DNA from: Blastomussa wellsi
Lineage: Eukaryota > Cnidaria > Anthozoa > Scleractinia > Plerogyridae
Length of the DNA stretch: 64,000 nucleotides
Direction: 5' to 3'
Assembly: GCA_947652115.1 (NCBI GenBank)
Contig: OX393563.1
Span: 8,963,942-9,027,941 of the forward strand
The translations under genes were made by a program, and so were the position numbers. The stretch's first letter is position 1. Every line of letters starts with the position of its first letter. This document shows, in pieces, positions 1 to 64,000 of this stretch. Under the pieces are notes generated by a model. That model worked only from the letters and a program-made list of their open reading frames with translations, did no database searches and was not told the origin of the DNA.

Positions 1-490
1 AGAAAGGAGGAACAAACAGCACTGAATTAAGGATGAAAGAGTGGGGAAGGAAACTTTGGCATGAAAAAAATTTCCTTTGACCCAGTTCAAACATTCGAAC
101 AGCTGGTGAACTGTTTTGAACAGATAGCTGACAAGCCGTTCGAACGACATGCCAATCTGTTTGAAAAAACCAGGTCTTGTGTCTGATACTTGTGCATCAA
201 TATAACTGAAGAAAAGAGCAAATGGAACAAAAATAGCAGCTACATGTCAGAAGAAGCATGTGAAAACATCAATCTTCATAGCTTAGAATTTGTCGTTTTC
301 AGTTCCATGTCAGTAAATTCATCAGTTTTGTTTCTAAATTCTTATTTATATTGTATATATTTTATATAATATTGTGAACAAGAAGAAAGTTGTAAAATCA
401 CCTAAACAAAAAGGATGATCATAATAATTATTATGTGCCAGAAGACCTAACAATTGTTTTGTCAAATTTCATATGCACATCCCCTGGGAA

Positions 491-700
491 GCTGGGATGG
501 CGCAGTGGTGAGAACGCGCGCCTGCCACCATGTGGCCCGGGTTCAATTCCTGCACCCGGCATCAAATGTGGTTTGAGTTTGTTGATGGTTCTAGTCCTTT
601 CTCCCTGGGTTTTTCTCCAGGTTCCAGGGTTTTCCTCCTTCAGAGAAAGAATAACACTTTTAAATTTGAATAGTCGAAAGACTATTTTGTGCTACCCTCA
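491..700 (+). repeat. tRNA-derived SINE
   Basis: A Pol III A box TGGCGCAGTGG (498-508) matches the tRNA consensus, and a B box GGTTCAATTCC (540-550) has one mismatch. The head 491-560 looks tRNA-like, but its acceptor arms pair imperfectly. A non-tRNA body with CTCCAGG/TTCC-rich text follows, with an A-rich end near 700. Related body fragments lie at 21341-21403 and, inverted, at 37850-37925. A SINE explains this better than a functional tRNA gene. Confidence 0.7.
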
Positions 701-1326
701 TTAAAACAACACAAACAAACCAAGCCATGAAGCCAGTAATTCATGACGAAATTATAATAAATGCATCATACATTGCTGCGTTTCACAGTAACCCAATAAA
801 CGTTACCTTGTGACTGCCTTCTGACAAGACCTCTTTCAAAATATCACTATCTGGTGAATGCCTGGGGTACTCTGAAGCATACCAAAACAGCAAATAAAAA
901 TCAGACTTGCAAATTATTTTAATGATGTACACGCAGACATGTCTAATAAGCTTCCCTACTGAGAGGGTGTGTATAACAACAATGACCACTTGAGGACCTA
1001 CAGACTTCAACTATGAATGCAAATATTTATGAGAGCAGTGTTACTAACAATGAAATGCATGACCAGTGCTCAAAATTAGAGAAAAATCCAGGTTGTCCTT
1101 ATGGCAAATACCAGACAATCTCAGGAAACCAGTCCTTTATTTTCCTAAAAACTGGTTGCCCGAGTTTTAGTTGTCTTGGGCAACCAGGCAACCGCTAATT
1201 TCAAACACTGATATTAACAAATTATACTTTAACACTAAACAACAAAATTATGTATAATACAATATAAATTAAGCAGACACACTGACAAGGTCTTGTGCTA
1301 TTAGAGAATTATAAAATAGTCAGCTT

Positions 1327-1501
1327 TATAGACCCTTTTCATAAATGGCTGCCAATAAATTCTTTTGTAATTAGCCTGACTAACCTTGTTTTTGAGTTGA
1401 TAATTCAAAAGAATTTTTACTCCCAAATAAGTTTAGTGAGGCTAATTTGAATGCACACAAAAGACTTTTAAATTGGCAGCCATTTATGAAAAGGGTCTAT
1501 A
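1327..1501. mobile_element. Inverted-repeat MITE
   Basis: Near-perfect inverted ends of about 29 bp (TATAGACCCTTTTCATAAAT at 1327 and its complement ending at 1501) enclose about 115 bp. It abuts the LINE 3' end that starts at 1502. No transposase is present. Confidence 0.7.
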
Positions 1502-1811
1502 GGTCTATCAATGTTTGGAAAAAACTACCAAGGGATATTAAAAGCGTGGACTCATTCCATATTTTTAAAAGGAGGCTTTTAGATTTTTATGATGACAAAC
1601 CTCTTTCTTATAATCTTCCAAGTGAGGGTGTAAGTTAATGAAGCTATTTTTGAATTAACTTGATTGTAAATAATATCATATGATAATTATTACTACTTTT
1701 ATTACAACTTTTATGATATATCAACATCAACTGGGACATCATCCTGTTTTCTTCTCCAGTTGCTGATGTTATTTTGTACGTGCAACAAATTCAATAAAGT
1801 TAAAGTTAAAG
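1502..1811 (+). mobile_element. LINE 3' end (reverse transcriptase C-terminal remnant)
   Basis: Codons 1502-1638 read SINVWKKLPRDIKSVDSFHI followed by FKRRL. This is the 'W..LP..I.....FK..L' signature that ends many non-LTR retrotransposon ORF2 proteins. A short 3' UTR follows and ends in a GTTAAA tandem near 1795-1810, as many LINE tails do. Everything upstream is missing, so this is a 5'-truncated copy. The family is not determined. Confidence 0.65.
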
Positions 1812-1972
1812 CTTATTGGCTAACAAGAATAACTAGACATCACGTCTTCCGTACATGTTCGATGTACTTAGCTTACTTAATAAAACTGTAAAATAGATGT
1901 TCTTGAAAATTTCACTTAATAAAAGTGTAAAACTTGCGGAAGTCCAATATATATTTCTGTCCACGATCCTCG

Positions 1973-2807
1973 TCAGTCGTTCGCCATGTAAAAAATATGT
2001 ATATCATTCATGTAAGAGACAAAGTGGATAATTGTGTAATTTAAACAAATATGGCTGTTTTTTGCCAGGAAGATACAAGAGTCAAGGACTATTGTAAATA
2101 TAAGACCTACAATTTTAATTTCTTGCGCCTGTGTGAGATAAATAGCAAGCCAAGGGTACAACAAATACAACAACGTTCTCAGACAGTGACAACACAAACT
2201 GTCATTGTATTGCAATCGACATGCTAAGTCACACAGGCGCAGACTTAAATTGTCTAAACCAATTTGTTCCATAATTGAATTATATTAAATACTGACCATA
2301 AAGACATACGATACTTGAAGCACGACAAACATCCGCCTTCACCACACTGGACGTCCGCAAGAGTATATTTTGTTTTTATGGCAAATGAATTTCAGTAGTA
2401 AGCTTAAAGCTTGTTCTGACTCTAAACATTAACCGGAATATGAAATAAACACGCTAGCACATTAAAACTCGAATATTTTCCACCGCATCAAAACTGATCG
2501 ACAACCAAGCTTATATAAGAGGCTCAAATACCACACTCCGCCACGAATACCGCCACAACGGACGAAACATGTAAAACTGGTTCTCCAGTGAATAAGCTTG
2601 ACTGAGTAAAAGTTTTAAATGTAAAAGATTTCTACTTAAGCAATATGCACGAAATATTAAAGCTTCGATCATACCGTTCAGCTGGGTTGGGATACTCGTG
2701 TGGAGTATTTGGACTTCGAGTATCACAAATGCGACGATAAAGCCGACAATCATCCATTTGTTGACTATCATTCTTCCAACTAGGAGAGGCACTCTTGGAA
2801 GTACCAT
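1973..2807 (-). CDS. Possible two-exon small secreted cysteine-containing protein (weak)
   Basis: Exon 1 (2807 down to 2675) encodes a hydrophobic N-terminus that could be a signal peptide or anchor (KWMIVGFIVAFVILEV) and ends at a fair donor, ACG|gtatga. Exon 2 (2253 down to 1973) starts after tttag, matches in phase 1 and opens with a cysteine cluster, CDLACRLQYNDSLCCHC. The joined frame is 137 codons. The pyrimidine tract before exon 2 is poor and the C-terminal half is an AT-rich hydrophobic stretch that looks like readthrough. No family is recognised and it may be chance. Confidence 0.25.
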
Positions 2808-3985
2808 ACATCCGTAAAAACTCTGAGAGTTCTAGCTACACACAACTACAAACATCAGTTTACGTTTGTCAGATCGGTCGAACTAAAACATTCCAAATGG
2901 CGACTGAATTAAGAGAGGAATCTGGAAACTAGATTCCAGTTCTGAAAACTAACCACCGGCAAAGAGGGCGGGGCAGGAGATCAGGTCCCGGTTGTTCGAA
3001 GCCGATTAGCGGTAACCCAGTGTTAAATTAAAAACCGGGTTTCTTTTTCTTTTGCTCAAAATAATTTTCTCCAATAATTTTCTCTATTCTTTTCAGAGCA
3101 CCCATTCATCAATTTGTAGGCAAAAAGAATTAAACTGGATTATCTTTTCAAGTTTTCATATCTGAATTCAAATTTCGTACTAACCCTGGGTTATCTTAAT
3201 CCAACTTTGAACAACCCAGCCCTGTAGAATAAATTTCGGAGGTTGGTTTAGATTGAGTTCTACCATTTTTTCTTTAGTTTGACTCCTAGAAAATTTCAGT
3301 TTGATTACGTTTCGCCGAGTATAAAGCACGGCAAACAGGCCGACTGTCGAGTTGTGAATAAATGCGGCCCTTGATGTCGTTGACATGAGAGGGGAACGAG
3401 ACATGTTATTAGCATCTGAAAATAATATATAACCCGTCACAGCAGTGCCTCTAGCTCTAGAAAACAATAGAGGTAGTTCTTACAGAGGGCCAATGAAAAT
3501 AGAGGTTCCAGAGAGGTAGGGGCTACCCGCTTCAACCTCGTTCCCAACCTCGTTCCCAACCTCGTTCTCTGCCAATCCATTGGGCAAGAACAAGTCGAGG
3601 AACGTTCTTGAACCTTTAGCTGCTGCTAACTATTTCAGTGGTTTGAAGTAAAACTGCGATATCGAACGAGCCATACTGAAAGTTCTACCACTGAGGCACA
3701 TTATGATCTCATATTTTTACCCAGAATTTTAATCCCTGTTCCTAAAGTGACGGCAATTCTAATCACCCACGCCTGGTTCTAAATTTCTGACAGCATGCAT
3801 AACGCCGGAGTTCCTTATACCGCGGTTTGTGATCCAGGATCCCGGCCGGGGCTGTGATCCCTCAGCAGTGATCCCATCCCGGCATAGGACCCTGGATTAC
3901 TAACCTTTACAAGCCTGAGAACTCGACAACTGCTCAGAGGTCCTTCAGCTGCATCAGGCTACCTTGTATTAAGTGTAAACCACGC
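2808..3985. other. Intergenic, no gene seen
   Basis: No coding signal on either strand. The only structure is three tandem copies of a 12-mer AACCTCGTTCCC at 3534-3569. Confidence 0.5.
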
Positions 3986-4074
3986 GGGATGTTGGTAGAA
4001 CACGAGAAAAATTGGTAAATCACAAGCCGCAGGCGAGTGATTTACAAATTCTTTGAGTGTTCTACCAACATCCC
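3986..4074. repeat. Foldback repeat
   Basis: The arms GGGATGTTGGTAGAACAC (3986) and its complement ending at 4074 pair. An inner palindrome (GGTAAATCAC / GTGATTTAC) continues the stem, so most of the 89 bp could form a hairpin. Confidence 0.6.
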
Positions 4075-4247
4075 AAGTGTTTTATCAGCCTATAAACCAT
4101 AGTAACTTGTGGTCTATTGCTTTTACATAATAATTCAGAAAATGTGCGATTTTTCCATGAGTTTACTGGCACAATAAACCATAGCTGATTGACCACTATG
4201 AATCATAGCACGCGCATTGATTTGGTTATCATATAAAGTAATATATT

Positions 4248-4354
4248 AAACACGAGAGACAGAGTTTTACTGGAGTTTCATTGGGATATCCAAACACCGA
4301 GAAGAAGAACTTCGAGGTAATTGGATAACCGATGAAACACTGTCTCGAGTGTTT
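4248..4354. repeat. Imperfect foldback repeat
   Basis: AAACACGAGAGACAG at the left pairs with CTGTCTCGAGTGTTT at the right, with TTTCAT/ATGAAA and GGATATCC/GGATAACC inside. A related half-arm (AATGAAACACTCGCTCGAGT) lies at 5877-5910, so this is a small dispersed family. Confidence 0.5.
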
Positions 4355-4374
4355 GATAAATCTTCTCAATCGAA

Positions 4375-7300
4375 ATAAAAACTATAGGGAGTAAATGGAG
4401 AAGCAAAATCATCAAAATCTATGCTAATTAAGATTGGGTATCCAAACCTCCTTCACGGTTTTTATTTTTTTTTTTTGGTTTTAACTGTGATGAAGATTGC
4501 ATTTAAGAGCTTTTATTACTGTGCCAAACCTCAAAACCACAAACTCTGAATTACCATTGCTGTTTGCGGTTTGGTTTTGTCACACCATTGATTGGCTTTT
4601 TCCTTGTAACACAATAATATCCCACAAATACTGCTGGGGCTTTCCTAGTTTTGCAGTAAGTATATTCGAATTAAGGATCGTTTGAGGCCATATACATTAT
4701 GGATCACTCTAATAATAGGCGATTTTTTTTGGCGGGGGGGGGGGGGGGGGGGTTTGCCCTGGTGTAATTTGAGAACGCTCTGTAGAGTCTACAACATAAA
4801 TAAATTTGTGTCTTGGTTTGCCAACAAAACTTCACAAATGATATATATTCTTTCTTTTCTTCTATTTTGGATGGGTGTTGCTGTTTAGCTTCCACTGAAT
4901 TTGAATGTAAGGCTTAATTCCCTCCACAACTTTCTGTCTGTGAAACGTACGTGTGAATGGTGTGCTTCCTAGAACGTTCCACTCTTAGAGCGCCTGCGAT
5001 GGATAAACAAACGTTGATACCTCAGATGCTAATTCATCACGTTCAGCTGAACAATGTGTGTTCAACGTCGGACGAAAATTCAAATGTCATTCTGATTGCT
5101 ATTCAAAGTCTCATATTGACCCCTGTTTGTCTTGGGGAGTCACTTTACAGCACGTACGGATAATCAATAAATTAAGTCTGAGAAGGTCACGACTAACATT
5201 CACAGTTTACTCGATGAATGACATATAACAGTTATAGTGGCTGTGTGGTAATACGGGCAACATTTTCTTGTCTCTCAACGTTGCTACAATGAATATTGTT
5301 GCGCGACAAGTTGCTCACGAGAGTGGCCACAAGCACAGCAACGGCGGATTTCAACTTGCAATTCAATGTTGCGTACCTTAACTAAACCAGCTGACTCGCA
5401 CAAGTAGCTATACTACTGACATTTGCCGTAACAAAGCAGTTCAATATTTTAAAATACGTTACCGAATAAATAGCGTTATCGCTTGCAGAAGAATTCCTTA
5501 TTTAATATTTTGTTTATCCGTGTGAAATTAAAATTATCGTACGAGAAAGACAGGAAACTATTTATCTATTGTTCTTTCGAAGAGGTAGGTTAAGTGTTGC
5601 AAATTTCTAGTTGCTTTGTCACTAAACTGCATGGCGACCTTTGTTTTTCACAGAATTTTTTCTTTGCTATATTTAACCTACGAGTTATTCAATTATTCAC
5701 TCAGCAGACAAATTTGCATGTCAACATACATCTAGTCAGACAATTACTCACAAGGAGAAAGCACAAAATTTTTAAACCTTCTATAAAGGCTTCAAGTAAT
5801 ATTTCAAACACAGAGAATAGAGTTTAAAATACGACGCACAGCGAGGTATTTTTGAACTTCGAGGTATTTGGAGATGTAATGAAACACTCGCTCGAGTGTT
5901 TGATATATCTTATGATATAGAAACTGCAACTAAGGAGAAAAACGAAGAAATAGAATCGTAAAATCTATGATTATTAAGATCAGATTTCGGTTAAGTTTAC
6001 ACGGGATCGGACCGGCCCGTTCAGAACCGAACCGAACCGGATCGGCTTCTGTTTACATGGAATCGTTTGGAACCGATCCAGGTGTTTACACGGGACACTT
6101 ATTAATAGTATGAGTTTGTAATTAATGAGTTTGAGAACTAAATTAAAAAACAATTACTGGAATCCTTCTAGCTCAAGATTGTTTAAATGAGGTCAGTTTT
6201 TAGCTCCATTCAGTTTCATAACTTTCAACCTTCACCCTGAAAACACTGAAGACACCGTTGGTTCAGCCTGTGTTTCCTGAAGCTTGCTGTGAGCAGCGCT
6301 CGACTTCAATTCAGGATCCGGTTAGATGGCAGGTGAGCACATGCATGCTATGATCGTGTGCAAAGATTCGACTTAATCAACTTGTTTCTGGATTATAATT
6401 AGATTAAGCAACAATAAATTATATCGAAGGCTGCCTTTGTGTCCATCCCTTTATTTATTTTTGTAGTGTATAAAAGACAGTTTTGATCAGCATGCTTGCC
6501 TGGTTTGCCTAATAATAGCGTCGTTGAGGTTACTGACGACGACTATACTGACAAACTGGTAACGGCCTTCGATTCAGCTCTCATAAGGGTGAAGTTTTTT
6601 AACTGTGTACTGCTGCAAGTATCAACAACATATGTAACTATTTAATTATTGTTTATCTCCCAGTCGAATAATACGGGAACTAAAACCATAACGTATTCAT
6701 TGTCTCCCATTTGTATCTCGGACGAGGTCCCACAAAAATACTATTCAGAAGTAAAGACGAAAAAACTTTGGTCAACCCTTGATTTGGCACATGCTTGAAC
6801 GGATTTTGTCAAAAAATAAGCTGATTAGGCAAAATTAATTATGTTAAAGCCTACAAAAATTGGCATTATCCCTTCTCTCTCTTCTTTGCCTAAACCGAGT
6901 TATTTATTTTGGATTTCGTCATTCGTCGAATATTTTTTGCCATTAGGACTCGGGCAGTTTCCAATCGATCGTTTATTTCACCTACGGACTCTAATTGAAC
7001 ACCGATCAAACCCAGGTGTTTTCCTGACAGTTTCCCACCAAAATTTGATTTTGTGATGTCGAAAATACTGTAGATCGAACGCTGGACGTGTGAAATTAAC
7101 ATAATTATCAAGAGATCACTTATGTCACCTATGGACTCAGCCAAACCCTGGTGTTTTTCGGACAGAAGTTTCCACCGGTTTTAAGTAACAACGCAATTTT
7201 ACAGATACAGATTATAGTTGCCGTACACTCGATCAACTATGCTCCCTCTAACGAAAAAAATTGATGCCGTTAATCTCTTTCACCTCCCCAGTTTGATGTC

Positions 7301-8850
7301 TTTTATTTTACTCGGTTTTCAATTTGTTTTATTTCTCCTTTAAGCTTTTTGATTATTTCCAAACGGTCGGCCTCGTAACATGAACCAATGACCACAATAT
7401 TAAATGCACAAGAGAACTCCAAGACAGCTTCATAGGTCTTTTTTTTTCTATGTACGTCAGTTTACCAACCCACTGCAGATAACCGTCATTTATCAATCCT
7501 AAACCAACGTTTCTGAGCAGATGGATGGTTAAAATTCAAATTGCTCACGTTCTATTTTCAATTCAAACAGGTGTTGATTTACTCTCGTTTGTTCTGTGAT
7601 ACAATATTTCGCGCGAGTATGTCTGCATGGCAACTGACAACAAGTCACGAATCCTCATTCACAAACTCAGTAACATTGAATAGAATGAATGAACAGTTAC
7701 AATACAAAATGCTAAGCGAAGATTAAGTTTTAGTAGATAGGAAAGATGTCTTCGTCAAACTGGCAGCGTTTCACGTTGAGTGGAAACCTTAACTTGTTTT
7801 GAGCACCCACAAAGGACACGAATATTAAATCATGCCTATGATTTCATCAGTTTTACTGCGGCAATTTGCAGATATGAAATATAAATTTCCGAAGTATTAA
7901 GAGAGAAGGAAACGACTTGGCTGATCTTATGAAAAGGTCACTTCAAAGCCTGGCAAATCGTCATGAAATGCTCATCTGCTTTTCATATAATGTGCAGAGT
8001 ATAAATTCGATTGGCACTTCGAATAGAAAATTGTCAAGTTTTCATTGCTCCTGGAGCAGTTTATTAGCTATTCTGTGAAAAGTCAACAGTGTTGAAATTA
8101 AATATTTAGAAGAAACCCAGTGAGCCCGAGAACAAATAAAAATCGCTGATGAGATGAAAAAGCGCAGCTGATTTCTTTGTAGTTTTCTCATTCTTGTCTT
8201 TGTTAAAAGCGAGTGCAAAGCGGGAAAGAGAAGTAAGTTCATCTACACCTGTTGTTTCCCATATTATCAAGAACAATGGGAAATCTTGAGAATCTAAGCT
8301 AATTTGTTATCGCTAATGTGACGACTTTGTCGGTTTTGCTCCGCATATTAAAAGATCACGGCCAATCATCCAGGATACCCTAAACTATATTCTTATATAG
8401 ATTACCTAGTACGTTTGCTCAGGAAATTGCTTTTTTGCTCTGATAACCACCACAACTTTGGACCCTTGAATCCTTAATGAATGTAAAATCGGATCAACGA
8501 GCGTAGTTTGTTGGAAAACAAATAAGATTTTGACAGCAGCTAAATGATAAAATAGGCCGCTTGCCCACGCTCTTTTGCTTACATTTGTTTAAGGCTCACG
8601 TTATGAGGCCGATATCTCGCTGTTATCAGGACGCCTTCTGTTCACGCGAAAAAGCTTCTAAGGGAAATGACGGATTGCTTGATCGTAGACGGAATAGAGC
8701 ATTCTGCGGGATGTAACGATGTTAACAAGTGATATAACCGAATAGAGATCAAGCGGCATCGTGGATCACGACACGCTTAAGATTAAATCTTTGTCAGACG
8801 TCAGGAGGAAACGATTGATTAGCGCATAGCAACGATATACGGTTTAGCCA
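4375..8850. other. Intergenic, no gene seen
   Basis: Short open frames only, with no domain signature. A 19-G run at 4734-4752 is prone to assembly error. Two diverged direct repeats, about 65 bp each, start near 6975 and 7120 (shared text 'cacctacggactc' and 'ggtgtttt..gacag'). A GC-rich 'accgaaccgaaccgg' patch lies at 6028-6042. Confidence 0.5.
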
Positions 8851-8854
8851 GAGG

Positions 8855-8863
8855 TATAAAATA
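8855..8863 (+). promoter_or_regulatory. TATA-like box of the receptor gene
   Basis: TATAAAATA lies about 90 nt upstream of the ATG at 8953, a plausible core-promoter distance for a gene whose coding part is one exon. Confidence 0.4.
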
Positions 8864-8952
8864 AGCCTGAAGTAGAATAAATATCAAAATCACGTATTGG
8901 AAGGAACCGTCAAAATAGCAATCATAATATAGTAGAACGTGAAGCAGGGACG

Positions 8953-11703
8953 ATGCGAGAACTTGATGTCAGTTCGACAATTTTTGTTTTGTTGCTTTCC
9001 TCGCATTTGGCCTATCAACAGGCGCTTCACAATTCAAGTGAAGTTAGCGTCTCCTCGGTAACTGATACCCTGCTCAACGCGACAACCGCACCTCCAACGG
9101 CAACGGCAGTACCGCCAGCCCAAGTGGCATACGTACCTGATATTTGCCCGCAGAAGTTTTCCTGTCGTAAAAGATGCGACAATGAAACATTCCAAGGAGA
9201 TGATCTTAATGAGGACGTTGCACATTGCCATTGTGATCAAGATTGTGTGAATTTCCAGGACTGCTGTGCAGACTTCGTGCGCTTTTGCGAACCAAACCCA
9301 GTGAATCAAGGTGTTCCAATGAGCCGGAATTTGAACTATTCCTGTGTAAAATTATCCACCGAGTCTGGTCAAGAAAAAGGCGTATTCATGATCACAACTT
9401 GTGCAGCTGATTGGAAAGGAGACGAGGATGTGCGCTTCAAATGTCTGGAAGGATCAAAGAATTCGAATCGGTCTTTCACTTCAAAAACCATCATAGAAGA
9501 TGTTCCAGTAAATAGCCTGATGCGAAATGACGGCACCCAATACAGAAATATTTACTGTGGTATTTGCAACAATGAACCTATCATTCTTCTACCTTCTTGG
9601 CAATTAAAGTTTCGATGCAATATCAAAGCTTCTCCGTCATACTACAACAACGAACAGAAACTAGACTTCTTTTTAAAGTATTGCCCGACGAGGATCCTGA
9701 AACCAAACAAACATTTTAAAATACGAACTTGTTTGCCAATGGTATCTACATGCTCAGTAGCCAATGAGCATGAAGATGGATGCAGGAAAGGAAAAAGTGG
9801 TCTGGTATACTCACAAACAACGACGAAAAACTACAGAAACTTGCAGTGCTTGCTTTGCAATGGTGTGCCATCAGAAACATCTCAATGTGGCCCTGAAGAC
9901 AACGGACAAATTTTCACTCCTAAGTCATTTGAAATTATCATGGAATTCACGGAGGAACACAACAACCAAGAGTTCCGAGAACCGAAACTCACTGCTGTGA
10001 TCACAACTTGTTCAACGGACAAAGTGTTCGACCCGCACTTGGAGACATGTGAAATAGGTTCTATAATAAATCCTTCTCGCCAGGCAGTTCGCGATACCTA
10101 TCGTATAAAATTCTGGATGCATACCTCGGATGACCATAATAGGCCAATAAGTTCAGAAGAATTTCACGATGCTGTTTGTGCACGCTTTGCTTTAGATCCC
10201 TCACAAATCGATGTCATTTCCATTGGAACAGAAGACAGTTCCACTGTCGTGGCTTTCAACCTTTACGCTGGGGCCAGGAAAACTGCTAAAAGGAATGGAG
10301 ATTATGAAACTCTGAACGTATCTGTTCTTCTAGATCTAAATTTTAACGAATCTTTTCAGATTGTAATTGCGAACAAGACCTGGATAGTCCTTAGAATCAC
10401 TCAAAGGCAGTTGTCCTGCGCACAGCCAGAAGAATTTGCTCCTGGAGAATTTCGTTTACTACCGACTGGTCAAGCTTTAATAAACGGTCCTGGAAACAAA
10501 ACTGCAAAATTACTTTCCCCTAAAATGTTCTTTGTCAAGCAAAACAACAATAGCAATGACTCCTTGATTGTGTGCAAATCTAAGTTTACCATTTTATGTC
10601 CATTTAACCTACTGATGATCAGTAGCTCTGAGTACACGATTGTAGCCAACGACAGCTTACTGCACACAACCACAGGTAGACTTTATACAACGGAAGAATA
10701 TAACGAGGTGGACGATCTCAAAAAGGCTTGGATTTGCACAAACTATACTAAAAATATTTACACTGAGACGAAAATAGAATCAGAAAGTACGTTTTTGCGA
10801 TACTTTACCATCGTTGGATTTTCTCTCTCAATTTGTACTCTCACTCTGACTTTGGTGATACACTGCATCTTCAGCGAGCTCCGAGGACCTCTACCAGGTA
10901 AAAATCTTATGAGTTTGTGCTTAGCCATTCTCCTTACCCAGTTTATGTGGCTGTTTGGTTCTGGAGATACCGACAAGCCTGTCTTTTGCACTATTATGGC
11001 GGTGGTTATCCAGTACCTTGTTCTGGTGTCGTTTGCGTGCACAGCCGTTATTGCCTTTGACACTCGTCGAACGTTCTCAAGTCAGATTTCCAAAGCCCCA
11101 GGTAGCTCTCTTGGCCAAAATCGAAAGGTGCGTTTTCTTTCCTACAGTTGCTTGGCATGGGGTGCTCCAGTGATATTTGTGATTGGTTGTGTCCTGCTTG
11201 ATCACTTTAAAGTGGTTTCCATCGGTTATGGTAACGACGTGGCCTGCTGGATTGCCAACAGCAACGCCAAGATCGTCATCTTCGCCACACCGATAGGTTG
11301 CGTTCTTCTGTACAACGTTACAGCTTTTTCTCATACAGTGTGGGCCATTAACAGCGCCAGGCAGCAAACTCGCCGAGTGAAATCTCCGCGACAGGACCAA
11401 CGAGGCGTCCTCAAAATATATTTGCGTCTTGTTTCCCTCATGGGCTTCACTTGGTTTTTCAGTTTCAGCGCAGAGCTCATTCATAAAGCGCTTGTCTACC
11501 CTTTCGTGATACTCACGAGTATTCAAGGAGTGTACATATTCGTGGCTTTCATCTGCAAAACCCGTGTGTTCAAGCTGATGAAGGAGCGGTTTTCAAGGTC
11601 CAGGAAAGATACACTAGCCTTCACTCAACACACTGCCAGCACGGAGTGCCGGAGCTTACCTCCCTCTTCGCCATATAGATCAGAAAGGGAAACACATATG
11701 TAA
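8953..11703 (+). CDS. Class-B-like 7TM receptor with N-terminal somatomedin-B-like domain
   Basis: A complete single-exon frame of 916 residues. A signal peptide covers roughly residues 1-22. A cysteine-dense module at about 65-112 (CxxxxxCxxxC...CxCxxxC......CC......C) resembles somatomedin B. A long ectodomain follows with regularly spaced cysteines and many N-glycosylation sequons. Seven hydrophobic segments lie at about 612-868. TM6 carries SLMGFTWFF and TM7 carries LTSIQGVYIFVAF, both typical of secretin/adhesion (class B) receptors, and the second extracellular loop has the conserved CW pair (VACWI). I see no GPS cleavage motif (HLS/T) before TM1, so it resembles GAIN-less, Methuselah-like receptors more than classic adhesion GPCRs. 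The tail of about 45 residues is basic and Ser-rich. The ligand is unknown. The start is chosen because it gives a proper signal peptide. Confidence 0.88.
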   Translation: MRELDVSSTIFVLLLSSHLAYQQALHNSSEVSVSSVTDTLLNATTAPPTATAVPPAQVAYVPDICPQKFSCRKRCDNETFQGDDLNEDVAHCHCDQDCVNFQDCCADFVRFCEPNPVNQGVPMSRNLNYSCVKLSTESGQEKGVFMITTCAADWKGDEDVRFKCLEGSKNSNRSFTSKTIIEDVPVNSLMRNDGTQYRNIYCGICNNEPIILLPSWQLKFRCNIKASPSYYNNEQKLDFFLKYCPTRILKPNKHFKIRTCLPMVSTCSVANEHEDGCRKGKSGLVYSQTTTKNYRNLQCLLCNGVPSETSQCGPEDNGQIFTPKSFEIIMEFTEEHNNQEFREPKLTAVITTCSTDKVFDPHLETCEIGSIINPSRQAVRDTYRIKFWMHTSDDHNRPISSEEFHDAVCARFALDPSQIDVISIGTEDSSTVVAFNLYAGARKTAKRNGDYETLNVSVLLDLNFNESFQIVIANKTWIVLRITQRQLSCAQPEEFAPGEFRLLPTGQALINGPGNKTAKLLSPKMFFVKQNNNSNDSLIVCKSKFTILCPFNLLMISSSEYTIVANDSLLHTTTGRLYTTEEYNEVDDLKKAWICTNYTKNIYTETKIESESTFLRYFTIVGFSLSICTLTLTLVIHCIFSELRGPLPGKNLMSLCLAILLTQFMWLFGSGDTDKPVFCTIMAVVIQYLVLVSFACTAVIAFDTRRTFSSQISKAPGSSLGQNRKVRFLSYSCLAWGAPVIFVIGCVLLDHFKVVSIGYGNDVACWIANSNAKIVIFATPIGCVLLYNVTAFSHTVWAINSARQQTRRVKSPRQDQRGVLKIYLRLVSLMGFTWFFSFSAELIHKALVYPFVILTSIQGVYIFVAFICKTRVFKLMKERFSRSRKDTLAFTQHTASTECRSLPPSSPYRSERETHM

Positions 11704-13503
11704 AAACTGCAATCACAAACTATCATTCCTGTGAATAGCATCAGGTCTGCACATCACACAGGACATTGCTTTATGATGCCAGCGTGATCTTGCTATTCGT
11801 CAAGTTGTTCACTGGAAAAACACTTCCGACAAAAATGTGACACATCCAAGCAGGAATAATCAGCTCCTGTTCATTACACAGGACAGTTTTTTTTTATTGT
11901 AGAGACTTAAAGTTGCTCTTTACATTTTCTGCATTTTGTGACATTCAGTTATAGGTTTGATTTATGGCACGATAAAAATACGTATTGTACCAGGGTGGTG
12001 TGTGACTGTTATTAGATAAGTGTAAAACTAAGTATCGAGATGTCAAAATTTAGTGGATATCCGCTGCTGATGCCTTGAGTATCGATTGTTTTATCAGTTG
12101 GTCTTAGGTTTACTTACACAAAAGAAAAGTCAATCCACCGACATTATAGAATAATTAGAAAGAAACGATTTGTTTATGATGTCTTCAAGAACGAAAATGG
12201 TAACGACGTAATATTCGGATAATATCATGCTACAAATAACAGCAGTTACTTTATATAGATACAATAAGAAATTCTTGCCAATATTCCAGTTTCTCTAATT
12301 AGAATTAATTATTAAGATAACCTTAAATTCGCAAGTAACAATTACCAACACCTATAAATTTGCCGCATTTGGCGGACGCATTTGCTTATCGACAAGACTC
12401 CTTGCTTTCCGTTGTATCAGTGTGTTCCCATATTGTCATGTACCTCGACTTCAGGTGCCTTGTAATCACCTGCGAAAGAAAGGCTGTTGCTAGGTTTAGA
12501 TGACATCAAAGTCGCATTTAATTTAATTACAAACTTTTGTTTAGCATAACCAAACTTGATTATGTACTCATTACTTGAAGAAGTTATAAACTTCAGCTGT
12601 TATAAAACATTAGCGGTTTACTGTTGACAGCTATGATACACACATTTTCCCACTTACATGAGTTATGGGCTGTTCGTATCATTATTTGTTAAACCATCCA
12701 ACTGCGATCAGCATATCCTAACGCAAAGTTGAATTGTTATATATTTGGAAGTTTCACCATAATGTTACTGGATCCGGAAACGCGCACTTGAAGTCCGATA
12801 TTTATCTGAGTATATAACTTACATGTAAATAGCGCCAGCTTATGTCGCGTCAGAGTAGAAAATTATCATATATGTCTAACTTGTGTACGCAATCTAAAAC
12901 TTAAGTATCAAACCAAGATCTAGCTTAGGGTTGCACGTGAAGGAATAAAAAGACCGTAATGCAATGTGGGTGTTGTAGACCGGATCAGGCAAGAACATTG
13001 GCATCTTGTTGGGACCAAAAGGTTGAGCCACGCCCGTATTGATCTCCTATAGGGCCTTCAAGGGACACTATCAACATTTTTGCATGATTTTGGAAGTCTA
13101 AAAAACATACATCGATCTTGGAAGCTGAATAATAATGGTTTTATTTCGTAGACCAGTATTCGTCAAATGATTAGAATAACCCATTTGGACACTGTCACGG
13201 AGATTTTTGCCTTCTTTGTTATGATAACTACCTTCGCCGATACAAGAAATACGCTTAGAACGTCAAGAGAAGATATCTTGTAATAGGGAAAACTGAAAAT
13301 AGTTTTTAGCTATTTTTTCAAGCCACAAGGGCAGAACCTGAAAAATTAAAGTAAGTCTGACTTCTTCAAACTGTGATCTGAATCTCCTAAATTTTCCGAC
13401 CAGCACCCCCGTTATTTAGGAGCCTGAGGAGCTTGCCTAACACTTGATTCAGTTTCATTTTTTACATTGGCTGAATATATTTCACTGCGGTTTCCCGGCT
13501 AAA
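11704..13503. other. 3' flank of the receptor gene, no other gene seen
   Basis: AT-rich sequence without coding signal. AATAAA at 12944-12949 could serve as a distal poly(A) signal for the receptor mRNA, but nothing ties it firmly to that transcript. Confidence 0.4.
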
Positions 13504-13713
13504 AAGGCCCTAGTTAGCCTCTTCCATTTTCGATGGCATCGAAGTTATGGAAATTGTATGATGAAGCGAAATATTATTTACATTGCTGTAAGTTATGTTA
13601 CTGGAAGTGTTTAATTACGAATTTAGCAAGTTTCTCAGTGATCTCTTTCATTTCGATACTAAATCCTCGCATGCAAACAACATACAACGAAGGTGTAGCT
13701 GACTAGGACCCTC
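13504..13713. mobile_element. MITE with AGGGCCCTAG-type ends
   Basis: The left end AAGGCCCTAGTTAGCC and right end GCTGACTAGGACCCT are diverged inverted repeats. The palindrome CGATGGCATCG inside is shared with a second copy at 43639-43760, which identifies the family. Confidence 0.5.
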
Positions 13714-14151
13714 TCAAAGGACCACACTCAACTGGCGTGCTTTGCGCGCTTTGTGGTTCCTGTCATCAGTCTGTGTCCAACTACTCGCAAAAGTTTAGAT
13801 TCAACGTGATTGTATTGTGAATTTGACCGATACCTAACATTCAGAAGAATTCACTGCTTATGTATCCATCAGAACTTCGCGAGAATATTCCTGGCCGAGA
13901 AATATATGTTATAATTTATTCCTTTTCAAGTAATTGTCCAGCCCACTTCGGCGACTTTTAACGTTTACTCAGATTTACCGCTCCATTGCAAGTGAAGTTT
14001 CCTTCGTACTGTGCATCGATTTTGCGTGAGAGCATCACCGTAATTTGCCTCTTGGCCGCGGAGACAAGAGGTACACTTTTCAAGCCATATAACCGGTAAC
14101 GCCGTACCAAAAAAGAAGGAACTCATAAACACCCCTCTTTGTTCCAACAAA

Positions 14152-14157
14152 ATTTTA
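14152..14157 (-). terminator. Poly(A) signal of the cysteine-rich gene, copy 1
   Basis: AATAAA is read on the minus strand about 375 nt past the stop codon. The paralogous stretch of copy 2 (near 19595-19607) reads CATAAA instead. Confidence 0.45.
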
Positions 14158-14529
14158 TTGCAAGGTTTTTCAAGTTAGGTGTTTACTTACAACGTACAAC
14201 TTATCAGTATTTGGAATCTTTAAGACAGAAAACCGCACAAATAAGTAATCTTACAGATTGCTTACAATGTTGCTAAGGAGTTCCTACTGTAATCACGTTT
14301 GCGGAGCAGAAGTCGACGTTAAAAATACAGTGGCTAATTCAAACGGTTACTAAGACTTAAAAAACAGAAGCCTTGTGGTTAAAACACAAGCTAATAAAGA
14401 AAGTAAAGTACAGTTAGCACGACTTTTTCTTTCTTATAATTTATGTGAACACAATTATTTAAGTAATACACACTTTTATCTCATTATATCTCTTCAGATA
14501 CAAGTCCAGGTGGAATGGGCATCAGCCGG

Positions 14530-15693
14530 TTACAAGGTGCCGGTCTCGAACCAGCCCGACACGCATTGTCCGGAGAGGAATTTAGCGCTCGCTATTTTCA
14601 CATCGTTGCCGAATTCGGGCGGGGCGGCGTATCCGTAACAGTAGCACAAACTGGAATATCCACCTTCGATCTGGGATGTGAAAGCAACGCAACCAGACCA
14701 TGGGCCCTTGCATTTCCTTTCGCATAGATTTCTGCATTCCATTTTCCTTTCAGAAGTTTCAAAACCCGTTGTCGTTGTCTGCGGCTCGTCGGTTTTAAAG
14801 CCAATAACGCCCGAAGGCATACCCCCAGTAGTATAGTAGTTAATATCAGTGGCTTCAGAGCACCTCTTTGAGGATCTGCATTGTCCTGACATGGAATGAA
14901 AGTAAACAAATCACACACAGCGACTGGTACTGAAGCTGAGATTCGTCATACTATTTTCAAAACCTACGGCCCGAATTTCTTTCACCATTAGCAATATATA
15001 ACGAACATTTCAATTATCCAACCCCACCACCCTTGAGAGAGAAGGGGAGTTCTGCCAAGGGATCAATCTGCTTCGCACTTTGTTGGGGTGTTGCATTGTC
15101 CTTGAATCGAATAAAATTTATAAGCTGTCTACAGCGACATACAATCGATTTCAAACTAAAACATTGCCCCCACCTCTACCCCACCAGACAAGATATAATG
15201 ACCATACCAGTCATCCTCCTCCCCACCCACCCGCCCTTGAGCAAGAATGGCTATTCTGACGAATGGCCAATTGTACCCCCTGACAAGTGCCGAAGAGTTA
15301 ATCCGTGACGTACGAGTAACTTCATCCCGCAGAATGAGAATTTCAAATAGATCATCAAATAGGATTTCCCTAAACGGTTTTTTTCGTCAAGTAAAAAGCA
15401 CTCGATTAATTTATCCTTACTACTTTAATCAATTTCGATTGATAAAAATTAATTTAATTTGATAATTTGATTTCTCATTGCTTCCGAATCTCCGAGTGTC
15501 CCCTTTGTCAATACTCTTAGATTGGCTAATTGTTTTTCCGCTTTAAAGCAAAATCGCGGATGGATTTTACTTTTTATTTTATCATCTAAGTTTCTTCTTA
15601 TTTTGAAATAATTTTAAGAAAGTTAGTAGTCTTACCAATTGTCCCAATGGACAGCAAAAGTAGAGTAGCGAGAATGAATCCACTCTGAGCCAT
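14530..15693 (-). CDS. Secreted cysteine-rich protein, copy 1 (two exons, intact)
   Basis: Exon 1 (15693 down to 15636) encodes MAQSGFILATLLLLSIGTIG, a textbook signal peptide, and ends at G|gtaag. Exon 2 (14885 down to 14530) follows a 750-bp intron after ttccatgtcag and joins in phase 1. The product has 137 residues. The mature part of about 118 residues has nine cysteines; the core CRNLCERKC....GC.......C.C is reminiscent of PAN/apple-like folds, but I cannot assign a family. A diverged second copy lies about 6 kb away on the same strand. No basic processing sites typical of peptide precursors stand out. It is a secreted protein of unknown function; homology to known small cysteine-rich coral proteins is possible but unproven. 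Confidence 0.75.
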
Positions 15694-16350
15694 GTTTCAG
15701 CGTTTGGTTGGGTATCCTGTGGAGATTTATGTCAGCTCGTCAGAGAGGTTTTTTTGACAAGCAATTTTTTATTCAGAAATCGAACATTTTCTATCTGGTT
15801 TTCTTGAATTTATTTCGGTAAAGTTAATTTACTTATGTGTGGATAAATACAGAAAACGAATGTCAAGGTCTTTTTAAAAGTTAAAAGACGCAAAGGTCGA
15901 AAGTTCCTTTCATACAAATGCCTTATTTATGCTGTCAAGTTTACTAAGAATTCATGAACATATAAATTTGTAATGAACTAGATAATTTACTTGTGCGATG
16001 TCTGTTTGCGTCAAATGAAAAAAATGCCTTATCATGTTTAATTTAGCAAGATGAGAGGAATTAGTGAAACAGTTTAAAAGCGGTTGTCAATTCACACCCC
16101 CAACACCGAGACAAGTGTTTTCTTTTTTAAACAAAGGAGAATGTCGTATTTTGCCTCTGTCATTATGATCATTTTGTCCAAACTAATGAGCATTTGCCCA
16201 ATCTCGACCACTTTTTTTTCAGAAACAAATTACCGCGAGGCGATGTATGGTGGCTAAAGTATGTTATACTGAAATGCTAACCGTGTACCGATGACTTTGA
16301 ATAAGCTTGAACGAAATTAAAATTTGGTATTTTAAAATCGCTGATGAAGT
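15694..16350. other. Upstream region of cysteine-rich copy 1
   Basis: No coding signal. The sequence next to the start (GGGTATCC or its variant, up to the ATG) is shared with the damaged copy at about 22980-23015. Confidence 0.4.
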
Positions 16351-16485
16351 GGTTCTGTCCTGGTGTACCGGTACGCAAAGGGAATAACCATTGTATTTTC
16401 TTTGTTTAGGGGTCATTGGTTAGCTGTTGTGTATTGTTTGGTCTTTGGTATCGGCTCTTGTGAACCGGTACACAAGGACAGAACC
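16351..16485. mobile_element. hAT-type MITE with 8-bp target duplication
   Basis: Inverted ends GGTTCTGTCCTGGTGTACCG and GGTACACAAGGACAGAACC enclose 135 bp. The 8-bp direct repeat GATGAAGT lies immediately outside both ends (16343-16350 and 16486-16493). An 8-bp duplication is the hallmark of hAT transposition. Confidence 0.8.
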
Positions 16486-16562
16486 GATGAAGTCGACGGT
16501 TATGAAGCGCCCTCTGTCCCTCTTCCTGGAAAATTGTTGTATATGCTTGTCGACGTGAGAAT

Positions 16563-18826
16563 ATGAAAAGATAAATTATATGCATATATTTGTTTGCCCG
16601 AACACCGCTTCTATGATTTCTCGAGCTTATTGTTGCTACCAAATTTTAAAAGTTTTCAAATCAGTATGGATCGTTGTTCGAAAGCCATCCATGCGCTATC
16701 AAGACGAAAAATGCTGCAACCTTAATTCGCCTTCGTTAGTACACTGGTTCAAAATTAATAATCTGTTGTAAATTTTAGAATGAGCGATTGAAGTAGTAAG
16801 GACCTGACCTAAGGCCGGTTCTACTGCAATCGAGAAATTTAATTCATAACGCCCAAGTTGTGAAACCCAAGGCCTAAGCAAATTCCAGCTGTATGCAGCG
16901 AATTATGAAAGCAGTTCTTCAGTTTAAGGATAAATGTGACAAGCTAAGAATATAAACTCGTGATGTGCGTTCTTTGTGAAGAGTTCTTTGCAGTGCAGGG
17001 AGTGGCAATCGTATCGACAAAGTTGACTGTTTTCTGAAACTTTTGAAAGAACTGCCCAGGCGCCACATGGAAATTCATAGGAATACTTACTGAAACACGA
17101 AATATAATAAGTGAAGTGAAGACTTGGAAATATTTCATTTTGGAGCTTACCTTTAGGAAAACTGGAGCTTCGACGTGTTCACACTTCAAGGTGCACAAGC
17201 AAACTAATTTGCCTTGCGTTATTCGCTCGCTTTAAAGAAGAGTTAATCCCTTTAAAACTTGGATGAAATTCCAGCCTTTGTTTTCCTTTCAGTCAGGGCT
17301 ATCATAGTTATGAGGAGAAATTCTTTATGATGCAAATGTACGTTTATACATAAGAGGATTCAAGGTCCAGTGAAGTAGTGAGATAACGTTTAGCATAAAC
17401 CGGTAAATACTGTAGTACAAAGGCGCATTACACATCTCTTGTTAAATACAAGTGCGTCGTTCAGACAAAACTTTTTGTCGGTTGAACAAAATATGGATTA
17501 GCCATGCCAGTGTACATTTGCGCAACAACTCTGCCAAATTTGCTGATGGCATGCAATCGAAAAGTAAAGGCTTTTATTATATAGACAACAGTGAAATAAC
17601 GGGTGAGCTTTAACACGAAAACATGATTTCTTCACACGTGACCTACCTTGTTTTGGGCAAAAGAAAAATTACAATTTCAGTTGTTCTTGTAGTCGAGCCG
17701 AACGCAGTCGTGCGTCACCTCGAGCACGGCGTTGAAAGTTGTTTGTTGTATATGAGAACTTTTACATCGCGTTTTTTTGCGTAAAAGTACTGTGTCTGCA
17801 ACTTTATCCTCAGTGAAACAGATCAAATATCTATAAAAATAATGAGATCTAAGAAATATCACTATTTACATGGTAGTAATAGTACTACTCAGAAAGCAAA
17901 TTATAGGTGAGTTGGACAGTTCGTTCACGAAAGCATCCTCAAGTACTTAGATCTAAGGTCGTTTTTAAATTAGCTCCAAAGTCAAAGTGTTCTGTCCATT
18001 AAAAAATTCAACTGAGTTAACATTTTAAGACACGAAGAACGAGGTAAACTGTAAATTTACTAGCGGTAATAATTGATTTAATTCCTGGGCAATAATAAGT
18101 CTAGACCTTTTATTCGTTGAACAAAAGATGGATAAGTCAGTCCATTTACGGTCCTTCTCTAAATAGTTTTTTCAGCATAGAAATGATATGATTTATAATA
18201 TTTTCAGCGTCGTTTTTTATTTTGCTTACTGCATGACTTCAGTTGGTTGAGCTACTCACTTAGGGGTGAGGGCTTGAAAGCATATATATATAATCTTTCT
18301 TCTGGACAAATCAGTAAAACTAACAAGCTAGCATAGTTTGCAGCTTGGTTATTCAATCGACGCTTATTAAAAGAATAGAAGACTCGCCTCGCCAATAACT
18401 GATTAGGCCGCTTTTCTTTCTGCGTAAGCAAAAGGACCATTCTAACCGGGCTGGCACGGTCGTCATGTCAGTCGCGAAGTTGATTTTTGTTACGTCTAAC
18501 AGACGTGCCGAGATCTCGGCAATCTGAAGACCCGGCTAACCCGGCGAACCAGCGCGGCCATGCAATCAGGCCTGGGACAAGATCAAGACTTCGTCTTTAT
18601 GTGAATGATTGTGCGAATGCGTTTTATGACAACTTGCTTACCAACAACACATTGTACGGCAAAGAATTGGTCTGCAAGCGCGAGAGATTTTTTCATTTTA
18701 ATTGAGAACAATCCCAAAAACAAGAACAAACAACTTGTCTAGGCGGGGACACGTTTTGTCAAAGGAGACAAAACTTCAAAAGAGCCGATGTCCTGCCGAT
18801 ACAGGACAATCTGCATTCCCATGCAC
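16563..18826. other. Intergenic, no confident gene
   Basis: Nothing firmly coding. A minus-strand frame beginning near 17138 (MKYFQVFTSLIIFRVSVSIP, about 64 codons to 16944) starts like a signal peptide but has no partner exon that I can find. Confidence 0.35.
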
Positions 18827-18827
18827 C

Positions 18828-19082
18828 TTGGGCGCTTTCCATTCGCCCAAAATTCCTGAAATTAGGGAACCAGAACGAATGGATTTTGGAAAGTTAATTC
18901 AGAGTATAGTCATAAATAGCAACTCTTATACACTTGGCAACGAAAACTTCACCTCAATTCCCTCTATTTGACCTGTTTCTCTAAGAACCCGATAATGTTT
19001 TCCGAAGCTCGCTGAGGTTTAGACTTCGAGAAATTTTCTGAAATTAAAACCGGAATTTTTGGTCTAATGGAAAGCGCCCCTT
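18828..19082. mobile_element. MITE with GGGCGCTTTCCATT ends
   Basis: TTGGGCGCTTTCCATT at the left pairs with AATGGAAAGCGCCCCTT at the right, across about 255 bp with no coding capacity. Confidence 0.6.
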
Positions 19083-19854
19083 GTGACTCCAGGAAAGAAT
19101 AGGTTATTGATTGGCCATGATCATGTTCTGACTCTAGAAAACACTATTGGCTATTTTGTTTTTTCTAAGAATTTAGACGCGGTCTTAAGCTCCAAGAACA
19201 GATGCATAGTGGTAAAGAAAACTCAACTCGCCTGCATGTAAGCCTAACGCCAGGTGAATTTGATTGTAAAAGTCGAAAAACGTAGTTAATGGAATTTATT
19301 AAAATGCATTCTACGAAAGGTTCCTAAAAAAATACGGAGGCTGAGTTGAATACTGCGACAAAATGGAATCTGCCGAAAAGTTATCTCCGAACAGAGCAAG
19401 CAGCTTTTGGGTGTTTCTGTGTGTACCGTATGTAAATGTATCACAATGTTTATCTTTGTTCGTGATTCTTTGTAATTTCAGGCAGCATTGTTTCTCATCA
19501 GTCTTTGGGCCATGGTACTGCTATCGCCGTAGATCTATCGATCGGGGAGCAAACCCAGATATATATATATAACAACAACAAAACTTGGTTCCAACATAGT
19601 TTTATGTCACTCGAGGTCTTTTAGTTGTACAATACTCAGAAAGGTTACAAATAAAACTATAATTTACTTATAATGCGCAACTAATCAAGTATTCGAATAC
19701 TTTAGGTTGGATAATAACTGGATAACAACCGCTTACTGTCTGCTAAGGAGTTCCTACTTAAACCACGGTTGCGGAACTAAAGTCGATATGAACATATTAA
19801 AACACCTGGAAATTAACTAATATAAGCTAGTTCCAATGGTTTATAAATTAATTA

Positions 19855-19858
19855 ATAG

Positions 19859-19903
<45 letters not shown>

Positions 19904-20099
19904 GTATAACAATATAATTTGGTTTTATCAACTGGGTTGATAATGTGAATTGGCCACCGTAAGGAGATTCAAGAGCTGACATTTCGAGCGTTAGCCCTTC
20001 GTCGGAGCGAACGTCGGAGCTAACGGTCGAAACGTCAGCTCTTGAATCTCTTTACGGTGGCCAATTCACATTATCAAACCAGTTGATAAAAGCAAATTA
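19855..20099. mobile_element. Foldback retroelement-like repeat, copy A (13-bp target duplication)
   Basis: Long inverted arms share ATCAACTGGGTTGATAATG and TTGGCCACCGTAA. The 13-bp direct repeat TATAAATTAATTA flanks the element (19842-19854, 20100-20112). On the minus strand, 20010 down to 19974 holds CCGACGA, GGGC-loop-GCTC, GAAA and GTC in the order of a hammerhead ribozyme core. Hammerhead motifs and TSDs of this length fit Penelope-like elements better than cut-and-paste DNA transposons. Confidence 0.6.
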
Positions 20100-21166
20100 T
20101 ATAAATTAATTAGCCTCGCGGTTACAACACCATTTAGTGAATAAAGTCTGAACTGAGTAAACTACTGTTGGGTTTTATTGTGGGTTTTCTTCTAACTGAA
20201 AAACCGGCACAAATAGACTACAAAATAAGGGTTCTCTCCTCTTCAAAACAGTTACATGAAATCTATGGTGCAAAAGACCTGGTTCTATTTCAAGCAAGAC
20301 TTTCTTTCCAATACATGAATGCGACTGTTTAAGCAAACTCGCTGCAACCTAATTATATTTTCAGAGCGTCACTTCAGCCGCAAGTTCAGGAGGACTGGAC
20401 AAGAGCCGGTTAGAAGGTGTCGGTCTCGAACCAGCCTGAGACGCATTTTCCGGAGAGGAATTTAGCGCTCGATACTCCGACATCGCTGCCGAATTCCGGC
20501 GGGGCGCCGTATCCGTAACAGTAGCACAAACTGGAATATCCACCTTCGATCTCGGATGTGAAAGCAACGCAACCAGACCATGAACCCTTACATTTTCTTT
20601 CGCATAGATATCTGCATTCTTCTTTCCGTTCTGAAGTTTCAAAACCCGTTGTCGTTGTCTGCGGCTCATTCGTTCTAAATTCAATTTTGCCCGAAGGCAT
20701 ACCCCCAGTTGCATAGTATTTTATGTCAGCGGCTTCAGAGCACCTCTTTGAGAAAATGCATTGTCCTGGAATTGATGGAAAGTAAACAATGATCACACAC
20801 AGATCCATCATACTATTTTCAAATTAAAACTTAAACACCAACCCCCTCCTCCACCTGACAATATGTAACGACCAATGCAATCCTCCCACCCCACCACCCT
20901 TGAGAGAGAAGTGTAATTCTGGCGAGTGACTAGCAAGTGCCAAATAACCAGTCTTTGATATATGAGTAAACCATCATTATTATGATGATATTACCAAAAT
21001 AAGATTTTTTCAAATCGTTACAACCTAATTCTAAAGTACTTGAATGATTGTTTTTCTTTTTTCTTGTTGTTCTAATTGAAATTAAATAGAAATTAAAATA
21101 GTATATTCACAAGGGTAAAAGGAGTAAAAATATAAATTTTAAAACCGAACTTTTTAGTTTCGACGT

Positions 21167-21320
21167 AGCCTGCATAGCAGGTGGTTTTTGTGGGGGGAAT
21201 GCTTCGAAAACAGCGACTTTTTTCCTCTCCCCAGTGTTCGCGCGCTGGAAATGGTGGCCGGTCTTTCGTGATCGCCGTTTTCGAATCATTCCCCCACAAA
21301 AACCGCCTGCTTTGCAGGCT
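21167..21320. mobile_element. Mutator-like palindromic MITE with 11-bp target duplication
   Basis: Arms AGCCTGCATAGCAGG and CCTGCTTTGCAGGCT, extended by GTTTTTGTGGGGG-type text, form a hairpin of about 154 bp. The direct repeat AGTTTCGACGT lies immediately on both sides (21156-21166, 21321-21331). A 9-11-bp duplication is typical of Mutator-like elements. Confidence 0.75.
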
Positions 21321-21340
21321 AGTTTCGACGTGTTGTTGGT

Positions 21341-21403
21341 TCATTCCTCGCTCCGGGATTTTTCTCCGGGTTCCCCGGTTTTCCTCCCTCCAAATAAACC
21401 AAC
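21341..21403 (+). repeat. SINE body fragment
   Basis: The text 'tttttctccgggttcc..ggttttcctcc' matches the body of the SINE at 491-700. It is cut by the foldback element that starts at 21417. Confidence 0.5.
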
Positions 21404-21416
21404 ATTTTAAAATTCA

Positions 21417-21417
21417 G

Positions 21418-21457
<40 letters not shown>

Positions 21458-21639
21458 CGGAAGTATAAAAATATAATTTGGTTTTATCAACTGGGTTGAT
21501 AATGTCAATTGGCCACCGTAAAGAGATTCAAGAGCTGACGTTTAGAGCGTTAGCCCTTCGTCGGAGCGAAGGGCTAAGGCTTGAATCTCTTTACGGTGGC
21601 CAATTGACATTATCAACCCAGTTGATAAAACCAAATTAT
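21417..21639. mobile_element. Foldback retroelement-like repeat, copy B (13-bp target duplication)
   Basis: Same family and same termini as copy A (GAGGGGGTAAGTTTC at the left, ACCAAATTAT at the right). The 13-bp repeat ATTTTAAAATTCA flanks it (21404-21416, 21640-21652). The hammerhead-like core on the minus strand is damaged (GAAA replaced by TAAA). Confidence 0.65.
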
Positions 21640-23159
21640 ATTTTAAAATTCAATTGGATCTGGATAAAGGACCCGCATGAAAACCAGCTGCTGATGTGAC
21701 TTCCTCTCGAAATATCGTTGTTTATTATTTTATTTACTATGCATGGTTTAATTTTCGAAAGGAGCAATTGTGAAACATTGTAATTGATTGTTTATTCAAA
21801 GCTGGACTCTTTAGTTGGATAATGAGTCCCTCAAGGTAACCTGCTGGTTACGAGTTGTGGCAGGTTTCGAGTGCTTAGTTATTCTTTTTTAAGTATGTTT
21901 CAATCATATACAGAATTTTGAATGCGTTAGCATTAAACCGGTATACAACAGCCGGAAAATTGCTACTGCTTTTGCCCGAATCCTGTGCGTTTTGCCAGAA
22001 AAATGGCAAAATAGGCTCGCACGCCTATGGTTTCAATTATCTTGTGGCAAAACAGACATATCAAACGTTTTAACTTAGCTTCAAGGGCAATAACCTTCAT
22101 AAGCCTCGCGTCATCTGCGAAGGCTGCTCATTTGGAGAAAACAATGTGGAAAACTATGTGCGAAATTTTGAATTGCGGATAACTGAACACTCGAATGAAT
22201 TAAATTAAAATTAAGTAATTAACTTTATAATGTTTGCGCCACAAAAGTGTAGACAGAGAGGTGTGAAATTATTCTTAAAGGATTAGAACTTTATGTTTAG
22301 CACAGTATTCGTTGAATTTAAATCACTAATAATGACTTCTAACTATTAGGCGTCGTTTTTTTTTTGTTTATGTGTGTGTTTGCTGTAAGGTCTGTTCTAT
22401 GTCAAAATATTTTCTAGAAATGGAAATGAAGCGTTATTTAGTACTGTAATATACCTTGTAATGTATTGTGACACAATGTATTAAATAAAAAAAATAATAA
22501 TTGTTGCTGAGTGTCTCCCTTTTAACCCGGGCTAATTTCTTATTCTTTTCCGGGCCAAACTACCATGATTTAGTTTGTTAATATTTTTTGCATTGTTTGA
22601 AAGAACGTTCAATCTTTATTTTCAATCAATCTTTATTTCATTTTCACCTAATCCTAATTACAAATTTGGAACAAAAAAAATATAATTGAGAAGCTACGTC
22701 ACGGTATGTGCATTTTGAAAAATAAGCTTAATTTTTTCAAAATCGTCATTTGTAATCCGTTTCAATCTTTTCCATCCTTAACCATACTTGTTCCTTTTTG
22801 GTTTAGTATCACCTCATTGGTGTTTTTCTTCCTTAGTAAACTATTAGTTTCAGGTTTATCACGTTTTAGGGCAATTTGGTTAGTCGTAAAAAATGACACA
22901 GAATACTCAGCTCCTTTAAGGATGGGGTATCCCCAACAGTCTTACCAGTAGTCACAATCGACAGCAGTAGGAGGTGAATGAGAATCAATCCACTCTGATT
23001 CTAGTTGGGCATCCTGTGAAAAGAGAGAGGCATGTTCCCAGTGAGTTGTGTTGACAGGTAATTATTTCTTTTTTTTTTTTTCAGAAATCAATCATTTGTC
23101 ATCCGGGTGTGATTGGAGTAAATTAAATGACTATATGTAGATAAATGAACTAAAGAAAG

Positions 23160-23345
23160 CACATTCCAAGGTCGGCATATGCGCAGTACTCTGGAGAACG
23201 TGAACCTGACTGCTAAATTTCTGTTTTTCTGTTTGAAAATAAACGCCGTCCTTATTTTCTACAAGAGCTAGTACTACGTTTGAAAGCGATAGATGCACCG
23301 AATACATCAAGGCACAATTGTACGAGATGTGTAATCTCAACCATC
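23160..23345. repeat. Partial copy of the 53794-54160 element
   Basis: Shares long blocks with the intronic element at 53.8-54.2 kb (AAAATAAACGCCGTCC, ACGTTTGAAAGCGATAGATG) but lacks its terminal repeats. Confidence 0.55.
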
Positions 23346-23350
23346 GTTCC

Positions 23351-23453
23351 TGGGAAAACCCCACCCACTCCACCCCTAGCCCATGTTTCTCAGTAACTTG
23401 TGGCTTTAGTGAAGAAACATGGGCTAGGGGTGGGGTGGCTGAGGGTTTTCCCA
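23351..23453. repeat. GC-rich hairpin
   Basis: TGGGAAAACCCCACCCACTC and CCCTAGCCCATGTTTCT pair with AGAAACATGGGCTAGGGG and GGTTTTCCCA around a loop of about 20 nt. It is a perfect-looking foldback of unknown origin. Confidence 0.65.
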
Positions 23454-24339
23454 GAAACTAATTGATCCGATAAGCCTCCCCAATGCGTGCGCACATTTAA
23501 TTCTTTTCTTTCTTTTCCCGGTATAAGCATTATTGACCCTCCCCACCCCCATTTGGCTAATCTCCCCCAGCTAAATAACGACCGTTCCCTAATTAGTGAA
23601 TTGCCGCTTTTATTTTTCTTTGTTGTCTGCCTCATTTCATCGTTAAAATCGTTTGTAAGATATCTTTAGTGCTTGACTTGGGTTTCTAATAGATGTGAAT
23701 ATAACAGACAACTGTCGAGTGGTCTCAAGTTTCGCAGTAGTCACGTAAAATATGTGGGACTCTAAGCTGGCCTGGTTATGTGGTCTTTTTCCTCAAATAT
23801 CTGCCCTGCAAACAGGGTTGAAATTCGCCATCGGGGCCGTGGCAAGGGGATGGGCCGGGGGACCCCGTGCCCTCTTTTTTGTCAAAAACACTCACCAATG
23901 AGAAGTTTAAAATTTAAAATTAAATTTTGTCTTCCCGACATTTTAAACAATAACGATATATCAATAGTTCTGACAGCTGACAGGAGAACATTTGCCGGTA
24001 TCAAGATAGACAACCCCCACCCCCCACCCCCTGCTCCTTAGGGCTTGCTACGGCCATGGCCAAAAAATCATGCCCTTGGATAGGTTATATTCTAAAGTAT
24101 TTTCCGCATAAGCTAAGATAAGATAAGATGGTACTTTCCGAGTACAAAATCCTTGAATCTGCCGTTGTGCTGGGCAGTCGTCTTCTATTAAACCCTAATG
24201 CAACTGACAAAAGATAGTTTCCTGATCTGAGTGTAAAGAAACCACTTTCGACCTACACGTTGTTATGGAAAGTCGTTGTTTTCAGGCTAATTAAAACTGT
24301 AAGATCATTGTAAAACTGAAAAATAAAACGCGAACGTGT

Positions 24340-24764
24340 GAAACGAAAGTGAAAAATAATTCCCCAGGAAGAAAGCGTTCCGAAAGTGTCAAGGCTTCGT
24401 GATGATGCGACCACTTACATTTTACTTCCGCTTAATTTCAAGAATTAAATATTGTTTGACAGTGGTCCTTAGAACGATATTCATTGTCGGAAAGCATTTG
24501 CCACTGGTATAGTGGGCTATACCTTTTAAGATACTTTGTGGAGTTATAATTTCTGTAATTTATAAAAAAAACCGTGATGTACAGTTGAGAACAAATTTGG
24601 TAAACATACAAAATCACATGTTCCACTTGGATCGGAAGTGGAAATTGACTAAATCGTCATAAACTGAACAAAAACTATCCACTTTATATTGCCTGTACCT
24701 AAAATGCTTAATTATAGCTTGTGAACCTCCTCTGTTTAATTATTGATATATACGAAAGAGAAAC
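24340..24764 (+). promoter_or_regulatory. Two ISRE/IRF-like motifs upstream of RNF213
   Basis: GAAACGAAAGTGAAAA (24340-24355) and CGAAAGAGAAAC (24753-24764) both contain the GAAANNGAAA core bound by IRF proteins in animals. They lie 0.5-0.9 kb upstream of the RNF213 start codon. Vertebrate RNF213 is interferon-inducible; function here is inferred. Confidence 0.4.
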
Positions 24765-24804
24765 AACAATGGTCAACATTTGACAAAATCCACTTCCGCT
24801 CTAA

Positions 24805-25064
24805 TTCCAAGAATCTGGAGTCCCCAGGTGTCACAGTAAAAACATTTCTCGGAAATTTTGCTGCTCTTGAGGTCTTTCATTGACACCCGAAGAAATTTAC
24901 CCGCTGGACCACCTAAACTAAACTTCTGAGCATTCCCAAATTAATATAATACATGACTTTCATTTCCATTCGTTAATGTGTAGCAGCAAAGTGCACGGTC
25001 TGGGGAATCCAGAATAACGAAATCTACTTCCGCCTGCGGATCACTTTCTCGGAATTTCCAAGAA
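24805..25064. promoter_or_regulatory. Four STAT (GAS)-like TTCNNNGAA sites
   Basis: TTCCAAGAA at 24805 and 25056 and TTCTCGGAA at 24846 and 25046, the last two pairs almost abutting. Each is a palindromic TTCN3GAA site, and four in 260 bp is far above the random expectation of about one per 4 kb. All lie within 470 bp of the RNF213 ATG. Confidence 0.4.
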
Positions 25065-25084
25065 TCCCCGAGGCAGCGTCGACA

Positions 25085-25094
25085 TATATATATA
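25085..25094 (+). promoter_or_regulatory. TATA-like box of RNF213
   Basis: TATATATATA lies 174 nt upstream of the ATG at 25268. It could be a core-promoter TATA element or a short dinucleotide repeat. Confidence 0.3.
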
Positions 25095-25267
25095 GCGGTT
25101 CGTGGAATTTATCCACCACTTAGTGGAAAACACCTCAGCTCATGTGATGCTATGGCTTTTTAATTTCCGACGAAATATCGACGGCTAAAGGACGTATGTA
25201 CTCAGTCTATACAAAGATTATTTTGTAGACTGAAAATGTAGCTTTTCAAAAGGAGTTGGCGTTTATA

Positions 25268-25328
25268 ATGAAGTGCCCCGCTTGCGGAAACGACGAACTC
25301 CAAGAGCGTCATCGCTTCTGCTGTAATT
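25268..25328 (+). CDS. RNF213: RNF213 exon 1, left part: zinc-ribbon N-terminus
   Basis: The frame begins MKCPACG and continues to RFCCN, then meets TAG (25328-25330), whose last two bases belong to the inserted element. Cysteines at 3, 6 and 18 match the CxxC...CxxC zinc ribbon at the start of vertebrate RNF213, where the ligands are also 3, 6, 18 and 21 (recalled, not searched). Base 25328 is the first base of the Cys21 codon, which is completed at 26478-26479 beyond the transposon. Confidence 0.8.
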
Positions 25329-28300
25329 AGGGACCTTAAGATACTGGACGCGGCGGACTTTAAGAACGCGGTCACGTCCGAGAGGGCATGGGTCGCGACC
25401 GCCACCTTTGCGCGGGAAATACGAGCCTTAAGATTTACGTTGTGCAAGCGGTCGCCGAAACACATAACAACAAACGGATTCAATCAAAGAATCACTGGAA
25501 TCAGACGGTTTTGCTGTTATGACGTCGTTTAAGAAGACCCGAGAGCTTCTAGCAGGATCTTATTTGGCTGACATCATTTCTGACGAAGAATTCGTGGTCC
25601 TCTATGACTGCAGCTTTTCGAAAAACTTAGAGTTACCGTATGAAGAGTACGAAAGATTTGACCTCGAAGAAATGGCAGATTCGGAGTGTAGAGCAGAGTT
25701 CCGTGTTAATAAACGCGATCTACCGCATTTAGCAGAGCGTTTACAAATACCTGATGCTTTTGTATGTAACCAGGGCTCCGTTTGTGAGGGTATGGAAGCT
25801 ACCTGTATGCTACTTCGAAGGCTTTCATACCCTTGCAGGCAACAAAACCTCCCGAGCGAGAGCAATGTCGTGGTTGTTTGACCGTTCCATTGCCATACTA
25901 AAGGAAGAGAAAGTAGAATTTCAATCAAATCTTTTGCGCCACTTTTATCAAAACAATCGTATTAAAAACACGAGTCGAAGAAAAATGACGCAAACAGGCA
26001 AAATTATATAAATAATGCAAAATCAGTTACTAAAGCGGTCCTAAACTGCCACTGATTAATTTTACACGACAAAAATCAAGGTTCAAATTAGAAATAAAGC
26101 AATACGCAGCAAGGAAATTTTACCCAAATTTACCTGCTTCTCGGATTCCTTCTGAAGACTTGACGCTCTCACAATAACCCTCTATATGCTCGGTAAGACT
26201 GAATTTTGAAAACAAAAATGAACCAGACAGTTTAGGAATCTATTTTCTTATAATAATGTTTGCAAATTTTGGGCAAGACTTGTTAATTCAATGGAAAATT
26301 TCGGAAAAATAACTCACCTTTCTGAGAGGCCGCCAAAATAAACTTCGTCGCCGCCACAACTGAGGTGGAGGCCGTCAAGTGGCGTGACATTTATGCAAAT
26401 TAAAACTAAGACCTTGCGGATTTACTTCCGGTTGCCGTCGTCCTAGGCCGCGTCCAGGGTATCTTAAGGTCCCTATTGTGGTTGTAGTCTTGCTGGAGTT
26501 AAATCTGCAAGAGAAACGATAACAGGTCCACCAAACACTTCCCAGCAGGCACCATCTGCGAAGTCGTCTCACGCTGCAGGTTAGTTGTAGAATTTTGCAG
26601 AATATGCGTAGAAAAGATCAACAACGATTAAGGTGATTGTTGTCTTCGCGGTCGCTAGTGATCAAATAGGTGGCGTATGACTAGAAAATGTTCGACTTAA
26701 GAATTAGAACTGCATGCATGTACAGTTTTCGAACACCAAACAGCACGCGCTATACGCTGCGAGTGACCTGCAATCGTAGCCATGTCTAATTTGTACTGAA
26801 AATAAAATTTGATTTTCTTCCTCCACCGGACAACCTTATAGTTTTAAAAGCGGAGAAATTAATTCCTGTTCTATTCTATTTCTATTTTGGATAAGAGGAT
26901 CATGTATGTTACGAATAAGTGACTGTGTCAAAAGTAGTTGGGGTTCTGCGTTGAAGGCTTAGAAAAATTAAACTAAATTTAAATTTGTGGATGAACTTTA
27001 TTTTCAATTTCACATACGCGTTATAAACGTTCGTATCGTTTTCGTGCACTTTACGGCGGATGATTTGGGTCATCATCTAAAGCGAACTCTAAAACGACGC
27101 TATGATCGCAAATTGCACTAATTTTGGGTATCTTTTTGGGAACTGTGCAGCTGATCTTCGTTCAGAGCAGTTTTGCAATTTTATACAAGGTGTTGAACTT
27201 AGTTCACTGCCATCAGATTTTAGTCTTAAAATTCTTACGGTAATAACAGCATTCAAGGAAATATGACCGAAGTTTTGTCTTAAACTGCTCACCTGAGGCA
27301 GGAATGAGAACTTTTCATTAGGCTTTAAATGTTTTCCATTTTAAAAATACAAATACACACATTTCTGAGAGATTTTGGGGGGCTAAGCCTCCCACAACTG
27401 CCACTGAATTATTATAAGTTAATATATATGAGCATTCTACTTTAATGTACTCAACAAGAAAACGGACCTCCTAATCATACCTTCCAGATACAAGTGAACG
27501 TGATTTCTTTCTTGCTTATTTCGAAGAATTATTCTTTTACTTGATCGCTTAATTTAATCAACAATATTGCAAGGTAAAAAGCTGAGAAAGAACAAAGTGA
27601 TGGAAAAGATTGTTAAATGAAACGATTCAGAGTTGCTACACCCCGTGTTTGGGATATGTTTACGAAGCTTCTCTTCACGGTATTTTTTCATGTTACCTCG
27701 GTCCTATATGTTTATTTACATTTCTATCACTCTGAAAGTCTGAGGGGGGCATCTCACTTCCATGCACTTGCTCTTAAAGGGACACAGTCAGCTGATGCAC
27801 AGGATGAGCAAAAGCACACTCAAAAACAGTAAACATGTTGAAAATCGAGCGAAACACTGAGAGTATTGAAGCGGATTTTTAGATGTACTCGACGCGTATC
27901 TTTGCTTTCAGGTTGAGGTAAACTTTTTTCAAAGTAACCAAATACCAAATAAGTAATTCTTGATCGCTCTGTTAACATTTTCACACATGCGTGGCTCTCT
28001 TGGACATGAGGTTTCTACTTAACCTTAATGTCATTAAGGGAAAAAATGATTTTAAAATTGTTTCAACAGAAACTTTGTTTCCAAAGCAGGTAACCAGACC
28101 TCGCCTACTGAGAACAACGATGGTGACCAAAGAAGCTGTCCTGGGAGTGAAAGCCTGCCTCTCGACAAATCAGAAATTCAGGGAGACAGATCCATTGCAG
28201 GAAGTCTTTCAAATCCAGAAATAACCAGTGAGGGACAGAAAGGCGATAATGAACCTACGGAAGTGAAGAAAAATGCATTTCATTGCTATGAACGAGGGCA

Positions 28301-31300
28301 GCGAGATGCAAAGGGGGGACAGAAAGACAAGAAAGATATCAAAAAGGAAGAACAAATAAGACAGGAAGGACAGAAAGGACAAAAAGATGATGACAAAAAG
28401 GAACATAAAAGACAGGAAGATGCCAAGGAGGGAGAGAAAGAACGGGAAGATTCCAAGAAGGGACAGAAAGAACGGGAAGATTCCAAGGAGAGACAGAAAG
28501 AATCGGGAGATTCCAAGGAGGGACAGAAAGGGTGCGAGGATGCAAGGGAAGGACAGAAAGGAGAGAAAGATGCTAAGAATGGACTTACAGGAAGAAAAGA
28601 CGCTAACGAAGGACAGGAAGATGTCAAAGATGAACATAAAGAGCGGAAAGATGCCAATAATGCACAGAATGGACAGGAAGATGCTAACGAATCACAGAAA
28701 GGTGTCAAAGATGGACAGAAAGGACAAGGAGGTACCAAGGATGGACAGAAAGGAGGGGAAGATGCCACAGATGGACAGAAAGGAGGGGAAGATCCCAAAG
28801 ATGGACAGAAAGGAAGGGAAGATGTCAAGGATGGAGAGAAAGGACGGGAAGATGCCAATGATGGACAGAAACGAAGGGAAGATGCCAAAGATGGACAGAA
28901 AGGAGGGGAAGATACCAAAGATGGACAGAAAGGAAGGGAAGATGCCAAAGATGGACAGAAAGGAGGGGAAGATACCGAAGATGGACAGAAAGGAAGGGAA
29001 GATGCCAAGGATGGACAGAAAGGAGGGGAAGATGGCAAAAATGCACAGAAAGGAAGGGAAGGTGGCAAGGATGAACAGAAAGGAAGGGAAGATGGCAAGA
29101 ATGGACAGAAAGGAAGGGAAGATGCCAAGGATGGACAGAAAGGAGGGGAAGATGCCAAGGATGGACAGAAAGGAGGGGAAGATGCCAAGGATGGACAGAA
29201 AGGAGGGGAAGATGGCAAGGATGGACAGAAAGGAGGGGAAGATGGCAAGGATGGACAGAAAGGAGGGGAAGATGGCAAGGATGGACAGAAAGGAGGGGAA
29301 GATGGCAAGGGTGGACAGAAAGGAAGGGAAGATGCCAAGGATGGACAGAAAGGAGGGGAAGATGGCAAGGATGGACAGAAAGGAAGGGAAGATGCCAAAG
29401 ATGAACAGAAAGGAAGGGAAGGTGCCAAGGATGGACAGAAAGGAGGGGAAGATGGCAAGGATGGACAGAAAGGAGGGGAAGATGGCAAGGATGGACAGAA
29501 AGGAGGGGAAGTTGGCAAGGATGGACAGAAAGGAGGGGAAGATGGCAAGGATGGACAGAAAGGAGGGGAAGATGGCAAGGATGGACAGAAAGGAAGGGAA
29601 GATGCCAAAGATGAACAGAAAGGAAGGGAAGGTGCCAAGGATGGACAGAAAGGAGGGGAAGATGGCAAGGATGGACAGAAAGGAGGGGAAGATGGCAAGG
29701 ATGGACAGAAAGGAGGGGAAGTTGGCAAGGATGGACAGAAAGGAGGGGAAGATGGCAAGGATGAACAGAAAGCAGGGGAAGATGGCAAGGATGAAGAGAA
29801 AGGACAAAACGATTCTACGGTGAAACAAACGGTAGAGGACGATGCTAAGAAAGAACAGGAAGATACCAAGGTTACTGTCTTCTTCCATGCACTGATGACA
29901 CCGACTTTCCAGTTTGCTCAAAGCCAAGGTTACAGAATTTTCATTCGTGGATCTCGTCCCTTTACGTGGGGCGAAGACAATCAAGTTCCCGTCCGCATTG
30001 TAAGGTATGTTTCTACATAAGAAATGAAGCAAAAGTATGTAAAAATATTTTTATCTACTTTTGTCTTATATTTTAGGGAAGTTTTCGATGGCTACTTCGA
30101 ATTAGAAGGCAGTACAAAAATGACTCTGCAACAGGCTTCAAGACAGATTTCTTATAAATACGTTGTACTACGCCCCCAAAGTAATAGCAAGCAACCAAGG
30201 AACTTATGGGAGTGTCTCCTCGGTTTTAAACCTGTTTTCAGTGGCCATGTGAACCGCTGCCTTAATATTCGCGATGATTCTTTAAAAAGCAATGGTAAGA
30301 TAAAATGCTGGTTTTCATTGTGATCTCATTCGTAATTGCTATTACACCTCCATCTTCGTGTCACATTCATAACAGCCCTGTCGCTCTACAATCAACGCCT
30401 TCATCTTCATAATCAAATAGTGACAATTAACGATGTTTCTTAATTTGACTAAAATTTGTGAAAAATTTAGGCTTTCTGAAATGACGCCATATTGATACAC
30501 AATACCGTATTGTATGAATTGGTAGTCTCATCCATTTAATGCAGGGCTGTCGTAGTTACATATATCTGTTCAAACATGAGAAAGGAACAGATTGTGACAA
30601 AACTCTTGGAAGATGTAATTTCATCAAAAGAATGAAGATGCGACTTCAAGCTTACGATCGTGAACAAACCAAGAATAAAACTAACACGACTGAGAAGAGA
30701 CTGGATAAATAAGACGAGAACCAATCATTGAGAAATTGCACGACAGTATAGTAGTGACCAATCAGGGCTTCTTTTGTTCCTTCCAAAGTTATTATTTGGA
30801 TGCTAACTCATGCTCCTCCATCAATTTGAATTAAAAACTCCCGCATAACAACCACATGCAACTTAGTTGCCGGAACAAATTGTCATTTAAACTAGCCTTT
30901 GGAGGCAAAAGTTTATACCGTTAGGAGATTCAGAGATGTAGTGTTATGAGGCCCAATTAAAAAGAGAACTACGTATACAACGAATGGAATTAACTGAAAT
31001 GAATCTGAAACTCCAAAAAGAATCAGGCATTCCTTATACCCTAAACAATTTAGTTGGATCGTATATGGTTAAAGCAGCACTTTAAACAACAAAATGTTCG
31101 ACAAAATTAGTTAAAATAGTTAAAATAAGTAATATGTAAATATATTTCACTAACAGTGATAGAACTAATTAATATAGTGAAAGTTAAAGTTATATTCAAA
31201 AAACAAAAACAAACAGTGGCCTTTGCATTGACATTGAGTTATAGGTATCGATCACCCAAGTTTTGTTGTCTTTTTGCCGGGAAGAGTCTTTCTTGCTCGG

Positions 31301-34300
31301 ATTATCGCAATAAACAAATGAACCACACATTGCTGGAGCGGATATATTGGCGTTACTTTTATTTCTGTTTTTATTCGTTCCTTCGTTAGTTGGGTTTGTC
31401 TAGCTGTCTACCCAGGCTTTCTGTCTGTCTATCCATTCATTCTCATTCATTCATTTATTCATTCATTCATTCACCAACTTATTCATACGTTTATTTTTTG
31501 CCGTTCATTTTTATCTGTACGACCTATCATAATTTGGCTTTCATTGTAATTATCATTGTATAGCAACATGGCACCAGTATGACGATGCAGTCTTCAGTGA
31601 ACCCGGATGGTGGGACTCTATTTGTAGTCACGTTCCTTTCTTAAGAAACGTTGATCTCGATCCCGCCGAAGGTCGAAGAATGGCGATGATGGTTATGTTA
31701 CCGGAATGGGACAGCATCTCATGCGAACAAGGAGGAATTAGCGCGTCATCTGCCTTGAGTCAAATAAACGATGTAATATACTGTATGTCGAAGTCAGAAG
31801 TTGAGAATGGGGGTTGTGTTTTTAATCGCATCCTAACCCGTTTTAACGTGAGAGAGGTTAGTTTAAGACGTTTTTTGTACGGTATTGTAAAACCCCATTT
31901 TCTCGAGGTAATAAATACCATGATCAATTTATACACGCCGTGAGTTCGAGTTAAAAAAATGCTATAAAACAAGAATTAATGAAATTTAAAATGACCCAAT
32001 TACAAAAAAAAAAAGAAATAATTGTGCAACCGTGACTGTAGCGTTCGTCTGTCCGGGAATATTCGGGTACAAACTATTCGGTAAGGCGCTATTAGCTTTT
32101 AATTTTTGATACATAGGAAACTAAGGGATGTGGAGCGAGAAAACGTAGGGGAATCACGCAAAATAACTCTGTATATCTTGTACCAACCATTTGTACCGAG
32201 AAATATTCCGCAGCGTTCTTGGATAGTTCAACTGCCGCGCGAAAAACAGCCGTGCATGGAATTATAATATTAAACTTAAAATAATTATAATAATTTAACA
32301 CGATGATCTGGCTTGGCTTAAACGTTGATTCTATTTTACCTTTTCTGATGAAAAAACAAAATGTCAGTTATTGAAATTGGCTAATCCGATTGATGATTTA
32401 TTTCATATTTAGGCGATTTATGAATACGTGTCTCCACGACTGAATGTTAATATCCAAGTACAGCAAGCTCAGGCCAAGGATGACAAGGCTCAAGTGAAAC
32501 GACTAGTTACGTCTGTAATCATTGCATCCCTTGCTGTTCTTCATCAAATTACATTTCCGACAGATGGCGTCATAAGGGATCTTCTGGAAAATCTCGTTTT
32601 GCATGAAAATGCAGGCCAAAATGAATGTCTAGAGTTGGAAGTTCTCCTGCAACAGTTTCCGAAAGAGCAGCACATAAGGTGAAAACCGCGGAAATAATCC
32701 TTTATATATGTTTTTAGTTTATATCCAGACCAAATACATCAGTTATTTTGTGTTTTTTTTTTACCTTTTCAGGACGTTATCTCGTAAGCCAATCATTTTA
32801 AAGGAGCTACTTCACAGCCTCCGCAATATTGAAAAGAAAGGCCGACCAGTTTTTTCAACTGTCACTCGTTCAGCGTTCGTTCTTTCTTTCTTTCGTCTTT
32901 GTCTCGAGCCCCCTCAGTCATAACCATCTTTAGTTATTTTCGGTTCATTGCTACTTTTTCGACTTTCTTCGCCAAATATCGCCCTTTGAGGGGGCGGGCC
33001 TGTGACAGCAAAGTAGTCGATCGCCTAAAATGAAATAAGTTGGTCTAGTTAAATTTATGACACAATTACGCTCTTCTTAACGGTCTTGTCAATGAGTCAT
33101 TATCACAAAATGAACTTTTTCGAGTGTCATATTCTCGGGTAACGAGCCTTCCACTTTTACGTGTGTAAAGACAATTTTAAAATGGTGTACCCAATTCTGG
33201 TTTAGGTGTATGTTTTGAGCCCCCTTTTGCATAGCAATAAATTAATCTTTGTTTGTTCATTTCAGAACATTGGCTGACAGTATGAGAAAACTGTGCACTT
33301 ACGTAATTGAGCAACGATATGGCATGTTTAACTGGCTGTTTGCAGTTCCGTTGCTTCATTTCCTTTCTAAGTCATCTGCACCATTCTCTCCTCGTACGCT
33401 TACCTCAGAACCGAGCTCACTGAACGACACCTCTTGGTGGGGAACTGAAGATTTGAACTTTCGACGCGTGCGGGGACAAGGTTCCACTTCAAGGTCAGGA
33501 CTTCTACTGATTGAAAAAAGTCCCTCAGGATAGAGTGGCCTTATAGTTTTTGTATATTTTTCACAAGCAAATTCGCTTGTACGCAACTATAAAAAGGTGC
33601 AGACATAAAGGAGGCAGCGTGGACGAGTGGTTTAGGGCGCTGGTGTTGTAATCCGGAGGTTCCGGGTGCAAGACCCCACCCTCTCAATAGCGGGATTTGT
33701 TTCTCGGTAGTCCCGAGCTCAAATCCTCGGTCACGCCTTGCAAATAACCAACTGGTCGGACTCCTGCCAGTTGAGATTCAAATATTTGCGTTGTTTGTTT
33801 CAGCTGCATACCTGAAAACTAGCTAGGTTAGCGCATATAGCCTTCTCTGGCAATGGCGTAAAAATGCCTTTGAACGCTTGAAGGCCGAGTTGACTAAACT
33901 ATATTTATGTTTTATACATATGTTTCTTCTTAATTTAACAGTACCAACACTCCTGCCCTTCTGCTCAACCAGCTGATGCCTATGTTTCAGCTCGATCCTC
34001 TGTTCAAAAGAACGTTTCTGTTGGCACTTTCCATTCGGGACATTAACACGGTACTGAAGAAAACAAAGTTCCCATTGTACGTCGTTTGTTGGACACTAAT
34101 TCGGGTAGTACAAGACAGAGACGCCCCTTTCCTTTCGGAGGAAGAGGTAATGAGTTAATGGAACATTTATTTCTTGTTATACGCGGCGATTCCTAGTGTT
34201 TGAAATGTAGAGTAGAACGGCGAAGCACGTTTCTGTTTCGTAAACGGTCGATGCCATTTTTTCGAAACTTTCGGCTATCATCGAATTTTTTTACCCACAA

Positions 34301-37300
34301 AAAAGAAAAAAAATTGTTCGTCAATGACCAGAATCAAACCCTGAACCTCTGACATGCCAACATCTCTATTTCACTGCTACACTACCAGGCCAATCCTCCA
34401 AATCGTCACAAATTTTCGTTTTTAATGATGACTTTCTTAGTCTATTACACTTATAGTATTGCCCCACCCAACAAATAAAGCTAACCACAAGCAAACCAGT
34501 GTGAAATTGAACAATTAAGCATTTGGTAAGTGTGTATTAGTGTATCACTAAATTATAACCAGTTTCTACCTAGTCCAGGCCTAAACTAGAGCAGATATAG
34601 CATCCTCCATTCCGAAAAGCTTGGTTACCAATTATGGCATCGACCTTTAAAAATGGTATCCGGCGACCGTTTACGAAACGGAAATCAGCAACGGTGAATA
34701 GGTTAGGAACAAATTTTAATCAGTTGCAATAAATATTTGCCCAACAGCAGGCTTAAGCTATCCGGGCTTTCTTTCACCATACCACCTAAATTGGTTTCCC
34801 ATATATATTATAAAGGCTGACCCAAATTATTGCTGATGAAATTCTGTTTATAATTGAATATTTTGGAACTTTAAATCTCTCTTTCCCCTTTCTTGCCACG
34901 CACGAAATGTAATTAGATATCCTCAACTAACAAGTTTAAGCAACCGCTGCGCATGCAGAGCTGTTTCAATTTTTTAAAGATTCTCCTCATCTTTTGTGCA
35001 TTTCGTTTACCAGTTATAACACTATACGGAAGCCTTCCGGAAACATGATATAGTGTATTCTTCACTTTTAACAGTGGGATTCTCTTGAGGACTGTATAAA
35101 AGAGATGAACTATAATGCTGGAAAGTGCGATAGGTAGGTATATGATAATAGGCGTTTTGCAACAAGCGATCACGGTACAAAATCCGCCATGTTGGAGGGC
35201 AAGCTTATCATTATTATTTCCACATTTGGACAGCCAATAAAGTCAACCTTGACTGGATAAACTAGCTTTTTTGAATTCCCGAGTGCGGGAATAATAATAA
35301 GCTTGCCCTCCAGCATGGCGGATCTTGTACCGTTACCATGTAACCGTTTGGTGCAAAAAGGCGTATTCGACAATAGGTAGGGCAGATACCTTACCGTCTG
35401 TGTAGCGCTTTTCCCAGGACTCTGCTTAATTCCTTGACGATTTTTTTGTTATTTTCCAACTTCTTTTCTGTCTTGTAGTAGTTTTATTTTCATTACAACA
35501 AACTAAATCCTTGAACTTGCAACCGCTCAGCAGGAGCGTAGCCAAGGACTTTTCAAAGGGGTGGGCACAAATACTAATACCACACCGCAACCCCCCCCCC
35601 CCCCCCCCCTACACACCCCACTCTAGTCTCTCGCTACGCCCCTTCGCTGACCAACGTGTTGTCGATAGTCAGCAAGACCGGGCGTACCTCGTTTGGCGTC
35701 AAATTCTCCACTGTGCATAGCTGAGTTCACATTAAAATGCTCGGATATGCCTGGATTTGACTAATACATAATCTAGGCTACTCCTACTCTTGCGATTTGC
35801 ATGCAGTTTCATGGCATTTTATTTCCTGCGTTGCGGGTTTTAGTGCGCTTTCGTTCCGTTTTTGGTTTTGTTGTGCGCGTGTGTGTGTATTGTCATGCAC
35901 GCCGTCATGCATATTGTCAGTCCTCGCTTCTCAGTTCCGATGTTGCTTTGCCTGTTTCGCCTTTGGCTGTTAAACGCGAGTTTTCTCTTTAGCGATTTGC
36001 GTGCTTTTATTTCATTCTGTACTGATAGTTTTGCCCGTGTCCGATACTTATCGTGGTCTCAGTTATGATGGTTCAAATAAAATTTGATGGAATAAGTTTG
36101 ATTATCGATGTTTTTGTTTTGTTTTGTTTGTTTGTCAGTTGTTTGTTTGTGCTTTTCGACTTTGCATTTAGTGTAAATAGACCAGCTGTTCTTCTGCAAA
36201 ATTTATTGTCACGGTGTCTTGTTTTGTTCACGAAAGATAGTCTAAACAGTGATAAATTCTGACAGTCTTCAATCCAGGAGAGATTTAATAAGCCCCTCCA
36301 TCTGATTATTTGAGATCCTGAACTGTGTGGAACACTCATAAGCCCAAAATGGACTAAAATATGCAGTTGCTCTCCCACCAGACCAAGAATTCGTCATCTT
36401 CAGTTATTCTATTGTCAAAAGATATTTTTCGCAGACACTTTTACAGGGGTTGTCCTGGGGTTTTTATGCAGGTTTTTAGGACGTTTTCGTCTCGAAAAAT
36501 TCCCTTGCTTAAAGTGCACTCCAAAATACGATTTGCATCGTATCAAGTCTTTGTAAACATGCCTGCAAATAAGTTTGTGGCGTAGAACCACGCCCATTCT
36601 GATCCGGTCGTGCAACAAATGATGTACAGTTTTTCGTAACTCCCAGGAATGCTATAAATGGTCTGCATTTGGTAAAAACGAAGAACCGAAAAGTGCAATG
36701 CGTTTCGAACTGGTGAAAAGGTTTATTTTAGCGAAAAAATTGGGGGTTAGGTGCGATTTGACGGTAGCGACGCCGTCCTCTACGCCAGGTTAACGTTTCT
36801 TCGGTTATAGACGATTCCGTCGCCTATAGAACTTTGATGCTTAAGTCCCCTTTTGCCTAAACATAGAGTGCAACAATTCGGTAGCCGTCAGGGTTACAAA
36901 GAAGGTTTCGTAAAACATCGCTATTAAAGTATGTTACGTTCACTAAATTATTTCTTTTGAATTAGGGCGGAGGACTTTTCTCGGTGCGAGGAAATGAGAT
37001 CACTGGCCAGAGCAACCTCGCAGCTCTTACAGCACCTGCTAAAAGAATACCAACTGGCCATCCGAAAGAGAAGTATGGTCGTCTGTGGCCTTTTTACACT
37101 TCTAGGCAACAGTATTATCTTGGCAAAACAAAGCACTTCCGAGTTCCAATCTGAGTCGAAGGCATGCAAAGGAAGCCCAGAGGAAGGCGTAGATTTGTTT
37201 AGAGAAACATTTTCCTCTATACGAGAACCATTGGAAAAGCAGTTTGGAGGGAGTTTGATCCATGCATCAGAAGAGTTTCAGGTGCAAGATCCTATTAACA

Positions 37301-37551
37301 CATATCTTTCCATTTTAGTATGTTTTGTAAAATTCATTAATAATTCATAAGGAGTAGATCCAATGCAAAGGTACTATTTAGGTCACATGAATGCTCTGTA
37401 AACCCCAATACAAATCAAGAGTAGAATTAACTTTTGATACAAACTCCTGCTCAGCTGATTAGTATTTATTAACTTTTGATACAGATCTTTACTGATTAAA
37501 ATGCAAAGCACAATGGAATCGAATAACAATACTTTGCATTCAATTTATTGT

Positions 37552-37591
<40 letters not shown>

Positions 37592-37636
37592 GTATGGGCT
37601 TTACAATTGCTCGCCTATCCGCTCGCAATTGTAAAT

Positions 37637-37675
<39 letters not shown>

Positions 37676-40600
37676 AAAGACTTTTTGAGTGGTGATCATG
37701 GTGGTATCCGTGAAATAATAATAATAATAATTAACTTTACTGAGTGTCAACTGTATCTAGCACTGACGCGCTAATTGGGGACACTGTAAAGCGCAAATGA
37801 AATAAAATCAAATTATATTAATTATATATCAAATCAAATCAAATTTAAATGTTGGTTTTGTGGAGAGGGGAAAACCGGAGGACCCGGAGAAAAACCTCTC
37901 GGAGCAGAGTAGAGAACCAGCCCAAAGAGAAATAGCCAGTTGATTCCAGAGCGGTGTACATGTATACAGGTTTTCGTACGCTCTTGATAGTAAAGCAAGT
38001 ATTCCACATATCATGTTAATCTTGTTTGTCAGTTCAACTATATGCATTTTACATTAGGCAGTCTATTATTTACTAGGACAACTGGAAGAGCAAAGTTCCT
38101 CGAAGAATATCTTAACCTGACTGAGGGATGACGATTCGTAAATCCTACTGTTATAACTTTTCAGGCATATTGGGGGGGAGGAAGATGCCAAGAATATTAG
38201 TCAAACGGAAAAAGGTGGTTAAACATATCACCTCGAAACAGTGGGCACCTTTTAAAACATGTGTGAATATGTTCTCCGTTAATCTGAATATAATTATAAG
38301 TTTCTTGTTTGGCTATCGAACAGGACCTACAGTATGCTCTATTTTTCTTTAGTTCTGGTCAAACCTACTATCGGTAAAGCTTGAAGACAACAAAATGCAA
38401 CAGTGTTTCAACACTGTGAAAGAGTTGCTTGAAGGCCGCATAATGGAAGTAAGTTTAATTTCTTTTTTCACTGACAAAACGTTCTTTATAAATACAATTA
38501 TCATTTCAATATAGTGGTTATGGTTTACATATTCATGAATAAAAGACATTGCAGTTTAGGCCTGTGTGCAAAAACACCTACCTGAATATTACCATTTGTT
38601 TATTTATTTAGTTCTTTACCAGCCTGTTCCATTTGGCATTCAACTTTATTTAGCGTTCGAACACGACACACCAGGCCAATCACAAGCTAGCCTATGTCAC
38701 AAAACAGTTACCTATAGGGATCGAGGTCGAAGTAGAAAGAGACTGCTCGGGTGCTGTTCAGAACTTCATGTAGTTCATATTAAATTAACTTACTTTTTCA
38801 ATGTTAAATGTTCGTTTCCTTTGCTTTATGAGCAGATTGACCACCAAAAGATAGTTGAATTGTTTTGCACACACGATCTCAGCGCTTACCATCAAGACGT
38901 TGGCGACTGTCTCATGTCGGCCGCATTTACAGCCCTGGATCGTCTCCTCAAGGTATGCCGTTAAAGCTTTGACTCTGTACAACCTGAATCTAATTTGGTT
39001 TGGAAGTTCTTATATCAATTAATCATGATAACTAGAACACAATTTGTGAAAAAAGTAACAATATTGCTCTTGTCGAGTTTGAAAGTTTAGGTGCTCTTCT
39101 TTGCGTTTTTATAAGCGTTTTTAAGGGTTTTCGCGTGCAAAGAATTATAGGTAAATGTACCAGTCGCCATCTTTTTGCATACGGTGCACGTGGCTTGTGG
39201 TTAAAGCTTATGTGAATATAGTACTTACAAGTGGTGCATGAGAGTATAGACCATGAAAATGACAGCTTGTAACGTAATAGTAAAATGTCCAAAATTTTTA
39301 AGTGACACCACTCGCCTAAGGGCTCGTGGTTCCACTTGCATTGAGTTTTGAACATTTCATGACGCCATTCTATGGTCTATAAGATTGTAGACCATGGATA
39401 TTTGTTAAATGCCCTTTCACTGCTGATGAAAATGACGTGTGTATACTATCCAGATACTCTGAAAAACATAAACTAACAATTGTCTAGTAACCAGCATAAA
39501 GCAGTTCAAACTTTCAACTAATGACCTCCACTCGTGTTTTTCTCTGTGTTCTTTTCCAACCTCCTGTAGGGTGAAATTAACGAAGAACACATGGAAAAGT
39601 TAAGCTCAAGATTGGATTCAGCAAATCTGGCTCATTGGCAGGCATCTGGTGTTAGCAAACTGTTTGGTGTTCTGTTAAAGAAGTATTGGCCGCAGGGAAA
39701 CAACGAAAGAGGACCATCACAAGACGAAATTTTGCGACACATTTTTACTTGGAAACCAATGGCCCATTACTTTGAGTACTTTGGTAAGTTATGAGTAAAA
39801 TGTTTCTACCTGTTTTTGTTTGTTGTTTGGTTAGTTAATTAGTTAGTTTGTGTGTTTGTTTGTTTGTTTGTTTGTTTGTTTAGATAGGACATTGTAATTC
39901 TGGCAAAGAAAGGGGAAGAAAATTGAGACAAAGTGTTGAAAAGATTTTTTAGTTACAAGTTAGTGCTTTACTAAATCTTGAGGTTTATAGGAAATCAAAG
40001 AGCTAAATTGGAATGAAAGCTGTGAACTAAAACCGACATGTGCATTGGTCTGGAATTACATTGTGTATTTTTCGGGCAGGGAGGTTACAGCCCTCCCTCA
40101 TCCCCCAAGTCCGAAGGTGCCCGTGCGCCTATGGAGAAAAATATATAATTATTTTTATAGGTCAGACTGGAGCCACACTACCTGATGACAGTATGGTGCT
40201 CCTTGGTTCTGCATCCTCCCTTCTTGAAGATGTCGGGAGCCGCTTGAAGAATGCCGATATTGATGTGAAAACATTACGCACTGTTCAGAAAAACCGTGAA
40301 AGGTTCGTGAAATTTCATTATTTGTTATCCGATGGTAAAGAAGGTCACCCCAAGGGTGTTAAAACCGGAGCAAGCAAGATCAGTGGATCTAGCGGGAACC
40401 AGCAAGGATCAGGGTCTATGGAATTGTTTCTTGACATGCGCATTGAAGAGCTTAAAGCCTTTGAGAAGGATAGAGATGCAGTTTTCTCTTTCGTGGAGAT
40501 GTGTTCTGCTTTAAAGTCAGGTTAGTAATTCACAAAAAAACTTTCTCGAAAGAAAAATGTTCGTTTTAAAAGAAAATATCCATTAATGTATCGGCGGGAA

Positions 40601-43600
40601 TTTGGCCGGAACAGGTTTATTTTAAAGGTTTATTAAATGAACTTAAATTTTATACATAGTCAACTAAATGTGCCTGCTTCCCATTGCCTTGAATATCAGG
40701 AATTCATTAAAATGCATTTACACGAAACATCCTTCGTTTTATTTTATTAATATAATTAGTTAAATATTTTCATATAAATAGTTATTTTCCCCATAGCCTT
40801 GCCGCTAATTTGCTAATCTTCTTCTGGCCAGTTAAACTAAATAGTAAACATTCTTTTCTTTCCAAATGTTTTGTCTATGTATTCGAGTTTTATCTTTTTT
40901 AGAGGAACCTCCTGAAAATTACCTTGAGATGATTGCAGGCCTCCTTAAAATATCATTGTTATTACTGCGTAAAAGATATCTGAGCTTTTGTTGTTGTACG
41001 GTCGTATAAATTTCTTTTTCGTTTGAACCGACATCGAACAATATTGGAACTAAATACTCGCGATCGTCGGCACGTTAATCAAGGCGTAAGTGTATTTCTA
41101 TCAAGATAGTAATATGATAATTATATGAATCTTGTTTGATGTCGGTAACTTTTTGTTTTCATTTTGTAGTGGAAGTTGATTTGAATGAAATTAAAGAAAG
41201 GCTGGAAAGGGACCTCGAGTCTTGTAGGCTGCTTGAACTCTGCCACGAACGCAGGACAGGTGACGAACCAATAGTGAAATTCTTTGAATTTTCACTGAAA
41301 AACAGGAGAATGATACAAGAGTTTAGCAAAGTCCGTTCTAGTAGTCTCTTTCTTTCCTTTTGGCAAACGTGCGTCCATAAAGCAGCCGAACTTTGCAGAG
41401 ATGAAACTGGTTTAAGTGAAGTACTTAGTATTGACAAGGTGAACGAGTATGTGTGGAAGCCTTCCTTTCAACGATGGCGAGACATGTGGGAAAGAATTCT
41501 TAGCGGAGAAATCAGCCTCAAAGAAGTGGAAAATCGATTTGACAGGTTTCGGAGCGATCCAGAGTCTTTGGATGCCGAAATTAAAATAGTGTCGATGTTT
41601 TTTTCTGATGAAGAAGACATTGATGATAATCTTCTTCGTTCAGTTACTCAAATCAAGCAATTTCAGAAGCTCACAGATTGCGAGGATGCTGCAGAAGCAA
41701 TCTTGGATTTCCAAAAGGCAATGAAACTTAAAGGAGACTTTCAAGTGCTTGACGACTTTCGCAGTCAGGTAATTTCTTAGTGTTAAGCTGAGGTTTTGGG
41801 TAATGTATCCAAGAAATTAAACGGGTAAACTACTGCTATTCAGTATTGTACTTTTGAAATCTGAAAATCTAACTGCCACAGTATTTGAAACCTTACCTCT
41901 TGCGATACCACAAGTAGGGATCGTCTTTACAATACTAATTAAATGGCGTATCTTTGTTAAGCCATAAGGCGAAGTCTGTGTCGAGCCTACTAGTGGCCAT
42001 ACCACAGGAACTTACTCCCGTTTCCTTAGCATGAAGCGACTAGGAGTATTTCTACTCCCCCCTGGATGGGATGCTAGTCCATCGCAGGGTTACCCCCAGC
42101 ATTATTTCTCCGGTAACCATTTATACACCTGGGTGGAGATAGGCACCGTGAGAGTTAAGTGCATTACCCAACAACACAACGCAGTGCCTAGGCCGAGGCT
42201 CGAACTTGGACCGTTTGATCCGGAGTCGGAACGTTCGACCACCGCGTTAAACTATAATTTTACCTTTAAATCAAAGTAAAACGTGAAATAATTGGTTTAC
42301 CAAGCAGAAAAACACCGAAGAGGTAGAACTCACAGTTGAGATCAATGCATGAGGACGATTGAGAAAGATTGAAAATTGAAAACTCCGTGACAGAGCTCTT
42401 TTAAAGACGCTTCACTTAATAAGTTCTCCTCTGAAAAAAGTTTTATCAACAGTGGGAAAAAGATAGAAGTATAAAAGATAGGATTGTATTTTACACGACT
42501 TCTCTGTTCTTGTTCGTGATTAGGATAATTTCTAAACAAAAAAGTAACTATTGAATTATGTTTATTTCATAAGATGAACGATGATTTCCGCCGACGCCAG
42601 CTTGGCAGTATAAGAGATGATGTTTTGGAAATTGGAAAAGCACTAGAACGTCTTACACGACCAAAGATTGAATGCTTGAGGACTGTCATTGATTGCAAGG
42701 AATACATCTTCTGGCTTCGAGAAGAAGTGAAAGGTGTTTTAATCTTGCTTTCCTTTTCTACTTACTAATGAAATAACTGAATGAATGACTAAAAATATAT
42801 TTATTTATCTGTTTGTTTGTTTGTTTGTTTGTTTTTTTGTTTCTTTAATTATTAATTGATTTTTTTGTGTTTATTTGCCTATTTTCAAACAGCGTGAACT
42901 TTAAGTTAAGTCGAATTATTCAAACATTTGGGTGGCAAAATAGAAATTCTCTCGTGCTTTGCTTAACGTTTCCCTGTCTGATGTTGTGGTCACTGTGTCA
43001 GAATTTTTTCGCTGCGATTTGTTGCACGACTGATTCAAACTGGTTTGAGTTCGTGCGACGTATTGCAGCAACAAAGATTTTCACCAAAATTCACTGTGTC
43101 ACACAAAGCGAATTGTTACAGCGACTTCTCCCTGCATGTTGTTGCATGCAGCGACTTGTTTTGGAAGCAGGACGTACACATGGAGCGCGACTTGTCGCAG
43201 AGACCCTGGTGCTGCGAGTTGTAGCATGGGCGTTTAATACTGGCTCTCCTTAGTTTTTAAATCTACCCAATACTTAGGGAGAGACGAAGTGAAAACACTT
43301 GTGGACCTTGCGATGATGTCTGCTGGAGAGAGTGACATCGAAACCGATCGTGTCTCGTGTTTGCACACCACTGCTCTTGGCTTTGCACCTTTCATATTTG
43401 ACATGGAAAAATGTGCTGGCTTAAGTCAACTGATGGCCATATGTGAAAGCGTGTGGGAGAAGATTGAAGAAAACGAGACCTTACCTGAAAAACTGGTAAA
43501 GTAAAGATTTCATAATGCTATCACTGTCTGAATGTTCATGCACTCAAATGTAGTGACAACAGAGTAAAATATTGGACCATTTCGGTCCTCCTGTATTCCT

Positions 43601-46600
43601 CCCTCGGTTCGAGCTGAAGCGAAGCAACAGCCCCTAAAAAGGCCCTAGACAACCACGCCTTTGTTTTTTCTTACATGCGAGAGCGAAGCGTGTCGAAGCT
43701 TCACTATACAATTTCCATAATTTCGATGGCATCGAATTGGCGGAGGCTGACTAGGGCCCTGAAAGAAAAGCTCGAGAAACAGGATATTATCCATGGAGTC
43801 AAATTACTTGATTGATCCCGAAATAGTCAATTCGATAAAATAAGCGTTCGTGTTCATGTTGGTTGTGTTGGAATAATTTAAGTTTTCCTTACTGGTGTGA
43901 AAAATTACATCCATCCATTCTACAGTAAGCGGGGTATACGAATTAATGACCTTTTGTCAGCAACTTCGTTTTCCATTTTACCAGCCACAGCAATAGTTGG
44001 AGGAGGTTTACAGTCGCTTGAACTGCAGAGGAATGATGATGATTTTTCATAAATACGTATTCCATCTTCATAAATTATTGTACAATAAATTACATGCTGT
44101 AAGCTGTATTGCTAAATTCAAAGTATTACATTGCTATTACCCTTGTAGACGGGCATCAGTAGTCATCTTGAGTGGCTCAAGGGAGTTAAGGATGCGCATG
44201 CCATGTCTTCACTCAAATTGGCTCAAGCTATAAATGAAAGCGGTGTCTACTGCATCGGTCAGTTAGCAACTCATTCTTCAAGCGATAAGAAAAGCATTGC
44301 GTCTGTCATCAGTTTGCGGTTACTTCCGTCTAAACCAAATGGTGAGTCAAGAGAGTACAGTTTGGAAAAGCTTCAAGAGTTGCAGAGTAAATTGGCTCTC
44401 ATTTCGGGAAAAGGTTCTCAAGGACAGGATGATGTAGAAAAATTCTCACAGGTAAAATAAATCTTGAGATTAGAACTAAGAAAATTAAAATCCAATATTC
44501 CTTAAACACACCGACGTGATGTACCTTTATCTTTTCGTTTCTTTTCTTCACAGTTGTTGCAAGGTGTCATTCAACTTGGTCAGGCTTATGTTAACCTTTG
44601 TGAAATTGGAGACGTTTCTCATCTCGACTGGAGACAAGAATACAAATGCAGAAGCAAAATAGGGAAGAACGTCATAGATGACATCCAATCAAAGAGCAAA
44701 GAATTTGAACAATGCTTCTACGCTTGTAAAGAGCACATCAACTCCATGAGAATGAAATATCACGAGTTGAACTATTTCACAATACAACAGCTTCTTTTCT
44801 TACGCAAGGAACTCGCTGGTTTAAAAGACAGTGCGAAAATGAATTCTCTAAATCTACAGGTTTACGCACTTCTTGAGAAAGTTCTCCCTGACCTTCACCA
44901 GTCAAGCCTGCAGGATGCTCTTCTTGACGCAGGAATCTTGACACCACATCTTGATGATGATATCCATAGCGATGATGGAGCTTCGTGGAATGCATGCGAC
45001 TCAATGTCATTTTCCAGTCAAGAGAGAGATGACCATGGAACAGCTCATCAGCAGATCACTGAGAAATACGAGCACCTCGTTAATAATATGGAGAAGTTAA
45101 ATTGTCCAGAACCTGAACGTCTGGCCGTGGCATCTCTATTCGCCAATTTAGAAAGCACTGACGTTGAGCACCTTATTTGGTGTGTTAAAAACAATGCCAA
45201 CAGCCATCTGATAGATGAACTTTACAATAACGCTTCTGAAGACCCCAGGTTCCGTGGTATCATCAACCAAGCTGCACATTCAGATCTAGAGTCGTCCCAT
45301 TCGTCGCAAGATTCAGGGGATAGCCACCAAAGGTAACCTGTAGATTGAAATGTCTCAGGCCGGCAAATGGTTTTACTCCAGTAATTGTGGTGCTCTGGAT
45401 GACCGGTTGTTTAATAGTAAATAAGTGCTGTTGTTGGTATCTGGCAATCAGGGGGACTGTTTGTTCTCAGGGTCTTTTAGGATTTTGTGAGGAGTACAGC
45501 TATACCGTAATTAGGAGAACAATTTTAAATGTTGTTATTTGTAAGAAAAATTATAGCTACAGTATTTTAAATCTTTGTATTGTACTTAGTGGTAGCTTGG
45601 GATACATCTCTGTACTTTTGTACATGAAGTCATGGAAATGTCAGTGTTACGTTACACATTACAAACACCTTTCAGAGGCTCTCGTACCACGTGACTGGAA
45701 ATCTAAAGTAGTCTAACGTATTTCTGTTTAATCCAGTTTAACAGAAGACAGCGATGATGACGAGCTGGATACAAGCACATTTGAAGTGACTACGTTGGAC
45801 GCAACTAGAGGGGGGACCTATTTAAGCTTGGATGAAATCGGCGTATTTCTGTCTCGTTTGGCTTCCAGTGGTATTTATTGAAATATGTGTTGTGATATGT
45901 ATAGCATTTTTTAGTATATCAACAGAAGAACCACATTCATTAACTGATGAAATAAAAAAACTTTCTAGTTTAGAACTTATCTTTCTATAATTACGTGAGC
46001 TTGAAGAAATGGCCGATAACTTAACAATAATTTTTTGAGCACAATTTCTTTTTGCACGTTGTCAGAATTCCCTCACCAATCTGGTCCCAGTTTTTAATCC
46101 GCCGAGTTGTACCTGTAATAAATGGAATAGAAACCAACTGCATGAACAGGGTTTTGGCTCAACGGGCTAAAAATTATTTCGCAACGTATTTTGTATCATA
46201 ACCAGTAAAAAGACAACATTTTTCTGATTAAAATGTAATAAGGAATTGTTTCGTCTGTGTTCTGCACACACACGGGTTAATCAAACGTTGAAATTCGTGT
46301 TCTTTAACGCAGGAGAAGGAGAAGAAAGAAATGTTAGGCGAAGGTTTCCCAGCTTCTTGAAAAAGGGACAGCCAAATCTCATATTAGCACGCAAAGGTAA
46401 GTCGTGATTGATGTAAAATGGCGAACGTGCCAAGTAACAATATGACAAGAACAAACAAGGGTTGCTGTGAATGAGGAAGATTGAGAAGGATTGATTGTAA
46501 GTGAAAAACTTGAAAAATGTAGAGTAAATTTTTAGGATGTTCCGTCTGAGTCAGCATGGTTCAGGCTAAATTTTCAAGTTTTTCGATTTTAATTCCTCAC

Positions 46601-49600
46601 AATATTTCGTATTCGAAATATTGAAAATATTTCATCTCTTCTTTTTATTTGTTAAATTTTATAAATCTCTGATTCAATGTGATGATATTAACAGAGACAA
46701 TAAGACCCTTTTTAAAGTTAACCTTGCATAGTCTCCCTCCCTCTCTCTATTATTTTCTTAACGCCGCTCGTTCAAATAGTGATACGTGTATGATAAAAAA
46801 AGGTAATCAGATATTTATAGCAGAAAAGAAATATTACAAACAATCATGTTGTCAAAATGTAATGACATGTCTTGCAGAATATACCTTTGCTGCTGTACTT
46901 AGCCTTTACAAGGACGAGGGAGCTCAGTGTCTGCCAAATAGTGACGAAGTTCTCATTTGTACTTCTGAAACTACATCGGAGGAGGTATCACGTTTTCTAT
47001 GTCATAGATACGGGAAAGGGCAGGGCAGCCCACATGATTGGTTTCATACTTTATACAAACTACTAAAATCACCGGGAGCCCAAAACATCCTTTTTAGCTG
47101 GTTTGTAGTAGAATCGTATACCATAAGGGATATCACAATATTATGATTTCAAAGCTTTCTTGTGCGCGTTTGACTGTAAATTGTTAAGCTTGATGAGATA
47201 ACAGCGCGCTATGGCCAATTTAACGTTTGCTATAAAGCAACTGCATCCTTGGTTCCTGCTTCTGGTCTTAAAACAATACGTGCTAAAAAGTGCGCGAACA
47301 CGCAACCTTCCCTTGCAAGACCCCTCACAACTCAAGACGCATCTCTTCCAGTTTATCTATAGGACCATCTAGGCCCGCACTTCCTACGCCGTGGTTACCC
47401 CTATAGTATTATCATTTCATAACTTTCTTGTGCTCTTTTGACTGTAAATTGTTACGCTCGATGAGATCACAGCCCGCTTTTCGGTGTCAAAATTCCTGGA
47501 CGCTTTTCGCATGTGCTTATATCCTACAAAATCTAATCTTTTGGAAGGTGTAATTTGATTTCAAGTAATACCATTGTTCACTACCTTTGTCTCCTTTAAT
47601 TTCTTAGGTGGAGTTGCTGTGGCGTCGAGCCCTGGCAAATGATGGAAGCAAATTACATTGTTTAGTCAATGGGGATCTCCTTGACTACGACGTCAGTCAA
47701 AAGGTGGTCGACTGTCTACATACACTGATGCAAAACTATCGCCCCAATCAAGGTCAGTTTTTTTTAATTTGCTCAAAAAACATATTTCGGTACTTTTCGT
47801 GTTGGGTGTCTAAGGCAAAACATTCCCATGGTAATGTTTTCGAGCACAGTTATTTTCCTTTTTTTAAGATTGAATGATTTTTTTATTCTCAATGTTTGTT
47901 TTCCAGCCATATAGACCCATATAAGAAGCTTTAAAATTGCAGCTCTTCAAGAAAGTAAATTTTTCCGTTTTAACATGTAAATCAGGTTCTGAATTTAAAA
48001 AAAACCCACCCTTTTCTACTAACGTACGCCTTTTTTCTTATAAACTGCTTTTATCTTCTAGGGCTTGCTCTTGTTATCCTATGTAGCAGCGAAAACGAAG
48101 AACGTGCTCACATAGTGACCTCCCTGGAACAGTTCAAAGTGGAAGGGATACCAAGATATCCCTGGCCAGACGAACTACGACGTTACTTAGAAAATCAGTT
48201 TAAAGCACCACCAGAGAGGCCTGGTTTGTATCGTGAGAAGCATGTGATTTGGAGCGCAGCTGCAGAAGTTGACCGAGCAGAAAAGTAGGTTTTATTTTCG
48301 CAGCTGATGGCACCGGCAATGTCTCAAAACATCCTACTCCAATGTCTTTTTAGCCCATTTTCATTAACAGGCGTCCTCTTCTTCTACTCTTTGCATTCTC
48401 CCGTTCATCATCATCGTCATCATCATCATTCCCATACTTTATTTATACTCAAGGACCTGGAGCTTGTTGCTCCTATCTTAAGTAGCTAATGAGTCGAGTC
48501 TAGAATAATATTTAATAGCTATGCCTGACTGACCAATTGAAGACAGAAAACCAAATACATAAAGCCGGCCAGTCACAGACAGACAGACTGTCAAAACATC
48601 CTACTCCAATGTCTTTTTAGCCCATTTTCATTAACAGGCGTCCTCTTCTTCTACTCTTTGCATTCTCCCGTTCATCATCATCGTCATCATCATCATTCCC
48701 ATACTTTATTTATACTCAAGGACCTGGAGCTTGTTGCTCCTATCTTAAGTAGCTAATGAGTCGAGTCTAGAATAACATATTGGTACAATACTAAAAAAAA
48801 TTCAATAATAATAAAGCTATTTACATCTAAAAGAAAAAACTATTTACTTCTAAAAAACGACCAGGACAACAAATTCAGAAAGATCACCCGAGAGAGAGAG
48901 AGGGAATGGTATACATAAGGATTGATGATGATGATTTTAGCCCATTTATCCATTTCAAGAGTAGTGCGAGTCAAAGCGAGATTATTATTAAGTCATTGCA
49001 CTGAGAAGTTAAAGTTGTAAGTCAACTTTGAACGTAATTGAAGCCTGTAAGACGTTTAACGCTTGTGTTCTAAGACAAAAAAATTTTCAACAAAGCTTAA
49101 CTCATGCCGTCAACCTTTTGAGGGTAGCCAAAGTCCTTGAAAGTTCTTGACATTTTTGCTTGTATATTTTATTTATTTTTTTCTAGCTTAAATGTTCGCG
49201 TTGTGACCTCTGATCACCCGGGAGTTGGAAAGAGCTTAGTCGTTCAAAGGATAGCGGAACAGGTGGCAAATCTTCCCAACAATCGGCTCATTAAGGAGCA
49301 AAATGAAGAATCAACTCCACTGTGTATAGCGATTCCGTTTCACGATAAACACGCACGTGTCACAGATATTGTTGGTTTCTTTCTTCCACATGCTCAACAT
49401 TCAGACGTGCCTTTATCCAGGATTTTCCACCTTGACCGTTCATCTTCGGTAAGATTTTCATTAAAATCAAATTTTAATAGCTATGCCTGACTGACCAATT
49501 GAAGACAGAAAACCAAATACATAAAGCCGGCCAGTCACAGACAGACAGACAGACTGACTGACTGACTGAAACTGACAGACTGACAGATATTCTAAACAGC

Positions 49601-52600
49601 TTATCCAAACGAACGAAAACAAATAAGTAAACAAGATTAATATTTTTCTTCATTTGGTAGGTGACTCCAGAACTTGAGACACTCTTGTTTAACTTGCTGA
49701 TCCTCGGCGAGCTGACAGATGATTGTGGGCGCGTTTGGAGACGAAATCCTTACGATCTGTACATTCTTGAAATAACAGATCCTGCTCCCAAGGTAAGTTT
49801 AACAGTGTATTTCATTTAATCCTAAAGTCAGTTTCAGCTGTTACTCTGTATGTGATCTAGATGGCGAGAAATGATGAGAAAAAATGTGAAATTGTTTAGG
49901 TTCTCGAAAAATCTTTAATCTCATTAGGGGGATAAGAAGACAAAAACAATGTGCAAATTTCATGAACTTCTCCCGTCAATCAGCTGCTTTCTTCCCAAAG
50001 AGAGTTTCTTTTCCTTGCAAAGGAAAGGTTCAGGTAAGATAAGATTTCTGTATCACTTGAATAAAATGCTTTTATGCTCTCTGATTCTAAAAGCTGGATA
50101 TTTCAGCGGTAGTGCGCAGTATTGGCGGAGCTCTGTTTGCTGGGACTTGATTGTTGTTGGTTAGGAGCCGCCTGTTCTCCCGAAGTGAGCTTGCGGCAAA
50201 AGAGGCCTTTTTACGCCAGGAAGCTGAATTAATAGCTATGTGTTCTGCCTCTACTTAATATTTTATAGTTAAAACAAGGAGTCCAATCGATGCATCAGTT
50301 CATTTCTGTAGTTTCATTGAGTTGTTTGGATCTGTTTTTGTTTTTAGGGAATAGATAACGTATGTTATTTTGTCCGTTGCAGTCTAAATAATATATTAAC
50401 AAATAGAGCTAGTAATTATAAGGGACAAACAAGAAGAACATGGGCTTTTCATTCCAGATATAGTCCTCAGTATATTATTGCAGCCAAGACTAATAGCACC
50501 AGCGATTGACCAATTAGACCCAGTTCCATATATAATGTTCATTCGCAGCGTCCCTACGAACCGTAAAGGCGAATTACCCCAAAACAGAGATTTTATTCTT
50601 CTGTTTTTCATCCTTTTTAGTGCAACGAGCCAGTAGTCGTTTGTTCGATGAAGAAGAACTACAAAGCGAGGCAGTTCAGCGTGTTTTTCAATATCTTCAA
50701 CTGTTTAATGAGGATCCTCGGCTAATACAGGAGTTTACTTTTGATGCTACGATTAAAAGAGATGAGCAAGCAGAGTGTCTTCAAACCTTGATCAGGTTTG
50801 TAAGCTATTCACTGCAACATGGAGATGGCTTGTTACAATGAGGACCAAAAGGTGTAAGCATTCAAAGCTAACCACCTACCTGCTACGATTCTGCTAATTA
50901 AGTGGGTCTTTAAAGTTCAGAGACGATGGCAAAAGTGTGTAGGAACAACTAATTTGCTCATGATTTACGTTTCAATGCCATCATTTTCGAGTCAATTAAT
51001 TCAGGTTGATAATTTATGGTATTTTCGGAAACTTGACTTTAAAGATAACCTTTCCTGTTTGTGTTATGTTTTCACATGTTACATCTTTTTTATTTCATTT
51101 TTTTTCAGCAACTGCGGTGTCCGTAATCCTTCCTGGTCAGAACTTCGTTATTTTGTTAACTTTTTGAACTATCAACTTCGTGATTGCGAGAATAGTGCCT
51201 ATTGCAATCCAGTGTTTACAGAGGACACCTTGGAAGGATTTCGAAGTTTTGTAGTAGCTTTCATGATAATCATGTCCAAGGTAAGTAGAAAAGACAGTTT
51301 TGTATAATATGTAACTGAATATGTTGCGTATGCAAACGCTTCAATATGATTGGCTGAGCTATCGTACACTATCAGGCGTAAGTGCCAGTGCATGACGTTT
51401 CTCGTCTCTCCAAAGTTTCGGAGAATATTTGAAAAGGGTAATGGCTAATTCAATTCCCGAAAGGAATAAAATAACGACAGTCCGCTACCCGACTGTAAAA
51501 ACTTATTGAGATAACTGACTAGTGTGTGTACATAGCTGCAAGTTTCCAATGATACTCTAGGCCGCGCGATTTCGTGCGCAGCCTTACGCCACATACAAAG
51601 TATAGATAAATAATTGTTTTCGTTATTGAATGAAACTTATTTAGAATTCTACTAAATTAATTAGATAATTATAATTAGCTATTGACTATTGATATGTGGT
51701 AAATAAACATTGACCTTGACCTTGACTTCCAATAGAGATAGAAAACATGAAAATTGTAGTCATTTCGGCTTGCATGTGATTCAAGAGCATTTTGAATGCT
51801 TTTCTAACTAGAATTCAATTCAATAAATTGTATTGACACTGATCCACTCTTTGTCAGGATTTCTCCATGCGCTCGTTAGAAGAAAAAGATTCCATGTTGA
51901 ACGAGCAACCAGCCGATGAAGAACGAGACATCGCTCCTTTCCAACTGCGCAGGCGTTGGGAGAAAAGGTGATATCTTACTTGCATTGTAAATATAGCATT
52001 ATGAGAGGGTCTGCATTGGGGTGCTGGATTCTCAGCTATCAGTAAACCCCATGCACACCCGCTGTATGTTTTATATCGGCTATTTCTCCTTCTTTAATAT
52101 GTCAACGAACGTGTTATTATATATTGTTTTTTCTTTGATTATTCAGCCCACATCCTTACATCTTTTTTCACCCGGATCATGTGACCATGACCTTTTTGGG
52201 ATTTCGAGTTGATCAAGATGGAAATCTCCTGGATCCTGGAACTGAAGAAATCATTCAAGAAAGGCTCATGTCACGGCATCTTCGCACAGGACTTCATGTG
52301 CAGATGGTTGATCTTAACAATAACTTTGAGTCCTATTCCAAGTACGTGTCTGAAAGTGATCATCGAAAAACAAATTAAAATAAAATATAATTTCAATGAC
52401 CACTCTCACTAGGGCCAGATGTAACATAAACAAATCATAGATTGGAACCCCAGTTGGCAGGTCAGGCAAACCAGTTTGCTATTTTACAAGTGCAATCGAG
52501 GAGTTGACCCTGAGATTACCGAGTTCTCAATCGGTCCAGATACTTAATTATGTTCATTTTTTAAAAGCGTGGCTTTCTCAAAAAAGAAAAGCTTAACTCG

Positions 52601-54771
52601 TCTGACTAAATCCAGAACTAAACAAAGCCGTTAGTTCCCTTTTTGATTACATAAACGAGAAACGAACACAAAAAACATATCAGAAACTTAAGCAATGGGC
52701 CTTAATCACACCCGAGGGATTGAAAACGTTAGTTTTGCCACGCGAATAAGGCCCATGGGTACGTGCTTCTGCTGCAATTTGCGAAATTTGGCTGCATGCA
52801 CTTATAAGTGTGAAACGATTTTCACCAACTCCAGGTTTTTACTCAGATACTAGCTTTTCGCTTTGATTGGCAGACGTGGGAGCAACTTGCAATCTGATTG
52901 GTTACGTTTCAATTTCAGAGCTCAAAAGATTGGATTGTTATGTTCTGTCATGGGCATCGGATGTGGCTACGATCCCGATGAATCTTACGTGCTAACAGGT
53001 GATAACGTCAAGAAGATTCTTGCCATCCACATGAGATTCAGATGTAACATCCCAGTCGTGATCATGGGGGAAACAGGTTGCGGGAAGACTCGGCTCATTC
53101 GTTACTTATGCGGCCTGCAGACAGAAGGAGAAGTGAATGATGTGAAAAACATGCTGTTAATGAAGGTACGATCAGGGTAATATTTACTTAACTGTCAAGG
53201 TACTAAAGTGGTGACTTAAGGAAACTTCGGCGATTTACAAGTAGTCAGTAGTGAAAAGCTTTTACACTATTGGGATAGCTTTTCCATTGTGCCATTTGAC
53301 AGTCAGTTTCCGTTTGAAACGTACGTTGACTTGCATACGAAACGTCAAGTTCATAAAATGCATGTTCTAAAAATGTTTATCACTGCTGTTTGTTTTATAT
53401 TTTTAATTAAGGAAATTAAACTTACTGAATCCTGAATACTGCAGTAAAGGCTTAGCGCGCTTTTCAATTGACTGTCGAAAGTAATTAGCGAATTACTTTG
53501 GTTTTCCGCTCAGTGGTAGGTTTAAAAATATCGCGCCACTTTTTCAACCAATCAGGTGTAAAACCAAAACCAATCGTGACTCGCGCGGGCATTGTTTCCC
53601 GCGCTTTTTGTCGGCTACGTGTAATTACTTCGAGTTTTCATTGGTTCACTGGATTGTGTGCGTTCTTTGTGATTGGACAAAGAAATTACTTTTGTTTTGG
53701 TTTTACGACATTCAATTGCCTTCAACTCGCTCTAAGGCCTAAACAAATTAGCACATGGAAACCAAAAACATAAGGTTAATCACTTGAGATGTTAGGGAGC
53801 TTAAGCAAACCACGACGGCAACGTCAACGAGAACGTCGCTAAACAAAAGATTTAATTAGGAGTACAATAGCTCTGCACGTGCGTTCTAATTCTTTGTACA
53901 TTTCTTTGCCGTCCTCTGCAAAACAACAACGTGAAATGACCAATTTCTGAGTACTTTGGAGAACCTGAACCTCGAGGGCTAAATTTTCGTTTTTCTTTTT
54001 AAAAATAAACGCCGTCCATATATTTTCTACAAGAACTACGTTTGAAAGCGATAGATGCACCAAATGCATCAAGGCAATTGCGAGATTCGTGCGTAAATAT
54101 AAATTCATTTTTTAGCAGGCGTCGTCCTAGCCGTCGCCGTAGTCATTGCTTAAGCTCCCTGTTTTCTAAAGATTACTGACGTCAGAACACAGGAATATCT
54201 TAAAATTTATGTTTTTATAATGGTCTTGTCACTGGTTTAGTGTTTTGATTTATTTTAAGATTCATGGTGGCACAACTTACAAAGACATAGAAAGAAACGT
54301 CCTTCATGCGGAAGCGATGGCCGTTAAAAACGAGCAGCTCAGCAAGAATGTTGACACGGTCTTATTTTTTGACGAGGCTAACACCACCGATGCTTTGGGA
54401 ATGATCAAAGAAATTATGGTGGACCGAAGATGTAACGGTCGTCCTTTAAGTGACCGTTTAAAATTCATTGTTGCTTGCAACCCATATCGAAGGCAAGTAC
54501 AGTTTTAATTATGTGGAAGAGAAATGTTTAAGAAATAAAGACCGACGTTTTCATAATTTTAAAATCAAATTTTACGGTGATGATTATTCTCTTTGTGTTC
54601 CTGTCGTTGCATTTTGCCTGGCATCTGAGTGTCACAGTTGTTGGAGAGCTTTTTAACACCAACCGCCATATTAACTGATAAAGATTAAATGATCAGTAAT
54701 AACACTAGCGTGGAACTCATGACCTCCCAGATTACCGGTCGGGCGCTCCAACCAACTGAACTGGCTATAAC

Positions 54772-54804
<33 letters not shown>

Positions 54805-57800
54805 CGTTTTCTTAAAAACGCCCAAAAAATATTGTACAAACATTGCGAAGAATGCATTCTTTTACGCGTACACGTACCAAATTTGTAGGTCAATGGTATA
54901 TGAGCTCATATACCATTCCCTCTAAACCAATCAAAACTCAGCAAATGCAATATACCATTGGTAGTTTTAAGTAATATGTATTATATATATTTACCAATTT
55001 CATTTGAACAACACTAGTTCTAAATCGAGAAAACGTTTTTGCAGACATACCGAAGAAATGATACAAAAGTTAGAGTCTGCAGGATTGGGTTATCACGTAA
55101 GAGCTGACGATACAGAAGAACGCCTGGGTAAGATTATAGCGTATAGCACATTTTATATGGAAGAGTGCAAAGAGAATGTAATTGCCGGATACCATTTTTA
55201 TTATTAGGTCGAATTCCATTACGCCACCTTGTCTATCGTGTCCATGCTCTTCCGGAAAGCATGCGCTGTCTTGTGTGGGATTTTGGACAGTTAAATCCCG
55301 AAGTTGAAGAACTCTACACACGTCAGATTGTGGGGAGATATGTAAGTAGACTGTAGGGAGTTGGTGTACATGGGAAAAAAATGAACTGTTCATTTTGTCA
55401 CCAGCATGGTCGATAGCCTCTCACGCAGCCGTTGTAAATGTGATCACCTAGAAACGGCTGCGTGGAACCAAAGAAAAAATTTTCACCCCATGACCTCCCA
55501 GATATCGGTTGTGCGCTCCAACCAACAAAGCTGCGAGAACTCTAGCTTGGAGAGCTAAGGCCATTTACTGGAATAGTGTGACACTCGTCCTGCATACTGC
55601 TAGGTTCAGCAATTTTGAAAGGGTCATGATTGTGATAAATATCATAGATGGTAAATTTCAGATGATAAAGATGAAATATTAATTTTGTCACGAGCGTGAG
55701 ACAAAGAAAAATACTGAGTCCCCGGCAAGATTAGAACCCATGACCTCACCAGATACTGGTTGTGCACGTTACCCCTGAGCTCAAACGTGGGGATACCTCT
55801 TGGTGAGCTGAGCCATTTCTTAGGTTGTCCATCGAATCTCCACCTTAAACAACATCACTTCGTTCTCACTATAAGCTTAACACTAAATCATTGCAACTTA
55901 GATTTTACACAAAGCACACTTCCCTGTTATAGGTCCGATTTAGCTACCAACATCAGAAGTTCAACTAGAAATGTTTCATATATACTGTAGTTGTAAAACT
56001 CCGACACTGCACATTCATTTTTGGTTGCAGGTGCAACAAGGTCGTCTTCCAGGAGACGACGGCCTAATCATTGCCATAGCAACGGTTTTAGCAACTTCAC
56101 AACAATTTATGAGAAACAAAAAGGTACCATTTGATGTTTAAAGCAGATTGTGTTATCCTCTCGTTCAAATCCGTTTATTAGTTAGGTTAACCTTAAAGTG
56201 CATATGAAGCGAATTTTTTTCTTTGCCGTTTTCAGTTCCCCTACATGTATACAAAACTACTGTAAGTGGAAAAATTACACTCAATAAAGATTTGAGCGTA
56301 AAAGTGTCCGGAGCCTGGACGGAGTTTCTATTGTGAAATCCTTAATGTGACGTCACTTTGGTTGCAAAGAGCCGTTTTGGGTAAGAGCTGAGTAGGAACC
56401 TTCTCACGCGAAAACGTTCCGAATAACTAGCCGTCTCGAAACGAATAGCCGTTTGTTAACCGTTCGAGCGCATTGGGATAAGGTTCTAACTCCTCATCGC
56501 CTAATTTTCTCACTGTCCGCCTCATCTCTTGATCTGAGATGCAACCAACGTGACGTCACGATCTGGTATTTTGACCGCGCAAATTGGTGGACATTTTTGG
56601 GGCAAAATGCGGTAACTTTCAAGGCATATAAAATCGTCAATTTGTTCTCTTTCCTTCTCAAACTTTCAGATTCTTCCTTCAACATGTTAAACTTTAGAAA
56701 TATAAATTAAAAATATTTCGCTTCATATGCACTTTAACCTATTTATATATCATTGCGTCTTTTCATCAACAATGAAACGACATTCTGATATCATTCCCTT
56801 CACAAGGGATGATCATAACTAGAATAACCACCTTTTCACCTATTACTCGTACATGTATCACCATGTTTTGAACGAAAATTTTTTTCGGCTTGTTTCTTTG
56901 CTTGTATGCTCTTAATGACTCGTTTGAAACTTTTATTGTAGGATGAATGCAGCTTTGTAAGCCTACGAGATGTGAAACGAGCCATGGAGGTCATGTTGTG
57001 GTTTTATGAAAACTTCAAGAATTTCGCTCCTTTGATTCAAGATGAAGAAAGAAAAAGTGAAGTCGGAGAAGATGCCGATTACAAAAGTGAAAATGAGGAT
57101 GAATCTGAAGATGAACGACCTATTCACGTAGAAGAGAAAACTTCCTTCATGGACCAACGGCCCTCTGTCACAAAACAGCCACCCGTCTTTATGGAGCGAC
57201 GACTCCCTTTCATAGAAGAACGACCCGATTTAATAGAACGACCCAAGATTCCAGAAAGGGAAAAACATCCTTTTGCTGCATCTTTTGAAGAAATAAGCGA
57301 GCAACCAGACCTTTCTGAGTTTCTGCCAGCTGAGGAACTATTGAATGTTGCTTCTGATCAGGTAGGGAATCTACCAATCTGTGAATCCTTAAGCTGGAGC
57401 AATTAAGCCCCGATGAAACGGTCATGATAGTTGATGATAGTTATTTTTTACCGAACTGTCATCAACTATCATGCGCGTGTTCAAACGGGAAAAACTATCA
57501 TCGACTGTCATGAAGATTTTAAACACGCTCAAAGTGAATTATAGTTGATGATAGCCGATGATAGTGCATGATAGTTCGTGTTCAAACTGGCGTGATAGCT
57601 GGAACTATCATGACCGTTTGATCGGGGCAATTAGTAATCATTGTGGTAGACTTTGCAAACAGCTTTTCGCTAAAATGTGTTGCCGTGTAACACTCCAAAG
57701 GTTGCAAAATAATATGAGTCTAGTATTTTCGTTCCTGTCACTATTTCATTATTTTAGGTAATATATCATATAAGCAAAGAGCTTGGTACTGAATAATAAA

Positions 57801-60800
57801 AAATAAAAGTTAAATGGATTCTTATGTAGTAGTAATAGCAGTAATAGCCACAAATAGTAGTAATAGCCACAGGTCTGTCTACAATATTACCACGTAATTT
57901 TAGACTGATATAATGCATTTTTTAGGATTTTGCGCCATGGGCCTTAATCACACGCCGGCCATGTTGAGTCCCGAGGGATTGAAAACTTTTGTTTTGCCAC
58001 GCGGGAACTCGTTTCCAAAACTTTGAACTCGAGGCTCGGGGTACAAAATCTATTGTCTATGGCCAGTATGGCCGCCGTGTGACTAAGGCCCATTGGGTTA
58101 ACAGTAACAATAGAAATCCTTGGTCCGAAAATTTTTTATCGACTCTTGTGAAAAATGTTTTAGGGAACTCTCAGCGACGAAATTGACCGAATCACGTGGT
58201 CATTGATTCTCGCTCTTGGAGTCTGTTATCAGGCAAGATTAAAGGACAGGGATGAATACCGCGAGACAGTGGCAAGATCATTCCAGCAACCATGCAGGCT
58301 ACCTGGCGGAGCTGAGAGGATTGAAAGAGAGATCGCTCGGTGAGCCTTTAGGCGAATCTTTGTTTACAATTTATGCCTTATTATAAGAATAAGCGCGTCA
58401 CAATCTACAAAATTATCAATTCTGAATAATGAAAGAGTATGGTACGGTTATGCCTTTTTTTTCTGTGACGTAGCTATGGAAACTCACAATTATTTTTATG
58501 GGCTCATTAGCGCCTTTGCAGTTTTTGAAAACTAATATGTCTTTCAATATTACACGCAAAGAGCTGAATATTTCACCATTTGTAAAGTTTCCTTAAATAT
58601 ATATTGTGTTCATTCGTATATAACATGATTCCTTCTCAACGCAACGTCACATGATAAATGTGTTTCGTTAATCTAGCATACTTGTGCTATATAGTTTTAG
58701 CGTTTATATGTCACAATTATATTTTATTTTGATACCTAGTGCACAACTTTAAGAAAATATTATACATTTTTTTTAAAGTTGCCAACAAGCTTTGATGTCG
58801 CAGCTGGAACTTGGACCAAACATCGCTTGCAATGCGGCCCTCAGTGAGAACGTGTTCATGATGGTGGTGTGTATTGAGCTCAGGATCCCTTTGTTTGTGG
58901 TTGGTAAACCAGGCAGCTCCAAATCCCTGGCCAAGACTGTTGTGGCTGACAACATGCAGGGAGATAACTCAAAATCCGAGCTATTCAAAAAGTTTAAGCA
59001 GGTAAGACTTGCAATGCAATGCAGTGCAAACGAAGAGTGGTTCTTTCGGCGCTTCAGGGAATATTGCTTAGGTTCCAAACGTGTAGACCCGTGCTTGGAT
59101 ACTCTGATCACTCTTTAATTTATTTTTTCGGCTGATTGTTTTTGCAGTTGTATGGACTATATTTTCAGGTCCTTCAGTAGATGTGGAATCTCCAAAATAA
59201 GTCTACAGGTCACATTTACACAAATCAATCAATGAAAGTGCTCCCTGTAACTGTGTACACCACGGATTAAAATTCAAGAGAATGTAGGGCTTATTGCAGG
59301 GAAAACGTAACATACCATAATTTTGGCACCTCGCATGCATGCGGTCCTAACGAATCGTCATTGAACTGTAAAGTTCAGTTAGCGTTGTATGCTGGCCTGT
59401 GACGTACACATCCTGAAGCTGAATCATGATCAACCGCTTTAAAAATTACTTTTATTAACAGATTCAGCTGGTTTCGTATCAGTGTAGCCCTCAATCTACC
59501 CCTGAGGGAATATTGGCAACATTTAAACAATGCAGTGAGCTCCAAGCAAGTAAAAACACAGAAAAAACGTCAGACAGGTTTGCCTCTGTAGTGGTGCTTG
59601 ATGAGGTAGGACTGGCAGAGGACTCACCTAAAATGCCATTGAAAACTTTACATCCCCTTTTGGAAGATGGAGATCAAAATGACGATGACATCATTCAAAC
59701 CGAAGACAGTTTTACTCGGGTTGCTTTCATTGGTCTATCGAACTGGGCATTAGATCCTGCCAAGATGAACCGTGGAATAATGCTTTGTCGTAATGAACCC
59801 GATGACGATGAACTGGAAGCAACTGCAAGGTACTTTTATCAATGAACTTTAAATGAGAGAATCAATATCGCCAAGGGTAATAAAATCATCTGTCCGTCTC
59901 CCAAAAGAAGAATGATAGATAAGATCAGTTTAAAATACACTGACGGCTTCCGGATCCCGTAAACTGCCGCTTATAAGCCCCCCCCCCCCCCTGCTATAGA
60001 CCCATCTACCTGTAAACCCCTGCTGTAAACCAAAAAATACATCCGATTATAAGCCCCCCCACCCATATAACCCCCCCCCCCCCCCCATAGTTTTTCTTGC
60101 TTTAAGTGATATTAACCACTTTCTAGGAACTCTTTATACCGAAAATTTGAAATATTATTGCTGAACAACAAGTTTTTTACTCCTTCAAAATACCATTAAC
60201 CCTGTCAGTTTATAATAACAAGTAGGAAGCCCTTTTGCTGTGAGTTAGACATTATAATCTTAATAATAGGAGAGCAGCAGAACTCACGTTTTGTTGCGTT
60301 CCAGTTTCAGTGTTTGTGTTTTTTTTTCGTTGAGTTATTGCTGTTCAAACGTATTGCGGATCAGCACTGCTATAGCTCGTTTCGAAGCGGTTTTTCTATT
60401 CCGGTTAAGACCCTTGGATATAAGCCACTCAGTTTGTAAGCCATGCCAAAGCCCCTTACGAAGTTGTATAAGCCCAGGGGCCGGTTTTTCGAAAGCCCCG
60501 GAAACTTTTCGGACCCGTAAAGCAATTTTTAGTTATCTGTATCTAAAATACAGAGGATACCACTGTTCATATCAAAAACAGTTCTATATACTCAGACGTT
60601 TTTAGATTTTGCTATGGCTTTCCGGGTGCGAAACCTTTTCGGGACCTTCGAGAAACGGGCCCCAGGGCTTATAAGCGGCAGTTTACGGTACTTTGAAAAA
60701 GGCAAAGATAGTCTAAAAACTATTTGGCGTGGGTGTAAAATAAAAATCTTTGTGTCCCATGAGATTCCCACAAGGCCCTGTAGTCAATCTTAAATTAGCT

Positions 60801-63795
60801 TTCAACAAAAAGAGGGAAAACCTTCCAAGGAAAGTCGCTACAGTTCGTGATATCTATCACTGCCTTTGATATCGATCATTTCTAACTTTCAGGGGAATTT
60901 GTGGTGGTGATCAAAACATTATGGCACTGATAGAACCCCTCATATCCCCGTTAGTCCGTGGCTACATCGAACTCTACAACAAGCAGAAAACACTGAAAAA
61001 ACTACAAGAGGGGAAAAAAGATGAATTTTTTGGACTACGAGATTTTTACAGGTATGAATGTGTTGTTTGTAAGTAGAATTCGATAATTAGGTGACTGAAG
61101 TGTCTGTTTGCGTTATTACTCAGTCTTCTTAAAATGGTGGTCCACATCGCAAAAGGACAGAAACGCCGGCCAAATTGGAAGGAGCTCGAACACGCCATTA
61201 AACGTAATTTCAGTGGCTTGGTTGAAGATGGCTTCAACCCTGTCCTAATCATTATGAGTCGCGTTGGTTTCCCGTCGGAATATTTACAGGTAAGGATCAA
61301 TATTTCACTGAAGTTTACCATCTTCGAGCACTATCTTCCAAATACATTTGGTATGTTTAATAGTACCATTAGTTTTTAGCGTCCTGTTATTGATTGACAG
61401 AAAGTTCGGATTTACGGCCTTTTTTGAAAACATATTTTGACCACACTCCATAAACTCTGACGTTCAAGGTAGGAGGGGAGGTTGGAAATCATACCGAAAT
61501 ATTCAGTTGGACTCCCTACTGATGGGGACTGGCCAACCAGCTTTTGAAACTTTGTCGAATCAAACGAAAACTGTGCGAAGTCCAAGACCTTGTCTAACGA
61601 CGATACAGTCACGTGACCAAAAGTACGTGCAGCTATGTATTAAGATTGCGATGAATGGTTAATTGAATTTTCCTGTTAACAAAATATTTCTCTGTATGAC
61701 GTAAAGCGTTTACACAAATTTACAAAGTTAAAAACAGAAAATGAATGCCGTGATTTTATTTCAGTACACTTAGTCCCCACGTATAAAGGACGATTTAATG
61801 ATCATTATGAAATCCTTGACAGGAGGACGAGGAACAACGAGGTGATGATTCTCTCAGCCTTATTCGAGCAAGCCTTGATCGGAAAGATGAAATGGGGTAA
61901 TGTCTACAATGTTGTTGCTTGTTTATTTGCACGAATTATTCTTTGCTCGACTGTTTGTGGTAGTGATGGTGTGGGGAACTAAGAAATTGTACTAATTCCT
62001 CGAATACGTTTGGTATCGCTAGCATGAAAAGAGCATATCGGTTGTCCTGTCAAAGAACGTATGGTAGTTTATTGGTGAAAAAAGGTTATTTTTTATTAAT
62101 TAAACTTGTTTCTTTGCAGAGAAGGCCGCTACCTGCTTATCATGACAGAAAACTTTGCAGCTCTACCAAGAGTAAAACAACTTTTGTTAGAAAAAGATTC
62201 AGAGGAACCATATGTTATTTTTGGTAGTGGTTTCCCAAAAGATCAGTTATTCACTCAGGTGAAAAAGATTTTTCTGGCATTTTGTTGCTGTAATGTTGTC
62301 TGTCTGTCTGTCTGCCTCTGTCTATATGTTCGCTCGAAACGTCAGCTTTTGAATCTCTTTACGGTGGCCAATTCACATTATCAACCTAGTTGATAAAACC
62401 AAATTATCTTGCTATACTTCTCACCGACACAGCACCACACTTTCTTTAGAAACTTACCCACTTTATTTATATGTCCGTCAGTTTCTTGTCACTAGTGTAG
62501 AAATAATGGTAAAGTGATGACGTCACAAAAACTAAATTTATGAAATTGTGGGATTTACTGGGATATTCTGAAAGTACATGATGAGCAATGCCTACTTGCC
62601 GAAAATCGGCATCTTATTTCATATTTCAATTTGGGTTTGAGATATTGGCCCTTTCGTGCTTCAGTGACTCAATACAAATCATTGAAATTTTGTCTTTGTA
62701 CAAAATTACAAGGATTTGTATGGAGTCACTGGAGCATGAAAGGGCCAACATCTCACCCCCAAATTGAAATAATATACTGATTTTTGGCAAGTAGGCATTC
62801 TTCATCGTGTACTTTCTGAAGATCTTAATGAATCCCATAATTTCAAATTTTTAAATATTTGTGACGTCACACTTTACCACTCAATTGTTTCATATAACAA
62901 ACTATATGTTGTTTTGACGGCATTTTTTACCTTAGGTTTGCCGCAACATCAACCGTGTCAAGATTTGCATGGAAACTGGCAGGACGGTGATTTTGTTAAA
63001 TCTCGAAAACCTCTATGAGAGCTTGTATGATGCACTAAATCAGGTCAGTCAAGTTTATCTTACAAAGCACATCATCGCCATTGCCCAAACTTGTACGTTT
63101 ATAATGTAATATGCAATGCGTCGAAGCAATACTTTAACGTTTCACTTGTGAATGAAACAATTTCCCATTCCAGAGTTTTAACTGTTGAGGACCGTTAAAA
63201 ACCCGCAGCCTACTATTTGTGTTTTATTTATATATAACTTTGGTCTTCCAGTATTACGTGACTTTTGGAGGAGAGAAATATGTCGATTTGGGACTTGGCA
63301 ATCACCGAGTCAAATGCCGCGTTCACAAAGATTTCAGGTAATCTCTTTTTAATGCGTTATACTGCAATACCTCTTTCGGATAAATCTATGTGGCACGTCA
63401 GCAGCGCCCCTGATAAGATTTAAGATATGACGTAATCAGGGTGGATTCAGTTCACTTGGAGCTTAATCGTATATGTAAATATGAGCCCAAATATTTGATA
63501 GTTGTTTAATGATTCGCTTTATACTTAAGTGTACCTTGAATGCAGCATTATTTTCCTGGTAAGGTTTCCTTTCAGGATTTTAAAAATCAGTGTTTCTTTA
63601 CAACAGACTGATTGTCATCGCCGGTAAAGACGTGGTTTACAACAAGTTTCCTATTCCGCTGATTAACCGCCTGGAGAAACATTTCCTTGTAATGTCTTCT
63701 GGTCTTACAGAGCCGCAGGAAGAACTGACCAGGAAATTAAAATTCTGGGTTGAAAACTTTGCTGATGTTTTCCAGCCAGCTCACGAGAAAAAGAG
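25268..63795 (+). CDS. RNF213: RNF213/mysterin homologue, 45 exons, 3' truncated by window end, exon 1 split by transposon
   Basis: A giant AAA+ ATPase/E3 ubiquitin ligase; vertebrate homologues act on lipid droplets, microbes and stress responses in the cytosol. Exons 2-45 join without any phase break: 28090-30004, 30077-30294, 31564-31856, 32413-32678, 33266-33493, 33942-34146, 36973-37281, 38353-38448, 38836-38952, then the exons given in the module entries up to 63607-63795. About 3,730 codons are present. Diagnostic text: HLEWLKGVKDAH, SSLKLAQAINESGVYCIG, NCGVRNPSWSELR, VLFFDEANTT, VVVLDEVGLAEDS, FPIPLINRLEKH. The vertebrate protein has about 5,200 residues, so the RING/E3 and C-terminal parts lie to the right of the window. 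All introns start GT except the one at 54493 (GC). As sequenced, translation from the native ATG stops at codon 21 because of a Harbinger insertion. Confidence 0.9.
25329..26474 (+). mobile_element. PIF/Harbinger transposon (internally deleted) inserted in RNF213 exon 1
   Basis: The terminal inverted repeats AGGGACCTTAAGATAC and GTATCTTAAGGTCCCT continue with (CC)TGGACGCGGC on both sides. The 3-bp direct repeat ATT (25326-25328 and 26475-26477) flanks it, the length expected for PIF/Harbinger. At 1,146 bp it carries only a 5' piece of a transposase, so it is non-autonomous. Its position inside a coding exon and the good match of the ends suggest a fairly recent insertion. Confidence 0.85.
25519..25881 (+). 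pseudogene. Harbinger (HARBI1-like) transposase, N-terminal fragment
   Basis: A 120-codon frame with the segment FRVNKRDLPHLAERLQIPDA and CEGMEATCMLLRRLSYPCR. This resembles the region before the DDE nuclease in cnidarian Harbinger/HARBI1-type transposases. After YPCR the similarity stops and the frame ends. The DDE catalytic part is absent, consistent with internal deletion of the element. Confidence 0.7.
26478..26579 (+). CDS. RNF213: RNF213 exon 1, right part
   Basis: After removal of the transposon and one ATT, the frame continues across the junction with a Cys-Gly-Cys-Ser-Leu-Ala stretch, restoring the fourth zinc ligand at residue 21. It goes on through a Ser/Pro/Gln-rich stretch (GPPNTSQQAPSAKSSHAA) to the donor GCAG|gttagt in phase 1. 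This matches the phase of exon 2 exactly (GGT, Gly). The frame is otherwise open and shows no decay. Confidence 0.75.
26580..28089. other. RNF213 intron 1
   Basis: A 1.5-kb intron with no additional exon that I can support. The acceptor is tttccaaagcag|GT at 28089/28090. Confidence 0.55.
28090..30004 (+). CDS. RNF213: RNF213 exon 2: charged repeat domain, then start of the N-arm
   Basis: About 638 codons. The first 65 are acidic and low-complexity (SPTENNDGDQRSCPG). They lead into roughly 50 decapeptide units of the type DGQKGGEDGK/DGQKGREDAK (about 28300-29800), degenerate at the 5' side and nearly perfect at the 3' side. The domain is hydrophilic, mixed-charge and surely disordered. The last 45 codons (TVFFHALMTPTFQFAQSQGY...FIRG) begin the folded N-arm. 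A carbohydrate-binding CBM20-like fold has been proposed near this point in vertebrates, and the strand pattern here is compatible. The donor is GTAAG|gtatgt in phase 2. The first in-frame ATG after the disrupted exon 1 is at 29895, inside this last part. Confidence 0.85.
28300..29800 (+). repeat. Coding minisatellite, 30-bp unit, with 210-bp higher-order repeat
   Basis: The consensus unit GATGGACAGAAAGGAGGGGA plus AGATGGCAAG is repeated head to tail. Between 29401 and about 29790 a seven-unit block (marked by GGTGCCAAGG and GTTGGCAAGG variants at 29421/29631 and 29511/29721) is itself duplicated, 210 bp apart. Because 30 is divisible by 3, several frames on both strands stay open; those frames are shadows. 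Confidence 0.95.
30077..34146 (+). CDS. RNF213: RNF213 exons 3-7: N-arm
   Basis: Exons 30077-30294, 31564-31856, 32413-32678, 33266-33493 and 33942-34146, with phases 2, 1, 0, 2, 2 at their starts and all consistent. Exon 3 continues the CBM20-like fold (REVFDGYFELEGSTKM) and ends LNIRDDSLKSNG. Exon 4 holds TWHQYDDAVFSEPGWWDSIC, a conserved RNF213 block. Exon 6 holds NWLFAVPLLHFLS. The rest is helical repeat without recognisable motif. Exon 5 splices directly to exon 6; an attractive acceptor at 32772 in between leads nowhere. Confidence 0.82.
30305..31563. other. RNF213 intron 3
   Basis: No exon seen. An imperfect ATTC/TTCA tetranucleotide repeat occupies 31435-31490. Confidence 0.5.
33613..33870 (+). 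repeat. tRNA-like SINE in RNF213 intron 6
   Basis: The head 'cagcgtggacgagtggttta' has an A-box-like TGGACGAGTGG, and a weak B box (GGTGCAAGACC) follows. A body ending near 'gcgtaaaaatgcctttgaac' carries no coding signal. Sense orientation. Confidence 0.5.
34321..34395 (-). repeat. tRNA-like SINE head
   Basis: On the minus strand an A-box-like TAGTGTAGCAGTG and a B-box-like GGTTTGATTCTGG are spaced as in a tRNA. No intact cloverleaf. Confidence 0.4.
35172..35333. mobile_element. MITE in RNF213 intron 7
   Basis: ACGGTACAAAATCCGCCATG and GGAGGGCAAGCTTAT at the left pair with ATAAGCTTGCCCTCC and CATGGCGGATCTTGTACCGT at the right; 162 bp, no ORF. Confidence 0.75.
35591..35609. repeat. C homopolymer
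   Basis: Nineteen consecutive C; length is likely unreliable in the assembly. Confidence 0.8.
36973..46984 (+). CDS. RNF213: RNF213 exons 8-20: stalk region
   Basis: Exons 36973-37281, 38353-38448, 38836-38952, 39570-39783, 40161-40520, 41170-41768, 42574-42733, 43278-43495, 44149-44451, 44554-45332, 45737-45870, 46313-46396 and 46878-46984. All phases agree. Exon 8 is taken from the acceptor GGCGGAG|GAC because the nearer ttag gives the wrong phase. Landmarks: FWSNLLSVKLEDN (exon 9), WKPMAHYFEYFG (11), VEVDLNEIKERL (13), TGISSHLEWLKGVKDAH and SLKLAQAINESGVYCIG (16), GGTYLSLDEIGVFLSRLAS (18), FPSFLKKGQPNLI (19), DEVLICTSETTSEEV (20). This is the helical stalk leading to the AAA core in vertebrate RNF213. 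Confidence 0.88.
37587..37649. repeat. Perfect-looking hairpin in RNF213 intron 8
   Basis: GATCTGTATGGGC, TTTACAATTG and GCG-type arms pair with CAATTGTAAA and GCCCATACAGATC; 63 bp in all. Confidence 0.65.
37850..37925 (-). repeat. SINE body fragment
   Basis: The inverse of the 'ttttctccgggt.ctccggttttcc' body of the SINE at 491-700; tRNA head missing. Confidence 0.5.
42003..42245 (-). repeat. tRNA-like SINE in RNF213 intron 13
   Basis: A minus-strand B-box-like AGTTCGAGCCT (near 42200) follows a GGTCGAACGTTCC head. The conserved body text 'gatgggatgctagtccatcg' and 'gggttaccccc' lies downstream. Confidence 0.5.
43639..43760. mobile_element. MITE, same family as 13504-13713
   Basis: AAGGCCCTAGACAACC left and GGCTGACTAGGGCCCT right, with the shared palindrome CGATGGCATCG inside. 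In RNF213 intron 15. Confidence 0.55.
47138..47475. repeat. Direct repeat pair in RNF213 intron 20
   Basis: Two diverged copies, about 70 bp each, at 47138-47210 and 47404-47475, sharing TGACTGTAAATTGTTA and GATGAGAT.ACAGC. Origin unknown. Confidence 0.6.
47608..52341 (+). CDS. RNF213: RNF213 exons 21-29: first AAA units
   Basis: Exons 47608-47752, 48062-48284, 49187-49448, 49661-49792, 49928-50033, 50621-50795, 51109-51280, 51858-51967 and 52147-52341, phases consistent. Exon 22 gives LALVILCSSENEE. Exon 23 contains a P-loop SDHPGVGKSLVVQRIAEQV, an AAA unit that precedes the two catalytic ones. Exon 27 has NCGVRNPSWSELRYFVNFLN and exon 29 has HPYIFFHPDHVTMTFLGF, both highly conserved in the family. 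I see no convincing Walker B partner for the exon-23 P-loop, so this unit may bind nucleotide without hydrolysis (inference). Confidence 0.9.
48324..48775. repeat. 185-bp tandem duplication with templated spacer in RNF213 intron 22
   Basis: 48324-48508 and 48591-48775 appear identical by reading. The 80-bp spacer between them (from TTTAATAGCTATGCCTGACT) is repeated at 49472-49551, downstream of exon 23. Confidence 0.85.
52695..52755. mobile_element. Deleted MITE copy (ATGGGCCTTAATCACAC ends)
   Basis: Shares the end and the core CCGAGGGATTGAAAAC..TTTTGCCACGCG with the longer element at 57937-58093, but its middle and much of the right arm are gone. Confidence 0.6.
52919..55341 (+). CDS. RNF213: RNF213 exons 30-33: catalytic AAA3 unit
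   Basis: Exons 52919-53165, 54260-54492, 55045-55127 and 55208-55341. Exon 30 carries the Walker A motif GETGCGKT. Exon 31 carries HGGTTYKDIE, the Walker B VLFFDEANTT and the sensor-like AACNPYR-type text (VACNPYRR). Exon 33 carries IPLRHLVYRVHALPESM and LVWDFGQL. The lysine of Walker A and the glutamate of Walker B, required for ATPase activity in the human protein, are both present. The intron after exon 31 begins AAG|gcaagt; only this GC donor keeps the frame. Confidence 0.93.
53794..54160. mobile_element. DNA transposon-like element in RNF213 intron 30
   Basis: AGGGAGCTTAAGCAA left and TTGCTTAAGCTCCCT right are perfect complements, extended by CGACGGC/GCCGTCG-type pairs. GTT lies on both flanks. 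A partial relative lies at 23160-23345. Confidence 0.7.
54493..55044 (+). other. GC-AG intron (RNF213 intron 31)
   Basis: The donor is CGAAG|GCAAGT, the usual context of a GC donor. A GT five bases on would shift the frame against exon 32. The intron contains a minus-strand tRNA-like SINE head at 54690-54775. Confidence 0.8.
55490..55800 (-). repeat. Two tRNA-like SINE fragments in RNF213 intron 33
   Basis: The minus strand of 55490-55560 and 55711-55800 shows tRNA-like heads (CAACCAA..GGAGCGCAC, GAGGTCATGGGTTC-type B box), similar to the one at 54690-54775. Confidence 0.45.
56031..57361 (+). CDS. RNF213: RNF213 exons 34-35: inter-AAA linker with acidic/Pro-rich insert
   Basis: Exons 56031-56123 and 56942-57361. 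Exon 34 reads GRLPGDDGLIIAIATVLATSQ. Exon 35 starts ECSFVSLRDVKRAMEVMLWF, a conserved block, then runs into about 75 residues of acidic sequence (SENEDESEDERP) and a repetitive run of the pattern F-(M/I)-(D/E)-x-R-(R/P), for example FMERRLPFIEERPDLIERP. This insert probably forms a disordered loop between AAA3 and AAA4. Confidence 0.88.
56197..56733. mobile_element. TTAA-flanked MITE in RNF213 intron 34
   Basis: AGTGCATATGAAGCGAA and its exact complement TTCGCTTCATATGCACT form the ends, with TTAA directly outside each. TTAA duplication is characteristic of piggyBac-type transposition. There is no transposase in its 537 bp. Confidence 0.75.
57407..57628. mobile_element. MITE rich in TGATAGT repeats, RNF213 intron 35
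   Basis: GCCCCGATGAAACGGTCATG left pairs with CATGACCGTTTGATCGGGGC right. The interior is built of TGATAGTTGATGATAGT-like units and their complements. AATTA flanks both sides approximately. Confidence 0.75.
57937..58093. mobile_element. MITE (ATGGGCCTTAATCACAC ends), RNF213 intron 35
   Basis: ATGGGCCTTAATCACACGCC left and GTGTGACTAAGGCCCAT right, with GGCCAT/ATGGCC following. A full relative of the short copy at 52695-52755. Confidence 0.7.
58164..59829 (+). CDS. RNF213: RNF213 exons 36-38: catalytic AAA4 unit
   Basis: Exons 58164-58339, 58779-59001 and 59462-59829. Exon 36 reads ITWSLILALGVCYQARL. Exon 37 has the Walker A FVVGKPGSSKSLAKTVVADN. Exon 38 has the Walker B SVVVLDEVGLAEDSPKMPL and the sensor region VAFIGLSNWALDPAKMNRG. 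The unusual GKPGSSKS P-loop is the family form, and the key Lys and the Walker B Asp-Glu are kept. Together with AAA3 this indicates an active motor. Confidence 0.93.
59957..60688. mobile_element. Nested foldback elements in RNF213 intron 38
   Basis: Outer ends CCGTAAACTGCCGCTTATAA and TTATAAGCGGCAGTTTACGG are perfect complements. A second element (about 60474-60664, GGGGCCGGTTTTTCGAAAG left, CTTCGAGAAACGGGCCCC right) sits inside. C runs at 59978-59991 and 60071-60086 may be of unreliable length. Confidence 0.75.
60893..63795 (+). CDS. RNF213: RNF213 exons 39-45: AAA4 C-terminal part and following unit (gene continues)
   Basis: Exons 60893-61051, 61124-61289, 61823-61896, 62120-62258, 62936-63043, 63252-63337 and 63607-63795, phases consistent. 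Landmarks: GGDQNIMALIEPLISPLVRG (39), GFNPVLIIMSRVGFPSEYLQ (40), GEGRYLLIMTENFAALPRVK and IFGSGFPKDQLFTQ (42), NINRVKICMETGRTVILLNL (43), VYNKFPIPLINRLEKHF (45). The last donor, AAGAG|gttttt, leaves phase 2, so at least one more exon lies past 63795. RING finger and C-terminal domain are not in the window. Confidence 0.92.
62329..62461. mobile_element. Foldback retroelement-like repeat, half copy C
   Basis: Contains CGCTCGAAACGTCAGC, TTTACGGTGGCCAATTCACA and the complement of the left 60 bp of copies A and B (CTTTCTTTAGAAACTTACCC). Copies A and B lack this outer part on their right side. Confidence 0.65.
62507..62879. mobile_element. Palindromic MITE in RNF213 intron 42
   Basis: TGGTAAAGTGATGACGTCAC left and GTGACGTCACACTTTACCA right. 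The arms stay complementary almost to the centre (GCCTACTTGCC..GGCAAGTAGGC, GGCCCTTTCGTGC..GCATGAAAGGGCC), so the 373 bp could form a very long hairpin in the pre-mRNA. Confidence 0.8.
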
Positions 63796-64000
63796 GTTTT
63801 TACTATAAAATTAAATAAACGCACTTTGTCTTTTTCACATCTTTTCCATAGAGCTTCATGTAGTTTGAATAAAACTATGGGTAGTTAACATCAGTACCGA
63901 AGCTTTAAATACGTGTAGGACTGTACTTTAACACTAAACTGTTTATTTATTGGTCCTGAAGCAGTTTATTGGTATAAAATAGAACCATATACAAATCCTA

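Follow-up and report, generated by a model that had tools for sequence, protein, structure and literature searches.

RNF213 (mysterin) is a giant AAA+ E3 ubiquitin ligase, and the function of its extreme N-terminus is poorly known. Residues 1-398 are called unstructured and unresolved in one study (PMC12440826). In another, truncated forms were compared in human cells: RNF213 without residues 1-367 still reached Salmonella and Listeria but was partially impaired at Toxoplasma vacuoles, and the protein without residues 1-586 showed no recruitment and gave bright structures in cells (PMC11549300). In cnidarians, RNF213 is listed with the effectors that are induced in an immune-cell state activated by poly(I:C) (PMC13319465).

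The other system of interest here is that of the PIF/Harbinger transposons and their internally deleted derivatives, with which the element described below shares 3-bp duplications, inverted ends and, in its long copies, the DDE_Tnp_4 domain; the long copies also have a second open frame on the opposite strand. A TWA duplication is typical of the plant members of this group, whereas the duplications found here are of the form A-N-T. Insertion alleles of host genes, for example those made by the active rice MITEs mPing and mJing, have in common with the present case cut-and-paste movement, target duplication and an altered gene, but the host here is an animal and the gene has sister loci that keep the interrupted exon. 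The kind of mutation is familiar, and the interest lies in the gene, in the exact codon and in the contrast with the sister loci; no report of RNF213 with a transposon insertion was found in the open-licence literature.

The window, that is, the whole stretch of 64,000 nucleotides that was analysed, contains a gene sharing with RNF213 the C-x2-C-x11-C-x2-C ribbon exon, the AAA+ core and the RZ finger, as well as a CBM20-like domain (by eye against human RNF213). It differs from RNF213 as described in a long 10-residue repeat array in exon 2 and in that no RING pattern was found. The disruption of this one coral RNF213 gene by a young Harbinger derivative is well supported; the full reading, namely that a Harbinger element moved recently into codon 21 of RNF213 exon 1 and that the allele makes no ribbon-bearing RNF213, is given a probability of about 0.88.

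The RNF213 gene and its interrupted first exon

At 8956-11700, the window holds one open frame of 915 residues for a receptor with a somatomedin-B part and a secretin-family seven-helix part, 81% identical to an Oculina patagonica protein and 61% and 55% identical to Stylophora and Porites proteins, respectively; from these identities the host is a stony coral close to Oculina. The gene of interest lies downstream and, on its sequence, is unambiguously RNF213. The spliced product of our own simple gene model returned one protein, Porites P0054, and part of P0054, used as a query, found 49 proteins, itself among them, of which the majority are named RNF213. Over the extended locus, 4347 of the 4835 residues of P0054 and 4167 of the 4209 residues of the Oculina rnf213-alpha-like protein P0055 were covered, a near-full coverage that upholds the identity proposed in the earlier note. 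The same note had described the remaining 44 exons as undamaged. With respect to damage this stands, as none of the 37 stops inside the alignments to P0054 and P0055 (16 and 21, respectively) falls within a model exon, but 44 is not the exon count of the gene, which runs past the window. Homology supports 40/42 model exons in the window and 66/73 over the extended locus, but the model is not complete: 14 alignment rows over the two queries have no model exon, and the exons that it lacks include those of the RZ finger near 78 kb.

Exon 2 (28090-30004, + strand) encodes a linker, a tandem-repeat domain and the start of the CBM20-like domain, and its 3' part is homologous to P0054. The repeat at 28415-29804 comprises 46.9 copies of a 30-bp unit coding for a DGQKGGEDGK-like 10-residue unit, an array that was not found in the available N-terminal part of P0054 (a partial protein). 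Further exons of the gene model follow at 30077-63337 (+) in the window, and the homology continues beyond it to a last alignment ending at 87,942 on the window scale. A PDB search with one exon gave no match. Pieces of the RZ finger pattern are present at 77431 (CPSGHRYFVGD) and 78007 (CGRPDETRDCPWC), and the RZ region at 78007-78373 was aligned to both P0054 and P0055. Neither the gene model nor P0054-P0058 yielded a RING pattern, and a DNA scan of the three + frames of 58001-90000 found none. Because an intron-split RING would escape that scan, and because it found no RING in the second locus either, absence from genomic frames alone is a weak sign. The pattern is present in P0059, P0060, P0063 and P0068. 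Montipora P0059 and Nematostella P0060 contain both RING and RZ finger, and P0054-P0058 keep the RZ finger without a RING pattern; judged from these sequences, the RING may have been lost in one group of coral RNF213 proteins.

The first exon is in two parts. The left part (25268-25328, +), preceded by an in-frame stop at 25226, runs from the ATG to the insertion point and codes MKCPACGNDELQERHRFCCN. Cys3, Cys6 and Cys18 are encoded ahead of the element, and the frame ends after 20 translated residues at a TAG (25328-25330) made up of the last base of the duplicated ATT and the first two bases of the element. The right part (26477-26579, +) opens with TGT, coding for the fourth ligand, Cys21, which is followed by Gly, and reaches a phase-1 donor at 26580 (+; CAG/GTTAGT). 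When the flanks are joined with one ATT, the 1,149 bp removed are a multiple of three, and the resulting exon of 163 nt (54 codons plus 1) ends in phase 1 at the same donor and encodes MKCPACGNDELQERHRFCCNCGCSLAGVK..., with Cys at 3, 6, 18 and 21; the insertion point is within the codon of Cys21 (codon 21). On re-reading of the frame and repeats and on joining of the flanks, two earlier observations were therefore confirmed: that an ATG frame with three cysteines is stopped by TAG at a 1,146-bp element, and that it resumes beyond the element with Cys21-Gly towards a donor in the phase that exon 2 needs. The Pfam Zn_ribbon_3 model matched exon 1 weakly, below its curated cut-off (E 0.0048). The left and right exon flanks have one match each in the assembly, which holds one version of the locus and in which an uninterrupted second haplotype was not found.

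The inserted element and its age

The insertion (25329-26474, +) is a non-autonomous Harbinger element of 1,146 bp, an internal-deletion derivative of copies of about 2.9 kb. Its terminal inverted repeats of 16 bp, at 25329-25344 (+; AGGGACCTTAAGATAC) and 26459-26474 (+), match perfectly (16/16), and a comparison of the flanks at lengths 1 to 11 showed agreement at length 3 only, identifying ATT at 25326-25328 and 26475-26477 (both +) as the target-site duplication. Element positions 1-511 and 513-1146 correspond to the ends of the long copies, and a remnant of the transposase frame, open in those copies, is found at 25468-25839 (+), where the internal deletion (element positions 511-513) interrupts it. 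On its sense strand the element also carries AATAAA three times (25708, 26093 and 26337, +; span 25708-26342); by consensus only, these are possible sites of premature polyadenylation.

In the genome, 26 match rows to the element are listed, including the window copy, some copies being represented by two rows. At least three copies (window, C22 and C12) are of the 1.1-kb form, and the form from which the window copy derives by internal deletion has itself spread. The six long copies, which were pieced together, comprise five of 2,909-2,914 bp and one of 3,454 bp, and in each of them the transposase frame is split in two, while the opposite strand has an open frame of 238 aa. The second transposase piece matched DDE_Tnp_4 (E 3.2e-13, 50.1 bits; cut-off 24.8), the first fell below the cut-off (E 0.0019), and the 238-aa protein had no Pfam match, being Myb-like by eye only. 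Nine copies could be compared end to end (window, C22, C12 and the six long ones, a further long copy, on C8, being left out), and matched 3-bp duplications were found in eight of them, the exception being C9, a long copy (5/6 long copies matched). The duplications are of the form A-N-T (ATT, AAT, ACT), and in the eight matched copies T precedes the left end and A follows the right end. The DDE_Tnp_4 domain of the long copies, the matched inverted ends and the 3-bp duplications agree with the earlier assignment to Harbinger; the eight matched copies out of nine, together with the 26 listed rows, argue that the insertion structure is not due to chance.

The window copy and the C22 copy have 0 differences in 1146 positions, which sets a 95% upper bound of about 0.26% (3/1146) on their divergence, and the C12 copy differs by a 4-bp gap only, so that the window copy is without any base of its own against these two. 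The same 5 sites separate all three short copies from 6/6 long copies, and, taken one by one, the long copies are 7 to 11 differences away from the window copy over 1145 sites. Because of this near-identity to other copies, the jump looks young, in line with the event having been called young before. Copy identity strictly dates the split of the copies, and the insertion could be somewhat older if the window copy was the source; the small distance to the long copies bounds its age even in that case.

Ribbon exons in relatives and at sister loci

The ribbon is not universal among RNF213-like proteins. Within the first 400 residues, the ribbon pattern is present in 17 of the 49 retrieved proteins and was not found in the other 32. 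The first Cys is at residue 3 in 16 of the 17, from fish, amphioxus and one bivalve; six of these have the exact spacing seen in the window and ten are one residue shorter. Nematostella P0060 has a related N-terminal cysteine motif with another spacing (by eye). The ribbon exon was not found in the six coral proteins P0054-P0059, of which P0054 is marked partial and the others start elsewhere, so that some corals may normally do without a ribbon at the start.

Searching the genome with the joined exon 1 peptide (E up to 10) returned the two halves in the window and two weak matches (E 0.05 and 0.39). These are at positions where, on the same contig, the opening exons of two other RNF213 loci should lie: C4:9141437-9141529(-) (MQCPSCGNTDLSPKYKFCPEC) precedes AAA+ exons at 9.094 Mb by about 47 kb, and C4:10140561-10140656(+) (MKCSHCNNTALGENHAYCYECG) precedes those at 10.194 Mb by about 54 kb. 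Both exons are intact, with Cys at 3, 6, 18 and 21 and a good-looking phase-1 donor (donors by eye), and Pfam ribbon models matched them below cut-off (0.00053 and, for DZR, 0.0015). Despite the weak E-values they can be tied to RNF213, since position, spacing and phase agree. The RNF213 gene at C4:9.07-9.13 Mb is supported by 43 alignments with coral and Nematostella queries, covering 3201 of the 4835 residues of P0054, and the third locus by AAA+ matches and one N-terminal exon match. The intact ribbon exons at these two loci are the best proof that the interrupted exon is the true exon 1, and the joined flanks, the two sister exons and the 16 of 49 proteins with Cys at residue 3 bear out the proposal of an ancestral zinc-ribbon exon 1 of the same spacing. 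A further RNF213-like AAA+ match (C1:11745270-11745575), 45% identical to the window's gene, is contained in one open frame of 4233 residues and is possibly an intron-poor or retrocopied relative.

The retention of ribbon, spacing and donor phase at two other loci weighs against the suggestion that the true first exon is elsewhere, the interrupted exon being unused and its insertion neutral. This suggestion can draw on the coral models P0055-P0059, which have a start other than the ribbon exon, and on five frames at 11701-28000 that run from an ATG to a phase-1 donor. The reverse strand of that region, however, contains eight such frames, so that five is at chance level, and on this comparison of five candidates with eight on the control strand the 16 kb upstream were rejected as the site of another first exon; no further exon 1 copy was present among the best genome candidates. 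Taken together, a first exon elsewhere is considered quite improbable. It is also conceivable that the interrupted exon is used and the element bypassed, by splicing from a cryptic donor at 25323 to the exon 2 acceptor, which would take out the element together with what follows of exon 1 and would give a full-length RNF213 with only three correctly placed ribbon cysteines. The donor in question (GTAATT, 25323-25328, +; context GCT/GTAATT) is weak and in phase 1, so that a splice to exon 2 keeps the frame: the 25323 to 28090 junction translates as MKCPACGNDELQERHRFCC-NQTSP... (...RFCC-NQTSP...), with codon 19 rebuilt as Cys, and the same hexamer serves as donor for one other model exon (41769), in a better context. 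Its score of -2.15 is nevertheless lower than that of the weakest model donor (-1.20 of 60, or -1.97 in a longer list, with approximate score tables), and of the 4448 GT sites at 11701-88000 as many as 22% reach such a score, making the bypass unlikely.

The allele may also be rare or heterozygous, or somatic in the sequenced colony, without effect on the species. The near-identity of the element copies, indicative of recent activity, and the fact that the view rests on one assembly both favour this, and its chances are judged to be about even; it is compatible with the main reading of a recent Harbinger insertion into codon 21.

Probable consequences for the protein and the host

Under the main reading, transcripts from the native promoter would yield a 20-residue peptide followed by a stop, or would end early inside the element. 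The allele would make no ribbon-bearing RNF213, and any remaining protein would come from a later start or from splicing around the element. The next in-frame ATG, given as 29895 in the earlier note, is indeed at 29895-29897 (+), after the repeat domain, and is the single in-frame one in exon 2 up to there. A start at this position would skip the ribbon and the repeat domain and would remove part of the first CBM20-like strand (by eye, from 'VTVFFHALM'); as 83 out-of-frame ATGs precede it in exon 2, efficient initiation there is unlikely. A TAA at 26465-26467, within the right inverted repeat and in the exon frame (frame by eye), rules out that translation runs on from the element into the right-hand part of exon 1. 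Splicing the element out within exon 1 is unlikely, with the three GT sites on the left scoring -3.30, -7.16 and -2.15; nine AG sites lie between 26475 and 26580, and the only one to combine phase 1 with a positive score is the exon's own end.

The earlier term 'knock-out' may be apt in so far as the native start gives 20 residues, but its scope is narrower than the word implies, as it concerns one of about four loci, two sisters of which keep the ribbon exon. With these ribbon exons intact, the loss need not be total, and the sister loci may cover for it. If protein is still made, the lack of the ribbon by itself may have a mild effect, and the larger risk may be that no protein is made from the allele.

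A bypass splice or precise excision could soften the loss. According to a study of mPing in yeast, elements of this type 'generally excise precisely', with help from the target duplication (PMC4561436). Precise excision would leave exon 1 as it was before the insertion, and with intact-looking long copies in the genome such a reversion is conceivable. It is highly doubtful that the locus acts as a reversible immune-gene switch, in which excision with the long-copy transposase would produce ribbon-plus and ribbon-minus mosaics and the minus state would be near-full-length via the 25323-28090 splice. As it stands, the locus is a case in which a conserved immune gene has been changed by a young transposon, and a ribbon-minus coral locus beside ribbon-plus loci is a natural contrast for the role of the ribbon.
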